Shown: one piece after another, positions 1 through 64,000 of the stretch | Position numbering within the stretch: position 1 is the first letter of the stretch | Layout of the letters: every line of letters starts with the position of its first letter | DNA from: Thermoplasmata archaeon | Lineage (GTDB): Archaea > Thermoplasmatota > Thermoplasmata > Thermoplasmatales > Thermoplasmataceae | Assembly (NCBI GenBank): GCA_021810045.1 | Contig: JAJZJR010000003.1 | Span: 90,189-154,188, forward strand | Reading direction: 5' to 3' | DNA: 64,000 nucleotides | Notes under the pieces: model-generated | Databases searched by the model: none | Seen by the model: only the letters and a program-made list of their open reading frames with translations | What the model was told of the DNA's origin: nothing | Translations under genes and position numbers: made by a program

Positions 1-1
1 C

Positions 2-829
2 GAGGAGACAAATCAGTTCTTCAGGAGTGCCTTGAATGAACAGCTTTTCTATGTCCAGAAGGGGGAAGGAGTACTCAATTCTCCACTTGGGGCCCTTCGT
101 TTCAGCAGGGGCGATTATGTTTATGTTCCAAAAGGCACAACATACGAAATAAAGTATGAGCAAGGCTCGGAATTTTTCTTTGTTGAGTCAAAAGACAGGT
201 TGAGTGTTCCTCCAAGGTATCTGAATATATATGGTCAGATCAAGGAAGGTTCCCCATATTATACCAGGGATATCCGATACCCAGTGCTTGGAGAACCAAA
301 CCTCAGTAATGGTGACTTTAAGGTACTGGTTGATTTCGGTGACTACTATCTGGAGGAAACGAGAGATCAGCATCCATTCGACGTTGCTGGCTGGGATGGA
401 TATCTCTTCCCATGGGCTGTTAATATCTCACTGATGGCACCCATAGTGGGGAGACTGCACCAGCCTCCTCCTGTTCATGAAACCTTCAGTTCTAGGGGCT
501 TCATGGTGGGCACTTTCCTTCCCAGGAAGTATGATTTCCATCCCAGGGCCATACCTATTTCATATTATCACAGCAATATAGACACAGACGAGGTTCTATT
601 TTATTCCTCTGGCAATTTCATGAGCAGAAAGGGCATATCTGAAGGTTCTCTCACTCTCCACGTACGCGGCCTTATACATGGGCCTCAACCTGGTGCTGTC
701 GAGGGTGCCATAGGAAAGGAAGGTACAGATGAAATTGCCGTTATGGTGGAAGCGTATAAACCACTCAAACTCACCAGAGAAGCTCTTGGCATCGAAGATA
801 CAGAATACATGTCATCGTGGTACTCGTGA
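2..829 (+). CDS. hmgA: Homogentisate 1,2-dioxygenase-like ring-cleavage enzyme (5' end outside window)
   Basis: This is the C-terminal part of a cupin-fold Fe(II) dioxygenase of the homogentisate 1,2-dioxygenase family, which opens the ring of para-dihydroxylated aromatics. The frame is open to the left edge, so the start is missing; about 275 residues are visible, against roughly 380-430 for the family. The metal site is recognisable: HQPPPVHE, then YYHSNIDTDEVLFY supplying a His and a Glu, and HVRGLIHGPQPG supplying a final His. It overlaps the next gene by four bases (GTGA), so the two are probably translated together. Because the partner looks like maleylacetate reductase rather than fumarylacetoacetase, the natural substrate may be hydroquinone-like instead of homogentisate; that is inference. 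Confidence 0.8.
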   Translation, partial: EETNQFFRSALNEQLFYVQKGEGVLNSPLGALRFSRGDYVYVPKGTTYEIKYEQGSEFFFVESKDRLSVPPRYLNIYGQIKEGSPYYTRDIRYPVLGEPNLSNGDFKVLVDFGDYYLEETRDQHPFDVAGWDGYLFPWAVNISLMAPIVGRLHQPPPVHETFSSRGFMVGTFLPRKYDFHPRAIPISYYHSNIDTDEVLFYSSGNFMSRKGISEGSLTLHVRGLIHGPQPGAVEGAIGKEGTDEIAVMVEAYKPLKLTREALGIEDTEYMSSWYS

Positions 830-1854
830 AATACAATTTTCTTCCAATGGATCGTGTTTATCACGGAATAGACTGTACAAGGGATATCCCCGACCTGATC
901 AAGGAACTGGAATGCAATAAGGCACTGATAATCACCAATAATTCGGTTTCAAAAGGCTCCTTTTACAGGGAATTCATAAATGAATTGCCCGTCCCTTTTG
1001 TGGAATTCAAAGAGATTACACAACATTCACCCATGGAGGAAATTGAACATGCCACTGAAACCTTGAGGAATTATGACTGTGACCTCATAATTTCCATTGG
1101 TGGGGGGAGTGTTATTGATGCAGCCAAGATCGTGAGATATTATTATGATCTGGCACTAAAACAGATTGCAATTCCAACCACACTTTCGGCTGCAGAATTT
1201 TCACACATTGCAGGTTACACCATAGGTGGAGAAAAGTCTGGTATTCGGGACAAAAGGATAACTCCAAATTATGTTTTCCTTGATCCGCGTGCAGTTATGG
1301 AGACTCCATTGACACTTTGGAGATCAACAGGTGTCCGCTCCCTTGATCACGCAATTGAAACCCTGTATTCAAATCCCAATAGTGAGGTAGCGAGAACAAT
1401 GGCAGTTTCAGCCCTGAAAAAACTCTTCAGCCATTTAAGATACGACAATCTCGAATCAAGATATGAATGCCTTCTAGCTGCGTGGTATTCTTATTTTGAG
1501 GTTTATGATGCACCCATGGGTCTCAGCCACAACATAGGAAGAGTCATCGGTTCCAAATATGAGGTTCCACACGGAATAACCAGTTGCATAACACTACCTC
1601 AGGTAGTTATGATGTATGCACATGAAAACCCAGGATTAATTGCCTCGATTTCAAGGGATCTTGGCTTCACTGAAACTACTGAGAAAGAATGTGCTGAAGG
1701 TTTTGCACGATATGTTGAGAATTTCATTGATTCCCTAGGCCTGACAACAAGGCTAACTGACTACGGAATAACAGAAGGAGACCTGGATTTTATAATTGGC
1801 AAATTGAAAGGAGATCCTGAAAAATTAAGGAAGCTCCTTTCAGGAATGTTTTAG
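826..1854 (+). CDS. Maleylacetate reductase-like iron alcohol dehydrogenase
   Basis: An iron-containing alcohol dehydrogenase-family protein most like maleylacetate reductase, which reduces maleylacetate to 3-oxoadipate with NAD(P)H. It shows the dinucleotide-binding ISIGGGSVIDAAK segment (about residues 91-103), the AIPTTLSAAE loop, and conserved His residues in RSLDHAIE and PMGLSHNIGR typical of the subfamily. I choose the GTG at 826, which overlaps the upstream TGA as GTGA; a GTG nine bases earlier is also possible. Length (342 residues) is normal. The tight coupling to a ring-cleaving dioxygenase supports a role downstream of aromatic ring opening. A glycerol dehydrogenase-like role is the alternative. 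Confidence 0.75.
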   Translation: MKYNFLPMDRVYHGIDCTRDIPDLIKELECNKALIITNNSVSKGSFYREFINELPVPFVEFKEITQHSPMEEIEHATETLRNYDCDLIISIGGGSVIDAAKIVRYYYDLALKQIAIPTTLSAAEFSHIAGYTIGGEKSGIRDKRITPNYVFLDPRAVMETPLTLWRSTGVRSLDHAIETLYSNPNSEVARTMAVSALKKLFSHLRYDNLESRYECLLAAWYSYFEVYDAPMGLSHNIGRVIGSKYEVPHGITSCITLPQVVMMYAHENPGLIASISRDLGFTETTEKECAEGFARYVENFIDSLGLTTRLTDYGITEGDLDFIIGKLKGDPEKLRKLLSGMF

Positions 1855-1855
1855 T

Positions 1856-2272
1856 TCAGTGAATAGATATTTCCTTTAATCCACTGGCCGGATTTACCTT
1901 TCTTTCAGCCCTTATGCTTTCAAAAACTGAGATACTTACCTCGAGCAAAGGATCAGCAACTCCTCCAAAGAGGTGTCCGCCTACCACAGCATGTGTTTTC
2001 CCGGCACATGAACTGTGAATATGGAATATGGGCTCATTCTCGGCTATGCTTCCGTGGAACGAAACAACTTCCAGGTTATCATTGAAGGTCTCTTTCTCGT
2101 ATTCCTTTCCGTTGAAATAACCCACAGTGAGGCCTTTAATCATTCCAACACCCCAGAGAATCTCGCCGCTTTTTACCTCATTCTCTTTTACAATTTTTTC
2201 CAGTGAGCCCAGGACATCGTCACCTTTTTCAAGTTTCACAAAAATTCTGTTTCCTTCTCTTTTTACCTGCAT
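1856..2272 (-). CDS. DUF296/PPC-domain protein
   Basis: A 138-residue stand-alone PPC (DUF296) domain. The core pattern is visible: GEILWGVGMIKGLTVGYF, a VVSFHGSI strand, then FHIHSSC and HAVVGGHLFGG, whose three His residues form the trimeric metal-binding site known in prokaryotic members. In plants the domain is fused to AT-hooks, but here there is no DNA-binding extension, so a DNA role should not be assumed. It converges on the maleylacetate reductase-like gene, with only one base between the stops. The biochemical role of archaeal stand-alone members is not established. Confidence 0.75.
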   Translation of the reverse strand: MQVKREGNRIFVKLEKGDDVLGSLEKIVKENEVKSGEILWGVGMIKGLTVGYFNGKEYEKETFNDNLEVVSFHGSIAENEPIFHIHSSCAGKTHAVVGGHLFGGVADPLLEVSISVFESIRAERKVNPASGLKEISIH

Positions 2273-2304
2273 GAAAAAGGAATCGCTACAGTCAACATTA
2301 ATTT

Positions 2305-2907
2305 TCAGATTTGCGATGTATTGTATTTGTCAACAATGCTCCATTTATTCCTGTCCTTTGTAGTGGCAATAATGGAGCAGTTTTGAAACACTACACCCAT
2401 CGGTACTGGCTCTATCTGTTCATTATAAAATGTTCTCATTACACCACCATGGCAAACGGCCAGTATCTTCGTGCTTCCATATTTTTCGTACAGGCTGTTG
2501 AAAGTATTTACCACTCTTTCGGCAAAATGGCTGTATAATTCGGCCCCAGGAACATTGTCAAGAGAAGTGCTGGTCATTTCCATTTTGAACCCGTAGTTAT
2601 TGAGTATTTCCGCTGCTGTAAGTCCTTCAGCCTTCCCGCAGGTTCTTTCGCGTATCCCCGGTTCAATCCTCATCTCAACATCCCCAAGTTTGGAAGCTAC
2701 TATGGCTGCAGTTTCTCTTGCACGTTTCAAATCGCTGCTCACGATTATTTCGGGCTTAATTGTGTTAACAAATTCTGCAGCTTCCCTTGCCTGTGCCCTG
2801 CCATTGTCGTTGAGAGGCTCATCCATGGAACACTGCCAGATATGTTTCCTGTTGGTATCGGTTTCCCCATGTCGCATTATAAAGAATCTTGATGTGTTGT
2901 ATTGCAC
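2305..2907 (-). CDS. Histidine phosphatase (phosphoglycerate mutase-like)
   Basis: A 200-residue branch-1 histidine phosphatase. The catalytic motif RHGETDTN begins near residue 12, the second Arg lies in SSDLKRARETA (about residue 60), and the second catalytic His is in AVCHGGVMR (about residue 155). Members remove phosphate from small metabolites such as phosphoglycerate, fructose bisphosphate or nucleoside phosphates; the substrate cannot be read from the sequence. It lies 32 bases upstream of the DUF296 gene on the same strand and 36 bases downstream of the haem-oxygenase-fold gene, so the three may be cotranscribed. Confidence 0.8.
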   Translation of the reverse strand: MQYNTSRFFIMRHGETDTNRKHIWQCSMDEPLNDNGRAQAREAAEFVNTIKPEIIVSSDLKRARETAAIVASKLGDVEMRIEPGIRERTCGKAEGLTAAEILNNYGFKMEMTSTSLDNVPGAELYSHFAERVVNTFNSLYEKYGSTKILAVCHGGVMRTFYNEQIEPVPMGVVFQNCSIIATTKDRNKWSIVDKYNTSQI

Positions 2908-2943
2908 AAAGTAAAATATTGGAGGTATTAAAAGTGTTTTAGA

Positions 2944-3627
2944 TCAGTTATCGGATAGGCCAAGCCAGAATTTCTCTTCAAGGTTCAGGATTCCATTGGC
3001 TCCTTTCATGAACTTCTCTCTGGCATCCGGATCGTTTGCGTGAGTACCAAGAACATTCTCCATAGCTTCCTCATGGTGTTCCTCAAGTTCCCTGTGGAAC
3101 GTGAAATACTTGATGTTCATATCTTTGTATTCAGGATGCTTATTTTTCCAGATGTCCATCCCTGCGAGGATTTTATCCCACATGGGTATTGCCATGTTCT
3201 CAAGTCCAAATTCCGCTCCAAGTGCCTCAAAATGGTCTCCTGAAAAGTAATTTCTCATTCCGTCGAGCCATGCTTTAGTGCTCTTCAGCTGTTCCCTCTT
3301 CACAAGTTCTGAAGGTTCAACGCCTATGCTTCTAAGATATGATCTGTACAGAAGCTCGTGTCTGTGACGCGGGTTTTCGTCGCCAAGTTCTGATACAAGT
3401 ATTGTTGTAAGATTCTCGGCATCGTTTTCATCCGGAGTATTAACGAGAAGCAATGACAGGATTGAAACCCATTCCCTGGTAAAATGGTAAAACTCCACGG
3501 AGAATCTTTTGAACTCATCCTCCGTGATGTTGCCCTTTGCAAACCTGTTGATAAAATCATTGTCAATGGCTTTATGCCCCTTCACAAAATCATAAGTCTC
3601 CTTGTAAAAGCCGCTTTCTTGAAACAT
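2944..3627 (-). CDS. Haem-oxygenase-like diiron (TENA/PqqC fold) protein
   Basis: A 227-residue all-helical protein of the iron-containing haem-oxygenase-like oxidase group. Acid/His pairs suited to a diiron site are spread over the helices: EFYHFTREW near residue 45, LGDENPRHRHE near 90, EFGLENMA near 143, and FHRELEEHHEEAM near 177. Related enzymes carry out oxidative chemistry such as decarboxylation or C-C scission on small substrates, but the substrate here is unknown. Alternatively it could be a TenA-like thiaminase; the lack of a recognisable TenA nucleophile context argues mildly against that. Confidence 0.65.
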   Translation of the reverse strand: MFQESGFYKETYDFVKGHKAIDNDFINRFAKGNITEDEFKRFSVEFYHFTREWVSILSLLLVNTPDENDAENLTTILVSELGDENPRHRHELLYRSYLRSIGVEPSELVKREQLKSTKAWLDGMRNYFSGDHFEALGAEFGLENMAIPMWDKILAGMDIWKNKHPEYKDMNIKYFTFHRELEEHHEEAMENVLGTHANDPDAREKFMKGANGILNLEEKFWLGLSDN

Positions 3628-3793
3628 ATTTTTTCCTCAGTAATTACAAGGGAAAGATGATATTTAAGCCTATCTGATAAAATATATTAATTAAGATTTT
3701 TAAAAAATTTAACAAAATTGAGCGAGAAATCTCCTTCCGAAAGGAAGGGGATGAAAGCTAAATCTTTTTGGTTCAGAAGAATATACTACAACC

Positions 3794-4216
3794 ATGTCCC
3801 ATGACCTCGATAAAGGGGCTCATTCCGTTTACTCTCTCTATTATCATTTTATCCAGGTGGTGAAGTACCGCAGGAAGGTCTTCACCAATGATGAACTGGT
3901 GGACTTCCTCAAGACAAAGGTAAGGGAAATAGCGGAGAGATTCGATGTCGAGGTGGTATCAATAGAATGTGACGTGGATCATTTCCACATGCTGTTCAGG
4001 GGAACTCCGGTACTGAGGATCACCGAATTTGTGAATGCGGTGAAGACCATTACATCCAGGGAAATCCAGAGAAATTTTCCAGATGTGAAGAAAGTTCTGT
4101 GGAAGGGCAAGATGTGGTCACCATCATACTTCCTTGCAACATCCGGACAGGTAACATTGCCCATACTTATGAAGTATGTTGAATCGCAGGAGATCAAAGG
4201 AGATCAAGCGAATTGA
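3794..4216 (+). CDS. tnpA: Y1 (HUH) transposase TnpA
   Basis: A 140-residue IS200-type single-strand transposase. The HUH metal-binding motif is present as ECDVDHFHMLF (His-Phe-His, about residues 56-66), and the catalytic tyrosine is in LMKYVESQ (about residue 130). VVKYRRKVF near residue 25 is the usual N-terminal signature. The ATG at 3794 follows the left-end hairpin by about 40 bases. The 3' end overlaps tnpB by four bases (ATGA), a standard IS605 arrangement in which TnpA cuts and joins the ends on the lagging-strand template. Confidence 0.9.
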   Translation: MSHDLDKGAHSVYSLYYHFIQVVKYRRKVFTNDELVDFLKTKVREIAERFDVEVVSIECDVDHFHMLFRGTPVLRITEFVNAVKTITSREIQRNFPDVKKVLWKGKMWSPSYFLATSGQVTLPILMKYVESQEIKGDQAN

Positions 4217-5415
4217 AGACATACCGGTTCAGGCTGTACCCGTCTGCGGATCAGGAAAGAAAGCTCAACGAACAGCTGGAGTCGTGCAGACAGCTGTACA
4301 ATTCATTCCTGCTTGAAAGAAGATATGCATACAGGGGACAGAAGAAGTCCCTCACATACAATCACCAGCAGAACCAGATACCTGAACTCAAGCAGGAATT
4401 TGAGGAATACAGGAACATTCATTCCCAGGTCCTTCAGGACGTTGCACGGAGAGCGGAACGTGCATACCAGAACTTCTATCGCCGAATAAGGGAGAAGAAG
4501 CAGGGTGTCAGGCAGAAAGCAGGATTCCCACGTCTGAAGGGAAAAGGACAGTACAGGTCACTGACCTACACTCAGTCGGGATTCCACCTCATGGAAAACG
4601 GACACCTGAAGCTATCAAAGATCGGAAGACTAAGAATGTTCCAGCACCGTGACATAAAAGGCGAAATAAAGACACTGAATATATCACGGGACGGATCAGG
4701 AAAATGGCATGCATCATTCTCAGTAAAGCAGGACAACTTAGTATTTCGGCCTGAACATACGGGTAACACCATCGGAATAGATGCAGGACTGCTGCATCTC
4801 ACCACGATGAGTGACGGAACTGTGATCGATCCCCCTCACTTTCTCATGAAAAGCGAGAGGAGGATCACGAAGGCACAGAGGAACCTTTCACGCAGGAAGA
4901 AAGGATCAAGCAACAGGAAGAAAGCAAGAATCACTCTCTCGAAACAGCATAAGAAGGTAAAGGATCAGAGAGAGGACTTTGCTCACAAGCTCTCAAATGA
5001 GATAGTGAGGAACAATGATCTCATTGTCTTCGAGGACCTGAACATAAGAAACATGGTGAAGAATCACCATCTGGCGAAGAGCATTGCGGATGCTTCATGG
5101 AACACCCTGATACAATACACAACCTACAAGGTTGAAAGTGCCGGTAAGCTTGTGGTATCAGTGGATCCGGGAAACACATCACGTACATGCTCAAGGTGTG
5201 GATGGAAGAAGGAATCACTTGGATTGTCCGAAAGGACATTCCTCTGTGAGTCCTGCGGTCTTGATATCGATCGGGATCTCAATGCCGCAATCAACATCCA
5301 CAATAAAGGAATGGAAAAGGTAGGGAGGGGCACTCCCGAAGTTACGCCTGTGGAGATCGGGGCACTACCCGCAAGGGCATCCCTGATCGGCGAAGCAGGA
5401 AGCCCCGTCCGATAG
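4213..5415 (+). CDS. tnpB: RNA-guided nuclease TnpB
   Basis: A 400-residue TnpB. The RuvC residues are all present: Asp in GIDAGLLHL (about residue 190), Glu in IVFEDLNIRNM (about 275), Asp in DIDRDLNAAINI (about 357). The zinc ribbon CSRCGWKKES...CESCG lies between the last two. TnpB proteins are guide-RNA-dependent DNA nucleases that favour retention of their element; the guide RNA is normally transcribed from the tnpB 3' end plus the right end. It ends inside the right-end structure, about 17 bases before the element boundary. Confidence 0.9.
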   Translation: MKTYRFRLYPSADQERKLNEQLESCRQLYNSFLLERRYAYRGQKKSLTYNHQQNQIPELKQEFEEYRNIHSQVLQDVARRAERAYQNFYRRIREKKQGVRQKAGFPRLKGKGQYRSLTYTQSGFHLMENGHLKLSKIGRLRMFQHRDIKGEIKTLNISRDGSGKWHASFSVKQDNLVFRPEHTGNTIGIDAGLLHLTTMSDGTVIDPPHFLMKSERRITKAQRNLSRRKKGSSNRKKARITLSKQHKKVKDQREDFAHKLSNEIVRNNDLIVFEDLNIRNMVKNHHLAKSIADASWNTLIQYTTYKVESAGKLVVSVDPGNTSRTCSRCGWKKESLGLSERTFLCESCGLDIDRDLNAAINIHNKGMEKVGRGTPEVTPVEIGALPARASLIGEAGSPVR

Positions 5416-5432
5416 GGCGGGGAGGATGTCAC
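5290..5432 (+). ncRNA. Putative TnpB guide (omega) RNA scaffold, element 1
   Basis: The last ~125 bases of tnpB and the right-end hairpin (5402-5421) are nearly identical in all three related elements, more so than the reading frame alone requires. By analogy with known TnpB systems this is where the scaffold lies, the guide being the flanking host sequence after about 5432. The 5' limit is a guess. Confidence 0.35.
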
Positions 5433-5444
5433 ACCCGATAATGT

Positions 5445-5891
5445 TCAGGTAAAAATGCTTGCACCACCGTGTAGACCTGGGGGAGAGAAAACTAATGTAG
5501 TACCAAGGATGAGTGCAATCACCAGTGAAATTACGTAGGTAATTATGGTTCCCAGAAGGGCTATGGCAAATCCTCCTAGAAGGCCAGTGTCAAATATTGA
5601 TGCATATACATAGCTTAGGACTACGATTGCAATGAGGAAACCGACAAGTATTGAAAATGGACCGATAAACAAAGTCAGCCCAATACTTACTATGAGGAAA
5701 ACTATAATCGTGATTATTGGTGCTGCCAATGCGGCAAGCATGGCCTTTCCAAAAGTTGTGTGTCTTCTGGAAATTATCTTTGCGGCCAGGTAAATAGGTA
5801 TTGAGATTACTATCCAGGCTATAATAAAAGCTATTATCAAGGCTATTACGGAGCCTGTTGCTGAAGGTATCATGGCGCCCATGAAATTCAA
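5445..5891 (-). CDS. Small polytopic membrane protein
   Basis: A 148-residue hydrophobic protein with about four or five membrane helices: residues 10-37, 50-75, 82-104 and 112-138, with a basic loop KIISRRHTTFGKA between the first two. I recognise no family. It converges on IS605 element 1, whose right end lies about 12 bases from its stop, and it is divergent from the uracil glycosylase gene with about 48 bases between starts. The C-terminal tail (SPPGLHGG) is Gly/Pro-rich. The insertion may have altered the original 3' end. Confidence 0.6.
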   Translation of the reverse strand: MNFMGAMIPSATGSVIALIIAFIIAWIVISIPIYLAAKIISRRHTTFGKAMLAALAAPIITIIVFLIVSIGLTLFIGPFSILVGFLIAIVVLSYVYASIFDTGLLGGFAIALLGTIITYVISLVIALILGTTLVFSPPGLHGGASIFT

Positions 5892-5939
5892 TGACGTATT
5901 TAGATATTTATCGTTCTCATCATGGGTTAGGGAAAACCT

Positions 5940-6623
5940 TTGATTTCAAATTCTCAAGATTGGAAAACTTTGAATACGGAAGTTGAAAAGTGCAGTAAAT
6001 GTCAGAGACTGGTAAAATTCAGGGAAGAAGTGCTTTCCGGTTCAAGGAAATATGCAGATGAAACTTTCTGGAGAAAACCGGTAACAGGATTTGGAGACCA
6101 CAATGGAAGGCTTGTTGTAGTAGGACTTGCCCCTGCAGCATCTGGGGCAAACCGCACAGGCAGGGTCTTCACGGGTGATAAAAGTTCAGAAGTACTTGTT
6201 TCAGCTTTTCACAGGGTCGGCTTATCCAATCTTTCCAATTCAGTTTCAAAGGATGACGGTCTCGTTTATACCGATTTATACCTAACCCTCGCAGTCAGGT
6301 GCGTACCTCCTGATAACAGGCCAGCAAAAGCTGAGGTGAATAGCTGCAAAGGTTACCTGGTAAAGGAATTAAATTTGCTTTCTAATGCAAAAGCAATAGT
6401 TGCACTGGGATCAATTGCTTTGGACACCCTGAAGCTAAGTCTTTCCGATCTGGGTTACAAAGTGAATGGAATGAAATTTCAACACGGGAAATACTACGAT
6501 CTGGAAAAGTTGAGAGTATATTGCTGCTATCATCCAAGTCCAAGGAACATAAATACAGGAAGGACTTCGGTAGAGGACATAACTGACGTGATCGGTGAGG
6601 CTTACAGGTTCGCATCAGCTTGA
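5940..6623 (+). CDS. Family 5 uracil-DNA glycosylase (UDGb)
   Basis: A 227-residue base-excision enzyme that removes uracil, and in family 5 other deaminated bases, from DNA. Motif A reads GLAPAASGANRTGR (about residues 62-75), without the usual catalytic acid, as is typical of family 5. Motif B reads HPSPRNINTGR (about 198). Four cysteines suited to a 4Fe-4S cluster are C18, C21, one in VRCVPP and one in NSCKGY. The start is a TTG at 5940. It converges with the downstream minus-strand gene, overlapping it by 22 bases. A uracil glycosylase fits a hot, acidic habitat where cytosine deamination is fast. Confidence 0.9.
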   Translation: MISNSQDWKTLNTEVEKCSKCQRLVKFREEVLSGSRKYADETFWRKPVTGFGDHNGRLVVVGLAPAASGANRTGRVFTGDKSSEVLVSAFHRVGLSNLSNSVSKDDGLVYTDLYLTLAVRCVPPDNRPAKAEVNSCKGYLVKELNLLSNAKAIVALGSIALDTLKLSLSDLGYKVNGMKFQHGKYYDLEKLRVYCCYHPSPRNINTGRTSVEDITDVIGEAYRFASA

Positions 6624-7555
6624 CGCACTGTGTCATTGATGTTTTTAAGGAGATCGAGAATATCACTGATCCTTGAGATGAAAGCGGAGACCTCTTCCAG
6701 TATAGTGCCTGGGGAAAAACCTGCTGTTACCACAAATGAATCTACGATCATTTTTACCACGGCGGGTCCAATTGGTTTCCTGAAAATGAGTGTCCCCGAA
6801 TTATCAGCAAGTTTTATTTCCGAGTCGAACAGCCCTTCTCCCTTCCTCACATCATAAACAGCATGATCAAGACTGATATCATTGGAGGTAACTTCTATCC
6901 ACAAGCCTCTGTGATAGTTATTTTCCTGGAAAATAAAAATTTCATGAATTTTGTCAGCAACCCGGAGGTATCCAAGCCCATCTGAAATTAGCTTCCTACC
7001 ATTCAAATCAATGGAATAGCGGTCTGTCCGCCTCCAAGAAAGCCTTGCAATTCTGTTGTCCTCGTACCATTGACTTTCATAGCCTTTGGAAAAATGGGAT
7101 CTGTCAGGAAACTGGAATTTGCTCAGGACAGAAGGATCTGGAGAATCTGAAATGAGGTCAAGTGCAATCCTTTCATATTCATCGTCAGAAACAACCGACG
7201 AAGAATCCATTTCAATCATTGTACCATGGATCCAGATCGTGGCAGAATCATGATTTCTATAATTCCTGCCAAGAAACAGGACATAATCTTTCACTTCCCT
7301 GGAGCGTATCATTGAATAACCACTGGAGAAATCCTTAAGCATTGATTTTGGAAAACCTGGAAAAAACCAGTCTAGAAAAAACTGTTTAATCCTTACTTCC
7401 TTGCCGCCAATCCTGAGGCAGTACCTGATGCTTGGCCATTTAAGATCATGGATCCTTACAGATATGTCATAAGGTTCCCGTGCCTTCGGTTTATAAACAA
7501 GAAAGGGAAGTCTGTATTTTCCTGCCTCTTCCAAAGAGCCAAGTATTTTTATCAT
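6602..7555 (-). CDS. Unknown protein translationally coupled to HerA-like ATPase
   Basis: A 317-residue soluble protein of no family I recognise. It begins at the base after the TAG stop of the HerA-like gene (TAGATG), so the two are almost certainly made together and probably form a complex. The predicted structure is mostly beta-rich (for example ARLSWRRTDRYSIDLNGRK and WIEVTSNDISLD), with an amphipathic C-terminal helix (FISRISDILDLLKNIND). No catalytic motif stands out. It could be a substrate-recognition or effector partner for the ATPase; that is inference from gene order alone. Confidence 0.65.
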   Translation of the reverse strand: MIKILGSLEEAGKYRLPFLVYKPKAREPYDISVRIHDLKWPSIRYCLRIGGKEVRIKQFFLDWFFPGFPKSMLKDFSSGYSMIRSREVKDYVLFLGRNYRNHDSATIWIHGTMIEMDSSSVVSDDEYERIALDLISDSPDPSVLSKFQFPDRSHFSKGYESQWYEDNRIARLSWRRTDRYSIDLNGRKLISDGLGYLRVADKIHEIFIFQENNYHRGLWIEVTSNDISLDHAVYDVRKGEGLFDSEIKLADNSGTLIFRKPIGPAVVKMIVDSFVVTAGFSPGTILEEVSAFISRISDILDLLKNINDTVRQADANL

Positions 7556-9508
7556 CTAGTTAACTCCGAAGATGTCTGAAATTGAGGCAACTGACGAGTC
7601 ACCACATATCTTTTTCAATGCTTTTTGGGAGTTTGATGTACCAAAAATTTTTCCAATTTTTTCCCCTGGAAACTCCAATCTGGTCACTCCTTCTTTTATC
7701 ATTTGAGCATAGATGAAGGAACGGATTTCACTAAAAGGCATCTCCGTGAGAGATTTAGTGAATGTACCTTGAAATAGGTGTTCCATCCTGAATTTTCTTA
7801 ATTTTTCAAAAGTATAGAAATTAAAACCGTTGTCATACTCAAGAATACTTATCTTAGAGAGCAGATCTCTTTGGTTCTTCTCCAGTGATTCCATTATTTT
7901 GAAACCGTTATTCTCAATGTATTGCAGAATCTTTACGTACAATTGTGAAGAGGATCCGGGTGGTGTTATGAAAATCAGCGTTTTTCCGGAATAATTGATG
8001 ATCTTCTCAGTGACCCTTCCAATATTTACAAGATCAGACACCTCTACTTCAACAAAAATTGTGCTGTTGTTGAATTCAAAGTAAAGGTCCGGATAAATCC
8101 CATTGAAAGACTTGTGCCTGTCACTTTCTATTCCTTTCCTGAAAAGATATTCCTGAAATTTCAATATGAGGAATTCATGCAAATCCGTTTCATTATCCTC
8201 ATTCGACTGCTCTTCCATGGTTGTACCCAGGTCTAAAAGTGATCTTTCCCTGATTTCCTGAAATAAGGGCGGGTCTTCATGGATAGCAACCACCATAGGT
8301 GTATAGGAAAGTGGGCCGGAAATTCCCTGTTCATCCTGTGACCAGATTACGGCATGGTGCACAGGCTGGGCTTTGAGTACACGTCTCAGTTTATGATCCA
8401 GTTCTCCTGTAAAGAAATTTGACGATATCTCCATTGCATCATCTTCAAAAACATTGAAAGATACAACATTCCCAACGTTTCCCCTTATTGTTTCGGAAAG
8501 GCTGTTAAGCCCCCTGCCGAGAAACTGTGTTGCCATAATTACTCTGAAACCGAATTTTCTTCCCTCCCTGAGAAGACGGTCAAGAATATTTCCAGGAACA
8601 AGTTGTGCCTCATCAAAAATCATGTAGATCGGTTTGTCCGTATCCGGATTATAGGATCGCATTCTCTGCAGCCAGAGTTTCAGAAGCAGGAGCATCCCTA
8701 TTATCTTGAAGGAATCATCGGGTACAACATCTCTCCATATTTCAGGTATTATTACTGAACTCCTGCCAGTGAAAAGATCAAGAAGCCTGAAGGAATCCTG
8801 GCTCCCGGAAATCAGGTTCTTGATTCCCGGGTCTGTAAGGAGTGGCAGGAGCTTATTTATGGAGCTTGTGACGTACTGGTTCCATCCTCTCCAGTCTGCA
8901 ATCTGCATTTTCAGGAAAGATTTCAGTTCCAGGTTTTCTGTGCCGGAAATGAATTTTCTTATGCTGCTTCCGTCAAGAAGAAGGTTCAGGAGATCACCAA
9001 GTGTTGACTGAGGATTCTTCCTCATAAGTTCTCCTAGAATGGAAGTAAATATCACTTCCAGTCTTGGACCCCATGTTCCATGTGAAAAAACTCCCTCATT
9101 TGCAAATGCATCCTTTATCCACCCAGCAGCAATATTGCTGGATTCCAGTGTACTGTCAACGCTTATTGAATTGAGTTTTATGGCTACTTTACAGTTTTCC
9201 TTATTCAATCCAACGGGAGATATTATTGCACTTTTATCCGGGAACATTGAGACAACTTCCTTCCCCAGGTTTCCATGAGGGTCAAACAGAAAGACCGAAC
9301 CTTCATTTCTCGTTATTATTCCCTTTATCAGTACTTTCAGAAAATTTGATTTTCCTGATCCCGTTTTCCCCATTACAATAAGGTGGCGATGCAACCTGTC
9401 CGCTTTGAGGAAAATATCTCTCCCTGTTGTTGATTTTCCCAGCTCAATACCGTCGTCCAGAGCAAAATTAATGGGTGAATTGGAAATAATGTTGCTGTGC
9501 CGGTACAT
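7556..9508 (-). CDS. HerA/VirB4-like ATPase with possible C-terminal nuclease domain
   Basis: A 650-residue DNA-pump-type ATPase. Walker A is GKTGSGKS (residues 47-54), followed by FLFDPHG; Walker B is YMIFDEAQ (about 298-305); an Arg-bearing segment RVIMATQF follows, as in HerA/TraD/VirB4 proteins that translocate DNA. After about residue 440 comes a separate region with YPDLYFEF and then IFVEVEVSD, spaced like the D...ExE/ExK core of PD-(D/E)xK nucleases, followed by a helical tail. The gene shares one base (TAATG) with the upstream FAH gene. The nuclease call is tentative because the usual lysine is not obvious. Confidence 0.8.
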   Translation of the reverse strand: MYRHSNIISNSPINFALDDGIELGKSTTGRDIFLKADRLHRHLIVMGKTGSGKSNFLKVLIKGIITRNEGSVFLFDPHGNLGKEVVSMFPDKSAIISPVGLNKENCKVAIKLNSISVDSTLESSNIAAGWIKDAFANEGVFSHGTWGPRLEVIFTSILGELMRKNPQSTLGDLLNLLLDGSSIRKFISGTENLELKSFLKMQIADWRGWNQYVTSSINKLLPLLTDPGIKNLISGSQDSFRLLDLFTGRSSVIIPEIWRDVVPDDSFKIIGMLLLLKLWLQRMRSYNPDTDKPIYMIFDEAQLVPGNILDRLLREGRKFGFRVIMATQFLGRGLNSLSETIRGNVGNVVSFNVFEDDAMEISSNFFTGELDHKLRRVLKAQPVHHAVIWSQDEQGISGPLSYTPMVVAIHEDPPLFQEIRERSLLDLGTTMEEQSNEDNETDLHEFLILKFQEYLFRKGIESDRHKSFNGIYPDLYFEFNNSTIFVEVEVSDLVNIGRVTEKIINYSGKTLIFITPPGSSSQLYVKILQYIENNGFKIMESLEKNQRDLLSKISILEYDNGFNFYTFEKLRKFRMEHLFQGTFTKSLTEMPFSEIRSFIYAQMIKEGVTRLEFPGEKIGKIFGTSNSQKALKKICGDSSVASISDIFGVN

Positions 9509-10359
9509 TACTGTTCAGTTCCGGCAGGGTCCTCCACGATTCCGTGTTTAAGAGTACCAATACCACCGATTGAAATTTCAACTTCATCCCCGGGCTTCAG
9601 ATATTTTTTGGTGGTATATTCTGCAACACCTGAAGGAGTTCCTGTTGTGATAAGATCTCCGGGTGTCAGAGTTATCACCTGTGACAGTCTTGCAATGAGT
9701 TTCTGGATTGAGAATATCATGTCTTCAGTGCTTCCATGCTGGACAACTTCGCCATTTACTTTTGTTTCAATTGTGGTTGGAAATCCTGAGAATTCTTCTT
9801 TTGGTGTTATCCATGGCCCCATCGGTAGAGCAGTATCAGCATTTTTTCCAAGAACCCAGTCTTTTCCATATGGTGCCTGTCCTGCATTCTGGTAGTCTCT
9901 AAGGCTTATGTCATCAACTATTGTGTATCCGAAAATATGTTCTTCAGCATTCTTTTCTTCAATGTATTTTCCTTTCTTTCCTATTATGATACCCATCTCT
10001 CCCTCGTAATCCAGTCTTTGAACGCCTCTGGGATACACAACATTCTCCTTGTGCGGTAAATATGCATGTGGAAATTTGCAGAAGAAATATGGCTCATTGA
10101 GTTTTGGCATGGAAGTCTCTGTCGAATGACTTTTGAAATTGACAGCTGGGAGAAAAGCTTTTTCAGGTCTTATGGGCAACGAATATTGTGTTGGTTTCTT
10201 CGTCTCAGCTACATCAAGAGATTCTATTTTTTCCCAGTTCAAAATCGCCTCGAGAGAGTTTCTTGGAGACCCGTTTCTGTCAATAAAATTATAGTATCTT
10301 CCATTCTTTTCCAGCATAAGGGTTTCCTTACTTCCAGCAAAAGCCGTGAGAATACTCAT
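9508..10359 (-). CDS. Fumarylacetoacetate hydrolase-family enzyme
   Basis: A 283-residue FAH-fold hydrolase or isomerase acting on acylpyruvate-type ring-cleavage products. Metal ligands are visible in RLDYEGEMGIIIGKKGKY (two Glu) and in the following YTIVDDISLRDYQ (Asp); ITTGTPSGV near residue 245 is the usual active-site loop. It is one of two FAH paralogues here, the other being in the gentisate cluster at 57.6 kb. Its operon is odd: a 118-residue unknown lies upstream by 15 bases, and HerA overlaps by one base. It may be a passenger of the operon or its original first gene. Confidence 0.85.
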   Translation of the reverse strand: MSILTAFAGSKETLMLEKNGRYYNFIDRNGSPRNSLEAILNWEKIESLDVAETKKPTQYSLPIRPEKAFLPAVNFKSHSTETSMPKLNEPYFFCKFPHAYLPHKENVVYPRGVQRLDYEGEMGIIIGKKGKYIEEKNAEEHIFGYTIVDDISLRDYQNAGQAPYGKDWVLGKNADTALPMGPWITPKEEFSGFPTTIETKVNGEVVQHGSTEDMIFSIQKLIARLSQVITLTPGDLITTGTPSGVAEYTTKKYLKPGDEVEISIGGIGTLKHGIVEDPAGTEQ

Positions 10360-10374
10360 AGAATGGTATAACTA

Positions 10375-10731
10375 TCAGAAATATCTGAATGTCGATCGAT
10401 CAAGAACATCAACAAAGTCCGTTGCAATTTTCATGTCAACATCTGGATCAATTTCAATGGAATCCCAGTTAATCCGAACTACGGTTTTTGTTTGAGGATG
10501 CAGTCCGGAAACCTCAAAAACCACATATTTGATTCGATCCCTTTCGTCGTTCTCAGGAAAACGCTCTGCAAGTTCTCCTTCGCTAGAATCGGGGCCTTCC
10601 AGGATGAAACATGAAACATACTTGATCCTGAACCGGTCTACAAGTATCTCTGAAATTTTCTTGATGCTGAACAGACCGGTCAGATAGGTCACAAGGTCCG
10701 AGTAATCTTCACCTGTTAGACGCATTTTCAT
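10375..10731 (-). CDS. Unknown 118-residue protein, first gene of the FAH-HerA operon
   Basis: A small acidic alpha/beta protein without a recognised family. The N-terminal half is helical (LTGEDYSDLVTYLTGLF) and the C-terminal half has alternating strands (YVVFEVSGLH, TKTVVRINWDSIEI). It is the promoter-proximal gene of a four-gene minus-strand run ending at 6602 and is divergent from the gene at 10779. No metal or nucleotide-binding motif is evident. Confidence 0.5.
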   Translation of the reverse strand: MKMRLTGEDYSDLVTYLTGLFSIKKISEILVDRFRIKYVSCFILEGPDSSEGELAERFPENDERDRIKYVVFEVSGLHPQTKTVVRINWDSIEIDPDVDMKIATDFVDVLDRSTFRYF

Positions 10732-10778
10732 GCCATTATGACCTACTATTATGTAGTATTTTTGAAAAACTGTCTATT

Positions 10779-11399
10779 TTGCCCGGCAATTTTTTAGTGA
10801 TAAATATTCCAATTTACCCATTGGATATTGTGGCATTAGAAATCATCTGCCAACATATGAATGAGAAAATTTCTAAAGAATCAATCGATTTACCGTCGGA
10901 GATCTTGATGTACGACTGCAACAAAATCAAGCGTTTAACTGTTCTTTACAAATCAAAGGGCCCAGGTACTTATGCTGGGGATCAAAGGAAGATTCTTACC
11001 GGGGACGAAGTCCTTTCCATCTGTCAGGAAGCCAACAGAAGGGGCATATCAATAGAAATGCTGATAAAAGAGAGAGAACCGGTTGAAGCAGTAGTTATCA
11101 ACACAGTAATTCCCTTTGAACATCACGTTTCGACAGAGATACAGGACTCAGCCAAAAAGGCAAGGGAGGAGGAATCAGCAAAGGAAAAAGCTACAGCTCC
11201 GCCAAACACTGGTGAGCAGAATGTTCCTGAAAAATCAAATCCTGAACCGGAAAATAAACCAGATCAGGCTAAGCAAAACGAAACTACATCGGAAGAAACA
11301 AAAACCACTAATCAAAATGATAAAGAACCTGCCAAAAACGCTCCGTCTGAAATGAAGATGGAAAACTCCGGCGAATCAAAACCTGAGAATTTCAAGTAA
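10779..11399 (+). CDS. Unknown protein with long disordered charged tail
   Basis: About 110 structured residues are followed by an about 95-residue tail made almost only of Glu, Lys, Pro, Ser, Asn and Thr, clearly disordered. The structured part contains YDCNKIKRLTVLY and GDEVLSICQEANRRG, suggesting a small alpha/beta domain, but no family is recognised. The start is uncertain: TTG at 10779 gives the longest form, a GTG at 10797 and an ATG at 10857 are alternatives. It is followed by 120 bases of AT-rich sequence before the SIS-domain gene. Confidence 0.5.
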   Translation: MPGNFLVINIPIYPLDIVALEIICQHMNEKISKESIDLPSEILMYDCNKIKRLTVLYKSKGPGTYAGDQRKILTGDEVLSICQEANRRGISIEMLIKEREPVEAVVINTVIPFEHHVSTEIQDSAKKAREEESAKEKATAPPNTGEQNVPEKSNPEPENKPDQAKQNETTSEETKTTNQNDKEPAKNAPSEMKMENSGESKPENFK

Positions 11400-11519
11400 G
11401 ATTCACAGGGGACAAATCCAATTCATTTTCTGTTTTCAGTACAAGTTAAATTTTTCATTTGTCTAAAATGTAAAGCTTTCCTTTGCCAATAGTTAAATAA
11501 AATTCAGGATTCGGAAATT

Positions 11520-12557
11520 ATGACCGACGATTTACCCGAGGTTCGGAAGAACCATCCGTACCTCATGTATGAAATGTTGAAAAAAACCCCTGCAGGTATC
11601 AGGAGAACGCTTGAAATCATGAAGGGAGTTGATTACTCTTTTCTTACAGATACCCTTTATTTTACTGGAAATGGAACTGCTTACCATTCATCCACACTTG
11701 GTGCTCAAATCCTTTGGGAATCCAGGAAGGACTGGAAAAGTATCCAGGCATACGAACTGGAACATTACCACCATGTGAAGGGAACTCTTGTGAGTTTTTC
11801 CCATACAGGGAAAACAAAATCAACCGTAGATGCGGTTAACAGTGTGGGAAGTGATGTTAAAACTGTTGGCGTATCTCATTATCCCGACACGCCAATCATA
11901 AAGGCTTCCAGCTACGGCATTGTTATTGGAGATTCACCAGATGTGTCTCTCTGCAATACAAAGGCATTTTTTGATAATGCGTTTGCAGCGCTTGAAATAT
12001 CGAGGGTATTTGGGGAAATAGAACTTGACACTGACGCTTTTGCAGATCTCATTGAAAAGGAAATAGAGGAACAGGAAACCAAAGTATCCGCAGCAGTTGA
12101 AGCATTGCCGGTACCAAAGGATATTTTTGTCCTAGGGGCTGGCCCATCTTATATCGCTGCAAGAGAGGCTGCACAAAAACTGAAGGAATCAACCCATCTG
12201 CATGCGGAAGGCATAGAGCTGGAAGAGTTCAACCATGGCTGCACTTCAGTTATCGATGACAGATCACTGGTTATAATTATCAATTCACCGGAAGTGAACA
12301 AGAGAACTTCCGATATTGTAAGGGCATGTACAACGGTGGGCACAAAGACGCTCGTTATCAACGGCACTGGAGACCAGTCCCTGAAAGTTCGTGTACCGGA
12401 AAACCAGTACCTATACCCCATAGCTGCTATGGTTGCGTTGTATTATACAGCATATTTCCTCGCCCTGAAAACTGGAATTAATCCTGATTATCTGAGGTTT
12501 GAAGATAAGAGATATCTTGATTATGACAATATAGTGTTCCCGCCAGGGGCACACTGA
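11520..12557 (+). CDS. Double-SIS-domain sugar isomerase (GlmS-like)
   Basis: A 345-residue protein with two SIS (phosphosugar isomerase) domains and no glutaminase domain. The first SIS motif is TGNGTAYHSSTLGA (about residues 49-62) with VSFSHTGKTKST (about 91); the second has VLGAGPSYIAAREAAQKLKE (about 204) and an ELEEFNHGC segment like the GlmS substrate loop. Such proteins isomerise or deaminate aminosugar phosphates, for example fructose-6-phosphate/glucosamine-6-phosphate. It opens MTDDLPEVRKNHPYLMYEM, which resembles the 'MxxEIxEQP' lead-in of GlmS isomerase domains. The stop directly abuts that of the convergent CinA-N gene. Confidence 0.8.
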   Translation: MTDDLPEVRKNHPYLMYEMLKKTPAGIRRTLEIMKGVDYSFLTDTLYFTGNGTAYHSSTLGAQILWESRKDWKSIQAYELEHYHHVKGTLVSFSHTGKTKSTVDAVNSVGSDVKTVGVSHYPDTPIIKASSYGIVIGDSPDVSLCNTKAFFDNAFAALEISRVFGEIELDTDAFADLIEKEIEEQETKVSAAVEALPVPKDIFVLGAGPSYIAAREAAQKLKESTHLHAEGIELEEFNHGCTSVIDDRSLVIIINSPEVNKRTSDIVRACTTVGTKTLVINGTGDQSLKVRVPENQYLYPIAAMVALYYTAYFLALKTGINPDYLRFEDKRYLDYDNIVFPPGAH

Positions 12558-13325
12558 TCATTTTCCAACAAAGTCCCTATAATTCTCTTTTATTTCTTTT
12601 ACTACAGCGGAAACTGTTTCCCTGGCTCTTGACAATTTTTCATTCCATGAGGACACTTCTACATTCAAGGAGGGGTTATCAATTTCAGATCTTTGCGGAT
12701 GGCTCTTTATGTAGACTTTTCCGCTCCATTTTTTCATTATTTTCTCCACTAATGGTGCAAGTGAACTCTCCATTATCCCCTCAAGAGGGAAAGTCTCTTC
12801 ATAATATTCTCTTTCTCCCGTTCTCAGTTCAGGAAGAACAACATCCAGGAGAGCTTTCATTTCTGCAGGGACGCCAGGAAGGATTACTATGATCTTCCCA
12901 TCATACTTCAGGTAAACTCCTGGTGCTGCACCCACAGGGTTATGCAGTGCCCTTGATCCGACCGGTAAACGAACCATCTTCAGCCTCTCTTCAGTGAGTT
13001 CTATGCCTCTGGTATGGTATCTTTCCTCAAGGTATTTTAATTCAGTCTTGTCCAACTGGGTTTCAATGCATAGGGACTTAGATATACATTCAACAGTCAT
13101 GTCATCAAAGGTAGGTCCCAGTCCACCTGTTGTTATTATGAGATCACCACTTTCAAGTGCCCTTTGTATCCCCCAGGATATCTCATCAGGATTGTCGCTT
13201 ACGGTGAGTTCCCGAAAAACGTCGTGCCCAGCATAGGTGAGAACCTGGCCTATGTGGGACAGGTTAGTGTTTACTGTCTTTCCCTTCAGTATTTCATTTC
13301 CTATTGTAAGGACGACAGCTTTCAT
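12558..13325 (-). CDS. CinA N-terminal (molybdopterin-binding-like) domain protein
   Basis: A 255-residue archaeal CinA-N protein with a MoaB/MogA-like fold. It begins VVLTIGNEILKGKTVNTN, carries the signature LIITTGGLGPTFDDMT (about residues 62-77), then NPVGAAPGVYLKY and LPGVPAEM, as in CinA-family enzymes associated with nicotinamide nucleotide or ADP-ribose hydrolysis. The CinA C-terminal amidase domain is absent, as usual in archaea. It lies 10 bases downstream of a small unknown gene on the same strand. Confidence 0.85.
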   Translation of the reverse strand: MKAVVLTIGNEILKGKTVNTNLSHIGQVLTYAGHDVFRELTVSDNPDEISWGIQRALESGDLIITTGGLGPTFDDMTVECISKSLCIETQLDKTELKYLEERYHTRGIELTEERLKMVRLPVGSRALHNPVGAAPGVYLKYDGKIIVILPGVPAEMKALLDVVLPELRTGEREYYEETFPLEGIMESSLAPLVEKIMKKWSGKVYIKSHPQRSEIDNPSLNVEVSSWNEKLSRARETVSAVVKEIKENYRDFVGK

Positions 13326-13335
13326 CGGGATTCAT

Positions 13336-13524
13336 CTACTGTGATGATTTTTCAGTCTTTCTGGCGTGCTTATAGATTTTGTCCTTTAGCTTCTTCAGGT
13401 CGTATAAGTCCAGTGGTTCTTTGTGTTTCTGTACCCAGATGGAGAGCTTCTCCTTGAACTCCGGGTCTTTGCATATTTCCAGCGCATTCTTTTCAAACTT
13501 CTCTAGATTTCTTAACTGAGCCAT
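13336..13524 (-). CDS. Small basic helical protein
   Basis: A 62-residue charged helical protein that I do not recognise. ATG at 13524 is preferred over the in-frame TTG six bases upstream; GGTGAT, a good archaeal ribosome site, sits just before both. It ends 10 bases before the CinA-N gene starts, so the two form an operon. Confidence 0.5.
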   Translation of the reverse strand: MAQLRNLEKFEKNALEICKDPEFKEKLSIWVQKHKEPLDLYDLKKLKDKIYKHARKTEKSSQ

Positions 13525-13564
13525 ATTCAATCACCAATATGAACGGTTACTGATCCTTGTAATT

Positions 13565-13945
13565 GGTGTTTGCGTCAACTACCCGCCCCTAAAGAGGTGG
13601 GCTTGTTGCTGTCCTCTTCCATGCCCGTGAGCATGGTTTCACTGGAACGCAACGATTGGCTGGTTGACTTCCCTTGCGAGGGTCAGAGGGCTATTGACTA
13701 TTTTACGCCTCGGCAGCCTGACATGGACGGAGGACTTGACGCATTCGTTCCTTTCCCCCACGGGAAACAAGCCATCCATGCCGATATGTTCTTGCGAACA
13801 GTCCATCTTAACCGTCTTTCTCCTCATGGGAGTGCCTTCCCGTTTCAGGGGATGGACACTGCTATATTCTTTCGGCTGTTATATATTTTTCATTGTCTCG
13901 CTCTCATCCCACCCATGAATGGGATGGGTTTTCTCGCTCGAAATG
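13565..13945 (-). mobile_element. TnpB-type deletion derivative (PATE-like, non-autonomous)
   Basis: Read on the minus strand, this ~380-base unit begins with a GAGCGAGAAA + hairpin + GGGATGAGAGC left end (about 13936-13886), matching the left ends of the IS605 elements in this window. It ends with a hairpin and GGGCGGGTAGTTGAC (about 13600-13572), a right-end type typical of IS1341/TnpB elements. Between the ends only a 62-codon relic (13639-13827) remains, with a tail ending NSPLTLAREVNQPIVAFQ that looks like sequence following a TnpB zinc ribbon. It has no transposase or nuclease of its own and would need to be moved in trans. Confidence 0.6.
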
Positions 13946-13978
13946 ATAAAAAAATTCCCTTTGTGGAGGCTATAACAA

Positions 13979-14077
13979 TTATATTGTAATATTCAGGAAG
14001 GCGATGATCAGAAGGAAAAGTGTGTTGATGGCCGCAATAATGAATACAATTGCCAATGCCTTATGCCTTGTGTCCAC
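13979..14077 (-). CDS. Tiny single-span membrane protein (32 residues)
   Basis: GTG-started frame of 32 codons: four charged or polar residues, then a continuous hydrophobic helix (ALAIVFIIAAINTLFLLIIA) and a short polar end. It lies 31 bases downstream of another tiny gene on the same strand, with GTGAT as a weak ribosome site. It is too short for statistical support; the membrane-helix pattern and operon position are the evidence. The immediate upstream in-frame TAG rules out a longer form. Confidence 0.35.
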   Translation of the reverse strand: MDTRHKALAIVFIIAAINTLFLLIIAFLNITI

Positions 14078-14108
14078 TATCTAGGTCATCACTTTCTGTT
14101 TATTAATA

Positions 14109-14210
14109 CTAGTTATTATCCTCTTTCTTTGGGGTAGAGGTCTCCCTCATAATGGCACGAATTCTAGCAATCTCATCCCAAAAGGTTCGGGCTATGCCAT
14201 GATCCTTCAT
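14109..14210 (-). CDS. Tiny soluble protein (33 residues), leaderless
   Basis: ATG at 14210 opens a 33-residue amphipathic, charged frame (ending STPKKEDNN). A TATA box on the minus strand (14233-14240, TTTATATC) lies 26 bases upstream, the right distance for leaderless transcription starting at this ATG, and TGTCAGACA (14244-14252) abuts the box. That promoter geometry is the main argument that it is real. Function unknown; with the tiny membrane gene that follows it could form a two-gene unit. Confidence 0.4.
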   Translation of the reverse strand: MKDHGIARTFWDEIARIRAIMRETSTPKKEDNN

Positions 14211-14232
14211 GATATAGACATTAATATAGTGG

Positions 14233-14252
14233 GATATAAATTTTGTCAGACA
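14233..14252 (-). promoter_or_regulatory. TATA box plus TGTCAGACA operator candidate
   Basis: On the minus strand TTTATATC (14233-14240) is preceded by the odd-length palindrome TGTCAGACA (14244-14252) at the position of the BRE. A repressor bound here would block TFB/TBP. Confidence 0.45.
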
Positions 14253-14351
14253 GTGACATACAGATTTTTTAAATTATTCACAATCGATATATGCGTGAAT
14301 AGAGTGCACGTATGACAGGGTGACAAAATTTCTGTGATGTTATGTATTTTT

Positions 14352-14403
14352 TGTCTGACAGTGCATTTTATTGATATATAACAAAATACATATATTATAT
14401 ATG
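14352..14403 (+). promoter_or_regulatory. Second TGTCTGACA operator candidate and regulator promoter
   Basis: TGTCTGACA followed by GTGCATTTT (14352-14369) repeats the 14244 site (shared core TTTTGTCWGACAGTG). Downstream, CATATATTATATATG (about 14390-14404) sits where the TATA box of a leaderless transcript starting at ATG 14418 should be. Autoregulation by the regulator that follows is inferred. Confidence 0.45.
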
Positions 14404-14417
14404 TATCAATTTTAGGT

Positions 14418-15209
14418 ATGGTTTCATTTTCGGAAGAAACTGAGATATCAGTTACGGAAATGGGTTATTCAAAGAATCCACAGGCAGTCATAGGGCCTGA
14501 CGAAGTAGTATTCAACCTCAAGGACTGGAACCTGAAAAATGACTACACACTGCGCAGCGATGATAAAAATATCCACAAATTTGACTATGCACTGGTATCT
14601 AGGACAAACGAAAAAGATGTTATCCCAATAAATGTTCTAAATGGAAACAAAACTGAAAGAATGGATCAGATTGTTATTCTATATCTAAGGACAAAAAACC
14701 TGTCGCTACAGAAAAGGTATGCATTATCAACAATCAATGTAACACCATACGAGAACTTCCTTTCTGGAATTTTTTCAGTACCAATCGTGAAATCCATTGT
14801 ATTAAAGGATTCAGAAGGTTTTCTCAGAATAACTCCAGATGGCATTAACGAGGTTGAAAAGGCAAATTCGTCCGGTTCAAGGATGATCCGCCAGGATCAT
14901 TATGAGCAGGAAGTTATTGCTGCACCTGATGAAAAAAGAGATAACACAAACCGCAGAAGGAGAGATCACACAAAAATTATACATGATATTCTTGCACTTG
15001 CCAAAAGCAGTGGAGAAATCGGCATAACTAAAATCATCTACAAATGTAATCTGAATTACAGGTCAGCACTTAGGGCTGTGAACGAACTTCTCGAGGGAAA
15101 ACTTCTTGCCATTGGGGAATCCCATGGTGCCAAGCAGAAATACCTTATTACATCAGAGGGTTTGCTTCTTCTCGACGATTTGAAGAAGTTTAATTTCATA
15201 AAGAGTTAA
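14418..15209 (+). CDS. Winged-helix transcriptional regulator (HTH_45-like) with N-terminal sensor domain
   Basis: A 263-residue regulator. Residues about 175-255 form a winged helix (RRRRDHTKIIHDIL, then TKIIYKCNLNYRSALRAVNELLEG as the recognition unit and KYLITSEGLLLLDDL as the wing and last helix). The N-terminal 120 residues form a separate alpha/beta domain (FDYALVSRT, IPINVLNG, RMDQIVILYLRTKNL) that also appears, diverged, in the 22.7 kb regulator, so the two proteins share both domains. It is divergent from two tiny genes and followed after 49 bases by a membrane protein gene. Ligand unknown. Confidence 0.75.
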   Translation: MVSFSEETEISVTEMGYSKNPQAVIGPDEVVFNLKDWNLKNDYTLRSDDKNIHKFDYALVSRTNEKDVIPINVLNGNKTERMDQIVILYLRTKNLSLQKRYALSTINVTPYENFLSGIFSVPIVKSIVLKDSEGFLRITPDGINEVEKANSSGSRMIRQDHYEQEVIAAPDEKRDNTNRRRRDHTKIIHDILALAKSSGEIGITKIIYKCNLNYRSALRAVNELLEGKLLAIGESHGAKQKYLITSEGLLLLDDLKKFNFIKS

Positions 15210-15258
15210 TATTTCGCATTTTTTTCTACCCTCAATGTAAACATTTTTTAACTAGCAA

Positions 15259-15879
15259 GTGAGTTATGTAGAGTCCATGGAACTGATCCTCTATCTCATC
15301 CCAACTGCCATCGTAATACTGACCGTGATTATCTCGAGATTGTCAAAAGGTAGTTTTACAGGTTATATCCAGGATTTAGAGAGTAAAGTATCTGAAATTG
15401 AAAACGTCCTGAACCTTTCATTCATGAAAGAACTTCTTGATTTCTTTGTTAGCAGCCAGGCCAGCAAAGCTGCTGAAAGACTGGTTAATAGTGCTAATGA
15501 CAGCCCAAACAGTGTTTCACAGGCTGTAAGCGGTGCTGCAAGGTCATCAGGATCTGAGATAGAGAAACTCTACGGTTCCATGAAGCGAACACTTCAGCCC
15601 TCAGTTGATCTTGAGCGGGTTAAATTTGTTTCCAGAATGATAAACCAGCTCATATATCTGTATGGGTTTTCAATTGCAGCGATTGAATATGGCCTCATTA
15701 CAACTTTCCTGTTCCTGCTGCAGTATGCAACAATAGCCAATACATTGGATGGGGTTTTCTTTGGAGTCACTGTGATATTTGGAATATTTGTCATAGTTAT
15801 TGTGGTCGATCTGGTAAGATATTCAGGAAAAATAAACAGTGCCATGAAGAAGCTTACTGGTGAGTATTCGCCCCTGTAA
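15259..15879 (+). CDS. Membrane protein with three predicted helices
   Basis: A 206-residue protein with an N-terminal membrane helix (about residues 8-26), a 100-residue Ser/Ala-rich soluble region with coiled-coil character (YIQDLESKVSEIENVL), and two C-terminal helices (about 130-158 and 165-187). The GTG at 15259 is used here; an ATG six codons later would shorten the N terminus. It follows the winged-helix regulator by 49 bases and may be in its operon. No family recognised. Confidence 0.55.
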   Translation: MSYVESMELILYLIPTAIVILTVIISRLSKGSFTGYIQDLESKVSEIENVLNLSFMKELLDFFVSSQASKAAERLVNSANDSPNSVSQAVSGAARSSGSEIEKLYGSMKRTLQPSVDLERVKFVSRMINQLIYLYGFSIAAIEYGLITTFLFLLQYATIANTLDGVFFGVTVIFGIFVIVIVVDLVRYSGKINSAMKKLTGEYSPL

Positions 15880-16002
15880 GTCTCATTTTACATCTTAATC
15901 TGGAATGTGATGGCATGATGCTCTTCAACGTAGGACAGAGAGCATGTCACCGGTAGTAAGGCTTAAGAATCAAAACTCAATTTAGATTTATAAGAGGCTG
16001 AA

Positions 16003-16149
16003 TTGTCAAAGGAAACAGTAAGCGACAAGGACGAACCTGGTAGTAGACCAGACAAATTTTCTTTACCAATAGCATATGCATTGTCCTTGCGTTTTTCCTC
16101 AAATACAGGCCAATATTATTTTCCGGTTAAACCAGTGATATTGAAATGA
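16003..16149 (+). CDS. Small hypothetical protein (48 residues) upstream of DUF211
   Basis: A TTG-started frame of 48 codons that ends four bases into the DUF211 gene (ATGA overlap), the commonest coupling in this window. GAGG lies seven bases upstream of the TTG and an in-frame TAA precedes it. The product is basic with aromatic residues (GQYYFPVKPVILK) and no recognised motif. The exact stop-start overlap is the main support. Confidence 0.35.
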   Translation: MSKETVSDKDEPGSRPDKFSLPIAYALSLRFSSNTGQYYFPVKPVILK

Positions 16150-16430
16150 ATGTACGAAGAGTAGTATTAGATGTTGATAAAGGATTGAACAGGCCCACAT
16201 TACTTGAACTTGCCCTTGCCATAGAGCGGGTTCCCGGTGTGGACGCAGTAAATGTCAGTGTAACAGAAATGGATATGGAAACCATGGGTACCATAATAAC
16301 AGTAGAGGGCACTGCAATAGATTTCAATATACTCATTGAGAACATCGAAGATACTGGATCGGTTATTCATTCAGTTGACGAAATTGCCGTTGGAAAGAAG
16401 TTAATAGAAAGTATAAGAAGGAATGAATAA
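16146..16430 (+). CDS. DUF211 family protein
   Basis: A 94-residue ferredoxin-like-fold protein of the archaeal DUF211 family. Recognisable segments are RRVVLDVDKGLNRPTLLELA, VPGVDAVNVSVTEMD and GTIITVEGTAIDF. Structures of the family show small oligomers, but no firm function is known. It overlaps the downstream membrane protein gene by eight bases. Confidence 0.8.
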   Translation: MNVRRVVLDVDKGLNRPTLLELALAIERVPGVDAVNVSVTEMDMETMGTIITVEGTAIDFNILIENIEDTGSVIHSVDEIAVGKKLIESIRRNE

Positions 16431-16947
16431 ACTAAACATACTTTTCCCTTTTACACTGGGATTGTCAGATGGAGTTATTACAACTCTTATGCTTATATCA
16501 AGGGCCCTGCTCTCAGGTGACAGCATAGGTACCGGACTGGCGCTCAGGGTTGCATTCGGGGCAGCATTCGTGGGTGCTTTCAGCTTCTTCATAGCTGAAT
16601 ATTCCAGATTAAGGGAAGAAATATCCAGAACATCAAGACAGCTTGTTCTCCGTTCACCGTCATACCTCATCAAGGGAAAAATAGGGCGGGATATCCTGAT
16701 TGAATCCATTATTGGCACTTCTGTTTCTGCTGTAAGCGGTTTTACGGGGTCCATGATACCTCTTTCCTTCTCTGTTCTTCTGCCTCAGGACGGTTTGCTT
16801 TCTATAGCAGTGGCAGTTGTGGCTCTTGCGGGTCTCGGGGCCGGAATAGGAAGATCTGTCAGAGGAAACTACCTATTCTGGGTTCTGACCATGGTAATCC
16901 TGGGATTAATGGTCTCAGTCATAGGTTTCTACCTCCATCTTGTGTGA
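16423..16947 (+). CDS. VIT1/CCC1-like membrane transporter (short)
   Basis: A 174-residue membrane protein with about five helices. LGLSDGVITTLMLISRALLSG at the N terminus resembles the first helix of VIT1/CCC1 Fe/Mn exporters (G-x-x-D-G), and a cytoplasmic charged segment EYSRLREEISRTSRQ follows helix 2 as in that family, although it is shorter than the usual metal-binding domain. It overlaps DUF211 by eight bases. Metal export in an iron-rich acidic habitat would make sense, but the substrate is inference. Confidence 0.55.
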   Translation: MNKLNILFPFTLGLSDGVITTLMLISRALLSGDSIGTGLALRVAFGAAFVGAFSFFIAEYSRLREEISRTSRQLVLRSPSYLIKGKIGRDILIESIIGTSVSAVSGFTGSMIPLSFSVLLPQDGLLSIAVAVVALAGLGAGIGRSVRGNYLFWVLTMVILGLMVSVIGFYLHLV

Positions 16948-17046
16948 TGGCAAACATTTTTTCGTTTTTAATCCTGATGGCAAAATTGGCTGGTCTGCAG
17001 GGGACTCATAATCAAACCTAAAGAACCATGAGGAAATGGAGGTTAA

Positions 17047-17631
17047 ATGGATTCCCAGACTGAAACAGCCTTTACTGTGCTTGAGAGACTTGAGCGGGAA
17101 CATGGAAGGAAACTCAAGGACATTGCCACAACCTCCATGCGTTCGCACACTTCCGGCATGAAGTACAGACCAAGAGTAAAAGATCCCCTGCTCAAGGAAA
17201 AGTCTGGCGTATACATAACACTAAGGAATGGAACTGAGCTAAGGGGAAACGCAGGCTTTATTTATCCTACCTATGAGCTGTGGAATGCAACGAGAATGTC
17301 TGCGGTCAATGCGGCTTTCATTGATCCAAGGTTCAAGCCTGTGGAACGAAATGAAATAGATTTGCTGGACATCGAAATTTCAGTAATAGGTCAGGTTGAA
17401 AAATTAAGGGGAAATACCGATAAGGACTTCGCTTCGATCAAGATTGGAACAGATGGAATAATGGTGGTGGGCCTCAATACATCATCTGTTATGCTTCCGC
17501 AGGTAGCTATGGAGATGGACCTGGAACCAGTAGGATTTATTGAGGCTGCATGTGAAAGTGCCGGACTTCCTGAAAACGCCTGGACAAAGAAAGGTGTATC
17601 ACTCTACAGGTTTTCAACCAGAATTTTCTAA
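17047..17631 (+). CDS. AMMECR1-domain protein (paralogue 1)
   Basis: A 194-residue AMMECR1 protein. The family core is seen as SGVYITLRNGTELRGNAGFIYP (about residues 56-77), followed by AAFIDPRFKPVERNEIDLLDIEISVIG. The canonical LRGCIG segment reads LRGNAG, so the conserved Cys is absent here whereas the paralogue at 60.5 kb keeps it. GAGGT precedes the ATG. AMMECR1 proteins often accompany Memo and a radical SAM enzyme; this copy stands alone next to a metallo-hydrolase-like gene. Confidence 0.85.
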   Translation: MDSQTETAFTVLERLEREHGRKLKDIATTSMRSHTSGMKYRPRVKDPLLKEKSGVYITLRNGTELRGNAGFIYPTYELWNATRMSAVNAAFIDPRFKPVERNEIDLLDIEISVIGQVEKLRGNTDKDFASIKIGTDGIMVVGLNTSSVMLPQVAMEMDLEPVGFIEAACESAGLPENAWTKKGVSLYRFSTRIF

Positions 17632-17638
17632 TGAAAAA

Positions 17639-18271
17639 TTAGAGATTGAACTCTTTTTTTCTTTCAACTACATGTTTGGAAAAGTCATTTTTCATGTCGG
17701 TGCCATGTCCAAAGAACGCTGTGTTAACACCTAGTGGCAGAACCTTTGACAGTGCACTCACCGATGCCTTAACCTGTTCTGTGGTATGTCCCGGTATAAC
17801 CCCCTCCGGAGCAAAATCCAGTTTTCCGGCCTGCTGGCTATAACATACATCTGAAATGAATAATCGGTTTTTGGAATCAAGAAGGGCCATCTCATGAATT
17901 GGATGTTCTCCGAAAACACCTATATCGGTCTTAATTTCTATTGCCTGAAGATCTCCTGCAATCCTGTCTCCATTGCCGTAAGACTTAACATTCTGACCCT
18001 GTATCTGCTGTGCAGCGAATTCAGGAACATAAAGTGGGGCTCCAAGGACACCGGATGCCATTACACTTCCTCTTTTGTGTGAACCGCTCAGAATGATTAC
18101 GCCGTTGCATTTTCCAAAGACTCCAAGGCTTTGCAGGATTTCGGGGGCAAGTGGGGGGTCAATGAGGACATAGCCATCATTCTTGATGTAAAGATGTCCA
18201 TTCATAAGTTCTCCGAATTCAGCATCAGGTACAGTCCATGCGTATACATCTCTTTCTACTGGCTTGAACAT
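17639..18271 (-). CDS. Degenerate metallo-beta-lactamase-fold protein
   Basis: A 210-residue protein with an MBL-fold layout: NGHLYIKNDGYVLIDPP at the N terminus, a strand-loop at VIILSGSHKRGS where the HxHxDH motif should be, VIPGHTTEQ and FFGHGTDM later. The zinc signature has collapsed to SGSHKRGS, leaving one His, so normal dizinc hydrolase activity is unlikely. It converges with AMMECR1 (seven bases between stops) and is divergent from the epimerase gene. Confidence 0.6.
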   Translation of the reverse strand: MFKPVERDVYAWTVPDAEFGELMNGHLYIKNDGYVLIDPPLAPEILQSLGVFGKCNGVIILSGSHKRGSVMASGVLGAPLYVPEFAAQQIQGQNVKSYGNGDRIAGDLQAIEIKTDIGVFGEHPIHEMALLDSKNRLFISDVCYSQQAGKLDFAPEGVIPGHTTEQVKASVSALSKVLPLGVNTAFFGHGTDMKNDFSKHVVERKKEFNL

Positions 18272-18391
18272 ATAATATCTGTTTGGGATTGCATTTTTTG
18301 TATTATAACATATTTAAGTTTGGGAAGCTTCAATATTAGGGCTTTTGCAAATTGAAGAAATTTATAATCTACTGTACATTAGGTGTTCAGG

Positions 18392-19303
18392 ATGAAAGAT
18401 AAGAGAATTATCGTTACAGGCGGAGCAGGTTTCATAGGTACAAATCTTGTTGAAAAGCTTGTTTCCGAGAACGAAGTTCTTGTGATTGATAATCTTCACA
18501 CAGGAACCAATGACAATCTGAGAGAATTTGAATCTGAAAACTTAAAGGTCCTTAACAGTGATGTAAAGGATATCAGCAAAGTGGACTTTGACGCCGATTA
18601 TATATTCCATCTGGGTTTCTATTCAGCATCCCCAATGTACAGGGATAACCCCCTTCTAACATCAGAAGTACTTGGCGGAATGATAAGTGTACTTGAATTT
18701 GCCAGGGAAAGGGGCTCAAATGTTGTATTTTCTTCAACGTCTTCAATATACAACGGCGTAACGCCACCCCATAAGGAAGACATAATCCCCGGTGTTACTG
18801 ATTTCTACACCGAGGGAAGAATAGCCTCTGAGAGGGCAAGTGAGCTTTACAACAAGCTTTTCGATGTCAACGTATCTGCAATGAGGTTCTTTTCAGTTTA
18901 CGGATATCACGAGAAGGCCAAGGGAGGATATGCAAACCTTGCAACCCAGTTCCTTTGGGACATGAAGAATGGCAAGGCACCAGTCATCTATGGAGACGGT
19001 GAGCAGAGAAGAGATTTCGTTTTCGTTACTGACGTTGTAGACTGTCTCATAAAGGCATCACAACATAAGGGATTCGATGTCTTTAACGTGGGATTTGGCA
19101 AGAATTACAGCCTGAATGAGCTTGTTGAGAAACTTAACAGACTCCTTGGTACCAGTATTGAGCCCGAATATATTGAGATGCCCGTAAAGAATTACGTCAT
19201 GGAAACACTGGCGGATACATCAAAGGCCCAGAGACTCCTCGGATTCAAGGCTGGTATTGATCTGGACAGCGGATTGAATCTCATAAACAAATATTACAGG
19301 TGA
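18392..19303 (+). CDS. NAD-dependent sugar epimerase/dehydratase (extended SDR)
   Basis: A 303-residue extended SDR like UDP-glucose 4-epimerases. The Rossmann motif is TGGAGFIG (about residues 8-15), the catalytic Ser region is VVFSSTSSIYN, and a C-terminal substrate segment GDGEQRRDFVFVTDVV is typical. The active-site YxxxK is replaced by YTEGR (about residue 150), an uncommon K-to-R change. ATG 18392 is chosen because a TATA-like TTTATAAT lies about 30 bases upstream; a GTG nine bases earlier is weaker. It precedes a sugar kinase by one base, suggesting a nucleotide-sugar or surface glycan pathway. Confidence 0.8.
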   Translation: MKDKRIIVTGGAGFIGTNLVEKLVSENEVLVIDNLHTGTNDNLREFESENLKVLNSDVKDISKVDFDADYIFHLGFYSASPMYRDNPLLTSEVLGGMISVLEFARERGSNVVFSSTSSIYNGVTPPHKEDIIPGVTDFYTEGRIASERASELYNKLFDVNVSAMRFFSVYGYHEKAKGGYANLATQFLWDMKNGKAPVIYGDGEQRRDFVFVTDVVDCLIKASQHKGFDVFNVGFGKNYSLNELVEKLNRLLGTSIEPEYIEMPVKNYVMETLADTSKAQRLLGFKAGIDLDSGLNLINKYYR

Positions 19304-19304
19304 T

Positions 19305-20297
19305 ATGACGAAAACAAGAATGATAATGTCCAGAACCCCACTGCGCATTACATTCGTTGGTGGTGGCACAGACATTCCCTCATATTACAGGGAATATGGG
19401 CCAGGAGCCGTTGTTTCAGCTTCCATCGACAAATACATTTATGTTGCAGTCAACAAAAAGTTTGACTCCAAAATAAGGGTAAGTTATTCAGTAACTGAAA
19501 TTGTGGACAGTGTAGATGATATCAAGCATCCCACTGTCAGAGAAGCAATGAAACTTCTCGATATCGACGGAGGAGTTGAAATTGTAAGCATTTCCGATAT
19601 CCCATCCAGGGGAACAGGACTGGGATCGAGCAGTACGTTTCTGGTGGGATTGCTCAACGCCCTTCACGCTTACAAAGGCGAACATGCATCTTCACTTCAG
19701 TTGGCTGAGGAAGCTGTGAAGATTGAACGGGAAATACTTGGAGAACCCGGTGGAAAACAGGACCAGTACATGGCAGCATACGGAGGTATCCAGTTCATGG
19801 AATTTCACCAGGATGAACGGGTTTCCGTTAAACCTGTAATCATGAATGAGGAAATGAGGGCAAATCTCCAATCAAACCTGCTTCTTCTTTACACGGGAAG
19901 GGAGAGAAGTTCCACGGATATTCATAGGGTTCAGGCAGCCAGTGTCGCAAACAAGCTCGAAAGTTATCATTTAATGAAAGGTATGGCTTTCGAGATGTTT
20001 GATGCCATGTGCAACGGAAGCAATGATGAGATAGGAAAACTTCTCCACAGGAACTGGGAACAGAAGAGACAGCTGGCCAATGGCATAACAGACAGTAACA
20101 TAGACAGATGGTATGAGACTGCCTTATCCAACGGTGCACGGGGCGGAAAGATGATAGGTGCAGGAGGAGGAGGTTTTCTGCTTCTTTATGCACCTCATGA
20201 TAAACACCAGGATATTTCTGATGCTCTCCCGGAACTTAAACCGGAACCTTTCAGCATTGAATATGACGGAAGCAGGATAATTTTCGTGGGAGATTAA
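19305..20297 (+). CDS. GHMP kinase, heptose-7-phosphate kinase-like
   Basis: A 330-residue GHMP-superfamily sugar kinase. It shows SRTPLRITFVGGGTDIPSYY (as in D-glycero-D-manno-heptose-7-phosphate kinases), the ATP loop PSRGTGLGSSSTFLV (about residues 101-115), EPGGKQDQYMAAYGG with the catalytic Asp, and the C-terminal GGKMIGAGGGGFLLL. The start follows the epimerase stop directly; AGGTGAT overlaps that stop, so the real start could be the ATG at 19320. Together with the epimerase it probably makes an activated sugar for surface glycosylation. Confidence 0.85.
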   Translation: MTKTRMIMSRTPLRITFVGGGTDIPSYYREYGPGAVVSASIDKYIYVAVNKKFDSKIRVSYSVTEIVDSVDDIKHPTVREAMKLLDIDGGVEIVSISDIPSRGTGLGSSSTFLVGLLNALHAYKGEHASSLQLAEEAVKIEREILGEPGGKQDQYMAAYGGIQFMEFHQDERVSVKPVIMNEEMRANLQSNLLLLYTGRERSSTDIHRVQAASVANKLESYHLMKGMAFEMFDAMCNGSNDEIGKLLHRNWEQKRQLANGITDSNIDRWYETALSNGARGGKMIGAGGGGFLLLYAPHDKHQDISDALPELKPEPFSIEYDGSRIIFVGD

Positions 20298-20313
20298 AAA
20301 TCCCACGTTTTTA
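20285..20313 (+). terminator. Hairpin plus T-run after the GHMP kinase gene
   Basis: CGTGGGA (20285-20291) pairs with TCCCACG (20301-20307) across a 9-base loop and is followed by a T run. The stop codon lies in the loop. Confidence 0.55.
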
Positions 20314-20340
20314 AAAAATTTCAGTAAATGTATATGATAT

Positions 20341-20682
20341 TCATTGGATATTTGCCCTGGCGCTCATTTTAACAATCAGGAATATGACAAAGGCAACTAT
20401 TATGAATGTCAGGACAGCTCCTGCAAAGGCACCTACCTGGAACGGGCCAATTGAAATATTCTGCCAGCTTGTATTTGGCATAGCATATTGAATTATGGGC
20501 ATGATTATGTCATTAACAAGGGCCTGAACCAGTGCTCCAAGGTACAAACCAAGAATAAACGCTACCGCCATTCCCATAACCTTGTATTTTGAAAGAAAAT
20601 CCCTGAATTCAGCTCTCAGACCCTTAGGGGGAGGCGGTGGAGGCGGTGTTGGCTTTGGCTCCAGCAATGTCCTTATTTTCAC
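20341..20682 (-). CDS. mscL: Large-conductance mechanosensitive channel MscL
   Basis: A pore protein that opens under membrane tension to release solutes. The family pattern is clear: FRDFLSKYKVMGMAVAFILG for TM1, then a periplasmic loop and a second helix AFAGAVLTFIIVAFVIFLIVK. A run of prolines (TPPPPPPPKG) precedes TM1, giving an N-terminal extension. GTG 20682 gives 113 residues, but the frame stays open upstream (DKEEQIIDELVKIRT) to a GGTGAT ribosome site near 20725 without an ATG, so translation may begin at a non-standard codon there. Confidence 0.8.
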   Translation of the reverse strand: MKIRTLLEPKPTPPPPPPPKGLRAEFRDFLSKYKVMGMAVAFILGLYLGALVQALVNDIIMPIIQYAMPNTSWQNISIGPFQVGAFAGAVLTFIIVAFVIFLIVKMSARANIQ

Positions 20683-20788
20683 CAGCTCATCTATGATTTG
20701 CTCCTCTTTGTCCAGAATATCACCAAATAAATAGGATGAGTGGTATATTTAACCCTTGATCCTTATATTATCCGGATTTCGGACTTAT

Positions 20789-21337
20789 TCATTGAACATA
20801 GGAAGAGATGTAATGTTCCTGTAAAAGTTCCCGTTTGTACAGATGGTATCCATGACTCTGGAATATTCTGTCCAGTTCATCCTGTCCAATCTTTATGGAT
20901 TCGGGTGGACCAAATGAGGCATTCTTCTTGAATTCAATGAGTACGAAAGTCAAAGGTTTTCCTGCAGCTTCAGTAAGCCTGTCTATCAATTCCTCTCTGC
21001 ACTCTATATCATGGAAACTGTTGGAAAAGAAAATCTTGTTCATGTCACCAGGCAGATTTGTTGAACATATGTTTTCATGCATTATCTCTATATTTCCGGG
21101 GGTTTCCTGGATTTTTTCCTTGACAAGTTCTATTGCAGGGCTGGACGCATCCACATAATAGACTTTGGCACATCTCTCGCTGAACAGTTTTGAATAAAAC
21201 CCGTCTCCACCACCAATGTCCATGATAACGTCTGTTTTGTTTAGATCAACAATCGAAAGGACTTTTTCGAATGGAATATATTTTTTCCGCATTTCAGCAG
21301 ATTTCCCGTAGTTGTGATGATGCCACATTTGAAACAA
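20789..21337 (-). CDS. Class I SAM-dependent methyltransferase
   Basis: A 182-residue methyltransferase with motif I VIMDIGGGDGFYSKLF (about residues 37-52), the ribose-binding acid in YYVDAS, and a motif-IV-like IFFSNSFHDIE. The HHHNYGKSAEMRKK start resembles ubiquinone/menaquinone or arsenite-type methyltransferases, but the substrate cannot be assigned. It is divergent from the dipeptidase gene. Confidence 0.75.
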   Translation of the reverse strand: MFQMWHHHNYGKSAEMRKKYIPFEKVLSIVDLNKTDVIMDIGGGDGFYSKLFSERCAKVYYVDASSPAIELVKEKIQETPGNIEIMHENICSTNLPGDMNKIFFSNSFHDIECREELIDRLTEAAGKPLTFVLIEFKKNASFGPPESIKIGQDELDRIFQSHGYHLYKRELLQEHYISSYVQ

Positions 21338-21410
21338 TATCTTATGAAAATAGTAAAATGTTGAGTTTTCTGAAGGAAGGTTTCTTTACATAGGCTTACC
21401 ATTACTTATA

Positions 21411-22349
21411 ATGGTGACCCGTTTTATTGATCTTCATGAAGATTTTGGAATAACATCAGGAAAAGAGGATGTATTCAATGGAACTACACAGTCAAGCCTT
21501 GATGCATTATCAAAATTTGATGAAACAGTGATTTATTCTGTTGTATTCCCTCTTACCAGAAGATGGGCTGTGCAATCTCACGAGAAAGGGTACAAATTCG
21601 ATCCTTCTGAATATTTCCCTGATCACAACAGTCTCTTCAGGCAGGTACGATTTTACCAGTCTCTGGAAAGAGAGGGACTAGTAAAACTGGTGAGGAACAA
21701 ATCTGATTTAAGGGCCCCAGGAACCAAATTCCTTATGGCCATGGAAGGCACGGACACAATATCCGGTGAAGAGGATGTACGTTTCCTTAAAGAAAATGGC
21801 CTCAGGTCCATAGGCCTGACATGGAACACTGAAACAAGATTTGCCGCTTCCTGTGCATCAAGGAAAGACTATGGGTTAACTGGATCGGGGGAAGATCTGG
21901 TAAAACTCTGCAATGAACTCCACATAGGGATAGATCTGGGACATGCAAGTGACCAGACAATCATCGATACGGCAAACATGTCTAAATATCCGGTAGTTGT
22001 GTCGCACACAAACCCGAAATCCTATTTCAAAGTCTTCAGGAATATGAGCGACGAGGCTATTGAAGCAGTGGTGAAAAACAAAGGCATAATTGGTCTTACT
22101 TCCATAATTTCCACCCTGGGGGATAGCCCTGACATTAACAACCTTGTGGAATCAATAAAATATGTAGGTGAGAGTTATGGCTGGGAATTTCCGGCACTTG
22201 GATCCGATTTCCTTGGAATCGGTTCAACCTTAAAGGGATTCGACAGTGTAAGTGATATCCATGTTCTGGGAGAAAAACTTGGGGAGCATGCGGAGGATGT
22301 CCTGTGGAATAATTCTTTAAGGGCCATCAGTGCCATACTGGAACAGTAG
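21411..22349 (+). CDS. Membrane-dipeptidase-type peptidase (M19)
   Basis: A 312-residue zinc dipeptidase of family M19. Metal and active-site segments occur in order: DLHED (about residues 7-11, usually DxHND), MAMEGTDTI with the bridging Glu, IDLGHASDQTI, VVVSHTNPK and ALGSDFLGIG near the end. No signal peptide or anchor is present, so it is probably cytoplasmic and recycles dipeptides. ATG 21411 is the base directly after a short AT-rich leader. Confidence 0.85.
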   Translation: MVTRFIDLHEDFGITSGKEDVFNGTTQSSLDALSKFDETVIYSVVFPLTRRWAVQSHEKGYKFDPSEYFPDHNSLFRQVRFYQSLEREGLVKLVRNKSDLRAPGTKFLMAMEGTDTISGEEDVRFLKENGLRSIGLTWNTETRFAASCASRKDYGLTGSGEDLVKLCNELHIGIDLGHASDQTIIDTANMSKYPVVVSHTNPKSYFKVFRNMSDEAIEAVVKNKGIIGLTSIISTLGDSPDINNLVESIKYVGESYGWEFPALGSDFLGIGSTLKGFDSVSDIHVLGEKLGEHAEDVLWNNSLRAISAILEQ

Positions 22350-22746
22350 CAGACATAAAATCAGATTCAATTTTGGACAATGGATGAATTCGTGCAAAAA
22401 CCGTTAAATACGTATTTCGTATGAATAACTCCTCTCTAAACGCCCCTCCATTTTTCTAGATGTTAGATACATTTTTTATTTCTACATAATTGGTATCTGA
22501 ACCTTTCAGAATAAGGCTGAGGAGAATTTATTAACTTTAACCAGAAGATAAGGAGAAAAAATCAGGAGAGAGTTTATATTCCACATCTGACATTTTTAAC
22601 AAATCCCTGAAATAGCTAACTGATTATCATTTTTAAGTAATTTCAGTTCCTTACATATTAAACATTAATTCCGTCATTGTCTGGAAGAAAATTACTGAGT
22701 TCTTAGTTAGATGAAAGGTTTATATCCAGTTCACGGGTTTTTTTAA
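22350..22746. other. Gene-free stretch before regulator 2
   Basis: About 400 bases, AT-rich. I see no convincing gene. It holds a TATA-like GTTTATATCC (about 22719-22728) 25 bases before the next start and an ATCTGACATTT motif near 22585 resembling half of the TGTCWGACA sites at 14.2-14.4 kb. Confidence 0.4.
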
Positions 22747-23514
22747 TTGCCTCAATGGTCAGAGGCAGGGAATGAGAGTGGGTATAATATGGCAAGCACA
22801 TGGCTAGAAAGGGCTGAACAGAACAGTAGTGATGAGGATCTGTTAAAGACTATTTCCAATACTATGGACATAGATCTCATAGAATGGAGGTTCATCAGAA
22901 ATTTCAGCATGAAGGGGACATCTGATACGGTTCATACTTTCGATTATGTGCTGCAATCCATCAAGACCAACAACATAGTTCCGGTTCTCAACATGAGAGA
23001 TTTCACCGGAAACAGGTACGAGAAGATCCTCTTGCACAGGGTAAAGACCGCAGATATAGGAGCAACCTCCGGTGTGATACTTGTAGCAAGCGATCTTGAT
23101 CCGAAGGAAAGAAGTCTGTGCAATATATGTAACTTTAATGTGGTAAAGGCACCGCACAACAATTCTTCTAATGCAAGCTACAACATTGGCAAGAGTCTGG
23201 CAAACAGATTGCTGGGGATGGATAGGGAGTCAAAATACTCCCAGGCAGCCAACAAATCGAAAAGACACAACCGTGACAGGACAAAAATTACTCAGGAAAT
23301 ACTGGAAACAGTGTTTTCAATGGAAGGAGCAAGCATAACACAACTGATCTATAGATGTAATCTGAACTATAAATCTGCAAAAGAGATAATGGGAGACCTC
23401 ATAAAACGTGAACTGATCAAAACAGCCAGAAATGGTGACAGCAACATGAAATATGAAATAACCGACAGGGGGAAAAGGATACTTGAACGTCTCAGGGTCT
23501 ACGAATCTGTATGA
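22747..23514 (+). CDS. Winged-helix regulator, paralogue of the 14.4 kb regulator
   Basis: A 255-residue regulator whose C-terminal half (about residues 170-255: HNRDRTKITQEILETVF, TQLIYRCNLNYKSAKEIMGDL, KYEITDRGKRILERL) closely matches the winged helix of the 14.4 kb protein. The N-terminal domain shares a similar strand pattern (FDYVLQSIKTNNIVPVLNM, YEKILLHRVKTADI). The TTG at 22747 lies 25 bases after a TATA-like sequence, fitting leaderless translation; ATG 22789 is an alternative. An AGTCTGACA half-operator (23540-23548) follows, ahead of the small membrane gene. Confidence 0.7.
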   Translation: MPQWSEAGNESGYNMASTWLERAEQNSSDEDLLKTISNTMDIDLIEWRFIRNFSMKGTSDTVHTFDYVLQSIKTNNIVPVLNMRDFTGNRYEKILLHRVKTADIGATSGVILVASDLDPKERSLCNICNFNVVKAPHNNSSNASYNIGKSLANRLLGMDRESKYSQAANKSKRHNRDRTKITQEILETVFSMEGASITQLIYRCNLNYKSAKEIMGDLIKRELIKTARNGDSNMKYEITDRGKRILERLRVYESV

Positions 23515-23611
23515 CTCCTCCTCTTTTGATTAATATTGTTAGTCTGACAAATGGTTTATTACCACAACTATTTTAAATTAATACAATATAGAAGTTGAAG
23601 AAGGAATAAAT

Positions 23612-23917
23612 ATGGACTACTCGGGCTTTATAATACCACTACTTGCATTTGTGGATGGTTTACTTTTCGGGTTGGCGATTAAAAAAGGAATTGTATCATT
23701 TGTGCTCCTTTTAGTAGCATTTGTCGTTTCAAGTTATTTGGGATTCACAGTTATTTCCAATCACACAATAACGACTGCGTTCAATTTCATAACCACGTTT
23801 GTATCGTCCCACATACAATCTGTTACATCCCTGATACCTATTGGCAGTGCAGGAGCCATATCTCTAGTCGCTGTCCTTTTTATAATAGGATTGGGCATTG
23901 GAATATGGAAAGGATGA
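23612..23917 (+). CDS. Small three-helix membrane protein (paralogue of 40.9 kb)
   Basis: A 101-residue hydrophobic protein with helices at about 5-24, 27-47 and 77-98. LLFGLAIKKGIVSFVLLLVAF and the terminal IIGLGIGIWKG match LLIGLAIKKGFLAVVLGIVGY and IGLVAGLLKG of the small membrane protein at 40.9 kb in the ESCRT-like cluster, so the two are paralogues. Function unknown. An AGTCTGACA motif upstream could place it under the regulator before it. Confidence 0.65.
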   Translation: MDYSGFIIPLLAFVDGLLFGLAIKKGIVSFVLLLVAFVVSSYLGFTVISNHTITTAFNFITTFVSSHIQSVTSLIPIGSAGAISLVAVLFIIGLGIGIWKG

Positions 23918-23932
23918 CAATCCTCATCCAAC

Positions 23933-25636
23933 CTATTTTCCGAATTTTTTGCTAAATTGTAAATCTGCGTTCAAAACATCTTTGCTTTCCAGCCAGCCTC
24001 TTCTTGCTATTGCCGTTGCAAATCTTAGATACTTCAGTTGCTCTGTACCATGGGCATCACTGCCAAGTGTAAAATTCACCTTGTATGATTTTGCTTTCTT
24101 TACCAGGTCGTATGGTAGATCAGATCTTGTAGGAAATCCATTGATCTCCACTGCGACATTATTATCTTTACAGGCCTGAAAAACTGTGTCAAAGTCAATA
24201 TGATATGGTTCGCGTGTGCCCAGTAATCTTCCAGTGGGATGAGCAATCGTGGTTAAAAGACCACTTTCAATAGCTCTGACAAACCTTGTTGTGTTGTTTC
24301 TTATGTCATCATTCACACTCTGGTGTATTGCCCCGATTACCACATCCATTTCCTGAAGCAGACCCTTCGATAAGTCCAGACTTCCATCCTTCAATATTTC
24401 AAGTTCAACTCCCTTAAGGACCCTCAGTGAACTCTTCTTTTCATTGAATTTTTCTATTTCCCTGTTTCGAGCCATGAATTTCTTTTCATCCAGGCCATGG
24501 GCGATTTTCAAACTCTTGCTGTGCTCTGTTATGGCGATAAATTTGTAATCTAGTTTGATAGCTGCATCTACCATCTGCCTAAAGGTTGAGTGACCATCAG
24601 TGGCATCAGTATGTGTATGGAAGTCCCCTCTGATAAGGTCATAATCCACTAGCTCAGGAAGACTGTTTTCAAGGGCCGCCTCCACTTCACCCATATTCTC
24701 CCTTAGCTCTGGAGGAACCCACTGCAATCCAAGTTCTTTATAAATGCCGTGTTCGGTCTCCGATGCTATTACCTTTTCACCCTTGAAAAGACCGTACTCA
24801 TTCAGCTTCATTCCTTTGCTTATTGCGATATCCCTGAGCCTGATGTTGTGTTCTTTACTTCCAGTAAAATATTGAAGGCCGGCTCCAAAGGATTTGTGAT
24901 CAATAATCCTAAGATCACAATTAAGGCCCAGTGAGAGGATAACTGATATTTTTGTGTCTCCACTGGCAATAACATGCTTAATTTCCTCCAAACCAAGAAA
25001 ATATTTTGCTGCTTCTTCAGGGATTGTACTTGAGGAAAGTATGTCAATATCGCCAACAGTGTCTTTCATTCTCCTTGCCGAACCTGCAATCTGTAGTTCT
25101 GTAAATTTTCCACCAGAGTTGATTTTATCAAAAAATTTCTGAATATCATCATAACATGTTGCAAGGGGAATTCTTCCGGCTCCGGTTGATTTATAGAATT
25201 CAATGGCTTTTTTTAAGGCTTCCTGTGATTTTGTCCCAAAACCTGGAACCTTAGAAATTCTGTCGGAGTCTATGGCTGCACCAAGATCATCAAGATTCTT
25301 AATACCTAATGTCAAATGGAGAAGGGCTATTCTTTTTGGTCCCAATCCCTGGATTTTTCTCAGTGACTGAAAATCAATGTTGTACTTTTCTTTTAAAATC
25401 TCATATTTTGATATCTTTCCCGTTTCTATATATTCAATTATTTTCTTCTCGATGGCGGATCCAACACCTTCTATGTTCCTCAATTTCTTTTCATGGTAAA
25501 GATCCAAAACATCTCCAGTCAACATGGAAATACTCTTTGCGACTTTCCGGTAGGCAATTGATTCCCAGTGATTTTCCTCAATATCTTCCATGTCCGCAAG
25601 GTCTTCAAAGATACTGGAAAGCTCACTGTTGATCAT
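23933..25636 (-). CDS. polX: DNA polymerase X with PHP domain (PolX)
   Basis: A 567-residue gap-filling repair polymerase. Order: helix-hairpin-helix regions (IQGLGPKRIALLH and VPGFGTKSQEALKK, about residues 80-135), a Pol-beta nucleotidyltransferase core (GSARRMKDTVGDIDIL with DxD and CDLRIID, about 180-260), and a PHP phosphoesterase domain from about 335 with DFHTHTDATDGHS, ITEHS, GVELEIL, GAIHQS, AHPTGR and GSDAHG. All metal ligands seem intact, so 3'-end processing activity is likely. ATG 25636 is chosen over the one at 25660 because a TATA box lies 27 bases upstream of it. Confidence 0.9.
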   Translation of the reverse strand: MINSELSSIFEDLADMEDIEENHWESIAYRKVAKSISMLTGDVLDLYHEKKLRNIEGVGSAIEKKIIEYIETGKISKYEILKEKYNIDFQSLRKIQGLGPKRIALLHLTLGIKNLDDLGAAIDSDRISKVPGFGTKSQEALKKAIEFYKSTGAGRIPLATCYDDIQKFFDKINSGGKFTELQIAGSARRMKDTVGDIDILSSSTIPEEAAKYFLGLEEIKHVIASGDTKISVILSLGLNCDLRIIDHKSFGAGLQYFTGSKEHNIRLRDIAISKGMKLNEYGLFKGEKVIASETEHGIYKELGLQWVPPELRENMGEVEAALENSLPELVDYDLIRGDFHTHTDATDGHSTFRQMVDAAIKLDYKFIAITEHSKSLKIAHGLDEKKFMARNREIEKFNEKKSSLRVLKGVELEILKDGSLDLSKGLLQEMDVVIGAIHQSVNDDIRNNTTRFVRAIESGLLTTIAHPTGRLLGTREPYHIDFDTVFQACKDNNVAVEINGFPTRSDLPYDLVKKAKSYKVNFTLGSDAHGTEQLKYLRFATAIARRGWLESKDVLNADLQFSKKFGK

Positions 25637-25658
25637 GAAAATAATAGTAAGAAACCAC

Positions 25659-25667
25659 ATTATAAAC
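25659..25667 (-). promoter_or_regulatory. TATA box for PolX
   Basis: Minus-strand GTTTATAAT centred 27 bases before ATG 25636, implying a leaderless mRNA. Confidence 0.5.
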
Positions 25668-25894
25668 TCATTGTTTTATAAATAAAGGCAAATGGAGAAT
25701 AATGAGTTTAGGGAGCCATAAACAAAAGTTTTTAGTTTTAAAAAATGAATAATCGCATGAGAATACAATACTGATACACAGATCTCGAAAACGTCATTCA
25801 AAATGAAAATCTCCACCAGAAATCTGATGAATATGTCAGATTATCCACGAAAAATGTCGGGTTGTTGAAAATGCTATCCTGAAAAGAGAAATGG

Positions 25895-27145
25895 TTACCT
25901 GGTGCCCCATTTAGGTTCTTTCCAGAATGTAAATGCACCATATACCGTTGTAACAAATAATATACCCATTGCCAAAGCACCATAGGCCATAGTTTTCAAC
26001 CTTTCCTTAGTTATCTTTCCTGCTACGGTAAGAACAAAGATTCCAGATCCTGTGAAGTTGATGCCCATTAGTGACAGGTCGTATAATACACCAGCTGGAT
26101 GCCCCCTGTGGGCATTGTCAAAGAAAGCTACAGATTCGATCAGATTCAATAATGTAGGATTGGGGTGGTGCAATTGAACAATCATGATTGGTATTGTTCT
26201 GAGAAGAAATGCTGCAATACCGATAAATGGCAACATATAAGTATAGACCAGTTCAAATGTATAGAATTTACCTTTTCTAAAAGTATTGCCAGTCTTGAAT
26301 TCCATGCCGAATCTTACCCACTCAGACCTTGACCACCTCAGGCTCTGCTTGTAGAATTTTTTCAAGGTTTTCTGAGGATATGTTTCAACTCTCACGTTGT
26401 AATCCTTAACAAGCTTGAACCCTGATGTAAGGGCATGAAGGGCCATGAGCCAGTCTTCGCCAAGTTGTGTGGTCTTGCCAAATATTTTGAAATTGAGAAA
26501 ATCATCTGACAGAATGAATGGCTTTATCAAATCAGTACGGTACATAACACACGGACCATCAAGGTGCATTACACTTCCATGGGCAGACATTGCACGATAC
26601 ACAATTTCTCTGGTTCTTTCCACGAATTCAGCTCCATATGCAACAGGGCTTCCTGTATTTTTTATTCCTATATATGGGCCTACTCCACCAACGCCGTCGA
26701 CAAAATGTGAAACCATGCTAGAAACTGCACCCTCAGGAAGGATGGTGTCGCTGTCCATAATGAGGACATACGGTGTTTCAACAAAGTCCATGGATCTTGC
26801 AATAGCCTTCTTTTGTCCTTCGCGAAGTGGCTTATGGACGAAAAGCCCTCCATGTGATTCCACAATGGTCTTGTATGGTTCGTAGCTTGAGTCGCCAACA
26901 ACAACGAATTTACTTCCCTGGGAAGAAACAGCTGTTATGCATTCTGTAAAAATCGCGGGGTCTTCTTTGTAAACAGGTATGCATATTGTTACATCACTGG
27001 GATCCAGGTCATCTCTTGTATGCTCCCTTGAGAATCTTTTGGATCCGGTTATGTTGATAATGTAATAAATAAAGGTCGTAAGGGTAAAAATTCCAATACC
27101 CAGAAATATGATTACATATAATGTGTGCATGCCTAAAAGTGACAT
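25895..27145 (-). CDS. Membrane family-2 glycosyltransferase
   Basis: A 416-residue processive-type GT2. One N-terminal membrane helix (about residues 8-30) is followed by the catalytic domain: VTICIPVYKED, LIMDSDTILP (the DxD, about 130), a GEDW motif (LGEDWLMAL) and QSLRWSR, the QxxRW signature of hyaluronan/cellulose synthase-like enzymes (about 268). About four C-terminal helices complete it. It probably extends a surface or exported polysaccharide. An AT-rich 230-base gap separates it from PolX. Confidence 0.85.
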   Translation of the reverse strand: MSLLGMHTLYVIIFLGIGIFTLTTFIYYIINITGSKRFSREHTRDDLDPSDVTICIPVYKEDPAIFTECITAVSSQGSKFVVVGDSSYEPYKTIVESHGGLFVHKPLREGQKKAIARSMDFVETPYVLIMDSDTILPEGAVSSMVSHFVDGVGGVGPYIGIKNTGSPVAYGAEFVERTREIVYRAMSAHGSVMHLDGPCVMYRTDLIKPFILSDDFLNFKIFGKTTQLGEDWLMALHALTSGFKLVKDYNVRVETYPQKTLKKFYKQSLRWSRSEWVRFGMEFKTGNTFRKGKFYTFELVYTYMLPFIGIAAFLLRTIPIMIVQLHHPNPTLLNLIESVAFFDNAHRGHPAGVLYDLSLMGINFTGSGIFVLTVAGKITKERLKTMAYGALAMGILFVTTVYGAFTFWKEPKWGTR

Positions 27146-27313
27146 TTAAGTTGCATAATTAAAACTTATCTATGTGGATTATAATTCTTTTAAAAATCCC
27201 ATAAATTTCCAGCATTTTCCCAGTATACTTCGGTAATTTATAGTAAATATTTGGATGAAAATTTCTAAGACGACAATTTGAGATTTCAGAATTTCTATTG
27301 GGGAGAGAATTGA

Positions 27314-27350
27314 CATAACACTTAACTAGTTGAATTTATGTGGTGTTATG
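27314..27350. repeat. Inverted repeat ahead of the 27.4 kb gene
   Basis: CATAACAC (27314-27321) and GTGTTATG (27343-27350) form an 8-base inverted repeat with a 21-base spacer, ending 10 bases before the next ATG. It could be an operator or a leader hairpin. Confidence 0.35.
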
Positions 27351-27360
27351 AGGATTAAAG

Positions 27361-27720
27361 ATGCGAAATAGAAATAAGGACTACAGTGGTTCCAGGCGGT
27401 TCGTATCATTTGTTTCCTATGCCTTTACATCGATCTTATTTGATGTGGTTGCGTACACTCTGAGTTCAAAGGTCGCCGGCGTAGTTTCTACGCAATACAA
27501 TATCATGTTTTATTTCCCGTCGCTTGGCTACAATCTCCTCAGAAAATATGCACTCGGCAATGTATCAGTCAATTACGGAATAATTAATACATATGGCCTG
27601 CTCTTGGTCCTGCCTGTTGTAACGTTTTTTGCAGGTATTATCCTGGAAAAGATTATTGCTCACAAATTCCAAGATTCAGGAAATTACAGGAAACAATGGC
27701 CAGCCAACTCTGAAAATTAG
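27361..27720 (+). CDS. Small membrane protein with two or three helices
   Basis: A 119-residue protein with a basic N terminus (RNRNKDYSGSRRF), a helix at about 15-36, a weaker segment around 48-62 and a strong helix at about 76-98 (YGLLLVLPVVTFFAGIILE), then a charged tail. No family recognised. It starts the AT-rich orphan-gene region. Confidence 0.5.
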   Translation: MRNRNKDYSGSRRFVSFVSYAFTSILFDVVAYTLSSKVAGVVSTQYNIMFYFPSLGYNLLRKYALGNVSVNYGIINTYGLLLVLPVVTFFAGIILEKIIAHKFQDSGNYRKQWPANSEN

Positions 27721-27861
27721 ATCATATATATCAAAAATTTATTTTTCCAAACAATTCAACAAATTTAGATTCACAGAACCATTATTATACGGGATATTTA
27801 CACAAAGCCGTCATTTTTGTACCTGAACACTATTATATTGAAATAATTCTAAACCACAGGT

Positions 27862-28383
27862 ATGAAATCAGCCCAAATAGCTGTAGCAGTCGTTATTATC
27901 ATAGCAGGAGCTCTTGGAGGCTACTATTATTTCAACGACGTCTACGCTAAGAATACACAGGAGACAGGTAACATGGCTATTTCTGTAGCCGATGCACCTA
28001 TACTCTCTGCAGTAGCTGCAGTAAACATAACCTTCAGTAATGTTGCACTGCACAGTAACAGCACAGGATGGACAAACTACACAGTTTCTAAGCAGACAGT
28101 AGATATCCTAGGCCTGACTACCACTAACGCGTCATTGTTGTCCAATATTTCCTTAAAAACTGGAACATACACAATGATTAGACTCTATATCACAAATGTC
28201 TCAGTTGTTATTGCAGGAATAAGTTACAACTTTTCCCTACAGGCACCATTCGCATTTGTAAATCATCCATTCACTGTAAGTAACAATCAGACTACGAACA
28301 TTGTGATAGATTTTAATCTAAGTCAGGACCTAAACCTGAACGCTAAAGTATTCACACCCAGTGTAGGATATACTCAGAGCTAA
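27862..28383 (+). CDS. Secreted DUF4382-domain protein
   Basis: A 173-residue exported protein. A signal or anchor helix covers residues 5-24 (IAVAVVIIIAGALGGYYYF). The rest fits DUF4382: NMAISVADAPILSAVAAVNITFSNVALH, KQTVDILGLTTTNASLL, and LKTGTYTMIRLYI. The domain is common in archaeal and bacterial surface proteins and has an immunoglobulin-like beta fold. Many N-x-S/T sequons suggest N-glycosylation outside the cell. Role unknown. Confidence 0.7.
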   Translation: MKSAQIAVAVVIIIAGALGGYYYFNDVYAKNTQETGNMAISVADAPILSAVAAVNITFSNVALHSNSTGWTNYTVSKQTVDILGLTTTNASLLSNISLKTGTYTMIRLYITNVSVVIAGISYNFSLQAPFAFVNHPFTVSNNQTTNIVIDFNLSQDLNLNAKVFTPSVGYTQS

Positions 28384-28745
28384 AAATTTTACTCTTTATA
28401 AAATTATGGTTCTTCCTAGTTTTGTGTGGGTTGAAAGTAGAGAAATATATCTGCGAACATTTGTTATGGCCAATCCACTTCCAAGTTTAAGATCAAGGCA
28501 CTTCGGGAATAACCAAATTCTATCTTTACAACCTAATTTGCAGGTTGCTTGGAAAATTCATGGTTAAGTAACCCACACAAAAGTCCGATGAACCAAAATT
28601 ATTTCTCAATTTCTTAATTGAGTCCATTTTTCATACCAATAAATAAGGCAACACTTGTTCAATTGGTATTGAGAGTATCCCGATCACTTTGAATAGACTA
28701 AAAACGAAAATTTTTATAAATTAAATTATTATTAATAAAACACGT
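28384..28745. other. Gene-free stretch holding a 163-base inverted-repeat unit
   Basis: About 360 bases without a convincing gene. It contains the inverted-repeat unit at 28420-28582 and, near its end, an AT-rich promoter (TTTTTATAAATT at about 28710) for the next gene. Confidence 0.4.
28420..28582. repeat. 13-base terminal inverted repeats bounding 163 bases
   Basis: TTTTGTGTGGGTT (28420-28432) and its exact complement AACCCACACAAAA (28570-28582) bound a 137-base interior without coding capacity. I see no clear target duplication. It could be a MITE or a structured RNA closed by a long stem. Confidence 0.4.
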
Positions 28746-29501
28746 ATGACAAGAAAAACATCCATGGGTATAATTGTCGTATGTTCCATCCTCATTTTGG
28801 TTCCCAGACTGGTAGGGTATATAATAACAGTCTTTGAGACTAGGTCTTTTGGGTCACGTATCTTACTAAATGCCTCAAGTCTTCAAGTTGCGATTGACTA
28901 CAGCACAATTTCCACATTAATTGAAATAGTACTAGGAATGACACTGTTTGTTCTTCTTACGTTACATTACAAAAACCTTGCATATAGAACTCGCGTGATC
29001 ACTTCTGTTCCCTGGATATTTCTCGTATTATCTATTATTACTATTATCATCTTCTACTTTCCGGAAATGGTATACTCATTTGTACAAGGGGCAGAAACAT
29101 TTGTTGCATTCGAGTTCTACGACATCTTTAGTACCTTTTCTCAGATAATTCTCCCGACTGGCATTCTGTTAATGGGATATTATTTTCTGGGGAGATCCAG
29201 AGCTCTTTTCATAATTTCCTATGGAATTTATGCGGTAAGCTATATCTCTGCAATAATTTTTGAAATCCTGTTATTGCCACTGTTATCTGGAAATGCGGTT
29301 TCAATAATTTCCTTCAACAATTCCCAATTAGTTTTTGTTTTAAGGGATATAGAATTATTTTTTGCTATCCTTTCTTATCTATTATTCGTAGTAGCTTTAC
29401 TGAACAGTAGAAAGGCTGGTTTTTCTGTTAGACACAATGATTATGTCAAAGTCCAAACAAGCCCCGAAGAACAGACCATAGTAGTGTTCGAAGATAAGTG
29501 A
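28746..29501 (+). CDS. Polytopic membrane protein (about seven helices)
   Basis: A 251-residue orphan membrane protein with helices at about 8-28, 52-74, 86-104, 126-146, 152-182 and 200-220, and a polar C-terminal tail (VRHNDYVKVQTSPEEQ) that is probably cytoplasmic. No known motif. The start follows an AT-rich promoter by about 30 bases. Base composition is more AT-rich than the catabolic genes, like its neighbours. Confidence 0.6.
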   Translation: MTRKTSMGIIVVCSILILVPRLVGYIITVFETRSFGSRILLNASSLQVAIDYSTISTLIEIVLGMTLFVLLTLHYKNLAYRTRVITSVPWIFLVLSIITIIIFYFPEMVYSFVQGAETFVAFEFYDIFSTFSQIILPTGILLMGYYFLGRSRALFIISYGIYAVSYISAIIFEILLLPLLSGNAVSIISFNNSQLVFVLRDIELFFAILSYLLFVVALLNSRKAGFSVRHNDYVKVQTSPEEQTIVVFEDK

Positions 29502-30714
29502 GTTGATTTCATAACATCCATAAAATTCCTACAATCGTTCCGTAAAACCTGATTACTCCTTTATCCCCTTATAATGAAATATAAGGCTTAAAAATCAGAT
29601 TATCAATTGTTAACTGAATAGGGAGAAAATCTGGAATGTATGGAATACTCATTATATAGTAACAGTTTTACCACAATACTATTGACAACGTAACTGTTTA
29701 ATGAGTATTCTTGTTGTCCACCAATCATTTTTTGAAAAACTCCATCCTTACTTTTATCATTATTGTCTACCATGTATTCAGCAATAAGAAACTCTTACGA
29801 TTTCATCACAGTCTCAAAGATATACCTCATGATTAACAATACTGTCAAATCAAGAATAAAATGTGCGTAATGAAAGATTCAATTTCAATAAATAATTATT
29901 AACCAGATATAAAATATATTGACTATCGTTATAATAGAGATAAGATAACTGTTAAAGGAATACATTCGGCCTTACCTTACAATTTTCATGATTATAACAT
30001 CAACTTTGAGTTATATACATGTGTCAATCAAATTTTAAAACTTCAATAACAATAACGAGGATAGAAATATCTGTCTTCTGGGCATAGTTCACTGAAAATT
30101 GCATGAGTAAATTAATCAACAACATTATTTTGATGGTCTTAAATCGTTTGTAAACAAACGCACTATATATTACACTAAAGAATGATTATAGGCATTGAAT
30201 CTGGACAGTCTCACCAAATTTAATAAATGTAGTCTAAATATGCTAATATTATAACTATACAAACGATACTACATATATTACAACAACACATAGTGTGATA
30301 TATAAAATTTCAAGGCATGTATCACGTAAGGGTTGTAATAGGTCAATGTATTGTTTCACCTGGTTGTTCTCATAACCATTGGGAAATGAAATTGCTTTCA
30401 ATTATGTTGAAGATAGGCTGAAATTAAGGGTTCACAGAGAAAAACAGTAAACAGTTTGAATGCTGTATAACCATAGTTATACGGTATTATGTCAGCCTGT
30501 TCCAATTAATGAAACAAAGGTCTCTATATTGGTGTTCTTCAGAAATTCCATAAGATAGGATTGGAACGTCATTTCATTTGTGACCCGAGCCATCACAGAA
30601 CTGGAACACCATGGCAATAATATTATAGAGAGGAACAGATACATAAAGAACATAAGTTTCGCCCTCTCGCCATAGAAAGTATATAATGTCAAAGAGTATT
30701 GTGTGATGTTAATA
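29502..30714. other. 1.2 kb AT-rich gene-poor region
   Basis: I see no supported protein gene over 1.2 kb, which is unusual in this compact window. It holds short inverted repeats (30145-30160; GTATAAC/GTTATAC at 30465-30482) and several TATA-like sequences. A 34-codon frame from ATG 30317 has a TATA-like box upstream but is too weak to call. It may be decayed DNA or encode an RNA. Confidence 0.5.
30145..30160. repeat. CGTTTGT-AA-ACAAACG inverted repeat
   Basis: Seven-base arms around a 2-base centre; a further ACAAACG copy sits at 30259-30265. This could be an operator, but no clear gene follows. Confidence 0.35.
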
Positions 30715-30813
30715 ATGGAATCTGACAAAAAGAACCTTAAGAGGAATATTAGATTTTTCACAAAAGAGGATCCTATTGGTAAAATAGTCTATGAGAGACT
30801 TGAAAAACTTTAA
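30715..30813 (+). CDS. Tiny basic protein just left of IS element 2
   Basis: A 32-codon frame (starting MESDKKNLKRNIRFF) with a TATA-like AGTATATAATG about 38 bases upstream and TGTGATG just before the ATG. It stops about 15 bases before the left end of the TnpB element. Composition is plausible for a small DNA-binding or regulatory protein, but it may be a fragment left by decay or insertion. Confidence 0.3.
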   Translation: MESDKKNLKRNIRFFTKEDPIGKIVYERLEKL

Positions 30814-30932
30814 TTTTTTATCAAAAGCCGAGCGAAAGACCCCTTCCGAAAGGGAGGGGATGAAAGCGAGGCACAATTTTGTTGCAAGGGATATGTTAAA
30901 ATAACGATAGCGAATGCATATCTCATAGATAT

Positions 30933-31097
30933 ATGAAAGAGAAAAAGGCATACATGTTGCCAATCAGGTGGTCTTATGAAGAAAAGGCCCTGATTGAAAA
31001 GCAGGCAGAGAAGGAGGGGTTAAGTGTAACCGCCTTCGTAAGGTCTACAGTGATAAAACATTGCAGGGGCGAACAAGGAGAGAATGAAAGCCTATAA
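30933..31097 (+). CDS. Ribbon-helix-helix protein carried by TnpB element
   Basis: A 54-residue frame inside the element. The strand (AYMLPIRWSYEEKALIEKQA) is followed by the two-helix part EKEGLSVTAFVRSTVIKHC, the classical RHH/Arc-MetJ pattern with G-L-S-x-x-x-F-V-R. It overlaps the 5' end of tnpB by 14 bases, so it is probably expressed with it and could repress the element or help set TnpB levels. It is below the usual gene-length cut-off and easily missed. Confidence 0.6.
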   Translation: MKEKKAYMLPIRWSYEEKALIEKQAEKEGLSVTAFVRSTVIKHCRGEQGENESL

Positions 31098-32283
31098 GTT
31101 CAGGTTATACCCATCTGCGGAGCAGGAAAGGAAGCTCAACGAACAGCTGGAGTTGTGCAGGCATCTGTACAACGGATTGCTTGAGCAGAGAATTACTGCC
31201 CATAAGATGGGAAAGAAGATTGGCTATGTGAAACAGGCCAATGAACTACCTGAACTGAGAAGGGAAATGGAAGATTACAGAGAGATTCATTCCCAGGTCC
31301 TGCAGGATGTTGCCAAGAGAGTTGACAGGGCATACCAGAACTTTTACAGAAGGGTGAAAGAGAAGAAAACCGGCAAAATGCAGAAAGCAGGTTTTCCAAG
31401 ATTCAAACCCATGACGAGGTACAGGTCACTGACCTACACTCAGTCGGGATTCCATCTGCTGGAAAACGGACACCTGAAGCTCTCAAAGATCGGAGAACTG
31501 AGAATGTTCATGCACCGTGAGATAGAGGGTGAATTCAAGACACTCAACATCTCACATGACAGCACGGGAAAATGGTATGCATCATTTTCAGTGATGCCGG
31601 GGAAAGTAGCCAACGTCTCAGAAGAGACAGGAAAAAGTGTTGGCATTGATGCAGGACTGCTGCATCTCACCACGATGAGTGACGGCACAGTGATCGAACC
31701 CCCTCACTTTCTCATGAAAAGCGAGAGGAGGATCACGAAGGCACAGAGGAACCTTTCGCGCAAGGTTAGGGGTTCAAGGAACCGGAGAAAATATCGGGTT
31801 AGAGTCGCCAGAGCTTATGAGAAAGTGAAAAACCAGAGAGAGGACTTTGCACACAAACTCTCGAATGAGATCGTGCAAAACAATGATCTCATTGTATTCG
31901 AGAACCTGAACATAAGAAGCATGGTGAAGAATCACCATTTGGCAAAGAGCATTGCGGATGCTTCATGGAACACACTTGTACAATACACAATCTACAAGGC
32001 TGAAAGTGCCGGTAAGCTTGTGGTATCAGTGGATCCGGGATACACATCACGTACATGCTCAAACTGTGGATATGAGAAGGAATCCCTGAAACTGTCTGAA
32101 AGGACATTTCATTGTGATTCCTGCGGATATGAGATCGACAGGGATCTCAATGCCGCAATCAACATCCACAATCTTGGACTGATAAAAGTAGGGAGGGGCA
32201 CTCCCGAAGTTACGCCTGTGGAGATCAGTGCACTACCCGCAAGGGCAACCCTGATCGGCGAAGCAGGAAGCCCCGTCCCTTAG
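31084..32283 (+). CDS. tnpB: RNA-guided nuclease TnpB (element 2)
   Basis: A 399-residue TnpB about as long as its relatives at 4.2 and 52.7 kb but more diverged in the N-terminal third. RuvC residues are kept (GIDAGLLHL, IVFENLNIRSM, EIDRDLNAAINI), as is the zinc ribbon (CSNCGYEKES...CDSCGYEID). Differences in the ribbon and in the region CRHLYNGLLEQR mark it as a separate subgroup. The reading frame is intact, so nuclease function is likely preserved even without tnpA. Confidence 0.9.
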   Translation: MKAYKFRLYPSAEQERKLNEQLELCRHLYNGLLEQRITAHKMGKKIGYVKQANELPELRREMEDYREIHSQVLQDVAKRVDRAYQNFYRRVKEKKTGKMQKAGFPRFKPMTRYRSLTYTQSGFHLLENGHLKLSKIGELRMFMHREIEGEFKTLNISHDSTGKWYASFSVMPGKVANVSEETGKSVGIDAGLLHLTTMSDGTVIEPPHFLMKSERRITKAQRNLSRKVRGSRNRRKYRVRVARAYEKVKNQREDFAHKLSNEIVQNNDLIVFENLNIRSMVKNHHLAKSIADASWNTLVQYTIYKAESAGKLVVSVDPGYTSRTCSNCGYEKESLKLSERTFHCDSCGYEIDRDLNAAINIHNLGLIKVGRGTPEVTPVEISALPARATLIGEAGSPVP

Positions 32284-32300
32284 GGCGGGGAGGATGTCAC
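32155..32300 (+). ncRNA. Putative TnpB guide RNA scaffold, element 2
   Basis: Same position and near-identical 3' sequence as in element 1; the guide would be the AT-rich flank starting near 32301. Confidence 0.35.
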
Positions 32301-32358
32301 TTCCCTAAATAGTCCTGATGAAATATTTCGTTAAAATATTCATTTAGAAACAGAGTCA

Positions 32359-32841
32359 TTACTTCTTTTTGACCACATCTCTTATCTCAGTGTTCTTCTT
32401 AATATCATCAAGAATCTCTATGATCAAAGTGTCATCACTTATATTCTGGGCCTGAAACATTGACACAAGCATAAACGGTGAAAAAGCAAATCCAAGGCCT
32501 GTGTGATGATGGCTTTTTGTCTGTATTTCCTTGAGATATTTCTCACTTATCTCATCAAATTCCACATCTTTCATGAAATCCTTCATGGTTTTGTCGACAT
32601 TCTTGTTGTCTTCTTCATCCACGAGTATAAGAGCCTTGTAGGAAGGTTTGAAATCAACATCATTATCTGTGATTGTAAACCACTTTACGGCATCAGTTTC
32701 AAAAAATACCTGGGCAAAGACCTCTGCGGTTTTTCTGGGATGCTGAAAATCAACACCGTTAGTGAGATCGTAAGTAACCAATGTATTATCTTCTGACATT
32801 TTTCTTGCAGATAGGATCTGTTCTTTCAAGTTATCTGACAA
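32359..32841 (-). CDS. Unknown soluble acidic protein
   Basis: A 160-residue acidic protein of unknown family, with DFKPSYKALILVDEEDNKNV and a His cluster KSHHHTGLGF near residue 115. I use the TTG at 32841 because AGGTGA sits five bases upstream of it; a TTG 15 bases earlier lies before that site. It converges on IS element 2, whose right end is about 58 bases away. Confidence 0.5.
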   Translation of the reverse strand: MSDNLKEQILSARKMSEDNTLVTYDLTNGVDFQHPRKTAEVFAQVFFETDAVKWFTITDNDVDFKPSYKALILVDEEDNKNVDKTMKDFMKDVEFDEISEKYLKEIQTKSHHHTGLGFAFSPFMLVSMFQAQNISDDTLIIEILDDIKKNTEIRDVVKKK

Positions 32842-33064
32842 TAGTTCACCTGTCAATTAATAATAGAACGATGCTAAAAAAAGTTGGTTCTTTCAATGCA
32901 TACCACTTAATAAGTATTAAGTAGCTGTTAAATCGAAACTATTATTATCTTGTAAACATAAAGTCGAACATTTGTGCTAAGAGATAATCGTTTTTTAAAA
33001 AACCCAAAGCGAAATTATTCCCACAAATGGTCATCTTTTATACCAAGCTGATGATTACTCAAAA

Positions 33065-34081
33065 TTGGGTCTAATTGGGCATCAGGAATTATTGAGGAAA
33101 AATTGGGTGTTGGGGACCATACCCGTAATTGTTGCTCTCCTTGCCATATCGATTCTTCATTTTGATCCAGAGATTGTGTTCGGAATTACGTCGGTGTTCT
33201 CCAAACTGATAGGTGTTAGAGTACCGGACATCTGGACATATATCCAACCAGTTATGCCAGCCCTCAATGTTATTTTCTATCTGCTAGGTGCAATCGCGGT
33301 GTATCTCATCTCAAAGGAATATATTACTACAGATCGATACATCTATTTTGCCGTCGCCGCATATATGATTTATTTTCCTCTTGCAGGCATAGATTGGTCC
33401 ATTTTCACTACGATAAGCATATTCCCGTCACTGTATCTTCTCGGTTTCTATTTTTACAAGACCAAATCACGTTTAATTTCAGCCTTATTGTTTATACTAT
33501 CCGGGGCAACATTTCTGATATTTTTCGTTATCGTGATGATATCTGGGTTGGGAATCCTCCTGGGTGACAGGAAACGGAATATCAGTGAAGGACGCAATTA
33601 TTACGCTATTTCTGTTATGCTCGTATCATTCATGTTATTCTTCCTCAGCTTAACCCAAGGATATCGTGTTGGATATTACGGCTCGGTAAACGTTGTCGGT
33701 TACAGTTATTTGCTTACGTCTGTTTCAACTATCACATTTGCAAAACCACTTTTCTTTATCATTCTGTTAATTCCAGTCATAACATTCGGTTTCTTCGGAC
33801 CAAGACTTCTTCCTGTGACAATACCCTACTATATATTTGGAATAATTATCGCAGCTGCCGGAAGAACCCCTGAAACGCTGTTGGTTATTCTTGATCTTGC
33901 CTTGCCGCTGTTATTCATCCTTTCAATCAGATGGATAGGGAAAAAAGTGAAAAATCCAATTGTGTCTCCGGAAACCCGTATCCTGAAATTCGTTCTTTTT
34001 TCACTTGTTCTTATGAATATCCTGGTTTTTATCTCCTACATTCCCTTTATGGGTATTCTATCCAAATTTCTTGGATTATAA
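33065..34081 (+). CDS. Polytopic membrane protein (about nine helices)
   Basis: A 338-residue orphan membrane protein with helices spread over its whole length, joined by short loops, and no catalytic motif. The TTG at 33065 is the first start in frame; the preceding 200 bases are AT-rich with no RBS. It may be a transporter or a glycosylation-related integral protein. It lies in the low-GC segment between the TnpB element and the secreted beta-helix protein. Confidence 0.55.
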   Translation: MGLIGHQELLRKNWVLGTIPVIVALLAISILHFDPEIVFGITSVFSKLIGVRVPDIWTYIQPVMPALNVIFYLLGAIAVYLISKEYITTDRYIYFAVAAYMIYFPLAGIDWSIFTTISIFPSLYLLGFYFYKTKSRLISALLFILSGATFLIFFVIVMISGLGILLGDRKRNISEGRNYYAISVMLVSFMLFFLSLTQGYRVGYYGSVNVVGYSYLLTSVSTITFAKPLFFIILLIPVITFGFFGPRLLPVTIPYYIFGIIIAAAGRTPETLLVILDLALPLLFILSIRWIGKKVKNPIVSPETRILKFVLFSLVLMNILVFISYIPFMGILSKFLGL

Positions 34082-34259
34082 ATCCACGAGGATGCTTGAA
34101 AGAAAAACAACCCACCCATGCTTTAAAAGATTAGTTGCAACGAACATTCTCATTGTAATGTTTTATTTATGGATAGGTTTAATTGAAATATAGATTAGTT
34201 AATTAATTATTAATCCATAGATTGTTTTATAAAGTAATCATTCTTTCCTTATATAAATT

Positions 34260-36920
34260 ATGAAGAAAACAATTGCATTTTCTATTGTAATATTGATGAT
34301 TTTCAGTATTTTTGTTGTATTTGCGAGTTCAGTTCCAAGTGATTCCGGAAATGGAACAGTAGCAAATCCAATGGTTACTGGTTCATATTCTGGCCATATA
34401 ATCATTGAACCTAATGGTGTAATTATGGAATCCACGGGAGGTGCTCCAATCAAGCAATCCGGTAGTGTTTATACCCTTACAGGGAATATAACGGGAACCA
34501 TAACAATAGAAATGAATTCCTCTGTTCTTGATGGAGCAGGTTTTGTGTTATCCAGTTCCGATAGCTTTTACGCGATAGGATATTTGAACATCTCAGCCAG
34601 CCATGATGTCACTGTTTCAAATCTTACTGTAAACGCCACTCAATCTCTGCTTCCATCAACAGGTGTTTTTCTCTACAACACATCTCACGATAAATTGACC
34701 GGACTGAAAGTGGTTGCATCAGGGGCAGGAATCATGGTATCAAACAATACTTCTTTCGTTAACATCACAAATAGCCGCATTACCGGGCCTCAATTTATTG
34801 GAAGTGGGTTCTTATTAGGTGGCGTGGCAACAGGCTCTTATCTGAACATGAAACTCGCATCTACTTCAGGACCAATTTCTACAAACACTACTTCCAATAT
34901 TACATTGTATGGTGATAATGTCAGCTCATACAATTATGCACCACCCATAATATCTAATTCTGTCAATACCACAATAAAGGATACAAAAATAATTGCGAGT
35001 GGTCTTAACGCCCCTGCAGCCGTCATGATGATTAGAAATGGATCTTCTGTGATCGATACTTCATTTAATCTCAATTCAACAAAGGCTGTAAACATGTCAA
35101 ATCCATTCAATTCTACCATTTCCGGATTAGAAGTTGCTGGAAATGTAATATATGCAAATTTCTCTTCAGCGTCACATTTCAATTTAAGTGGATTGATTGC
35201 CACCAATGGTACTTCATACATTTCAAACAATACAATAAAGGCCTCTGTAGAAATTCCCCAAGAGATTTTTGCCATAACGGCTATTGGTGTCAAGACCATA
35301 ATTAAGGGTAATGTTATTGATTTTTATGATGGACAAAGCTCTAACCTAACAGGAATCGCAGTTAATACACTCACCACTATAGTTAACAATAACCAAATTA
35401 CAGGCCTCGATCCTGCATCATCTTATCAGGGTATTATTGGTTTGGCGAATTATGGCTATGTTTCCAATTCGACCATATCAGGAAACACTATGCTGTTCAA
35501 CAACATTCCCAAGGGATTTTCCTATGGCGCGGCATTGGTTGGGTTTAATGATACAATTACAGGGAATCGCGTAACCATAGATAATGGCCTAAATAGCATT
35601 GGTTTAGGTCTTGAACCAGATTATAACGGCCCAACAGTCAAAAGTCACACAAATTTTACTGACAATTTTGTAAATTTGGTGAATGCAACATATGGAACTG
35701 GCTTGTATTTTGTGTCCAGTAATAGGATTTATAATGGCGGCGTTTTATCTCAAAATGAGATAATGCTAAACGGAACCGGGCCAAATACCGGAATAGTGTC
35801 AGATAACGTTAATAATGTCACCATAAGCGGAAATGTTGTTACTACCAATAGCAGCAGTTCAAGCAACGGGAACAGTCTGATCTATTCTGGGTATTCCAAT
35901 AACCTTACAGTGAGCGACAATCAGCTTAATGGAGTGAATAAGGGCAACAATTACGCATTGCAAATAATGAGCGATTCTCACGGCAAGATAGATAACAACT
36001 CCATTACCAATACGCCATTCGGGGTATCTATAGCTTATTCAGATAATTTTACAATAGATGGAAATTACTTCACAAATACAAGCCAGGATGCACTGGGATT
36101 TAACACGGTTGAAAATGCCACTATTTACCACAATGATTTTTTGAATTACACTGGGATCAGTATGACAGGAATCAAGAATATAAGGTTCAACCTTTCCTAC
36201 CCAATTGGTGGAAATTACTGGAGCAACCTTTCAGGACATTCTGTTGACCAGAAATCCGGATCAGGACAGAATATTGCCGGCTCGGATGGAATAAACGACA
36301 CTCCATTCTCTCCATCGAAAGGTGTGACTGATTATTATCCATTAGTATCCAAATGGGTTAGGCCACAGGCAGTTTTCCATGCACCGGATGGAATAAATGG
36401 AACAACCTAGAAGGTAACATTCAACGGTGTTACAAAAACTACTACCGGGAACACAATATCATTCAACATCACAAACGGAGCATATGAAAAGTACAGCTAT
36501 ACGTATTACAATTCCACATTGTATTACACAAATTCCTCCAATGGCACATTCTCTTACGCTGGAAACAGTTCAACCATAAATGTTCCATATCTTCACTACT
36601 CCTACATAATTGGTCATCTCAACCTGACGAACTTCACTGTCCAGGTTAATGGAAAGTTGTTGACGGTTTCCAATGGGAGTTTCAATCTTACTGTTACGGC
36701 GGGCAGTTACGACGTGGTTATTTCCTCCACGGGATATGCAACCTTCAACAACACATATAATGTAACACCGGGGGAGGTTCTCAATGTCAGCCCTGTATTG
36801 GGAATAAACCATCCAAGACCACCTTTACTTCCTGGCTGGGCATATATTGCAGGAATTGTTGCAGTTATTGCCGTTGCAGGAGGAATTGCAGTCTATATAA
36901 TTGTCAGAAGGAGGAAATAA
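34260..36920 (+). pseudogene. Secreted, membrane-anchored beta-helix surface protein broken by one amber codon
   Basis: A signal peptide (residues 3-23) leads a ~680-residue Asn/Ser/Thr-rich right-handed beta-helix with repeated NosD/PbH1-like turns (ISGNTM, VSDNQLNG, IDGNYFTN), then NYWSNLSGH. At 36408 a TAG stops the frame, yet the same frame continues for 169 codons with a matching sandwich-like domain (VTFNGVTKTTTGNTISFNI) and a C-terminal membrane anchor (PGWAYIAGIVAVIAVAGG) followed by RRRK. The amber follows NGTT and precedes KVTFNG, where related surface domains have Trp, so TGG to TAG is the likely mutation. The 716-residue product would be secreted but not anchored. Confidence 0.75.
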
Positions 36921-37043
36921 TTCCTAATTTTTTATTCTCGCCCAATATTTTTTCTATATTTTCTTAATTTTTCTTTCTTGTCACTATTGGCAATACCGTT
37001 TGTTCACTCAAGTTGTTGTGCTGCAAAGGCTCTTAATTGGACC

Positions 37044-37054
37044 TTAAATATAAA
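37044..37054 (+). promoter_or_regulatory. TATA box for the kinase-phosphatase-ATPase unit
   Basis: TTAAATATAAA centred about 28 bases before TTG 37078, fitting a start of transcription at or just before that codon. Confidence 0.5.
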
Positions 37055-37077
37055 CCAGCCTAAAATTTAAATTCTAT

Positions 37078-38745
37078 TTGCTCCTTAAAGAAATGCAGGT
37101 GATTTTTAGGCCAAAAGTTATGCTTGATCAGGAGAAGGCTGATGTTATTGACCTTGTTTCAAAGGATATCCGTGAATTAAAAAAACACTGCAAAAATGAT
37201 CCGCTTCTTCAAAACACAATCAGGGAATTGTCGGGAAGCATTAAGGACCTCAAGAGTCCTCACCTTGATTATGGCGGGCGCGTTCAGCTGTTGGTAAGCA
37301 CATTGCACAGGTACGCTTCCCTCGACATATGCAGGACCCTTAAGGGAGAAGATTACAGTAAGCGTTTCCTGGATTATGCCAATAAATTCAAGGGGGAAAT
37401 AACACCAGAAGTTGAAACAGTTGAATGGCGGCCTGAGAATACCAAAGAGTCGGATTACGGTTTTCCAGAATCTTTAAGGGACAAATACCACTTCGATGCA
37501 TATATTGGAGAAGGAGGTTTTGGCAAAGTTTATCGTGTTCTATCCAGGCAATCGGGACACAAATCAGCAATAAAGGTGATCGAGAATAAAACCGAGTCTG
37601 GTGGCCACTCATTCATTAATGAAGTCACCACCTGGCAGAACCTATTGCATGATTTGAAACACGGGAATATTGTGGAGATTATAGATGCCAATATTTCACC
37701 AACTCCCTACATAGAAATGGAGTATATCGACGGGGGAATGTTGGGGAGCCTTGCATTCCCTATGAAAAGGGAAGACGCTCTCTGGATTATCTTCAGGGTT
37801 CTGGATGGTCTGAAATATGCCCATGATCACAAGATACTTCACCTGGACCTCAAACCAAACAACATTCTTCTCACAAAGGACGGGGTTCCAAAAATAGGTG
37901 ATTGGGGCCAGTCAAAACTATATACTGATCATTTGGGTGGCCGATTCAGGAATATTGGATTTACAATGGCTTATGCAGCCCCTGAACAGGTACTTCAGGG
38001 TTACGGAAACAGTTCCTTCGCCACCGATATCTATCAGATAGGAACCATATTGTATCAGTTACTAACAGGAAAACACCCGTTGAAACTAAATTATGAATCA
38101 TTCAACGAGTTTACCAGGGAAATGGAAACCCAACAGCCGGTCCCCCTTTCTGGGATATCTGAGACTTTGAGCGACATTGATCCGGTAGTATCAAAGTGTC
38201 TTAAGAAAAGACCTCAAGACAGGTACTCCAATGTCATGGAACTCAAGAAAGATATAGGCAGACTGCTGGGTTTTGAGGAAGAAAAAAGAGAGGAAAAGGT
38301 CAGCGATAAATCAATGAATGCGGCCCAAAGTCCCGTTGGCCAGAACCATAGTGAGTGGAAACAGGAATCTACCGGGAATATTCCAAGAAATAACCATAGT
38401 GGGGACCCAACAAAAAACATCAATATCAACATAAATCTTTCCGGCAGCATGCCTAAGAGGGAGCCTGAAACACTGGACAACAAATCCGGAATTGACCCGG
38501 AAAAAACACGTTCTCTTCCTTTTGCCGTTGGTGAACTCAGGACTCTTTTCAAGACTAAGGATTACGCCGGGGCCTACAATTTTATTTCAAATCACCTGGA
38601 TTACATAAGAGAAAAAAAGCCATCGTGCATGAAACAGCTTGAGGAAAACATCCTGCCTAATCTTGAAGTCAAGGTAAGGTTTGGATTCGACTTTTCCCAC
38701 ATGGAAAAAAATGTGGAAAGTTTTCTCTCGTGCCTCGAGAAATAG
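37078..38745 (+). CDS. Ser/Thr protein kinase (Hanks type) of the ESCRT-like cluster
   Basis: A 555-residue cytoplasmic kinase without membrane helices. Helical N-terminal domain (1-130); kinase domain (about 137-395) with glycine loop GEGGFGKVY (143-151), the ATP-anchoring Lys in AIKVIE, HLDLKPNN (HLD in place of HRD), GDWGQSK (DWG in place of DFG) and AAPEQV; a polar linker (about 400-470) with an Asn/Ile run; and a helical C-terminal domain. Catalytic Lys, Asp and Asn are kept, so it should be active. TTG 37078 fits the TATA box; ATG 37093 is an alternative. It heads the unit with a phosphatase and an AAA ATPase, suggesting reversible phosphorylation of cluster proteins. Confidence 0.9.
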   Translation: MLLKEMQVIFRPKVMLDQEKADVIDLVSKDIRELKKHCKNDPLLQNTIRELSGSIKDLKSPHLDYGGRVQLLVSTLHRYASLDICRTLKGEDYSKRFLDYANKFKGEITPEVETVEWRPENTKESDYGFPESLRDKYHFDAYIGEGGFGKVYRVLSRQSGHKSAIKVIENKTESGGHSFINEVTTWQNLLHDLKHGNIVEIIDANISPTPYIEMEYIDGGMLGSLAFPMKREDALWIIFRVLDGLKYAHDHKILHLDLKPNNILLTKDGVPKIGDWGQSKLYTDHLGGRFRNIGFTMAYAAPEQVLQGYGNSSFATDIYQIGTILYQLLTGKHPLKLNYESFNEFTREMETQQPVPLSGISETLSDIDPVVSKCLKKRPQDRYSNVMELKKDIGRLLGFEEEKREEKVSDKSMNAAQSPVGQNHSEWKQESTGNIPRNNHSGDPTKNINININLSGSMPKREPETLDNKSGIDPEKTRSLPFAVGELRTLFKTKDYAGAYNFISNHLDYIREKKPSCMKQLEENILPNLEVKVRFGFDFSHMEKNVESFLSCLEK

Positions 38746-38812
38746 CTGTGGGCAATTAAAATTCCATTCCTGATTTATTATGCCCATAATTTCCTAAACC
38801 TGTGGGGGGACT

Positions 38813-39643
38813 TTGTTGCAATCTTTTTATCTTTATGTGGAAAATCAAATTCATGACTTGCTGAAAGCTTATTATCTCAAAGTGAAGGGAATGCCTTCTC
38901 TTGTCGATATCCACACAATCGAGAGAAAAGGAAAAATTGCCATCATTGGCGATTCCCATGGAGATTTCAGTAGCCTTGCATCAGCATTTCAAAAGATTCC
39001 CAAAGGTGCTCCTGTAGTAATTCTTGGAGATCTTGTAGACAGGGGTGAAAATGGACTCCTGAATCTGCTTCTCACAGTTGAATTCTCACTCATAAATCAC
39101 TCAATATATTACTTGAGGGGCAACCATGAAACACGCCTCATGAATATGGAATATGGATTCTATGAGGAATTACTTGTCCATGATCTTTCCCAACTGTATC
39201 CTGAAATTCTCTCAGTTTTTTCAGTACTGCCTTACGCGGGTTTGTGCAATGACCGTTTATTCATGGTACATGCCGGAATACCAAAGGAAGCTGTTAGACT
39301 TGACCAGATAAGAGAACTGCCAAGGGGATTCGATGACCCCAATGATACATTAATCATGCAACTTCTCTGGAATGATTTTGATGAGAGAACAGTTGAATGG
39401 AAATACAGTGAAAGAGGTCCCGGCATTTACATTATAGGAAACAAAATAGTGTACAATTTTTTGAAAGACAACAGGGTGGATCTAATTGTACGAGGACATG
39501 AAATACCCAAAGCTGGAATATACTACAGTTTCTCAAATCACCTGGTAACCGTTTCCTCATTCCAAAATTCCAGGGCCAGGGCGAAGTTTCTCATGATTAT
39601 TTTTGATGATAAACTTGAATTTGAAGAGATATCGCTCCCCTGA
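38813..39643 (+). CDS. PPP-family (PP1/PP2A-like) protein phosphatase
   Basis: A 276-residue metallophosphatase with all PPP signatures in order: GDSHGD (about residue 45), GDLVDRG (72), LRGNHE (101), HAGI (152) and RGHE (228). This is the eukaryote-like protein Ser/Thr phosphatase family; it removes phosphate from Ser/Thr using two metal ions. The TTG start at 38813 has GGGGGGAC just upstream. It lies 67 bases after the kinase gene and 85 before the AAA gene, so it likely reverses the neighbouring kinase. Confidence 0.9.
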   Translation: MLQSFYLYVENQIHDLLKAYYLKVKGMPSLVDIHTIERKGKIAIIGDSHGDFSSLASAFQKIPKGAPVVILGDLVDRGENGLLNLLLTVEFSLINHSIYYLRGNHETRLMNMEYGFYEELLVHDLSQLYPEILSVFSVLPYAGLCNDRLFMVHAGIPKEAVRLDQIRELPRGFDDPNDTLIMQLLWNDFDERTVEWKYSERGPGIYIIGNKIVYNFLKDNRVDLIVRGHEIPKAGIYYSFSNHLVTVSSFQNSRARAKFLMIIFDDKLEFEEISLP

Positions 39644-39728
39644 ATTGATAAAATCTGCCTGTTAATCCTTTTTCCAATGCGGACAATAAGAAATTAAATA
39701 AAGACATAATCATATAACAACTGAAAGA

Positions 39729-40871
39729 ATGGAAACCAAGGAACTTCTTCAGTTTACATATGATCATCTTCAAAGGGCCCAGGATTTGGAGACAAAGAAA
39801 GATTATACCTCGTCGGCAGCAGAATATCTTGAAGCATCCAAATTTCTGTTTGAGGCTGCATCAAAATCCACAGGCGAAATAAAGAAAATCAGGGTTGAAC
39901 AGGCTGAGAAACTACTTAAGAAATACAGAGAAATAAAGGAACTGAAGAACAGTGAAAAAGACGGAAAGATCAAAACGTCTGAAAACCCCGGAAAAAATCA
40001 GGAAGCTTCCACTTTTGAGGATCTTGGTATCAACATAAACAACGTTCCGGAAATCACTTTTGAAGATGTCGCAGGCCTGGATGAAGTTAAAGCTCAGATA
40101 ACCACCAAAGTCATCTATCCATCCAAGCAGCCTGAAACTGCCAAGAAATTTGGAGTTTCGTCCGGAGGTGGTATCCTCTTATATGGACCACCTGGAACAG
40201 GTAAAACCCATATTGCCAGAGCCATAGCACATGAGGCGAAGGCAACCTTCATTTCCATAAACCCTTCCACCCTTCTGAGCAAGTGGTTCGGTGAATTTGA
40301 GAAGAACATTGCTTTGCTCTTCTCGCTTGCCAGGGAACATTCCCCATCATTGATATTTTTCGATGAAATTGATTCGCTTTTTCCAAAGAGAAGCAAGAAC
40401 AATTCATCTGTCATGGCCAGGGCAGTACCACAAATGCTCAGTGAAATGGACGGTTATTTCAAGGACATCAGTAAACCGGTTCTCGTGATAGGAGCAACGA
40501 ACAATCCATGGGATATGGATGAAGCAGTTCTCCGTTCCGGGAGATTTGACGAGAAAGTGTATATCGGCCCACCGAGCCTTGAAGCCAGAAAGAGAATATT
40601 TGAAATAAACAGTGCAAGCAGGCCTGTAGAGGATAATGTGGACCTGGATTACCTGTCCAAAATTACGGAAGGTTACAGTGGAGCAGATATTTCATACATC
40701 TGCAGAAAGGCCGCTGAAACAGTTTTTCGTGAGGTTGTGGAATCAGGAAAGGAGAGAAAGATTAGCCAGTCAGATTTTGTGACCGTTATACACAACACAG
40801 GGCCGTCGATTACTTCAGAAATGATAAGTAAATACAGGAAATTCGAGGATTTCCTGAAAGAAGCAAAGTAA
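39729..40871 (+). CDS. MIT-AAA ATPase, Vps4/CdvC-like
   Basis: A 380-residue AAA+ ATPase of the meiotic clade. Residues 1-75 form an MIT-like three-helix domain (YTSSAAEYLEASKFLFEAA, then QAEKLLKKYREIKELK). A linker leads to ITFEDVAGLDEVK, Walker A GPPGTGKT (about 152-159), Walker B LIFFDEIDS, sensor ATNNPWDMDEAVLRSGRFDEK with the Arg fingers, and a C-terminal Vps4-type helix (SEMISKYRKFEDFLKE). Vps4 proteins disassemble ESCRT-III filaments by binding C-terminal MIM motifs through MIT, and two ESCRT-III-like genes lie opposite. The stop is two bases from the convergent small membrane gene. Confidence 0.9.
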   Translation: METKELLQFTYDHLQRAQDLETKKDYTSSAAEYLEASKFLFEAASKSTGEIKKIRVEQAEKLLKKYREIKELKNSEKDGKIKTSENPGKNQEASTFEDLGININNVPEITFEDVAGLDEVKAQITTKVIYPSKQPETAKKFGVSSGGGILLYGPPGTGKTHIARAIAHEAKATFISINPSTLLSKWFGEFEKNIALLFSLAREHSPSLIFFDEIDSLFPKRSKNNSSVMARAVPQMLSEMDGYFKDISKPVLVIGATNNPWDMDEAVLRSGRFDEKVYIGPPSLEARKRIFEINSASRPVEDNVDLDYLSKITEGYSGADISYICRKAAETVFREVVESGKERKISQSDFVTVIHNTGPSITSEMISKYRKFEDFLKEAK

Positions 40872-40873
40872 TC

Positions 40874-41182
40874 TCATCCTTTCAATAAACCTGCAACCAG
40901 GCCTATTGCAAACAGTATCAGGCTAAATGTCACCGTGAGGTGGGTAAATGTCAGCACCTGAGTGTAATGGGTGGCTGTTGAGGTGAATGAGGAAGTAAGA
41001 CCCGATGTATTGAATGTGGGAATAAATGGCAGATTAATGTATGACGCAACTATGTAACCTACGATTCCAAGAACCACAGCCAAAAATCCTTTTTTAATTG
41101 CCAGCCCTATTAGAAGCCCTGAGACAAGGGTCAACAGGAGGATCACATATTGTGTGTACTGGCCAAAATAAGCAGTAAGCAT
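40874..41182 (-). CDS. Small membrane protein of the ESCRT-like cluster
   Basis: A 102-residue three-helix membrane protein, paralogous to the one at 23.6 kb (shared GLAIKKG and terminal GLxxGxxKG). ATG 41182 is chosen because AGGTG lies just upstream of it; a start 30 bases earlier would add a short polar extension. It is the last gene of the minus-strand run, 94 bases after the GAP1-like gene, and could be a membrane receptor for the complex. Confidence 0.65.
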   Translation of the reverse strand: MLTAYFGQYTQYVILLLTLVSGLLIGLAIKKGFLAVVLGIVGYIVASYINLPFIPTFNTSGLTSSFTSTATHYTQVLTFTHLTVTFSLILFAIGLVAGLLKG

Positions 41183-41276
41183 CTTTTTACACCTAGTAAA
41201 AATATATTCCATAGAGGTATATGAAAGTTCTCTCCATTATGGATAATAAGTTAATATTCTATTGACAGAAATAATT

Positions 41277-42929
41277 CTATTTCAATTTACCTGCAAGCTT
41301 ATCAAGATCTTTCTGCTCAATCCCTTTTTCCTTAAGATCCTGGGCAAAAGACAGGACCATCTCCTTTTCACTGTTACTGACGGAGCTTTTCACCTTTTTA
41401 ATCAGGGATTTGTATATGTCTAAACCCGTATCTGGCTCGAAGCTGTCAGATTTCATGTATTCCGTTAAAAATTCGATGCACTCCTTGGTTCCGTGGTCCA
41501 CATTTGCCTTGAAATAAACACTTTCAACAAATTTTCTTATGGATTTACGGTCATCCATCATATCCAGTATTGGAGTAATTTCACTGAATGGAACAAATTC
41601 TCCTCTCCTGGAAACATACTTTACCCAGTCATCCAGTACAGCTGGGTTGCCCGCAATAAATCCAGATAAAGCCTGGTCAACCCTGTCACTTTTGTGCTCC
41701 AAAAATGAATTGAACAGGAGGTTGTATTGCGGTGTGAATCTCTTCACCCTGGATGTGTGGATGACGATCTTCATGAACCTGTCAATGGCTTCCTTGTTAT
41801 CGATTGCCAGAATCATTCTGAATCCTTCCTCGAAATTCCTGTTGAAGGTATCCTGTTCGGTTGAATCACTCACAACTGTTTCGAAATAAGACACGTACTG
41901 GTCTAGATTCTTCGGGTCTTTTCCAGCTTTTATGAGGTAAGATCTGTATTTCTGCCTTAGGGTGGGATCAATGGGATTTTCATAAAGTCTTATGATTGTG
42001 GGTAAAACCGGGTTTTCTTCCATATTTGTTTCAAGAACAGCAAATCTGATTCTTTCAAGTGAACCTGATGATGTTCTGTAAGCACCATATTTTTCGTAAA
42101 TTGAACGCACCCTGTTCATATTTCCATTCAACAGATAGTCTGCAAGCTCCCTCAATTGGTCTGTAATATATGATGGATTATATGGAAAATAAGCACCTGT
42201 TGGGTCTATGAGCAAGTAATGCTGAGATGAGAATGTGCCGTCCATGAGTTTTTTGGACGGTGCAAATATGACCCTGAAGACTGAAAACTCAGTGGGATAT
42301 GCATTTGAGAATGTTGAAAATGAAATGGGCAGAATATCCCCGGGAATCAAACGGTATATTAGATCTGTTATCATGAATTCTGTGTAGCCAGATACTTCGC
42401 CGTCTATGCCAATGACAATATTGGTACCACCCTTGAACAAATGCTGTAGTAATGCAGCAAGGATATTTCCACTCTTGAACACATCGTGAACAGACCGCTG
42501 CTGCATAGAATTCCTCTCAACTATTATGGGTGGTAAACTGATAATGCGTCCTTTGAATGCCTGAATGAGGATGTCTATACTTTTTTCATCCTTTACAAAA
42601 CTCTTGTACAGATCAGAAAGGAAAAGTTCACCATTACTGATGGCTGATGCCGGGAAAATGATGCTGTGGCTGTAGTATGTCCCGCTTCTTCCCAGGAGAT
42701 CTTTTCCTGCAGAAGCTATGAAACTTACAGAGAGTTTTCCCGAGGGAAGAATATAGCCTCTTATACAGCTCCTGAAGTCCCCTGTTGAAAATGAATTTGG
42801 CAGGGCATTTGAACTTGCGAAATTAAGATCATCCCTGCTCAGGCCTTCAGTAGCAGCAATTATCTGGTAACCTCTCCCAGAGCTTTCTCCCGCCCAGGCA
42901 AAAACTATCTGATCATATCCCTCTTGCAT
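41277..42929 (-). CDS. GTPase-associated protein 1 (GAP1)-like protein
   Basis: A 550-residue soluble protein. The first ~230 residues resemble the GAP1 N-terminal domain: QIVFAWAGESSGRGYQIIAATEGL, then FRSCIRGYILPSGKLSVSFI, RSGTYYSHSIIF and LPISFSTFSNAYPTEFSVFRVIFAP. The rest is helical and repetitive, as in GAP1 middle and C-terminal regions. In bacteria GAP1 proteins are encoded beside specialised GTPases in NTP-dependent conflict-type systems; here the gene starts two bases after the GTPase gene, with GGAGGAT as a strong ribosome site. That RBS makes ATG 42929 the likely start rather than 42950. Confidence 0.75.
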   Translation of the reverse strand: MQEGYDQIVFAWAGESSGRGYQIIAATEGLSRDDLNFASSNALPNSFSTGDFRSCIRGYILPSGKLSVSFIASAGKDLLGRSGTYYSHSIIFPASAISNGELFLSDLYKSFVKDEKSIDILIQAFKGRIISLPPIIVERNSMQQRSVHDVFKSGNILAALLQHLFKGGTNIVIGIDGEVSGYTEFMITDLIYRLIPGDILPISFSTFSNAYPTEFSVFRVIFAPSKKLMDGTFSSQHYLLIDPTGAYFPYNPSYITDQLRELADYLLNGNMNRVRSIYEKYGAYRTSSGSLERIRFAVLETNMEENPVLPTIIRLYENPIDPTLRQKYRSYLIKAGKDPKNLDQYVSYFETVVSDSTEQDTFNRNFEEGFRMILAIDNKEAIDRFMKIVIHTSRVKRFTPQYNLLFNSFLEHKSDRVDQALSGFIAGNPAVLDDWVKYVSRRGEFVPFSEITPILDMMDDRKSIRKFVESVYFKANVDHGTKECIEFLTEYMKSDSFEPDTGLDIYKSLIKKVKSSVSNSEKEMVLSFAQDLKEKGIEQKDLDKLAGKLK

Positions 42930-42931
42930 GT

Positions 42932-44518
42932 TCAATCCTCCAGCATCCACCTGACCAGGTCAGGAAGTTGCCCATATGGTCCGGCCCCTCCTTTTATCGT
43001 AAGAGATTTGATTCCGTTGACCAGATTGATCCTGGGCTTGTTTTCTTCTGTTACCTCAATACCAATCCTGAAAGTTCTTACGCTGGAAATTGAGAAGTGT
43101 TGAATCAGATACTGATATATATGGCTCAAATCACGTTTAAGGAGTGTCTCAAGAGAAGTGCTCTTTGCTTCATCCGGAAGTCGGTCGTATTTTGTGAATA
43201 CTACTGCCACAGGTTTCTTCACCTTCTTTTTGCCGTTAAGATAATACAGTGACTTGAAAATATTCAGATAGTCAAATTGAAGTGTTATCCAGTCTGAATA
43301 GTTTTCACAGTCTATTGTAACAATATATTGGGACGTCCATTTCAGATATGCCACCTGAGGCAGTGTTGAAATAAGCCTGTTGAGTGCCTGTGGAGTTTCA
43401 CCCTCTTCGGCGAGTCTTGCCCAGGTTTCTCCTGATGCATCATTCAGTCTCAGGTCAACTTTCTTTGTTCTTATACCAGATTTCCTCGACAGGGTCATGT
43501 TTGTTTCAGTTCTCAGTTCCCCTACCATTGTACCGCTAGGCCATTCACCTGAAAGCATTCCTTTTATGGAATCCCTGAGGACCGGAGAAACTGATTCCAG
43601 GGTGAAAGAGTAACCCGGTATTTCATTAATGTAAGCTGATGCATAAACAAACAAAGTAATGAGCGTAGTTTTACCTCCGCCTGAATACCCCACTACTGCA
43701 ACAGTGTTGCTGTTCTTATCGTACTGGACCCTTGGTGTACTGGAAGGACCTGCATTCACATTTGGTTTCCCCTGCCCTGAATATATCTGCTGTTGGTTGT
43801 TTCCCACATTGGGATTTACATTTGGAGGATTCTGGTAAACGCTTTCAGAATGTCCACCTGAATAAGCTGCACCCACAGGCTGTCCCTGGGGAGAAGCATT
43901 GTTTGTGTATCTCTGTGATGAACTGGAAATTCCTGATCTGGTTCTGGCCCGTCTGATGGTTCCGAGCTGCCACCTGGAGATAAGCCAGGCGAATAAAAGG
44001 AAGAATATGCCTACAAAGGTCAATGCTAAGACTCCAGTGTCAGGTCCTCCAAAGAAATCAGAATTATAAGGAACCCTGAAGTTATCGGTCATTGAGAGAA
44101 GCAGGGTTAACTGCAATGCAATAAGGAGAAATATTCCCGGGTAGGTTTTTCCATTCTCCTTTTTCGTGTATGAATATATCACAAGGGCAAAGCCTGTGGT
44201 GAATACCAGGCTTAAAATAAATGCCACATCCGGTGGAGCAACACCACTGACGCTGTAAGATGGAAAAAGAAACGATGCAATGAGAAGAAAGATAAAGAAT
44301 ACACTGGAAGACCTCTCAGTGGAATTTCCAGCTACCCTGAGCAACCCATGGACAATATAGGCGAGGTATATGACCATGAAAGTCACACCTATGTCTGTGA
44401 CAATATTGCCAAGGCCAAAGACAACGTATTCTTCGAGATCATAGAATGGCAATGCCATGACAAGCAGTACAGCAAAAGCAATGGTGTATATGGAGGAGCC
44501 CGGGGGGCGTGGATCCAT
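42932..44518 (-). CDS. Membrane-anchored GTPase
   Basis: A 528-residue protein. Residues 1-185 hold about six membrane helices; 190-255 is an Asn/Gln/Ser/Pro-rich flexible linker; 258-528 is a P-loop GTPase with VVGYSGGGKTTL (about 273-284), a G3-like LNDASGE (about 357-363) and the G4 motif FTKYD (about 440-444). The final TIKGGAGPYGQLPDLVRWML resembles the tail of double-GTPase proteins linked to GAP1. It shares one base (TAATG) with the upstream ESCRT-III-like gene and is two bases from GAP1, so the three are translated together. It probably recruits or times the complex at the membrane. Confidence 0.8.
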   Translation of the reverse strand: MDPRPPGSSIYTIAFAVLLVMALPFYDLEEYVVFGLGNIVTDIGVTFMVIYLAYIVHGLLRVAGNSTERSSSVFFIFLLIASFLFPSYSVSGVAPPDVAFILSLVFTTGFALVIYSYTKKENGKTYPGIFLLIALQLTLLLSMTDNFRVPYNSDFFGGPDTGVLALTFVGIFFLLFAWLISRWQLGTIRRARTRSGISSSSQRYTNNASPQGQPVGAAYSGGHSESVYQNPPNVNPNVGNNQQQIYSGQGKPNVNAGPSSTPRVQYDKNSNTVAVVGYSGGGKTTLITLFVYASAYINEIPGYSFTLESVSPVLRDSIKGMLSGEWPSGTMVGELRTETNMTLSRKSGIRTKKVDLRLNDASGETWARLAEEGETPQALNRLISTLPQVAYLKWTSQYIVTIDCENYSDWITLQFDYLNIFKSLYYLNGKKKVKKPVAVVFTKYDRLPDEAKSTSLETLLKRDLSHIYQYLIQHFSISSVRTFRIGIEVTEENKPRINLVNGIKSLTIKGGAGPYGQLPDLVRWMLED

Positions 44519-45159
44519 TAGGAGTTTTCACCTTCCCCGGAACGGCTATCCTCTTTTTCTTGGTTATCCTCACCGGGTGAAGGTCCTGATTCTGTCCGTT
44601 TCTGTTCACCTGATTCAGTGCCATGGGAATGAACGGATTCCTTTTCTGCCCCATCGTTCCTGGCATCTGCTTCATCCCACAGGTGCATGTAATCATCAAG
44701 CGGATCTGAGACAGACAATTCACTGCTGGTGTCCAGGCTGGCTATTCCGGTAAGCTTGGCAAGCATCTCTTCCTCAGAGAGTGATTTTTCAGAAATAGCC
44801 TTTTCAAGTTCTTCAAGGTCAACATCGGATGTGACCTTCTTCACTTCTTCCAGGTCTGAAGATTCTGTCTTTATTGTCTTCAATTTCTGTAAGGCAGCTG
44901 AACCTAGTTCCAGCCTGCTCAGAAGTTTCTTCTGTGAAGCGATTTCTGAATCAATGGATTTAATCCGGAAGGCAATATTTCTTCTTTCCAGCTGATCTGC
45001 GTTCCTCCCACTCTCAATATATTTTTCCATCTGCTTTTCAAGGGATTTCAGCATCGCCATTGCAGAAATTCTTCTTCGTTCCAAACCATCTGCACGACTG
45101 TCTATTTCTTTCATGGAAATTTTTCCAATACCAGATTTATCCTTTTTTCTCCTGAACAT
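44518..45159 (-). CDS. ESCRT-III/Snf7-like protein B
   Basis: A 213-residue coiled-coil protein with ESCRT-III-like architecture: a very basic N terminus (FRRKKDKSGIGK), a long helical hairpin (about residues 20-85: RRRISAMAMLKSLEKQ, then RRNIAFRIKSIDSEIASQKK), a shorter helical region (95-140) and a ~70-residue acidic disordered tail (SGEQKRTESGPSPGEDN). Basic core plus acidic tail is the autoinhibited design of CHMP/CdvB proteins. No clear MIM is visible. It overlaps both neighbours by one base. Similarity is by pattern, not by close sequence match. Confidence 0.6.
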   Translation of the reverse strand: MFRRKKDKSGIGKISMKEIDSRADGLERRRISAMAMLKSLEKQMEKYIESGRNADQLERRNIAFRIKSIDSEIASQKKLLSRLELGSAALQKLKTIKTESSDLEEVKKVTSDVDLEELEKAISEKSLSEEEMLAKLTGIASLDTSSELSVSDPLDDYMHLWDEADARNDGAEKESVHSHGTESGEQKRTESGPSPGEDNQEKEDSRSGEGENS

Positions 45160-47090
45160 CAGTTTAACCTCCTGGAAACCACTTTCATTTTGCTGATCCT
45201 CTTCACTTCAATCTCTTTGTTCCTTTTCATGCCGTCAGCTATGTACTCAAGCAGGTCTATGGAAATACCTGCCTCCTTGGAAATTCTCTCAAGAGAGACG
45301 TCATCCGTGCGTGCAATGTAATCTCTGATTGCCTTTCTTGCTCTGTCTTCTCTTTCCTGCCCAAGCTCCAGATTGAACAGTTTTGAAATCAGCTCGTCTT
45401 CAACTTTCCTGTTTGGCCTGGCATCTGACAGTTTCCTGTCAATTAGGAAGAGGAATATGTTGTCCAGAAATATCCTGTTGTCACCAACAACCCTGGAAAG
45501 GACTCTCTCTTCAAAGCCTGTGGGTGAGTAAATACCAATATATGCAGTCTTGTTGGAAGAACCTAGTTCGCCTTTGATGGATTCAAAAATCTCCAAAAAT
45601 TCAGACAGGGATACTGGCCTGCTGTCCAGAAGGTCCCTCTGGAAAAGATTTCTGTGAGTATAGAATACAAAACCCACTGAAACTTCCATGGGATCTCCAA
45701 TAATCCTGTTTTTTCTGAAATGGTAAAGGTTGGCCTGCATGAAGTTTCTGTCCTCGTCCGGGGACTGTTTTACCTTCAAAGCAGTTTCAAGGGCATATTT
45801 AGAGCCGATCTTGATATTGCCATCCTCATTGAGATCCTTAAGGGTGAATGGAAGAGCCTCCTCCATTTTTCTCCTGAATCTGTAAATGAAACTTATTCCG
45901 TCTGCAACGGCTTCATCTATTCTGACAAGAGAGCCCGCCTCTTCGGCACTGTTCACATCAGAGGCCCGATCGAGCCTTTCTTCAGTTATCAGTACATGAC
46001 GTCTTGTCTCATTCTCGATTTCCTCGAGTCTCTTCCTGGAAACCAGGATTTCTTCAAGCCTTTGTCTCAGATAATCTGCCTGACTCCTGAAAATGGCAAG
46101 TGCCTTGGGATCGGTTTCAGTGGTTGATCGCATCTCTATCTGGTGGATGAGGCTGTTTCCCCTGTCTATGAGAACGGATACCTCAGCTATTTTCCCTTCA
46201 ACCTCAACATGGAAGGTTTTGTGCATTTCAAGGAGATTTGCCTCAAGCTCCTTGATCCTGTTCAATGGTTCATGGAAATCGGATACCTCCTTCAGGGAAT
46301 CCTGAAGTCGGGAGATTTTTTCCTTAATGTCTGATTCCTCGGTTTCAACTTCATAATAACGGTTTTCAATTTCATGTATAGGCATGGAGTTGAAGCTGCC
46401 TGTTATTTCCTCCCAACCATTCTGGGCTTCATAAAACCGCGAAGCAACATCATCATATTGATTGAACAGTTTGGCTGGTGCTACAGCATCATGTGACATG
46501 TACTGTACCACGCCTTCCCTTAGTGTTTCAAACCGGCTGTTGTACCTGTCTATTAGGGCTTTCTTAATTGTATTTCTCATTCTGGATTCCGGTGCGGCAT
46601 CAATAAGCAGATTGAACTCATACATCTGGGAATTGTACCATTTCCGGATAATCTCGTAAATTTTCCCCTCCTTTCGTTCCAGTGCTTCCCTCACATTGGC
46701 AGGGTTTAGTGCATCCAATCCGGAAAACTGCTCCAGTTTTGAAATTCCATTGAATTCCTCTTCAGAATATCTGGAAATAAAGTCACCGATGGGACTGCCA
46801 GGATCATGATCCTCTCCGGAAAGCTTAGCGGAATATGCCAGTTTCAGGAGAGCGAACTGGAATTTGGAGAGAAGGCTTCGCATATATTCCCGTTCATACC
46901 TGAAGGCACAGGTTTCCTCGAATCTTGCCTGTGAGGTCTGGATTTCATTTATTTTCCTTACCTTCCACTGGAGGTCCTTCTCTGAAATATCCCTCAGATC
47001 CATTTCATCCAGAACCATCAGCAGGTTCAGGAATTCACGGCAGGGTGATGATTCCCCATCGGCTCCGGAATTGAAACTGTTTGATTCCAT
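45159..47090 (-). CDS. Large coiled-coil protein with C-terminal winged helix
   Basis: A 643-residue cytoplasmic protein, the largest of the cluster, of no family I recognise. Residues 1-230 are helical; 235-400 is a coiled coil (KISRLQDSLKEVSDFHEPL, DYLRQRLEEILVSRKRLEE); 410-570 is a folded domain with strands (VSVGFVFYTHRN, KTAYIGIYSPTGFEER, IFLFLIDRKL); and 580-640 looks like a winged helix (ARKAIRDYIA, SLERISKEAGISIDLLEYIADG, EIEVKRI). Winged helices also link subunits in ESCRT-II and CdvB proteins. GGAGG five bases before the ATG and zero spacing to the preceding gene show coupling. Confidence 0.7.
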   Translation of the reverse strand: MESNSFNSGADGESSPCREFLNLLMVLDEMDLRDISEKDLQWKVRKINEIQTSQARFEETCAFRYEREYMRSLLSKFQFALLKLAYSAKLSGEDHDPGSPIGDFISRYSEEEFNGISKLEQFSGLDALNPANVREALERKEGKIYEIIRKWYNSQMYEFNLLIDAAPESRMRNTIKKALIDRYNSRFETLREGVVQYMSHDAVAPAKLFNQYDDVASRFYEAQNGWEEITGSFNSMPIHEIENRYYEVETEESDIKEKISRLQDSLKEVSDFHEPLNRIKELEANLLEMHKTFHVEVEGKIAEVSVLIDRGNSLIHQIEMRSTTETDPKALAIFRSQADYLRQRLEEILVSRKRLEEIENETRRHVLITEERLDRASDVNSAEEAGSLVRIDEAVADGISFIYRFRRKMEEALPFTLKDLNEDGNIKIGSKYALETALKVKQSPDEDRNFMQANLYHFRKNRIIGDPMEVSVGFVFYTHRNLFQRDLLDSRPVSLSEFLEIFESIKGELGSSNKTAYIGIYSPTGFEERVLSRVVGDNRIFLDNIFLFLIDRKLSDARPNRKVEDELISKLFNLELGQEREDRARKAIRDYIARTDDVSLERISKEAGISIDLLEYIADGMKRNKEIEVKRISKMKVVSRRLN

Positions 47091-47582
47091 TTATGCTCCT
47101 CCAAATATTTCCAGGTTCTCCCTGAATTCATCACGCAGCATTTCCGCTGCCTCAGGAGCACCTTCCAATTGAATTGTGACACCAGCGGGAATTCCAGATG
47201 TCAGGGTTATTGATGCCTTCACATTTCCTTTCCTGGTGATGAAGGAATAACTGTTTGTATTCCCGTATGAATCTGTAACAATGCCTTTTCTCCTGGATAC
47301 CAGATAGGAGAGAAACGATGACACCTCCTTCTCATTCTTGTTGATCTTCAAGCTGAAGGAAATGGATTTTATTTCAGGTTCTATGCTTAACTCTGATAGT
47401 GAAAAAACCCTTACCTTATCCGGTTCAATCTTATGGGTCAGTTCCCTGATGAGAGGATCATAATTTTCATCCGAAACCATGAACATGTAGCCCTCCGGCT
47501 TGTTTGTCCCATCTTTCCATTTGGAGACTATGTATTCCACCTTTTTCCTCTCGGACTCTGAGGCATAGTTAATCAGTACCAT
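47091..47582 (-). CDS. Unknown alpha/beta protein, first gene of the second minus-strand unit
   Basis: A 163-residue soluble protein with no recognised family. It may contain two small alpha/beta domains (MVLINYASESERKKVEYIV, then SISFSLKINKNEKEVSSFLSYL). ATG 47582 is preferred over TTG 47588 because the TATA box at 47604-47613 lies 26 bases upstream, giving a leaderless start. Its stop directly precedes the 643-residue gene. Confidence 0.6.
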   Translation of the reverse strand: MVLINYASESERKKVEYIVSKWKDGTNKPEGYMFMVSDENYDPLIRELTHKIEPDKVRVFSLSELSIEPEIKSISFSLKINKNEKEVSSFLSYLVSRRKGIVTDSYGNTNSYSFITRKGNVKASITLTSGIPAGVTIQLEGAPEAAEMLRDEFRENLEIFGGA

Positions 47583-47603
47583 GTACAACTTACCACTCGT
47601 GTA

Positions 47604-47613
47604 TTTTATATTT
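47604..47613 (-). promoter_or_regulatory. TATA box for the unknown-to-GAP1 transcription unit
   Basis: Minus-strand AAATATAAAA centred 26 bases before ATG 47582. It separates this unit from the one ending at 47681. Confidence 0.5.
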
Positions 47614-47672
47614 AATGAACATAAATACTTTGTCCATGATGGAAGTTAAATAAATTTTACATTTTGGAAATT

Positions 47673-47691
47673 ATGAGAAGTTACTTCTCAT
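47673..47691. repeat. Palindrome at the 3' end of ESCRT-III-like gene A
   Basis: ATGAGAAGT-T-ACTTCTCAT has perfect nine-base arms and spans the stop codon of the 47681 gene. It could act as a transcript-end hairpin between the two minus-strand units. Confidence 0.45.
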
Positions 47692-48337
47692 TTTTCTCGT
47701 TTTCTATGTCCTTGATTCCGTCCATTATCCTCTTGTCAAGTTCAGATTCTGCTTTGTCACCGGCATCTGACTTTTCAGGGGTGGATTTAAGGTTGACACT
47801 GGATTTTTCCTTATCTACAGTCATTTCGTCTATTGTTCCCATTATGTTTTCCAGTTCCTTCGAGGAAACATTGTCGAAGTCAGCCATCCTGTCGCTCATT
47901 GTGTCAAGAACATTGTCCAGTATATCGCCAAGCTGCTGTGAGTTGGAGATGGCTTTTTCCAGGTCGAAAGAAACGGCCTTCATCTGTTCAAAGCTAACGG
48001 AATCATCTTCATAGGAAGCAGCAAAATCCTTGAATGTACTGGCAAGATCTTTCCATATCCCCAGCTGTTCCCTGCTGAGTTCCATGTCGTTCATCATGAG
48101 AAGAAAGCCTCTGGCTCTCTTTAGCTGGTTGTCAAGGGCCATTATTCTCATTGCAAAACGCTTGGCAAGCTGTTCATTTCCAAGACGCTTGGCATCAACA
48201 GCCTGATCGAGATATTTTTTCCTCAGGTTTTCGCACTTGTTTGAATACTTCTCAACTGCGTCCTTGGTTCTCCTCAACCTGAGCTTGCGTTCCCATTCAA
48301 CTTCCTCCTTACTCTTTTTTTTCTTAAATGGCCCCAT
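47681..48337 (-). CDS. ESCRT-III/Snf7-like protein A
   Basis: A 218-residue protein with the clearest ESCRT-III layout of the pair. Basic start (GPFKKKKSKEEVEWERKL); helical hairpin at about 20-115 (DAVEKYSNKCENLRKKY, then GNEQLAKRFAMRIMALDNQL, matching the AxxxxKxGNxxxAxxY-like turn of CHMP/CdvB); helix alpha3 (QLGIWKDLASTFKDF); a region about 125-165 (VSFEQMKAVSFDLEKAI, LGDILDNVLDTMSDR) like the CHMP 'M-D-E-I...ALD' helix; an acidic linker; and a terminal SELDKRIMDGIKDIE resembling a MIM1 motif (L..RI...IK). This suggests binding to the MIT domain of the cluster's AAA ATPase. It starts directly after the preceding gene's stop. Confidence 0.7.
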   Translation of the reverse strand: MGPFKKKKSKEEVEWERKLRLRRTKDAVEKYSNKCENLRKKYLDQAVDAKRLGNEQLAKRFAMRIMALDNQLKRARGFLLMMNDMELSREQLGIWKDLASTFKDFAASYEDDSVSFEQMKAVSFDLEKAISNSQQLGDILDNVLDTMSDRMADFDNVSSKELENIMGTIDEMTVDKEKSSVNLKSTPEKSDAGDKAESELDKRIMDGIKDIENEKNEK

Positions 48338-48949
48338 TTATTCCACCTTCATTATCTCGTTGTAGAAATCCTGCTTTCTGTTCAGTTCTTCCAGGTAGTT
48401 TTTCATCATTGATGCATCCACCGACTTTTTCTCTATTTCCTTGTCGAGCTCTGTGATTTGCTTTTTGCTTACATTGTTGAGTGTGGACCAGACTCCCTTT
48501 TCGGAGAGATATTCTTTTCTCTCCAGCAGAAGTTTCAGATTTTTAACAAACTCAAGCCTCAAAAGCAGATCATCATATATTGCCCTGGCCTGTTCCAATT
48601 CTTTCTTCCTGTCTTCAAGAAGGATCTTTGCTCTATCATCTGTCCCACTCTTCTGGCAGTCTTCCTCGAGCAATTTGACCCCGGTGTTGAGCTGTTCCAA
48701 CCGGTTTTCCTGTTGCAATATCTTATTGTCCAGTTTCAGTGTTTCCAGGGTAAGGGTCTTCCTGTTGAGCCTGTTTAGTTTTTTCCTGAAAAGTTTTCTG
48801 TAAAGCACGTAAAATGTCAACAGATACGGTGCCGCAATAGGCAGCAACGCCAACTGACCAAAGGATTGAAGGCCTAATGCTACCTTTGATATATTATCGC
48901 CGGCAATCCTGCCCACATAGTTCAGGATCTGCAGATCATCATCCTTCAT
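48338..48949 (-). CDS. Membrane-anchored coiled-coil protein
   Basis: A 203-residue protein with a membrane helix at about residues 25-50 (FGQLALLPIAAPYLLTFYVLY), a basic stop-transfer (RKLFRKKLNRLNRK), and then about 145 residues of coiled coil (LDNKILQQENRLEQLNTGV, ERKEYLSEKG, ITELDKEIEKKS). No known family. Its stop abuts the start of ESCRT-III-like A, so it may be the membrane-recruiting partner, as CdvA is for CdvB in Sulfolobus. That analogy is inference; there is no sequence similarity to CdvA that I can see. Confidence 0.65.
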   Translation of the reverse strand: MKDDDLQILNYVGRIAGDNISKVALGLQSFGQLALLPIAAPYLLTFYVLYRKLFRKKLNRLNRKTLTLETLKLDNKILQQENRLEQLNTGVKLLEEDCQKSGTDDRAKILLEDRKKELEQARAIYDDLLLRLEFVKNLKLLLERKEYLSEKGVWSTLNNVSKKQITELDKEIEKKSVDASMMKNYLEELNRKQDFYNEIMKVE

Positions 48950-49215
48950 GGTTATGTCATATAAAATAAAAGCATAATAATGGTTTCGTATGAATATTGG
49001 TCGATAATTTCCATGGTCAGAAACGGGATAAACCAGATATTTCCGGGGTCAAGGAAATACATCTGAAAGTCGCATCATCTTCAGAATTTCTTGTAATGCA
49101 AATATTGTGCTGATGACTATCAATAATAGAAATAAAACATCATTTTAAGGCAGTTGAAATTGAAACTGTTGTTATATCAATAATTGAAAATAAAGGAAAG
49201 GCTGGAGAAAAGTTA

Positions 49216-49986
49216 CTATATCCTGTTTTTCTCCAGGAACTCCAGAACACTGCTGTTGAATATTTCCGGTTGATCCAGTGGGTTGATATGGGCAGCATCC
49301 TTCAATAGAAGCAGCTCCGAGTTCGCAATGCGTTCATTGAGGTATTTTGAATACTCGCATGGAGTGAAAATATCCTCTTCACCACAGATTATCAATGTCG
49401 GGACATTAATTGAAGAAAGGATATCCGTGTGATCCGGTTTGCTGATGAGTGCCTCAAGTGCACCTATGATGGCATCCTGGGACATGTTTGCACTCATGCT
49501 CCTTACAAGATCCAGAACCCAGGGCTTATTGACAACAGTATTCTTTGCAAGTCTTTTGTGAACATTATCCAGGTGGCCTTTCAGTCCCCTGTCCTTCAAT
49601 GTTTTTATCTGTTCCTTCCTTCTGCTGATAATTTCCTCACTGTCACGCTGTGCCTTTGAGCCGGCGAGCACCATTGCGGAAATCAGGTCAGGTCTTTTTT
49701 TCCAGATATCCAGCGTAGTATAGCCACCAGCAGACGAACCAAGGAATGCGGCCTTTTTTATGCCTAGCTTGTCCAGGAGTTCAATAACATCGTCCGAGAA
49801 TTTGTCAATGGACATCTCCCTTCCGTTAAGCTCATTCTCTCCATGGCCCCTGAGGTCTGGTGCAATTACCCTGTACCCATGCTCCAGGAACCATGGCAGG
49901 CTGTATTCCCACATTAACTTGGAATGATTGAAACTGTGCAGCATTACAATTGGGTATCCTTTTCCGAGATCGTAGTAAGATTCCAT
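49216..49986 (-). CDS. Alpha/beta hydrolase
   Basis: A 256-residue alpha/beta-fold hydrolase. The nucleophile elbow is LGSSAGGY (about residue 83), the oxyanion segment VMLHSFNHSK, the acid in ICGEEDIFTP (about 202) and the His in DAAHINP (about 232). RVIAPDLRGHGENE is the usual strand-4 motif. It resembles ring-fission-product hydrolases and lies 38 bases downstream of gentisate dioxygenase, so it may act on a ring-cleavage product or on an aromatic ester. Substrate not proven by sequence. Confidence 0.8.
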   Translation of the reverse strand: MESYYDLGKGYPIVMLHSFNHSKLMWEYSLPWFLEHGYRVIAPDLRGHGENELNGREMSIDKFSDDVIELLDKLGIKKAAFLGSSAGGYTTLDIWKKRPDLISAMVLAGSKAQRDSEEIISRRKEQIKTLKDRGLKGHLDNVHKRLAKNTVVNKPWVLDLVRSMSANMSQDAIIGALEALISKPDHTDILSSINVPTLIICGEEDIFTPCEYSKYLNERIANSELLLLKDAAHINPLDQPEIFNSSVLEFLEKNRI

Positions 49987-50023
49987 TTCAGCAGTCTCCT
50001 GTTAATTGAAAATAATAAAGAAA

Positions 50024-51073
50024 TTAGGAAATTTGTTCCTTGTACTGACCTGCATTCCTGAATATTGGTGCATCCGAGAACGTGAAAACGTAAAGGGGTT
50101 TTGAACCGGTGTTCTTGAAGTAGTATTCTTTCCACGCCCCAACTGTCACAACATCATGCGATTCCAGCGTGAAGCTGTTTCCTTCTTCAGGGAATACAAT
50201 TTCTCCGGATCCGTCGAAACATAATGCTATGAGGTTTTCAGTTTTTCTAATCTTCGGCCCGGATTTTCCAGGTCTGATATATCTCATTCCAAGGTTCATT
50301 GTGGGAATGGGATCGCTGCCTGTTTTTGGATCAATGTAATCAACGTGGAAGCCATCTTTTTCCTTCTGCTCTGCTGCCATAGTCTCCAATGCCTTTTGAA
50401 CATCTGCAAATCTGTAATAAAGCAGTCTTGAATTGGAACTCTTCAGGTTCGGAGCATTGAGGTTTCTGCCATGAACTGACTCATTTGCGTCCACATCTCT
50501 TTCTATTTCCTGGTTTTTGCCGCCCATGGTTGAGTAGAAGATTGCACCTATCCAGTATGAAAAGATAAGATCGAGTCCATCAAACCAGATTGTGTCCTTG
50601 TTTCCGTTATTCCTGTGATCATGCCAGGTCCAGTTTGGAGTCAGGATAAGGTCGCCCTTCTTCATTGGGATTTTTGTGCCATCAACTATTGTATAGGTAT
50701 CCGAACCCTCAGATTCAAGAACAAACCTGAATGCATTTGCACTGTGTTTGTGAGTGGGGGCAATCTGTCCGGGTTTCAGAAGCTGTATTCCGCCCCGCAT
50801 GGTCTGGGTTGTAGCTGCTGGAAAATAATCCCTGAGACCGGGGTTTTCAAATTGAACATTAACTCTGTCTGCCTGGTCGGGCGTAAGCATTTCGCTTAAT
50901 TCATAAAGCATAGCCCTGGCTTTCTTGTATTCCCACTTGTGTGTCTGTGCCAGGGGGGCAGGAGTTGGAGTGAATAGAGGCTTAACTTTGCCCTTGCCGA
51001 TATCGGCCTGGTAATATGTGTTAAAATTTTCTTTTCCAAGTTTTTCCAAAAAGTCAACGAGTCTCTGGTCCAT
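50024..51073 (-). CDS. Gentisate 1,2-dioxygenase
   Basis: A 349-residue bicupin Fe(II) enzyme that opens gentisate (2,5-dihydroxybenzoate) to maleylpyruvate. The N-terminal cupin has IAPTHKHSANAFRFVLESEG with the two His ligands and LTPNWTWHDHRN with the third, matching gentisate and 1-hydroxy-2-naphthoate dioxygenases; the C-terminal cupin (GSGEIVFPEEGNSFTLESHD) lacks metal ligands, as usual. MRGGIQLLKPGQ is also typical. It sits between an alpha/beta hydrolase and an amidohydrolase and anchors the pathway assignment of this cluster. Confidence 0.88.
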   Translation of the reverse strand: MDQRLVDFLEKLGKENFNTYYQADIGKGKVKPLFTPTPAPLAQTHKWEYKKARAMLYELSEMLTPDQADRVNVQFENPGLRDYFPAATTQTMRGGIQLLKPGQIAPTHKHSANAFRFVLESEGSDTYTIVDGTKIPMKKGDLILTPNWTWHDHRNNGNKDTIWFDGLDLIFSYWIGAIFYSTMGGKNQEIERDVDANESVHGRNLNAPNLKSSNSRLLYYRFADVQKALETMAAEQKEKDGFHVDYIDPKTGSDPIPTMNLGMRYIRPGKSGPKIRKTENLIALCFDGSGEIVFPEEGNSFTLESHDVVTVGAWKEYYFKNTGSKPLYVFTFSDAPIFRNAGQYKEQIS

Positions 51074-51158
51074 GCTTCGAAAAGAATAGTGTAGATAATA
51101 AGATTTGTGCGAATATTACTTCATAATAAATATTATAGAGTAAAATAAGAAAAACATT

Positions 51159-52163
51159 TCAGAGTCTGAGCAGTTTGGTGATATTCTTGTGGAATATATC
51201 CTCGAGCTCTTCAGGACTGAAATCTGCGTTTCTGACATGTTCAGGATAGCTGTTCATCCTTGACCTGCCGGCATCCGGTCCCCATGGGTAGTCCGTTGAG
51301 AAAATGATATTCCTGTATCCGATTACCTCATTGCCGCATTTTATTGCCGCAGGATTGCCTCCGATTGCAGTGTCATAATAGAATCTTTTAACCATTTCCA
51401 GCGGTGATGTCCTGGAATTGAAAAGCTCACCCTTAACATTCATGACTTTGGATGCTTTTGCATCATACGATTCCTGAATCCTTCCAATCAGGTATGGAAT
51501 GGTGCCCCCAAGATGGTGTGTAATAACCTTAAGATCAGGCAATTTTTCCATTATTCCAGATAAGACCAGCCGTGCCCAGATTACTGATGTTTCATAAGGC
51601 CATCCGAGAACATGCATTAGATCATATTCAATCTCATACGGTCTGCCCATGGATTCCAATGTGTCCACTGGATGCACATATATTGGAACACCTAGTTCTG
51701 ATGCCCTCACAAGTGCCGGAAAGAATGCGTCCACAGGTTTTCCAAGTGCATTTGTGGGGACCATAAAACCCTTCAAGCCCTGGTCCACAGCCCGATCCAT
51801 TTCCTCCAGGCCACCAGAATCAAGAGCATGAAGGGGTATAGTGCCTACACCAAGTATTCGTCCCTTGCTTTTCCTGTTAAGTTCAAGGAGATCATCATTT
51901 ATCACAGAAGCAAGCCTCAGGTTCTCTTCAGTGCTTAAATTGAATGTGTTTGGTTCAATGATGCTGTGAACCATTGTAATCTGCTGTTCATACCCATATT
52001 TGTCCAAATCCTGGAGCCTTTTTTCCATCTCAATAAAATTTGGTTTTTCTGCAGACAGGTTTATTGCATATTCTGCTGCTTTTCTAGCGGCTCCGTCGCT
52101 TGATTTGGCAAGTTCCTTGACAAAATTCACAGGAGTCCAGTGTGTGTAAGCGTCTATAATCAC
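51159..52163 (-). CDS. Amidohydrolase-2 family (ACMSD-like) decarboxylase/hydrolase
   Basis: A 334-residue TIM-barrel metal enzyme of the aminocarboxymuconate-semialdehyde decarboxylase group, many of which decarboxylate aromatic acids without oxygen. YVHPVDTLES, VITHHLGGTIPYLIGRI and STDYPWGPDAG supply the expected His, His and Asp. The N-terminal metal motif is DAYTH where most relatives have DxHxH, so one ligand is Tyr. It starts the minus-strand unit with gentisate dioxygenase. A role in forming gentisate or a related phenol from a dicarboxylate is plausible. Confidence 0.75.
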   Translation of the reverse strand: MIIDAYTHWTPVNFVKELAKSSDGAARKAAEYAINLSAEKPNFIEMEKRLQDLDKYGYEQQITMVHSIIEPNTFNLSTEENLRLASVINDDLLELNRKSKGRILGVGTIPLHALDSGGLEEMDRAVDQGLKGFMVPTNALGKPVDAFFPALVRASELGVPIYVHPVDTLESMGRPYEIEYDLMHVLGWPYETSVIWARLVLSGIMEKLPDLKVITHHLGGTIPYLIGRIQESYDAKASKVMNVKGELFNSRTSPLEMVKRFYYDTAIGGNPAAIKCGNEVIGYRNIIFSTDYPWGPDAGRSRMNSYPEHVRNADFSPEELEDIFHKNITKLLRL

Positions 52164-52337
52164 GGTGGAAAAACAGAATATAGTTTAAAATAATTTCCAA
52201 TTTAACACTGTGAGCGGGAAATCCCACACCATTTATGGGTGGGATGAAAGCGAACCAAACATTCTATATAATTCTGGCATCTAACTATACTTATAATCTC
52301 AAAGGGATATATTGCTTCGGAGACATCGGTTCATTTC

Positions 52338-52681
52338 ATGAACTACCATTTTGTATGGTGCCCGAAGTATAGAAGAAAAGTCATCACAGAGAAGGTGGTA
52401 ATGAGACTCAAAGAGCTGATAACATCTATTTCGAGGGAAAATGGATGGGAAATCATAGCTCTGGAGACGATGCCCGATCATGTCCACAGTTCATCAAGAC
52501 CCCTCCCACGGTGGCACCCAATAACATAATTGGGAGGATAAAAGGTACAACCTCAAGGCTGCTCAGGGCGGAATTTCCTGAACTGAAGAAAAGGTTGCCC
52601 ACACTATGGACACGTAGTTATTTTGTGTCCACACATGGGCATGTTTCTTCAGAGACTATAAAGAAATAAGTGGAGGAACAG
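52338..52681 (+). pseudogene. tnpA: Inactivated TnpA (frameshift and lost catalytic tyrosine)
   Basis: The N-terminal part reads HFVWCPKYRRKV and MPDHVH, the HUH motif, up to about 52480. There one base is missing and the frame moves; the remainder (FIKTPPTVAPNNIIGRIKG, then SYFVSTHGHVSSETIKK) continues in the next frame. It ends at TAA (52667-52669) exactly where the catalytic tyrosine codon should be, and the bases after it still encode VEEQ. The region before ATG 52338 also encodes TnpA-like residues (TSVHF) without an ATG, so the start may be lost as well. Confidence 0.8.
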
Positions 52682-52689
52682 AAAGGGGT

Positions 52690-53892
52690 ATGAAGGCATA
52701 CAGGTTCAGGCTGTACCCATCCACAGAGCAGGAGAAGAAGCTCAACGAACAGCTGGAGTCGTGCAGACAGCTGTACAATTCATTCCTGCTTGAAAGAAGA
52801 TATGCATACAGGGGAAACAAGAAATCCCTCACATACAATCATCAGCAGAATGAGATACCTGAACTGAAGAATGCTTTTGAGGAATACAAACAGATTCATT
52901 CCCAGGTCCTTCAGGACGTTGCACGGAGAGTGGATCGTGCATACCAGAACTTTTACCGGAGGATCAGGGAGAAGAAACAGGGTGTCAAAAAGAAGGCAGG
53001 ATTCCCACGACTGAAGGGAAAAGGACAGTATAACTCACTGACCTATCCTCAGTCAGGATTCCATCTGCTGGAAAACGGACACCTGAAGCTATCAAAGATC
53101 GGAGAACTGAGAATGTTCCAGCACCGTGACATTGTTGGCGAGATCAGGACACTGAACATTTCCCGTGAACAGACCGGGAAATGGTACGCATCATTCTCAG
53201 TGAAACAGGACAGTATATCCTTTCATCCTGAACATACGGGCAACACCATCGGAATAGATGCAGGCTTGTTGCATCTTTCAACTATGAGTGACGGAACTGT
53301 GATCGATCCCCCTCACTTTCTCATGAAAAGCGAGAAGAGGATCACAAAGGCACAGAGGAGCCTTTCACGCAAGCAAATAGGATCAAGCAACAGGAAGAAA
53401 GCTAGAATCACTCTCTCGAAACAGCATAAGAAGGTAAAGGATCAGAGAGAGGACTTTGCACACAAGCTTTCCAACAGGCTTGTGCAAAACAATGATCTCA
53501 TTGTCTTCGAGGACCTGAACATAAGAAACATGGTCAAAAACCACTATCTTGCAAAGAGCATTGCGGATGCTTCATGGAACACCCTGATACAATACACAAC
53601 CTACAAGGCTGAAAGTGCCGGTAAGCTTGTGGTATCAGTGGATCCGGGAAACACATCACGCACCTGCTCAAGGTGTGGATGGAAAAAGGAATCACTTGGA
53701 TTGTCCGAAAGGACATTTCATTGTGATTCCTGCGGTCTTGATATCGATCGGGATCTCAATGCCGCAATCAACATCCACAATCTTGGACTGATAAAAGTAG
53801 GGAGGGGCACTCCCGAAGTTACGCCTGTGGAGATTGGGGCACTACCCGCAAGGGCATCCCTGATCGGCGAAGCAGGAAGCCCCGCCCGATAG
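52690..53892 (+). CDS. tnpB: RNA-guided nuclease TnpB (element 3)
   Basis: A 400-residue TnpB very close to that of element 1 (for example SCRQLYNSFLLERRYAYRG in both). RuvC residues (GIDAGLLHL, IVFEDLNIRNM, DIDRDLNAAINI) and the zinc ribbon (CSRCGWKKES...CDSCGLDID) are intact. The frame has survived while its tnpA has decayed, as expected if TnpB itself maintains the element or has a host-beneficial role. Confidence 0.9.
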   Translation: MKAYRFRLYPSTEQEKKLNEQLESCRQLYNSFLLERRYAYRGNKKSLTYNHQQNEIPELKNAFEEYKQIHSQVLQDVARRVDRAYQNFYRRIREKKQGVKKKAGFPRLKGKGQYNSLTYPQSGFHLLENGHLKLSKIGELRMFQHRDIVGEIRTLNISREQTGKWYASFSVKQDSISFHPEHTGNTIGIDAGLLHLSTMSDGTVIDPPHFLMKSEKRITKAQRSLSRKQIGSSNRKKARITLSKQHKKVKDQREDFAHKLSNRLVQNNDLIVFEDLNIRNMVKNHYLAKSIADASWNTLIQYTTYKAESAGKLVVSVDPGNTSRTCSRCGWKKESLGLSERTFHCDSCGLDIDRDLNAAINIHNLGLIKVGRGTPEVTPVEIGALPARASLIGEAGSPAR

Positions 53893-53909
53893 GGCGGGGA
53901 GGATGTCAC
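53765..53909 (+). ncRNA. Putative TnpB guide RNA scaffold, element 3
   Basis: Same 3' end as elements 1 and 2; the adjoining guide would be the TA-rich flank from about 53910, which is also the promoter region of the next gene. Confidence 0.35.
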
Positions 53910-53947
53910 ATTAGTAAGAATTTTTAATATCCACCGAATAAACGCCC

Positions 53948-54991
53948 ATGAGCAGTAACAGGCTACCACTATCCATTGCTTTCTGGGATTATGATAGAAC
54001 AAAGCCAATGATTGAGGGGAAAATAGGCATAGATGGAGTAGAACCAAGATATGTCCCTCTATGGGTGGAGGAGACTTTTTTCAGGATGCTCCACAATGCT
54101 GAATTTGACGTTTCAGAAATGTCATTTGCAGGATATATTGTATCCCTTTCCGAACCTGATCCAAAATTCATTGCAATTCCAGTTTTCCCGTCAAGAACGT
54201 TCAGGCAGCGTTCCATATATGTAAACAGAGATAGTGGAATAAAATCGCCCTCCGACCTGAAAGGCAAAACTGTTGGAATACCAAGATACAGGCAGACTGC
54301 CGGTGTTTACATCAGGGGAATGCTGGAGGATTACTACGGTGTACCTGCAATCTCAATAAAATACGTTACAGGAGGCTTGGAAGAAAGAGTCCAGGAAGGG
54401 AAATTGTGGTCCATGTCTGAACTTAACTCCAAGCTGAAAAACGATTACGGAATAAGCATAACCCAGGAGAGTGAGAAGTCACTGTCTGCAATGCTGGAGA
54501 ACGGAGAAATTGACGCAATCTATACTGCCAGAATGCCTTCTGCTTTCAACAGGCCCAACGGGAATGTAGAAAGACTGTTCCCGGATTACAGAAGAGAGGA
54601 AATTGAATATTTCACTAAAACAGAGATATTCCCAATAATGCACACCATGGTGATACGAAGGGATGTTTATGAGGAAAATCCATGGGTTGCCTCATCGCTG
54701 GTGAAAGCTTTCGACAGGTCCAAGAATCTTGCATACACACTTAATTACCAGACGGGTGCACTAAGATATATGCTTCCATGGATGAATGAGGAAATAGAGA
54801 TCATGGAGAATATCATAGGAAAGGATTACTGGCCATACGGTATTGAAAAGAACAGAAAGACCCTTGACGCTTTCCTCGACTACATGCACAGACAGGGTCT
54901 GTCAAAAAGGCATTACAAACCTGAGGAAATATTCGCAAAGGAGACCCTTGATATGTTCAGGACAGACAGTAACTCACCTGCTAACCTCTGA
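53948..54991 (+). CDS. 4,5-dihydroxyphthalate decarboxylase-like protein (paralogue 1)
   Basis: A 347-residue protein with a periplasmic-binding-protein-type fold but no signal peptide, matching the 4,5-dihydroxyphthalate decarboxylase group: PLSIAFWDYDRTKPMIEGK, FDVSEMSFAGYIVSL, IPVFPSRTFRQRSIYVN, DLKGKTVGIPRYRQTAGVYIRGML and HTMVIRRDVYEENPW. That enzyme removes one carboxylate from a dihydroxylated aromatic diacid in phthalate breakdown. Its place beside gentisate dioxygenase fits. Because the fold is also used for solute binding, an ABC-type binding role cannot be excluded, but the missing export signal argues against it. Confidence 0.75.
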   Translation: MSSNRLPLSIAFWDYDRTKPMIEGKIGIDGVEPRYVPLWVEETFFRMLHNAEFDVSEMSFAGYIVSLSEPDPKFIAIPVFPSRTFRQRSIYVNRDSGIKSPSDLKGKTVGIPRYRQTAGVYIRGMLEDYYGVPAISIKYVTGGLEERVQEGKLWSMSELNSKLKNDYGISITQESEKSLSAMLENGEIDAIYTARMPSAFNRPNGNVERLFPDYRREEIEYFTKTEIFPIMHTMVIRRDVYEENPWVASSLVKAFDRSKNLAYTLNYQTGALRYMLPWMNEEIEIMENIIGKDYWPYGIEKNRKTLDAFLDYMHRQGLSKRHYKPEEIFAKETLDMFRTDSNSPANL

Positions 54992-55045
54992 TTGTCCAGT
55001 CTAGTTGAGAAAAAAACCTAAATGTAGGGGCTGTTTCTCCCATAC

Positions 55046-56050
55046 ATGACAGGAATTGAATTATCACTAGGAATGGCCGATTACGATAGAACCGGGCCAC
55101 TACTCCATAATGAGCTCTCTCCGGAAGGAATTTCCCTGAGATATATTGTATCGCCTCCATCTGAAACATTCTGGAGAATGCTGAAATTTGGAGAATTTGA
55201 TGTCTCTGAAATGTCCATGTCAAGTTACCTTATTTCCCTGCAGAATGGCAGGAAGTGGAGGGCAATTCCAGTCTTCCCGTTCAGGTCCTTCTTTCATACC
55301 AATATATTCGTGAACAGCAACTCAGGAATCAAGTCTCCGGAAGATCTGGTGGGGAAAAAATTTGGTCTTCCAGAATACCAGGTAACAGCAGCCTTGTGGA
55401 TGAGGGGTGCCCTGGAACACGAATTCGGCGTCAAGCCCTCTCAGATTACATGGTATGTGGAGCGTCAGAGAAACCTAAGCCATGGTGGCGAAACCGGTTT
55501 CCATGCCCCGGAGGGTGTAAGCATAAATCAGATTCCTCCGGGACAGACACTTGCTGAACTTCTTGAAAAAGGTGAACTGGATGCCATAATGCCAAGCCCA
55601 TATCCCGGCATGAAGTCCATGCTCAACAAAACTGATTATCTCAGGTTCACGGAGGTAGACAATATTAAACCGCTTTTTGATGAACCAGAGAAAGAAGGCC
55701 AGAGATACTTCAGGAAAAACGGGTTCAGCCATATAAATCACACAGTTATACTAAGGGAGGATATCCTGGAAAAGTATCCATGGGCTCCATTGAATTTATT
55801 CAAGGCTTTCCAGGATTCGAAGGAACTTGCATACTCACGAAGCGATCATCTTCTGAGATCATCACTTCTGTTTGCCTATCATTATCTAAGAACAGAAAGG
55901 GAGATTTTCGGCAGAGACCCCTATCCCTATGGTTTCCAGGTAAACCGGAAAGCCATAGAAACACTTATCGAATATTCATCTGAGCAAGGACTCACAAACA
56001 ACAAAATAGAGCCAGAAGAATTATTTGTTAAATCAACTCTTTTGGCATAA
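55046..56050 (+). CDS. 4,5-dihydroxyphthalate decarboxylase-like protein (paralogue 2)
   Basis: A 334-residue paralogue of the preceding gene with the same landmarks (LSLGMADYDRTGPLLHNE, FDVSEMSMSSYLISL, IPVFPFRSFFHTNIFVN, EDLVGKKFGLPEYQVTAALW, HINHTVILREDILEKYPW). It is closer to bacterial enzymes around the LPEYQ-TAA-W segment than paralogue 1 (IPRYRQTAGVY). The two may form a heteromer or act on different diacids. The gap of 54 bases and common strand suggest one unit with the MFS gene 92 bases on. Confidence 0.75.
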   Translation: MTGIELSLGMADYDRTGPLLHNELSPEGISLRYIVSPPSETFWRMLKFGEFDVSEMSMSSYLISLQNGRKWRAIPVFPFRSFFHTNIFVNSNSGIKSPEDLVGKKFGLPEYQVTAALWMRGALEHEFGVKPSQITWYVERQRNLSHGGETGFHAPEGVSINQIPPGQTLAELLEKGELDAIMPSPYPGMKSMLNKTDYLRFTEVDNIKPLFDEPEKEGQRYFRKNGFSHINHTVILREDILEKYPWAPLNLFKAFQDSKELAYSRSDHLLRSSLLFAYHYLRTEREIFGRDPYPYGFQVNRKAIETLIEYSSEQGLTNNKIEPEELFVKSTLLA

Positions 56051-56142
56051 CGTCCATTTTTTGCTAATATTTTGAGAAATATTTAAGTAAATCCCCAATG
56101 TTACATTTTTTTGAAAAGCTATAAATTAGAGGTGATTAAAAT

Positions 56143-57465
56143 TTGAGTGAGAATGTAGATTTTGAACTAGGAAATGCTGAATACAGCAGCACATGGAAGA
56201 CATCGGTTGCTTCCTTCGTGAGCGTATTCTTCCACAATTACAACAATATTGCTGCTGCTCTGGTATCAGCAGTAATATGGCCATCTGTGTTCTTTCCCTC
56301 TGCAGCCCCGGATTTAGGCCTTTTGCTGGGAATCAGTACATACGTGGTCGGCTATATTGCTGGAATTATTGGCGCGTTCATATTCGGGCAATATGGTGAC
56401 AGAGGAGGAAGAAGAAATGTTGGAGCAGTTGCACTTGCCACTACCGCAGTGGGTGCACTTGGAATCGGTTTGACACCAAGTTTCGCTTCAATAGGAGTTA
56501 CAGCGGATATTCTGCTTATTATATTCAGAATAATTGCAGGAATGGGTATTGGTACCATGGTCGGAGACGGTGCATGGGTAGTTGAAAGCGCTGCAAAATC
56601 AAAGAGACGTGGCCTTTGGGGCACAACCTTTGGCATTGGTCAATCAGCCAGCGTAACAGCACCAGCACTGGTGATGTTCTTCCTACTTACAAAATACCCG
56701 CATGTCTTTGTTTTCACTGAGGGATGGAGAATACTTTTCTACATTGGTGCAGCTGGACTCGTTGCTGCCCTGATCATTAGGTACTTCATCACAGAGACAA
56801 AAGTCTTTGATACCCTAAAAGCAGAAGACAAGATAGAAACCATTCCGGCAATAAAGGTTTTTAAGCCATTCTGGAAACAGATAGTTGTCCTTATGGTAGT
56901 TCAGGCTGCATCGGCAGGAGCCATCTTTGAACTGGCATCCTTTACACCAGGTTTCCTGAAAAGCGACGGACTTGATCCGGTCAATGCTTTCCTGGCACTT
57001 GGTATTGCAGCTGCAGTCGGAATCTTCATAAAAATAGGGGCAGGTCACCTCGCTGACGCAACAGGAAGAAGAAATGCGATGAGAGTGGGCATGATCGCCA
57101 TCATGATCTTTGCAATACCTTATCTGTATATTCTGTCTCTTAAGCCTACACTTCCATTACTGATTGCAAACGAAATCGTAATGTACGGTCTGGCAAGCAT
57201 ACAGATAGCAGTTGTAGCCTCATTGTTTGCAGAACAGTTTTCATCAAGGTACAGGTATTCCGGAGTAACAATAAGTTATAACTTCGGCCAGTTACTTGCA
57301 GGTATAGTCACTGCAGTCATTGCAGCAGCGTTCCTGTCCGCATTCCATGGCCCAACACATGCCTGGCCATACATTGGTGCCCTTATGCTGGTTCTTAATG
57401 CAATAGCATTCATCGCTCTTTTCTTCATAAAAGAGACATACCAGCACGAAATTGTGGCAGACTGA
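56143..57465 (+). CDS. MFS transporter, aromatic-acid/metabolite:H+ symporter type
   Basis: A 440-residue 12-helix major facilitator. The loop 2-3 signature is GQYGDRGGRRNVG (about residues 83-95), repeated in weaker form as GHLADATGRRNAMR in the second half. The layout (DGAWVVESAAKSKRRG after helix 5) is that of the metabolite:H+ symporter family. The TTG at 56143 is supported by GAGGTGAT six bases upstream. In this cluster it most likely imports an aromatic acid, using the steep proton gradient of an acidophile. Confidence 0.85.
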   Translation: MSENVDFELGNAEYSSTWKTSVASFVSVFFHNYNNIAAALVSAVIWPSVFFPSAAPDLGLLLGISTYVVGYIAGIIGAFIFGQYGDRGGRRNVGAVALATTAVGALGIGLTPSFASIGVTADILLIIFRIIAGMGIGTMVGDGAWVVESAAKSKRRGLWGTTFGIGQSASVTAPALVMFFLLTKYPHVFVFTEGWRILFYIGAAGLVAALIIRYFITETKVFDTLKAEDKIETIPAIKVFKPFWKQIVVLMVVQAASAGAIFELASFTPGFLKSDGLDPVNAFLALGIAAAVGIFIKIGAGHLADATGRRNAMRVGMIAIMIFAIPYLYILSLKPTLPLLIANEIVMYGLASIQIAVVASLFAEQFSSRYRYSGVTISYNFGQLLAGIVTAVIAAAFLSAFHGPTHAWPYIGALMLVLNAIAFIALFFIKETYQHEIVAD

Positions 57466-57584
57466 TATTTTTAAAACCCATATTTTTTTATTTTTTCAGT
57501 ATTTTTCAATCAGGTCCTTGATTCTGTGTCTATATTTCAGCAAGTTTTGCATTAAATTTATAAATTGAACGTTATTGCCACGTT

Positions 57585-58493
57585 ATGAAGTTATTATCCT
57601 TTAATAACAACTCAAAGGAAAATGTTGGAGCCAAAATAGATGAAGGAATTGTTGATCTTCCCGCTTCATATTTCAATAAATACAAAGAAACCCCTCCATC
57701 CTACCTTTTCAATTTAAGAGAGTTCTTTGAAAACCTGGATGCAGCCGAGAGACTCACAGAGGAACTGATATCCGATGAGGAATTCAGAGTTGTCCTGTCA
57801 GAAAAGAGCCTCAAGATGCTGCCACTCCTTAAACCAAGAAAGATCCTTTGTGTTGCCGTTAATTATGGGGCTCACGCCAAGGAAGCCGGCGGGGCATCTG
57901 TTGAAGAACCATATGTTTTTACGAAATTCCCTGACAATGTTGTTGCTCCAAACGAAAACCTGCTGCTTCCAAAAGCCTCAAAGCAATTTGATCACGAACT
58001 GGAGCTTGCTGTTGTAATTGGAAAGAAAGGAAAATACATCACCCAGGACGAAGCATTTGATTACATAGCCGGATACACAGTATTCAATGATGTAAGCTTC
58101 AGGGACAGGAGAATTCATTCTTCCAAGAGATACATTACCAACTGGCTTCATGGAAAGAACATGGACAGATCAGCTCCATTCGGGCCTTACATTGTAACAA
58201 AGGACGAGATACCTGATCCCCACAACCTTCACATGACAATAAAAGTAAATGGTGAAGTGAGGCAGGATGGAAACACAGAGGGAATGATTCACAGAATACC
58301 GGAAATACTTGAGTATATATCATCGGGAATAACCCTTTACCCGGGAGATATCATATCCACCGGCACAGTAACGGGCAGTGGCCTTGGTACTGGAAAATTC
58401 CTTAATGATGGGGATGTGCTGGAGGCGACCATTGAAAAAATTGGTACCCTGGTAAATAAAGTTGTAGCAGAGAATTATAAATATCCAATCTAA
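57585..58493 (+). CDS. Fumarylacetoacetate hydrolase-family enzyme (maleylpyruvate/acylpyruvate hydrolase candidate)
   Basis: A 302-residue FAH protein. The metal-binding core is FDHELELAVVIGKKGKYI (two Glu) with FNDVSFRDRR (Asp), and the substrate loop ISTGTVTGSG. An N-terminal ~75-residue extension (LLSFNNNSKENVGAKIDEG) precedes the catalytic domain, as in 2-hydroxyhepta-2,4-diene-1,7-dioate isomerases and acylpyruvases. In the gentisate pathway such an enzyme can split maleylpyruvate or fumarylpyruvate to pyruvate; no isomerase gene is seen nearby, so direct hydrolysis of maleylpyruvate is the simplest reading. The last four bases overlap the convergent radical SAM gene. Confidence 0.82.
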   Translation: MKLLSFNNNSKENVGAKIDEGIVDLPASYFNKYKETPPSYLFNLREFFENLDAAERLTEELISDEEFRVVLSEKSLKMLPLLKPRKILCVAVNYGAHAKEAGGASVEEPYVFTKFPDNVVAPNENLLLPKASKQFDHELELAVVIGKKGKYITQDEAFDYIAGYTVFNDVSFRDRRIHSSKRYITNWLHGKNMDRSAPFGPYIVTKDEIPDPHNLHMTIKVNGEVRQDGNTEGMIHRIPEILEYISSGITLYPGDIISTGTVTGSGLGTGKFLNDGDVLEATIEKIGTLVNKVVAENYKYPI

Positions 58494-59527
58494 ACCTTAT
58501 TTATTTTGATTTTTCCCGAATCCTTAAGCAGGAATGGTATTTTTTCCCCACATTTGGGACAGGTAGAGTCAGGCAGGAGGTTCATCTGTGTTGTCTCCAG
58601 GTAATCCCTCTTGACAAGAAGCGTACTGCAGGTCGGGCAATACGTGTTCTGCTCCTTCAATCCGGGAACATTGCCTATGTAAACATACCTTACCCCCATA
58701 TCCATGGCAAGGCGGTAATGTTCCATCAGTGTCTTAACAGGAGTAGGAGGAAGATCCCTGAGAAGGTAATCGGGATAAAACCGGAGAAAACTTATCGGCA
58801 TATCAGGACCATATATTTCAAGCACCCTGGAAATCATGATCTCAGCCTCTTTCAGATTATCCCCTATTTCCGGGATCACAAGGTCTGTTACTTCTACATG
58901 AATACTGGTGTTCCTGAGCAGAGACAGGGTGTCAAATATGCTATCGGGGTCTCCTATGGAAATGTATTTTCTGTAAAATTCCTGTGAGGCATTTCCCTTG
59001 AAATCCACAGTAGCGAAATCCAGGAAATTTTTCAACGATTCAACTGCTTCCGGGGATTCATAACCATTGGTCACAAAAATGTTGAAAAGGCCTTTCTCAT
59101 GGGCCAGTTTTCCAATATCCTCGGCAAACTCAAGAAATATGGTGGGTTCATTGTACGTATAGGCAATACCGTCACAACCATTGCGAATGGCGAGATCAAC
59201 TATTTCTTCAGGAGTTGTTTTTCGACCCACAACTTCCCTCCTCTGGCTCATTTCGTAATTCTGGCAGAACTTACAGGCGAAGTTGCAACCGGATGTTCCG
59301 AAAGAAAGAATCCTCGATTTGGGATAAGCATGAAGCACAGGTTTCTTTTCAATGGGATCGATGTTTATTGCCATTGGAATGCTGTGAACCAGTAAATCCA
59401 GATCACCGTCAATGTTTTTCCTGACACCACAGAATCCAGTCTGGCCGGGCTTCAACCTGCAATATCTCCTGCATGCTGTGCATTTGACTGTTCCCCCACC
59501 AAGCGGTTCATAGAGGCTGGCCTTCAT
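58490..59527 (-). CDS. AmmeMemoRadiSam-type radical SAM enzyme
   Basis: A 345-residue radical SAM protein. An N-terminal CxxC set (KCTACRRYCRLKPGQTGFCG) precedes the 4Fe-4S motif CNFACKFC (about residues 81-88); VTNGYESPEAV and DFKGN follow as in PflA-like activases; a C-terminal zinc-like pair (YCPTCS, CPKCGEK) completes it. The AmmeMemoRadiSam system is a genomic association of this enzyme with Memo and AMMECR1, both encoded next to it here. Its reaction is not settled. Confidence 0.88.
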   Translation of the reverse strand: MKASLYEPLGGGTVKCTACRRYCRLKPGQTGFCGVRKNIDGDLDLLVHSIPMAINIDPIEKKPVLHAYPKSRILSFGTSGCNFACKFCQNYEMSQRREVVGRKTTPEEIVDLAIRNGCDGIAYTYNEPTIFLEFAEDIGKLAHEKGLFNIFVTNGYESPEAVESLKNFLDFATVDFKGNASQEFYRKYISIGDPDSIFDTLSLLRNTSIHVEVTDLVIPEIGDNLKEAEIMISRVLEIYGPDMPISFLRFYPDYLLRDLPPTPVKTLMEHYRLAMDMGVRYVYIGNVPGLKEQNTYCPTCSTLLVKRDYLETTQMNLLPDSTCPKCGEKIPFLLKDSGKIKINKV

Positions 59528-59552
59528 GATTATTCAAATAAAAATTCACATA

Positions 59553-60380
59553 TTATGGTTGACGGCTAGACATGATGGAACAGTATCCCACAACATTCCT
59601 GCTGTCTCCTGAATAATCATATGATGTGGTGTGTCCAAGAAGCTCCAGCTTGCCACCCCTTTCTTTGGTGTATTCCATTAGTACGGCGATGGGTCCAAAG
59701 CCACAGGCACTAATATCATATTCCTCCAGTATCTGGTAAAGCCTTTCAGCATCCAGGCTCAGTATGGTATCGGTAACAAGCTTATCCTTGTGTACGGTGA
59801 TATCCAGGTTCTCATAATGATTCAGATCAGATGATGCGATTATCATGAACTGTTCCTCGATCCTCAACAGTGCCTGAGCAATCTTGTGTGCCTCATCCTG
59901 GGTTTGCTTTCCCATTACTATGGGCGAGATGGTAACATCGTTTCCAAGCATATACTGGAGAAAGGGAATCTGAACTTCCACGGAATGTTCACGTGTATGA
60001 GGAGAAGTATCCAATATGAATTCATCTGAGAAATCTGCTATCGCCCTGCATAATTTCTCATCCACCGTAACGCTCCCCAACGGGGTGATCCATTGACCGG
60101 AAGGGTATATGGAAGTATAGAAAGGATATGAAGCATGATTTGGTCCAATTACTACAAATTTATTCACCCGGGTAGTTCTCAGTCTGCTGTAGGCCAATGC
60201 AGCTGTCTTTCCCGAATAAATGTATCCTGCGTGGGGAACAACCATTCCTAGAATATCGCCGGCAACAGGCCTTTCACTGAGATTTGGTCCAATGAACCCA
60301 TCAAGCATTACCTTGAGAGAATCCTTGTTTTCGGGATAAAAAGAACCAGCAACAGCAGGTCTTCTCATGTTAGAGGGCAT
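59553..60380 (-). CDS. Memo family protein
   Basis: A 275-residue Memo-family dioxygenase-like protein. MRRPAVAGSFYPENKDSL is the standard opening, GMVVPHAGYIYSGKTAALAY carries the first metal His, PNHASYP and REHSVEVQIPFLQYML further family motifs, and SSDLNHYE the last. It is related in fold to class III nonhaem iron dioxygenases. ATG 60380 or the in-frame ATG 12 bases later could be used. It is 25 bases upstream of the radical SAM gene and divergent from AMMECR1. Confidence 0.88.
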   Translation of the reverse strand: MPSNMRRPAVAGSFYPENKDSLKVMLDGFIGPNLSERPVAGDILGMVVPHAGYIYSGKTAALAYSRLRTTRVNKFVVIGPNHASYPFYTSIYPSGQWITPLGSVTVDEKLCRAIADFSDEFILDTSPHTREHSVEVQIPFLQYMLGNDVTISPIVMGKQTQDEAHKIAQALLRIEEQFMIIASSDLNHYENLDITVHKDKLVTDTILSLDAERLYQILEEYDISACGFGPIAVLMEYTKERGGKLELLGHTTSYDYSGDSRNVVGYCSIMSSRQP

Positions 60381-60475
60381 ACATACTCAGCACAGGAATC
60401 ATTATAATAATTAAGATCAGGATGAATTATCGAAAATCTTCATAAGTATGATAATGCTGAGTACATGAATTCAAA

Positions 60476-61060
60476 TTGAAGAATACACCGGAATCAACAG
60501 ACCTTTCCCTTGACGAGATTGGTGGCAAACAGGAACAGGAATTGAAAAATATAGCACTACTTTCCATCAGATCCAGGATTGATGGCAAAGAGCAGAGTAT
60601 CGCAGTTTCTGACCCCATACTCAGGAAGAAGGCCGGCGTCTTTGTCACAATAAAGAGATTTGGTCAGCTGAGGGGATGCATTGGTTTCATGTTTCCATAT
60701 TATGAATTGTGGGACGCCACAGCCAAGGCCGCCTCCTCTGCAGCGGTTTCAGATCCAAGGTTCATGCCTATTGACACCAGTGAAATAAATACATTGGAAA
60801 TTGAGATTTCTGTACTAGGCAGGATGGAGAAAATAGACCTGGAAAAAAGTGATGAGATCAATAAGCTGGAGATTGGAAGGGAAGGCCTGATGGTTGCGGG
60901 ATTCGGTACATCTGGCCTATTATTGCCTCAGGTTGCTACAGAATTCAGTTTCAATGCCATGGAGTTTCTTCAAGCCACCTGCGAAAAAGCAGGCCTGCCA
61001 CATGATGCATGGAAAAACCCAGCAGTCTCGGTCTACAAGTTTGCGGCGAAAATCTTCTGA
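60476..61060 (+). CDS. AMMECR1-domain protein (paralogue 2)
   Basis: A 194-residue AMMECR1 protein keeping the canonical LRGCIGFMFP segment (about residues 62-71) and AAVSDPRFMPIDTSEINTLEIEISVLG. It lies divergently beside Memo and the radical SAM gene, the usual AmmeMemoRadiSam setting, so this copy is probably the functional partner and the 17.0 kb paralogue, without the Cys, a specialised duplicate. The start is a TTG at 60476. Its last 141 bases overlap, on the other strand, the end of the AbiEi-like gene. Confidence 0.87.
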   Translation: MKNTPESTDLSLDEIGGKQEQELKNIALLSIRSRIDGKEQSIAVSDPILRKKAGVFVTIKRFGQLRGCIGFMFPYYELWDATAKAASSAAVSDPRFMPIDTSEINTLEIEISVLGRMEKIDLEKSDEINKLEIGREGLMVAGFGTSGLLLPQVATEFSFNAMEFLQATCEKAGLPHDAWKNPAVSVYKFAAKIF

Positions 61061-61651
61061 AATGTCTGGTAAATCCTCAATTACAGAAAGAACCCTTTTT
61101 TTAAGTATAGGGCTTAATCTGGAGCAGTATTCATGAAATATCTGCGGTTTTATAGAATCTATAAGTGCCAATTTAGTCTCTTCCGGAATGTATTCATGAT
61201 AATAGGTCATATCAATCAGTGTTTTTTCTGAATCTGAAACCGGAATATAAAAATCACCGTATTTAATTAAAGAATAACCGAAGAACATTTTCCTGTCAAT
61301 TCGCCGCACAACATAGTTGCGGTCGTTGAAAACTCTTGTCCCATTTCTAACTTTTCTGGGTGTAATGATAACTGGATTGGTCTCCTGCTCCCACAAATCC
61401 AGAAGTGATAATGCATCCTGTAATCCATAGTAGAAAGGTTTATAGGCAAAACCTGTGAACTGTACTTCGTCAAAAAAAGAATAGTGTCCTCTTGTAATCC
61501 TATATATTCTGCCTGATTTAATCAAATTGTTAATTACAGTTTTGTAGTATCCACCAGGTCCCTGTCTGAATGAGAAAAAATTTCTTGCCTCATCTGAAGA
61601 GAAAGTTGGTTTAGAACTGAAATACTCCAAGAATTCTTTCATGAATTTCAT
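60920..61651 (-). CDS. AbiEi-like antitoxin/transcriptional regulator
   Basis: A 243-residue protein matching type IV toxin-antitoxin AbiEi antitoxins: an N-terminal winged helix (SSDEARNFFSFRQ, YKTVINNLIKSGRIYRITRGHYSF) and a C-terminal body with YYGLQDALSLLDLWEQ, NPVIITPRK and GDFYIPVSDSEKTLIDMTYY. It follows the nucleotidyltransferase gene with an ATGA overlap. The final ~45 residues are antisense to AMMECR1 codons and have no antitoxin character, suggesting the original end was lost when the module landed here. Confidence 0.72.
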   Translation of the reverse strand: MKFMKEFLEYFSSKPTFSSDEARNFFSFRQGPGGYYKTVINNLIKSGRIYRITRGHYSFFDEVQFTGFAYKPFYYGLQDALSLLDLWEQETNPVIITPRKVRNGTRVFNDRNYVVRRIDRKMFFGYSLIKYGDFYIPVSDSEKTLIDMTYYHEYIPEETKLALIDSIKPQIFHEYCSRLSPILKKRVLSVIEDLPDISEDFRRKLVDRDCWVFPCIMWQACFFAGGLKKLHGIETEFCSNLRQ

Positions 61652-62298
61652 TTAATTCTCCTCAAAATGGTGCCTTTCATATTGTCTAAAGACGGTGCAA
61701 GGCCCTGATAGACTATTGTCCTCAGTACAGGTTCATCAACAGGTGATTTTAACTCCTGTATAAATCCTCTTAAGGTTTTAACGGTTTCTTCCTTTAATTC
61801 GCAGGAAATAACGATGTGGTATATATCGTACAAATCCAGAATGTATCTTCCGTTGTTGTAAGCAAGTATTTTCTCCTCAGCAAACTCATCCGGTGTAAGG
61901 CTTAATATCTCCATGCTGCTCCCATCAGCTAATTGACATAAGATATGATTACCTTCAATGTCTGAAACATGATTGATTTCAACGTTTACCGTTGCCGAAT
62001 TGTTCCTAATACCAGAAAATATTACATTACCAGTATCTTTCATATTTTGAATGCTCAATCCGTGAGATTTAATTGTATCCTGAAATAAAGGTAATAATCG
62101 TGGAAACGATTTGGAATAAAAATCAAGATCTTCAGAAAAGCGTTTTCCTGAATCGCATCTCCATATTGCTGTTCCACAGTGTAAGACAATATCGTCCGTT
62201 AAGGAATAAACAATATCTATTATCTCATCCTGGAGATGAGCAACTTCAATCTGAGACCTTTTTTTAACTGTTTCGATAAAGGGAGCCTCATAACTCAT
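61648..62298 (-). CDS. AbiEii-like nucleotidyltransferase toxin
   Basis: A 216-residue AbiEii/AbiGii-type nucleotidyltransferase. The catalytic segment reads HCGTAIWRCDSGKRFSEDLDFYS (about residues 40-62), with the G-T/S and DxD-like D-L-D pattern; VNVEINHV supplies a third acid and EEKILAYNNGRYILDLYDIYH is the usual helix after it. Such toxins inhibit growth by transferring nucleotides to cellular targets such as tRNA. The toxin gene comes first here, the reverse of the classical AbiE order. It starts from AT-rich DNA 106 bases from the divergent glucose dehydrogenase start. Confidence 0.72.
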   Translation of the reverse strand: MSYEAPFIETVKKRSQIEVAHLQDEIIDIVYSLTDDIVLHCGTAIWRCDSGKRFSEDLDFYSKSFPRLLPLFQDTIKSHGLSIQNMKDTGNVIFSGIRNNSATVNVEINHVSDIEGNHILCQLADGSSMEILSLTPDEFAEEKILAYNNGRYILDLYDIYHIVISCELKEETVKTLRGFIQELKSPVDEPVLRTIVYQGLAPSLDNMKGTILRRIK

Positions 62299-62404
62299 TA
62301 ATTAACCGAAGATATATAAATCTATAACTTCAGTTAATTTAACATATGTTAAAATCAACTGTAAATATATGTTTATAGTTTATATCAGAAAGAAGAGTGT
62401 GCCA

Positions 62405-63499
62405 ATGAAAAGCCTAATTGTTAACCCTCCGGAAAAAGGTGTAGAAATCAAAGATGTTGAAATGGTAAAACCAACCAACCAGGTTCTGAAAATCAGGATA
62501 CTTGAAAGTGGAATATGCGGCACAGACAGAGAAATTGTCAATGGATTAATGGCAACCGCCAAACCACCGGTAAATGAAAATTACATGGTCCTTGGCCATG
62601 AGGCAGTAGGGCAGGCTTTGGAAGATGGGGTGTTATTCCACATGGGCGATCTTGTCATGCCAGTAAACAGGAGAGGATGCAACAAATGCCTGAACTGCCT
62701 TACAGGCAGACCTGATTTCTGTGAAACAGGTGAATTTGTGGAAGCTGGAATATCTGGATTACATGGTTTTATGCGGGAATTTCTTTATGAAAAAGAGGAA
62801 AATCTTATCCTAGTACCTAAAGGTATAGAAGATATTGCCATCCTGGGCCAACCACTTTCTGACCTCGAGAAATCTCTTTCAGAAATACTTACAGTTCAGC
62901 GAAGAATGATCTGGACCTGCCAAGATGGGACATATCGCTGCAGGAAAGCCCTTGTTATTGGCTCCGGTACAATTGGAATTCTTACAAGCATGCTCCTCAG
63001 GAGTAACGGATTCCAGGTTGATGTGGTCAACAGGAGAGATGCCACAGACAAGGAATTCAGAATATTCGAAGGAATAGGGGCCAATTACATCAATGTGGGC
63101 GATGATCTTGAAGTCCTGAAGGCCGGGAACCTCTTATTTGATCTGATTTTTGACGCGTCAGGATCTGATGCAGATCTGCTGTCCAAATCAATCAGGCTTA
63201 CGAAAAACAATGGGATAATTGGACTCTTTGGATTTCCTTCCAAAGGTATCGCTTCAATCACTCATCAGGATCTGCAGAAAGTAGTATTCAAGTCCCTTAT
63301 TGTAGTTGGTCTCATAAACGGCCAGAAACCTCACTTCGAAAGAGCCATGCAGAGACTTGCAGAATGGAAATCTGTATGGCCTGACGTGGTGAAGGAACTC
63401 ATAACAGGAACCATACCTGTCAGTGATTCCAATTCAGTCATTTCGGCCTTGCAAAGGAAGAAAGAAGGAGAAATCAAGGTAAAAATCATCTGGGCGTAA
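62405..63499 (+). CDS. Zn-dependent glucose/galactose 1-dehydrogenase-like (MDR)
   Basis: A 364-residue medium-chain dehydrogenase close in pattern to Thermoplasma glucose dehydrogenase, first enzyme of the non-phosphorylating Entner-Doudoroff route. Catalytic zinc: Cys in GICGTDRE and His-Glu in GHEAVG; structural zinc: Cys set in RGCNKCLNCLTGRPDFC; nucleotide binding: VIGSGTIGIL with VVNRRD, where an Arg after the second strand favours NADP. SGLHGFMREF is shared with the Thermoplasma enzyme. ATG 62405 is used; an ATG 36 bases upstream would add a non-family extension. Confidence 0.82.
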   Translation: MKSLIVNPPEKGVEIKDVEMVKPTNQVLKIRILESGICGTDREIVNGLMATAKPPVNENYMVLGHEAVGQALEDGVLFHMGDLVMPVNRRGCNKCLNCLTGRPDFCETGEFVEAGISGLHGFMREFLYEKEENLILVPKGIEDIAILGQPLSDLEKSLSEILTVQRRMIWTCQDGTYRCRKALVIGSGTIGILTSMLLRSNGFQVDVVNRRDATDKEFRIFEGIGANYINVGDDLEVLKAGNLLFDLIFDASGSDADLLSKSIRLTKNNGIIGLFGFPSKGIASITHQDLQKVVFKSLIVVGLINGQKPHFERAMQRLAEWKSVWPDVVKELITGTIPVSDSNSVISALQRKKEGEIKVKIIWA

Positions 63500-63550
63500 T
63501 ATCCTGTCAACACTGGGGATTTGTAATAAAATAAAGAGTGATTCACCATT

Positions 63551-64000
63551 TAGTCGCAAGGAAGACCCTTCCGAAAGGGAAGGCAGGAATTGCGACAAAC
63601 TTTTATATTGATTAAATATATGAATACAGTGTACAAGACTCTTATGGTTAAGCTTCTCCCCGACAGGGATCAAACAGATGCACTTGTTGACACCTTCGTG
63701 AAGTTCAACGAAGCCTGCAACTTCGTATCCCGTATTGCTTTTGAGAAGAAGCTCTACAACAAGGTTCTTCTCCAGAAGCTTGTCTATAAGGACATACGGG
63801 AAAAATACGGGCTTGCAGCACAGCTTGCCATAAGGGTTATCGCCAAAGTGGTTGAAACCTATAAGGCTGACAGGGAGGTCCTGCATGAATTCCGTGAATA
63901 CGGAAGCATCGTGTATGATCAGAGGGTCCTGAGCTTCAAGAGTCTCGACACAGTGAGCCTTAACACCGTTAGGGGAAGGATCAGAATCCCTATGACAATA
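63551..64000 (+). mobile_element. TnpB element 4 (different lineage), right end outside window
   Basis: GTCGCAAGGAAGACCCTTCC with a GAAA-loop hairpin and a closing GGAATTGCGAC (63553-63596) forms a left end related to, but distinct from, those of elements 1-3: GTCGCAA and TTGCGAC are inverted repeats around the hairpin. A TnpB gene follows 24 bases later and runs off the window. Confidence 0.65.
63620..64000 (+). CDS. tnpB: TnpB-like protein, IS1341 type (3' end outside window)
   Basis: 127 codons are visible from ATG 63620 to the right edge with no stop. KTLMVKLLPDRDQTDALVDT, FVKFNEACNFVSRIAFEK and KDIREKYGLAAQLAIRVIAK match the N-terminal domain of IS1341/OrfB TnpB proteins (substrate segment 'F..ACN.....A'). 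It differs strongly from the three TnpBs elsewhere in the window, so it belongs to another lineage. RuvC and zinc-ribbon parts lie outside, so its integrity cannot be judged. Confidence 0.75.
   Translation, partial: MNTVYKTLMVKLLPDRDQTDALVDTFVKFNEACNFVSRIAFEKKLYNKVLLQKLVYKDIREKYGLAAQLAIRVIAKVVETYKADREVLHEFREYGSIVYDQRVLSFKSLDTVSLNTVRGRIRIPMTI

What the first reader, a model, noticed from the sequence alone, without database searches (positions are those of the whole stretch)
37044..48949. Eleven-gene ESCRT-like/GTPase/kinase module: candidate undescribed membrane-remodelling system
Three forward genes (Ser/Thr kinase, PP1/PP2A-like phosphatase, MIT-AAA ATPase) converge with eight reverse genes (small membrane protein, GAP1-like protein, membrane GTPase, two ESCRT-III-like proteins, 643-residue coiled-coil/winged-helix protein, an unknown, membrane coiled-coil protein). 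Spacings of -1, 0 and 2 bases show tight coupling in the reverse block, and the two blocks abut by two bases. Seen: the motifs and the spacing. Known: Vps4-type AAA proteins disassemble ESCRT-III filaments; GAP1 proteins pair with specialised GTPases. Inference: one machine in which a GTPase recruits ESCRT-III-like filaments to the membrane, the ATPase recycles them, and the kinase/phosphatase pair sets activity. Possible roles are vesicle release, division, repair, or defence by membrane disruption.
Basis: partly seen in the sequence, partly recalled or inferred. Interest (0 to 1): 0.94.

Follow-up and report, generated by a model that had tools for sequence, protein, structure and literature searches.

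The report
GTPase-gated ESCRT membrane machine in archaea
In a Thermoplasmata archaeon, genes for an ESCRT kit (a filament protein and the ATPase that takes such filaments apart) sit beside genes for a GTP switch predicted to be anchored in the membrane and for its partner protein, and the same set recurs in related archaea; the switch would most likely decide where and when ESCRT filaments bend or cut membranes.

Summary
The eleven genes are real. Sequence searches identify a Snf7-family ESCRT-III protein, a Vps4-type AAA ATPase with an MIT-like N-terminus, a DO-GTPase with predicted N-terminal membrane helices, a GAP1-N2-like partner, a kinase and a PP1/PP2A-type phosphatase. The 643-residue protein is modelled as helical domain, coiled coil, globular domain and winged helix, the layout published for arCOG09748 of the archaeal "Main" ESCRT systems.

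The conserved unit is five genes, not eleven. Among 13 distinct contigs with this GTPase, all carry the 643-aa protein and a Vps4. GAP1 is present in 12 of 12, and ESCRT-III in 11 of 11, whose contig reaches far enough. In 292 Thermoplasmatota genomes, strong hits to the GTPase and to the 643-aa protein fall in the same 5. The kinase was found in 2 loci, the phosphatase in 1. The second "ESCRT-III" has no sequence support.

Seven of 7 module genomes tested also carry FtsZ-family genes, which argues against the main division machine. Both halves were published separately (ESCRT with kinase and phosphatase; DO-GTPase/GAP1); my searches found no report joining them. Verdict: a new ESCRT variant, most likely gated by a membrane GTPase. 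Its function is inferred.

The parts
37078..38745 (+). Ser/Thr protein kinase (555 aa), accessory: found in 2 of 13 loci
   Evidence: Pfam PF00069 148.4 bits; HLDLKPNN and GEGGFGKV motifs, DWG in place of DFG; frame opens at 37054; of the other loci only L025 has one
38813..39643 (+). PP1/PP2A-like metallophosphatase (276 aa), accessory: found only here among 13 loci
   Evidence: Pfam PF00149 102.6 bits; GDSHG, GDLVDRG, RGNHE; single-sequence HMM, no hit in the other loci
39729..40871 (+). Vps4/CdvC-type AAA ATPase (380 aa) with MIT-like N-terminus: core gene
   Evidence: AAA 142.6 bits and Vps4_C 20.7 bits, just under its cut-off of 21.3; CdvC model 235 bits; N-terminal family profile matches PDB Vps4 MIT domains, best 7e-4; Walker A GPPGTGKT and FFDEID
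40874..41212 (-). Small protein (112 aa) with three hydrophobic segments; relatives beside GTPase-type and minimal ESCRT loci
   Evidence: relatives in L025, L028 and in L031 (a minimal ESCRT locus)
41277..42950 (-). GAP1-N2-like GTPase-associated protein (557 aa): core gene
   Evidence: PF20013 22.7 bits, cut-off 24; 4 of 7 family members match PF20013 at E<=0.01, best 2.3e-7; alignment of 7
42932..44518 (-). DO-GTPase (528 aa) with predicted N-terminal membrane helices: core gene
   Evidence: PF19993 37.6 bits, cut-off 27; 6 hydrophobic segments; GYSGGGKT, DASGE, TKYD
44518..45159 (-). Coiled-coil hairpin protein (213 aa), possible second filament protein
   Evidence: AF2 helices 16-51 and 56-99, mean pLDDT 63.5, single sequence; structural ties include CHMP3/Snf7 but also BAR domains and plain coiled coils; no ESCRT-III sequence match; relative in L025, weak HMM hit in L035 (E 3e-4), probable one in L028 (hhalign 88.8%)
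45159..47090 (-). 643-aa helical/coiled-coil/globular/winged-helix protein, arCOG09748-like in layout: core gene
   Evidence: AF2 mean pLDDT 82, pTM 0.50, 17 sequences; winged helix at about 577-643; in 13 of 13 loci
47091..47588 (-). 165-aa protein of unknown family; candidate counterpart of arCOG08177 (not tested)
   Evidence: no Pfam or PDB sequence match; relative in L025
47681..48337 (-). Snf7-family ESCRT-III protein (218 aa) with MIM1-like tail: core gene
   Evidence: PF03357 29.8 bits, over cut-off; 7 of 10 module ESCRT-III proteins match Snf7 at E<=1; profile matches PDB Vps24; tail DKRIMDGIKDI
48338..48949 (-). 203-aa coiled-coil protein; relatives in 2 other loci
   Evidence: L025, L026; no Pfam family over cut-off; hydropathy scan found no membrane segment over threshold

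Best explanation
This locus encodes an archaeal ESCRT system (a Snf7-family ESCRT-III protein, a Vps4-type AAA ATPase and a predicted coiled-coil/winged-helix adaptor) whose conserved neighbours are a DO-GTPase predicted to span the membrane and its GAP1-like partner, and it most likely works as a GTP-gated membrane-remodelling machine in which the GTPase and GAP1 would decide where and when ESCRT-III filaments assemble. Shown here: the families, the recurrence of the five genes, conserved GTPase and ATPase motifs, and FtsZ-family genes in 7 of 7 module genomes tested. Inferred: the GTPase in its GTP state, with GAP1, recruits or releases the 643-aa adaptor at the membrane; the adaptor's winged helix or coiled coil nucleates ESCRT-III; Vps4 binds the MIM1-like tail through its MIT domain and recycles the filament; where present, kinase and phosphatase modulate this. 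The likely outcome is membrane repair, vesicle budding or protein sorting rather than the main division event.
For: Families. Recurrence: 13 distinct contigs hold the GTPase (window included); 643-aa protein and Vps4 in 13 of 13 (one Vps4 is a contig-end fragment), GAP1 in 12 of 12 whose contig reaches it (one split between two frames at a contig end), ESCRT-III in 11 of 11 that reach far enough. Strong hits to the GTPase and the 643-aa protein fall in the same 5 of 292 genomes. Pairwise divergences are correlated: GTPase vs 643-aa protein r=0.98, vs Vps4 0.97, vs GAP1 0.90, vs ESCRT-III 0.94. Hydrophobic N-terminal segments in 7 of 7 GTPases scanned. P-loop in 13 of 13 and TKxD in 12 of 12 complete GTPases. 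Layout of the 643-aa model agrees with that published for arCOG09748. FtsZ-family hits in 7 of 7 module genomes tested. Published precedent for each half: ESCRT-dependent and, separately, GTPase-dependent vesicle budding in archaea (passages).
Against: No direct evidence of interaction or of membrane activity. GAP1-N2 scores just under Pfam's cut-off in the window protein. Module Vps4s are not one clade: the window's groups with L025 and one of two in L028, while most others group near the minimal-ESCRT Vps4s, so the ATPase may be exchangeable. Kinase and phosphatase are not conserved. A simple MIM1-like pattern is found in only 5 of 11 ESCRT-III tails. Distance correlations are inflated by shared ancestry, and where a locus has two Vps4 or two ESCRT-III genes (L026, L028) I chose one. 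Vps4 and ESCRT-III occur without this GTPase in other Thermoplasmatota (10 of 292 genomes with Snf7 over cut-off), so ESCRT does not need the GTPase. The GTPase profile's best PDB matches are mostly ABC P-loops, so no solved relative supports its fold. Only 1 of 11 PDB rows for the module-only ESCRT-III profile is an ESCRT-III protein, though it is the best one.
Confidence: 0.58

Rival explanations
1. It is a conflict (anti-virus) system: the GTPase-GAP1 pair senses infection and the ESCRT filaments are the effector that blocks virus exit or disrupts the membrane.
For: DO-GTPase/GAP1 pairs are predicted conflict systems with variable effectors, and GAP1-N2 systems often sit with filament formers such as tubulin (passages of PMC7159879). 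Patchy distribution: 3 of 6 genomes of the genus examined have the GTPase. A gene on the right flank is found in none of 5 congeners, and one on the left only as weak hits in 3 of 5.
Against: No FNIII partner or toxic effector domain in Pfam scans of the eleven proteins. PADLOC: 8 of 10 proteins scanned match nothing; the kinase and the AAA protein match kinase and AAA models (mad6, PD-T4-6, IetA and the like), as their domains would. The 7 flanking genes scanned belong to no known defence family by Pfam.
Confidence: 0.2
2. It is a cell-division (Cdv-like) system.
For: ESCRT-III and Vps4 divide TACK archaea, and minimal ESCRT is proposed for FtsZ-less Thermoplasmata (PMC10936438).
Against: 7 of 7 module genomes tested carry FtsZ-family genes. 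The 5 of 22 genomes without an FtsZ hit lack a strong GTPase hit; 4 of those 5 have one Snf7-family gene, and the 3 of these loci mapped are minimal type.
Confidence: 0.07
3. The forward block (kinase, phosphatase, Vps4) and the reverse block are separate systems that happen to abut.
For: They are convergent; kinase and phosphatase are rare in the other loci; the Vps4 lineage differs among loci.
Against: A Vps4 gene sits in 13 of 13 loci with the GTPase and the 643-aa protein, in several gene orders. So this can hold for kinase and phosphatase at most.
Confidence: 0.08
4. It is a protein-sorting or quality-control system in which the AAA ATPase mainly unfolds membrane proteins and the coiled-coil proteins are adaptors, not filaments.
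For: The AAA protein's best PDB sequence matches are Cdc48/VCP-type ATPases; published authors propose protein sorting for complex archaeal ESCRT loci.
Against: The 218-aa protein is a Snf7-family member with a MIM1-like tail.
Confidence: 0.07

Closest known systems
Archaeal 'Main'-clade ESCRT systems (Makarova et al., mBio 2024, PMC10936438)
   Same: Vps4 with MIT, ESCRT-III, a coiled-coil/winged-helix protein of the same predicted layout as arCOG09748, and in many genomes a kinase and a phosphatase
   Different: GAP1 does not occur in the text (listing) and 'GTPase' occurs twice in the main text, the one passage seen being about FtsZ; Thermoplasmata are credited with a minimal system (Vps4, ESCRT-III, arCOG07400). 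Relationship to arCOG09748/08177 was compared by layout only, not by sequence
DO-GTPase/GAP1-N2 conflict systems (Kaur et al., eLife 2020, PMC7159879)
   Same: Adjacent DO-GTPase and GAP1 genes, membrane-spanning GTPase in some, a kinase/phosphatase theme in some
   Different: No FNIII partner or usual effector found by Pfam; ESCRT-III/Vps4 stand where tubulin, HSP70 or effectors stand
Minimal Thermoplasmata ESCRT (PMC10936438)
   Same: Vps4 and a Snf7-family protein, same taxonomic group
   Different: No GTPase, GAP1 or 643-aa protein found near it in the 5 minimal-type loci mapped (17-20 kb each); no match in the window to a profile of the small gene beside Vps4 in those loci
Gammaproteobacterial psp operons with a DO-GTPase (mSystems 2024, PMC11237479)
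   Same: A DO-GTPase beside an ESCRT-III superfamily member (PspA) (passage)
   Different: Bacterial; the passage on these operons names no Vps4, GAP1 or winged-helix adaptor
ArvA small GTPase that drives vesicle formation in haloarchaea (Mills et al., PNAS 2024, PMC10927574)
   Same: A GTPase acting in archaeal membrane budding (passages)
   Different: Arf-like small GTPase with ArvB and ArvC partners; the passages describe it as an alternative to ESCRT

Membership tests
Archaeal ESCRT system | ESCRT-III (Snf7-family) protein | tested here: met
   PF03357 29.8 bits, over cut-off (30.4); PDB profile match to Vps24
Archaeal ESCRT system | Vps4-type AAA ATPase with MIT domain | tested here: met
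   AAA and CdvC models (CdvC 235 bits is under its equivalog cut-off of 650); MIT by PDB match of a family profile, although Pfam MIT was not found in the window protein
'Main'-clade ESCRT system | arCOG09748 coiled-coil/winged-helix protein | tested here: inconclusive
   Predicted layout agrees; no arCOG09748 sequence was at hand
'Main'-clade ESCRT system | arCOG08177 Cas2-like + TBP-fold protein | not tested
   165-aa protein has no Pfam or PDB sequence match; not folded
'Main'-clade ESCRT system | Vps4 groups with the Main clade in a tree | not tested
   No Main-clade reference sequences in the tree
DO-GTPase/GAP1-N2 system | DO-GTPase | tested here: met
   PF19993 37.6 bits, cut-off 27; 7 of 7 family members match DO-GTPase1 and 6 of 7 DO-GTPase2 at E<=0.01
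DO-GTPase/GAP1-N2 system | Adjacent GAP1-N2 protein | tested here: inconclusive
   Adjacent; 22.7 bits, just under cut-off 24; 4 of 7 family members match at E<=0.01; the genome search rates it over cut-off with its neighbours in the frame
DO-GTPase/GAP1-N2 system | FNIII-repeat partner and typical effector | tested here: not met
   No FNIII or effector family listed by Pfam for the eleven proteins (for the AAA protein only the best 25 of 38 families were shown); fast-evolving repeats could be missed
Cdv cell-division system | CdvA partner | not tested
   No CdvA profile was run; FtsZ-family genes are present
Minimal Thermoplasmata ESCRT | arCOG07400 beta-barrel beside Vps4 | tested here: inconclusive
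   Profile of the small gene beside Vps4 in 5 minimal loci finds nothing in the window; its identity with arCOG07400 is assumed from position

The most novel reading that the evidence does not exclude
ESCRT-III is the filament arm of a DO-GTPase/GAP1 switch: a membrane-embedded GTPase directly gates ESCRT-III assembly in archaea, with ESCRT-III standing where tubulin stands in bacterial GAP1-N2 systems. GTPase-controlled ESCRT would then exist outside eukaryotes, built from other parts.
Probability: 0.35. Interest if true: 0.85.

Novelty: new variant of a known kind. Interest (0 to 1): 0.64.

Why it matters
How archaeal ESCRT systems that do not divide cells are recruited to membranes is, to my knowledge, open. 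A conserved membrane GTPase with a partner protein, encoded with ESCRT-III and Vps4, gives a concrete, testable recruiter. It also links a family filed under biological conflict to membrane remodelling, and gives Thermoplasmata a complex ESCRT system beyond the minimal one described.

Tried and rejected
Eleven-gene unit: rejected as the conserved unit. By HMM over the stretches held (about 5.5-22 kb each besides the window), kinase is in 2 of 13 loci, phosphatase 1, 112-aa 3, 203-aa 3, 165-aa 2, 213-aa 2 plus a weak hit in L035; hhalign adds a probable 213-aa relative in L028. Profiles of these genes rest on 1 to 4 sequences, so diverged copies could be missed.

643-aa protein: Foldseek gave no PDB match at E<=0.001; the winged helix rests on high-probability short matches there and.

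Relation to a haloarchaeal locus: a Halomicrobium urmianum plasmid has a Vps4-like gene divergent from a 528-aa protein with five hydrophobic segments and P-loop, DYAGE and TKAD motifs, but DO-GTPase2 scores only 15.1 bits (cut-off 27) and profile comparison was not significant. Its coiled-coil neighbour did not match our ESCRT-III profile. The seven other plasmid loci opened showed no such GTPase by motif, but that ORF picker dropped true genes in GC-rich DNA (the L081 Vps4-like gene itself), so this absence is weak.

Rows dropped: one of 6 genomes (G247, 18.8 bits over 69 positions, stops inside), 99 of 104 genomes whose best match is at most 27.4 bits. In one search the TMCC-p214 match is circular (shared member) and not used.

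Limits of the searches: protein database searches returned 6 relatives of the 643-aa protein and 3 of the GTPase at E<=1e-10, each list counting the window's own protein, and scored only the about 8000 candidates sharing most words. The genome-contig scan with the single GTPase found nothing; the one that worked used two peptide patterns from four close relatives, so finding only Thermoplasmata does not show absence elsewhere. Two flank genes were not well conserved in the genus, so no empty site could be shown.

Papers: PMC10936438 abstract (in part), passages and section 5 in full; PMC7159879, PMC11237479, PMC12134362, PMC10927574 passages only; all others search listings. The statement that no report joins DO-GTPase/GAP1 with ESCRT rests on searches of an open-access library, of which 20, 20, 4, 20, 11 and 20 papers were listed. 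Supplements were not read.


Full report
What is there. The window lies at G000:C67:90189-154188 of a 2.26 Mb genome in 81 contigs. The eleven ORFs are present. Gaps are tight for most, not all, of the reverse block.

Identity of the parts. Pfam and NCBIfam give a protein kinase, a metallophosphatase, a AAA ATPase of the Vps4/CdvC kind, a DO-GTPase (37.6 bits, cut-off 27), a GAP1-N2-like protein (22.7 bits, cut-off 24) and a Snf7 protein (29.8 bits, cut-off 27.3). A profile of 10 module ESCRT-III proteins, without the minimal-type ones, has Vps24 as its best PDB match (E=3.4e-4), the only ESCRT-III among 11 rows; Snf7 is the Pfam family that most members match, 7 of 10 at E<=1, best 1.9e-7. 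With minimal-type relatives (and the two 213-aa-type proteins) added, 7 of 10 PDB rows are ESCRT-III: Vps24, CHMP1B, CHMP1A, CHMP2A and CdvB. The tails end in a MIM1-like pattern, for example DKRIMDGIKDI in the window; a simple pattern found it in 5 of 11 tails, while the other 6 have a related but not matching helix. That this is a Vps4-binding motif is recalled knowledge of MIM1. A profile of Vps4 N-termini matches solved Vps4 MIT domains (best 7e-4), after Atg38 and among TPR proteins; Pfam finds no MIT in the window protein.

The GTPase and GAP1. Seven of 7 GTPases scanned have 4 to 7 N-terminal hydrophobic segments. The D-x-x-G-E/D motif is seen in 7 of 7 aligned sequences, the P-loop in 13 of 13 and TKxD in 12 of 12 complete ones. 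This agrees with the published DO-GTPase description of a glutamate in the Walker B motif and of forms with N-terminal membrane segments. GAP1 lies next to the GTPase in 11 of the 12 loci that have it; in L035 it is about 5 kb away. In 4 of 7 aligned GAP1s the GAP1-N2 model matches at E<=0.01, best 2.3e-7.

Do the genes travel together? Among 292 Thermoplasmatota genomes drawn from the phylum, a 643-aa profile hits 6, of which 5 are strong. A GTPase profile hits 104, of which 5 are strong (E<=1e-20) and the rest at most 27.4 bits. The strong sets are the same five genomes. A scan of named genome contigs added six distinct loci, all from Thermoplasmata or Thermoplasmatota MAGs, one labelled Cuniculiplasma; its patterns were narrow. 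Together with two same-genus genomes this makes 13 distinct contigs, window included. All have the GTPase, the 643-aa protein and a Vps4 (one a contig-end fragment). GAP1 is in 12 of 12 whose contig reaches it (one split between two frames at a contig end), and ESCRT-III in 11 of 11. Gene order differs between loci, so the link is not mere synteny of close kin. Other genes vary: a 473-496-aa protein, weakly HEAT-like in two of the three scanned by Pfam, in 8 loci; a TPR protein in one; a second 798-aa GTPase-like protein in 3; kinase in 2; phosphatase in 1. Pairwise divergences of the five core proteins correlate at r=0.73 to 0.98. Shared ancestry alone would give part of that, and in L026 and L028, which have two Vps4 and two ESCRT-III genes, one of each was chosen.

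What it is not. Ten of the 292 genomes have a Snf7-family hit over the Pfam cut-off without a strong hit to this GTPase. The five such loci that I mapped have Vps4 and ESCRT-III without GTPase, GAP1 or 643-aa matches, as in the published minimal system. Among 22 genomes tested, FtsZ-family genes are in 7 of 7 module genomes, and the 5 genomes without an FtsZ hit lack this module; the six MAGs were not tested. This follows the published reasoning that ESCRT in FtsZ-bearing archaea need not divide cells, and argues against division as the main role. PADLOC finds matches only to kinase and AAA models, in 2 of 10 proteins scanned.

Tree of Vps4. 28 ATPases, IQ-TREE: the window's Vps4 groups with L025 and one of the two in L028 (support 91/89); most other module Vps4s group near the minimal-type ones. 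The ATPase seems to have been exchanged within this group, which weakens a strict one-lineage story but not the recurrence.

Mechanism. Most likely: GTPase and GAP1 at the membrane set when the adaptor and ESCRT-III assemble, and Vps4 recycles. No step of this is shown. Published GAP1-N2 systems often sit with tubulin-type proteins and were read as pointing to regulated assembly of cytoskeleton-like structures. ESCRT-III would be the filament here. Vesicle budding by ESCRT (Sulfolobales) and by a small GTPase (haloarchaea) are known separately in archaea.

Novelty. Each half is published; six literature searches showed no paper that joins them. The nearest seen is a DO-GTPase in some bacterial psp operons. 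I class it as a new variant of archaeal ESCRT.

Noticed in passing
L024:9113-10828 (-), own genome G000:C67:36612-38327, outside the window: A 572-aa protein fuses a TFIIB-like transcription factor (zinc ribbon and TFIIB repeats) to a DO-GTPase domain that is 44% identical to the module GTPase of genome G003. Among 81 genomes searched only G000 shows a match over the whole fusion; the others listed match one half at a time.
   Followed up: partly
L030:9429-17963 (genome G321, another Thermoplasmatota family): A neighbourhood with a DO-GTPase, a GAP1-M protein, a GAP1-N2 stretch and an HSP70-VWA protein, like the published HSP70 theme of GAP1-N2 systems, with no match to our ESCRT profiles.
   Followed up: partly
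L081:6447-10260 (Halomicrobium urmianum plasmid): A 528-aa protein with five hydrophobic segments and GTPase-like motifs is divergent from a Vps4-like ATPase gene and a coiled-coil gene; possible second GTPase-ESCRT pairing.
   Followed up: partly
L083:1-4655 (Candidatus Chlorohelix plasmid): A bacterial Vps4-like ATPase follows two short unidentified genes and precedes a kinase gene.
   Followed up: no
window 23612-23917 (+): A 101-aa relative of the 112-aa small membrane protein, away from the ESCRT locus (90 bits).
   Followed up: no
window 52338-53892 (+): IS200/IS605-type element: a short transposase-like fragment (named from its sequence by recall) and a TnpB.
   Followed up: no
L027:3960-6356, L029:4045-6441, L073:14783-17179: A second GTPase-like protein of 798 aa in three of the loci, next to the ESCRT-III gene; about 15 predicted hydrophobic segments in the two scanned (L027, L029); DO-GTPase1 19.7 bits in L027, under the cut-off of 27.
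   Followed up: no
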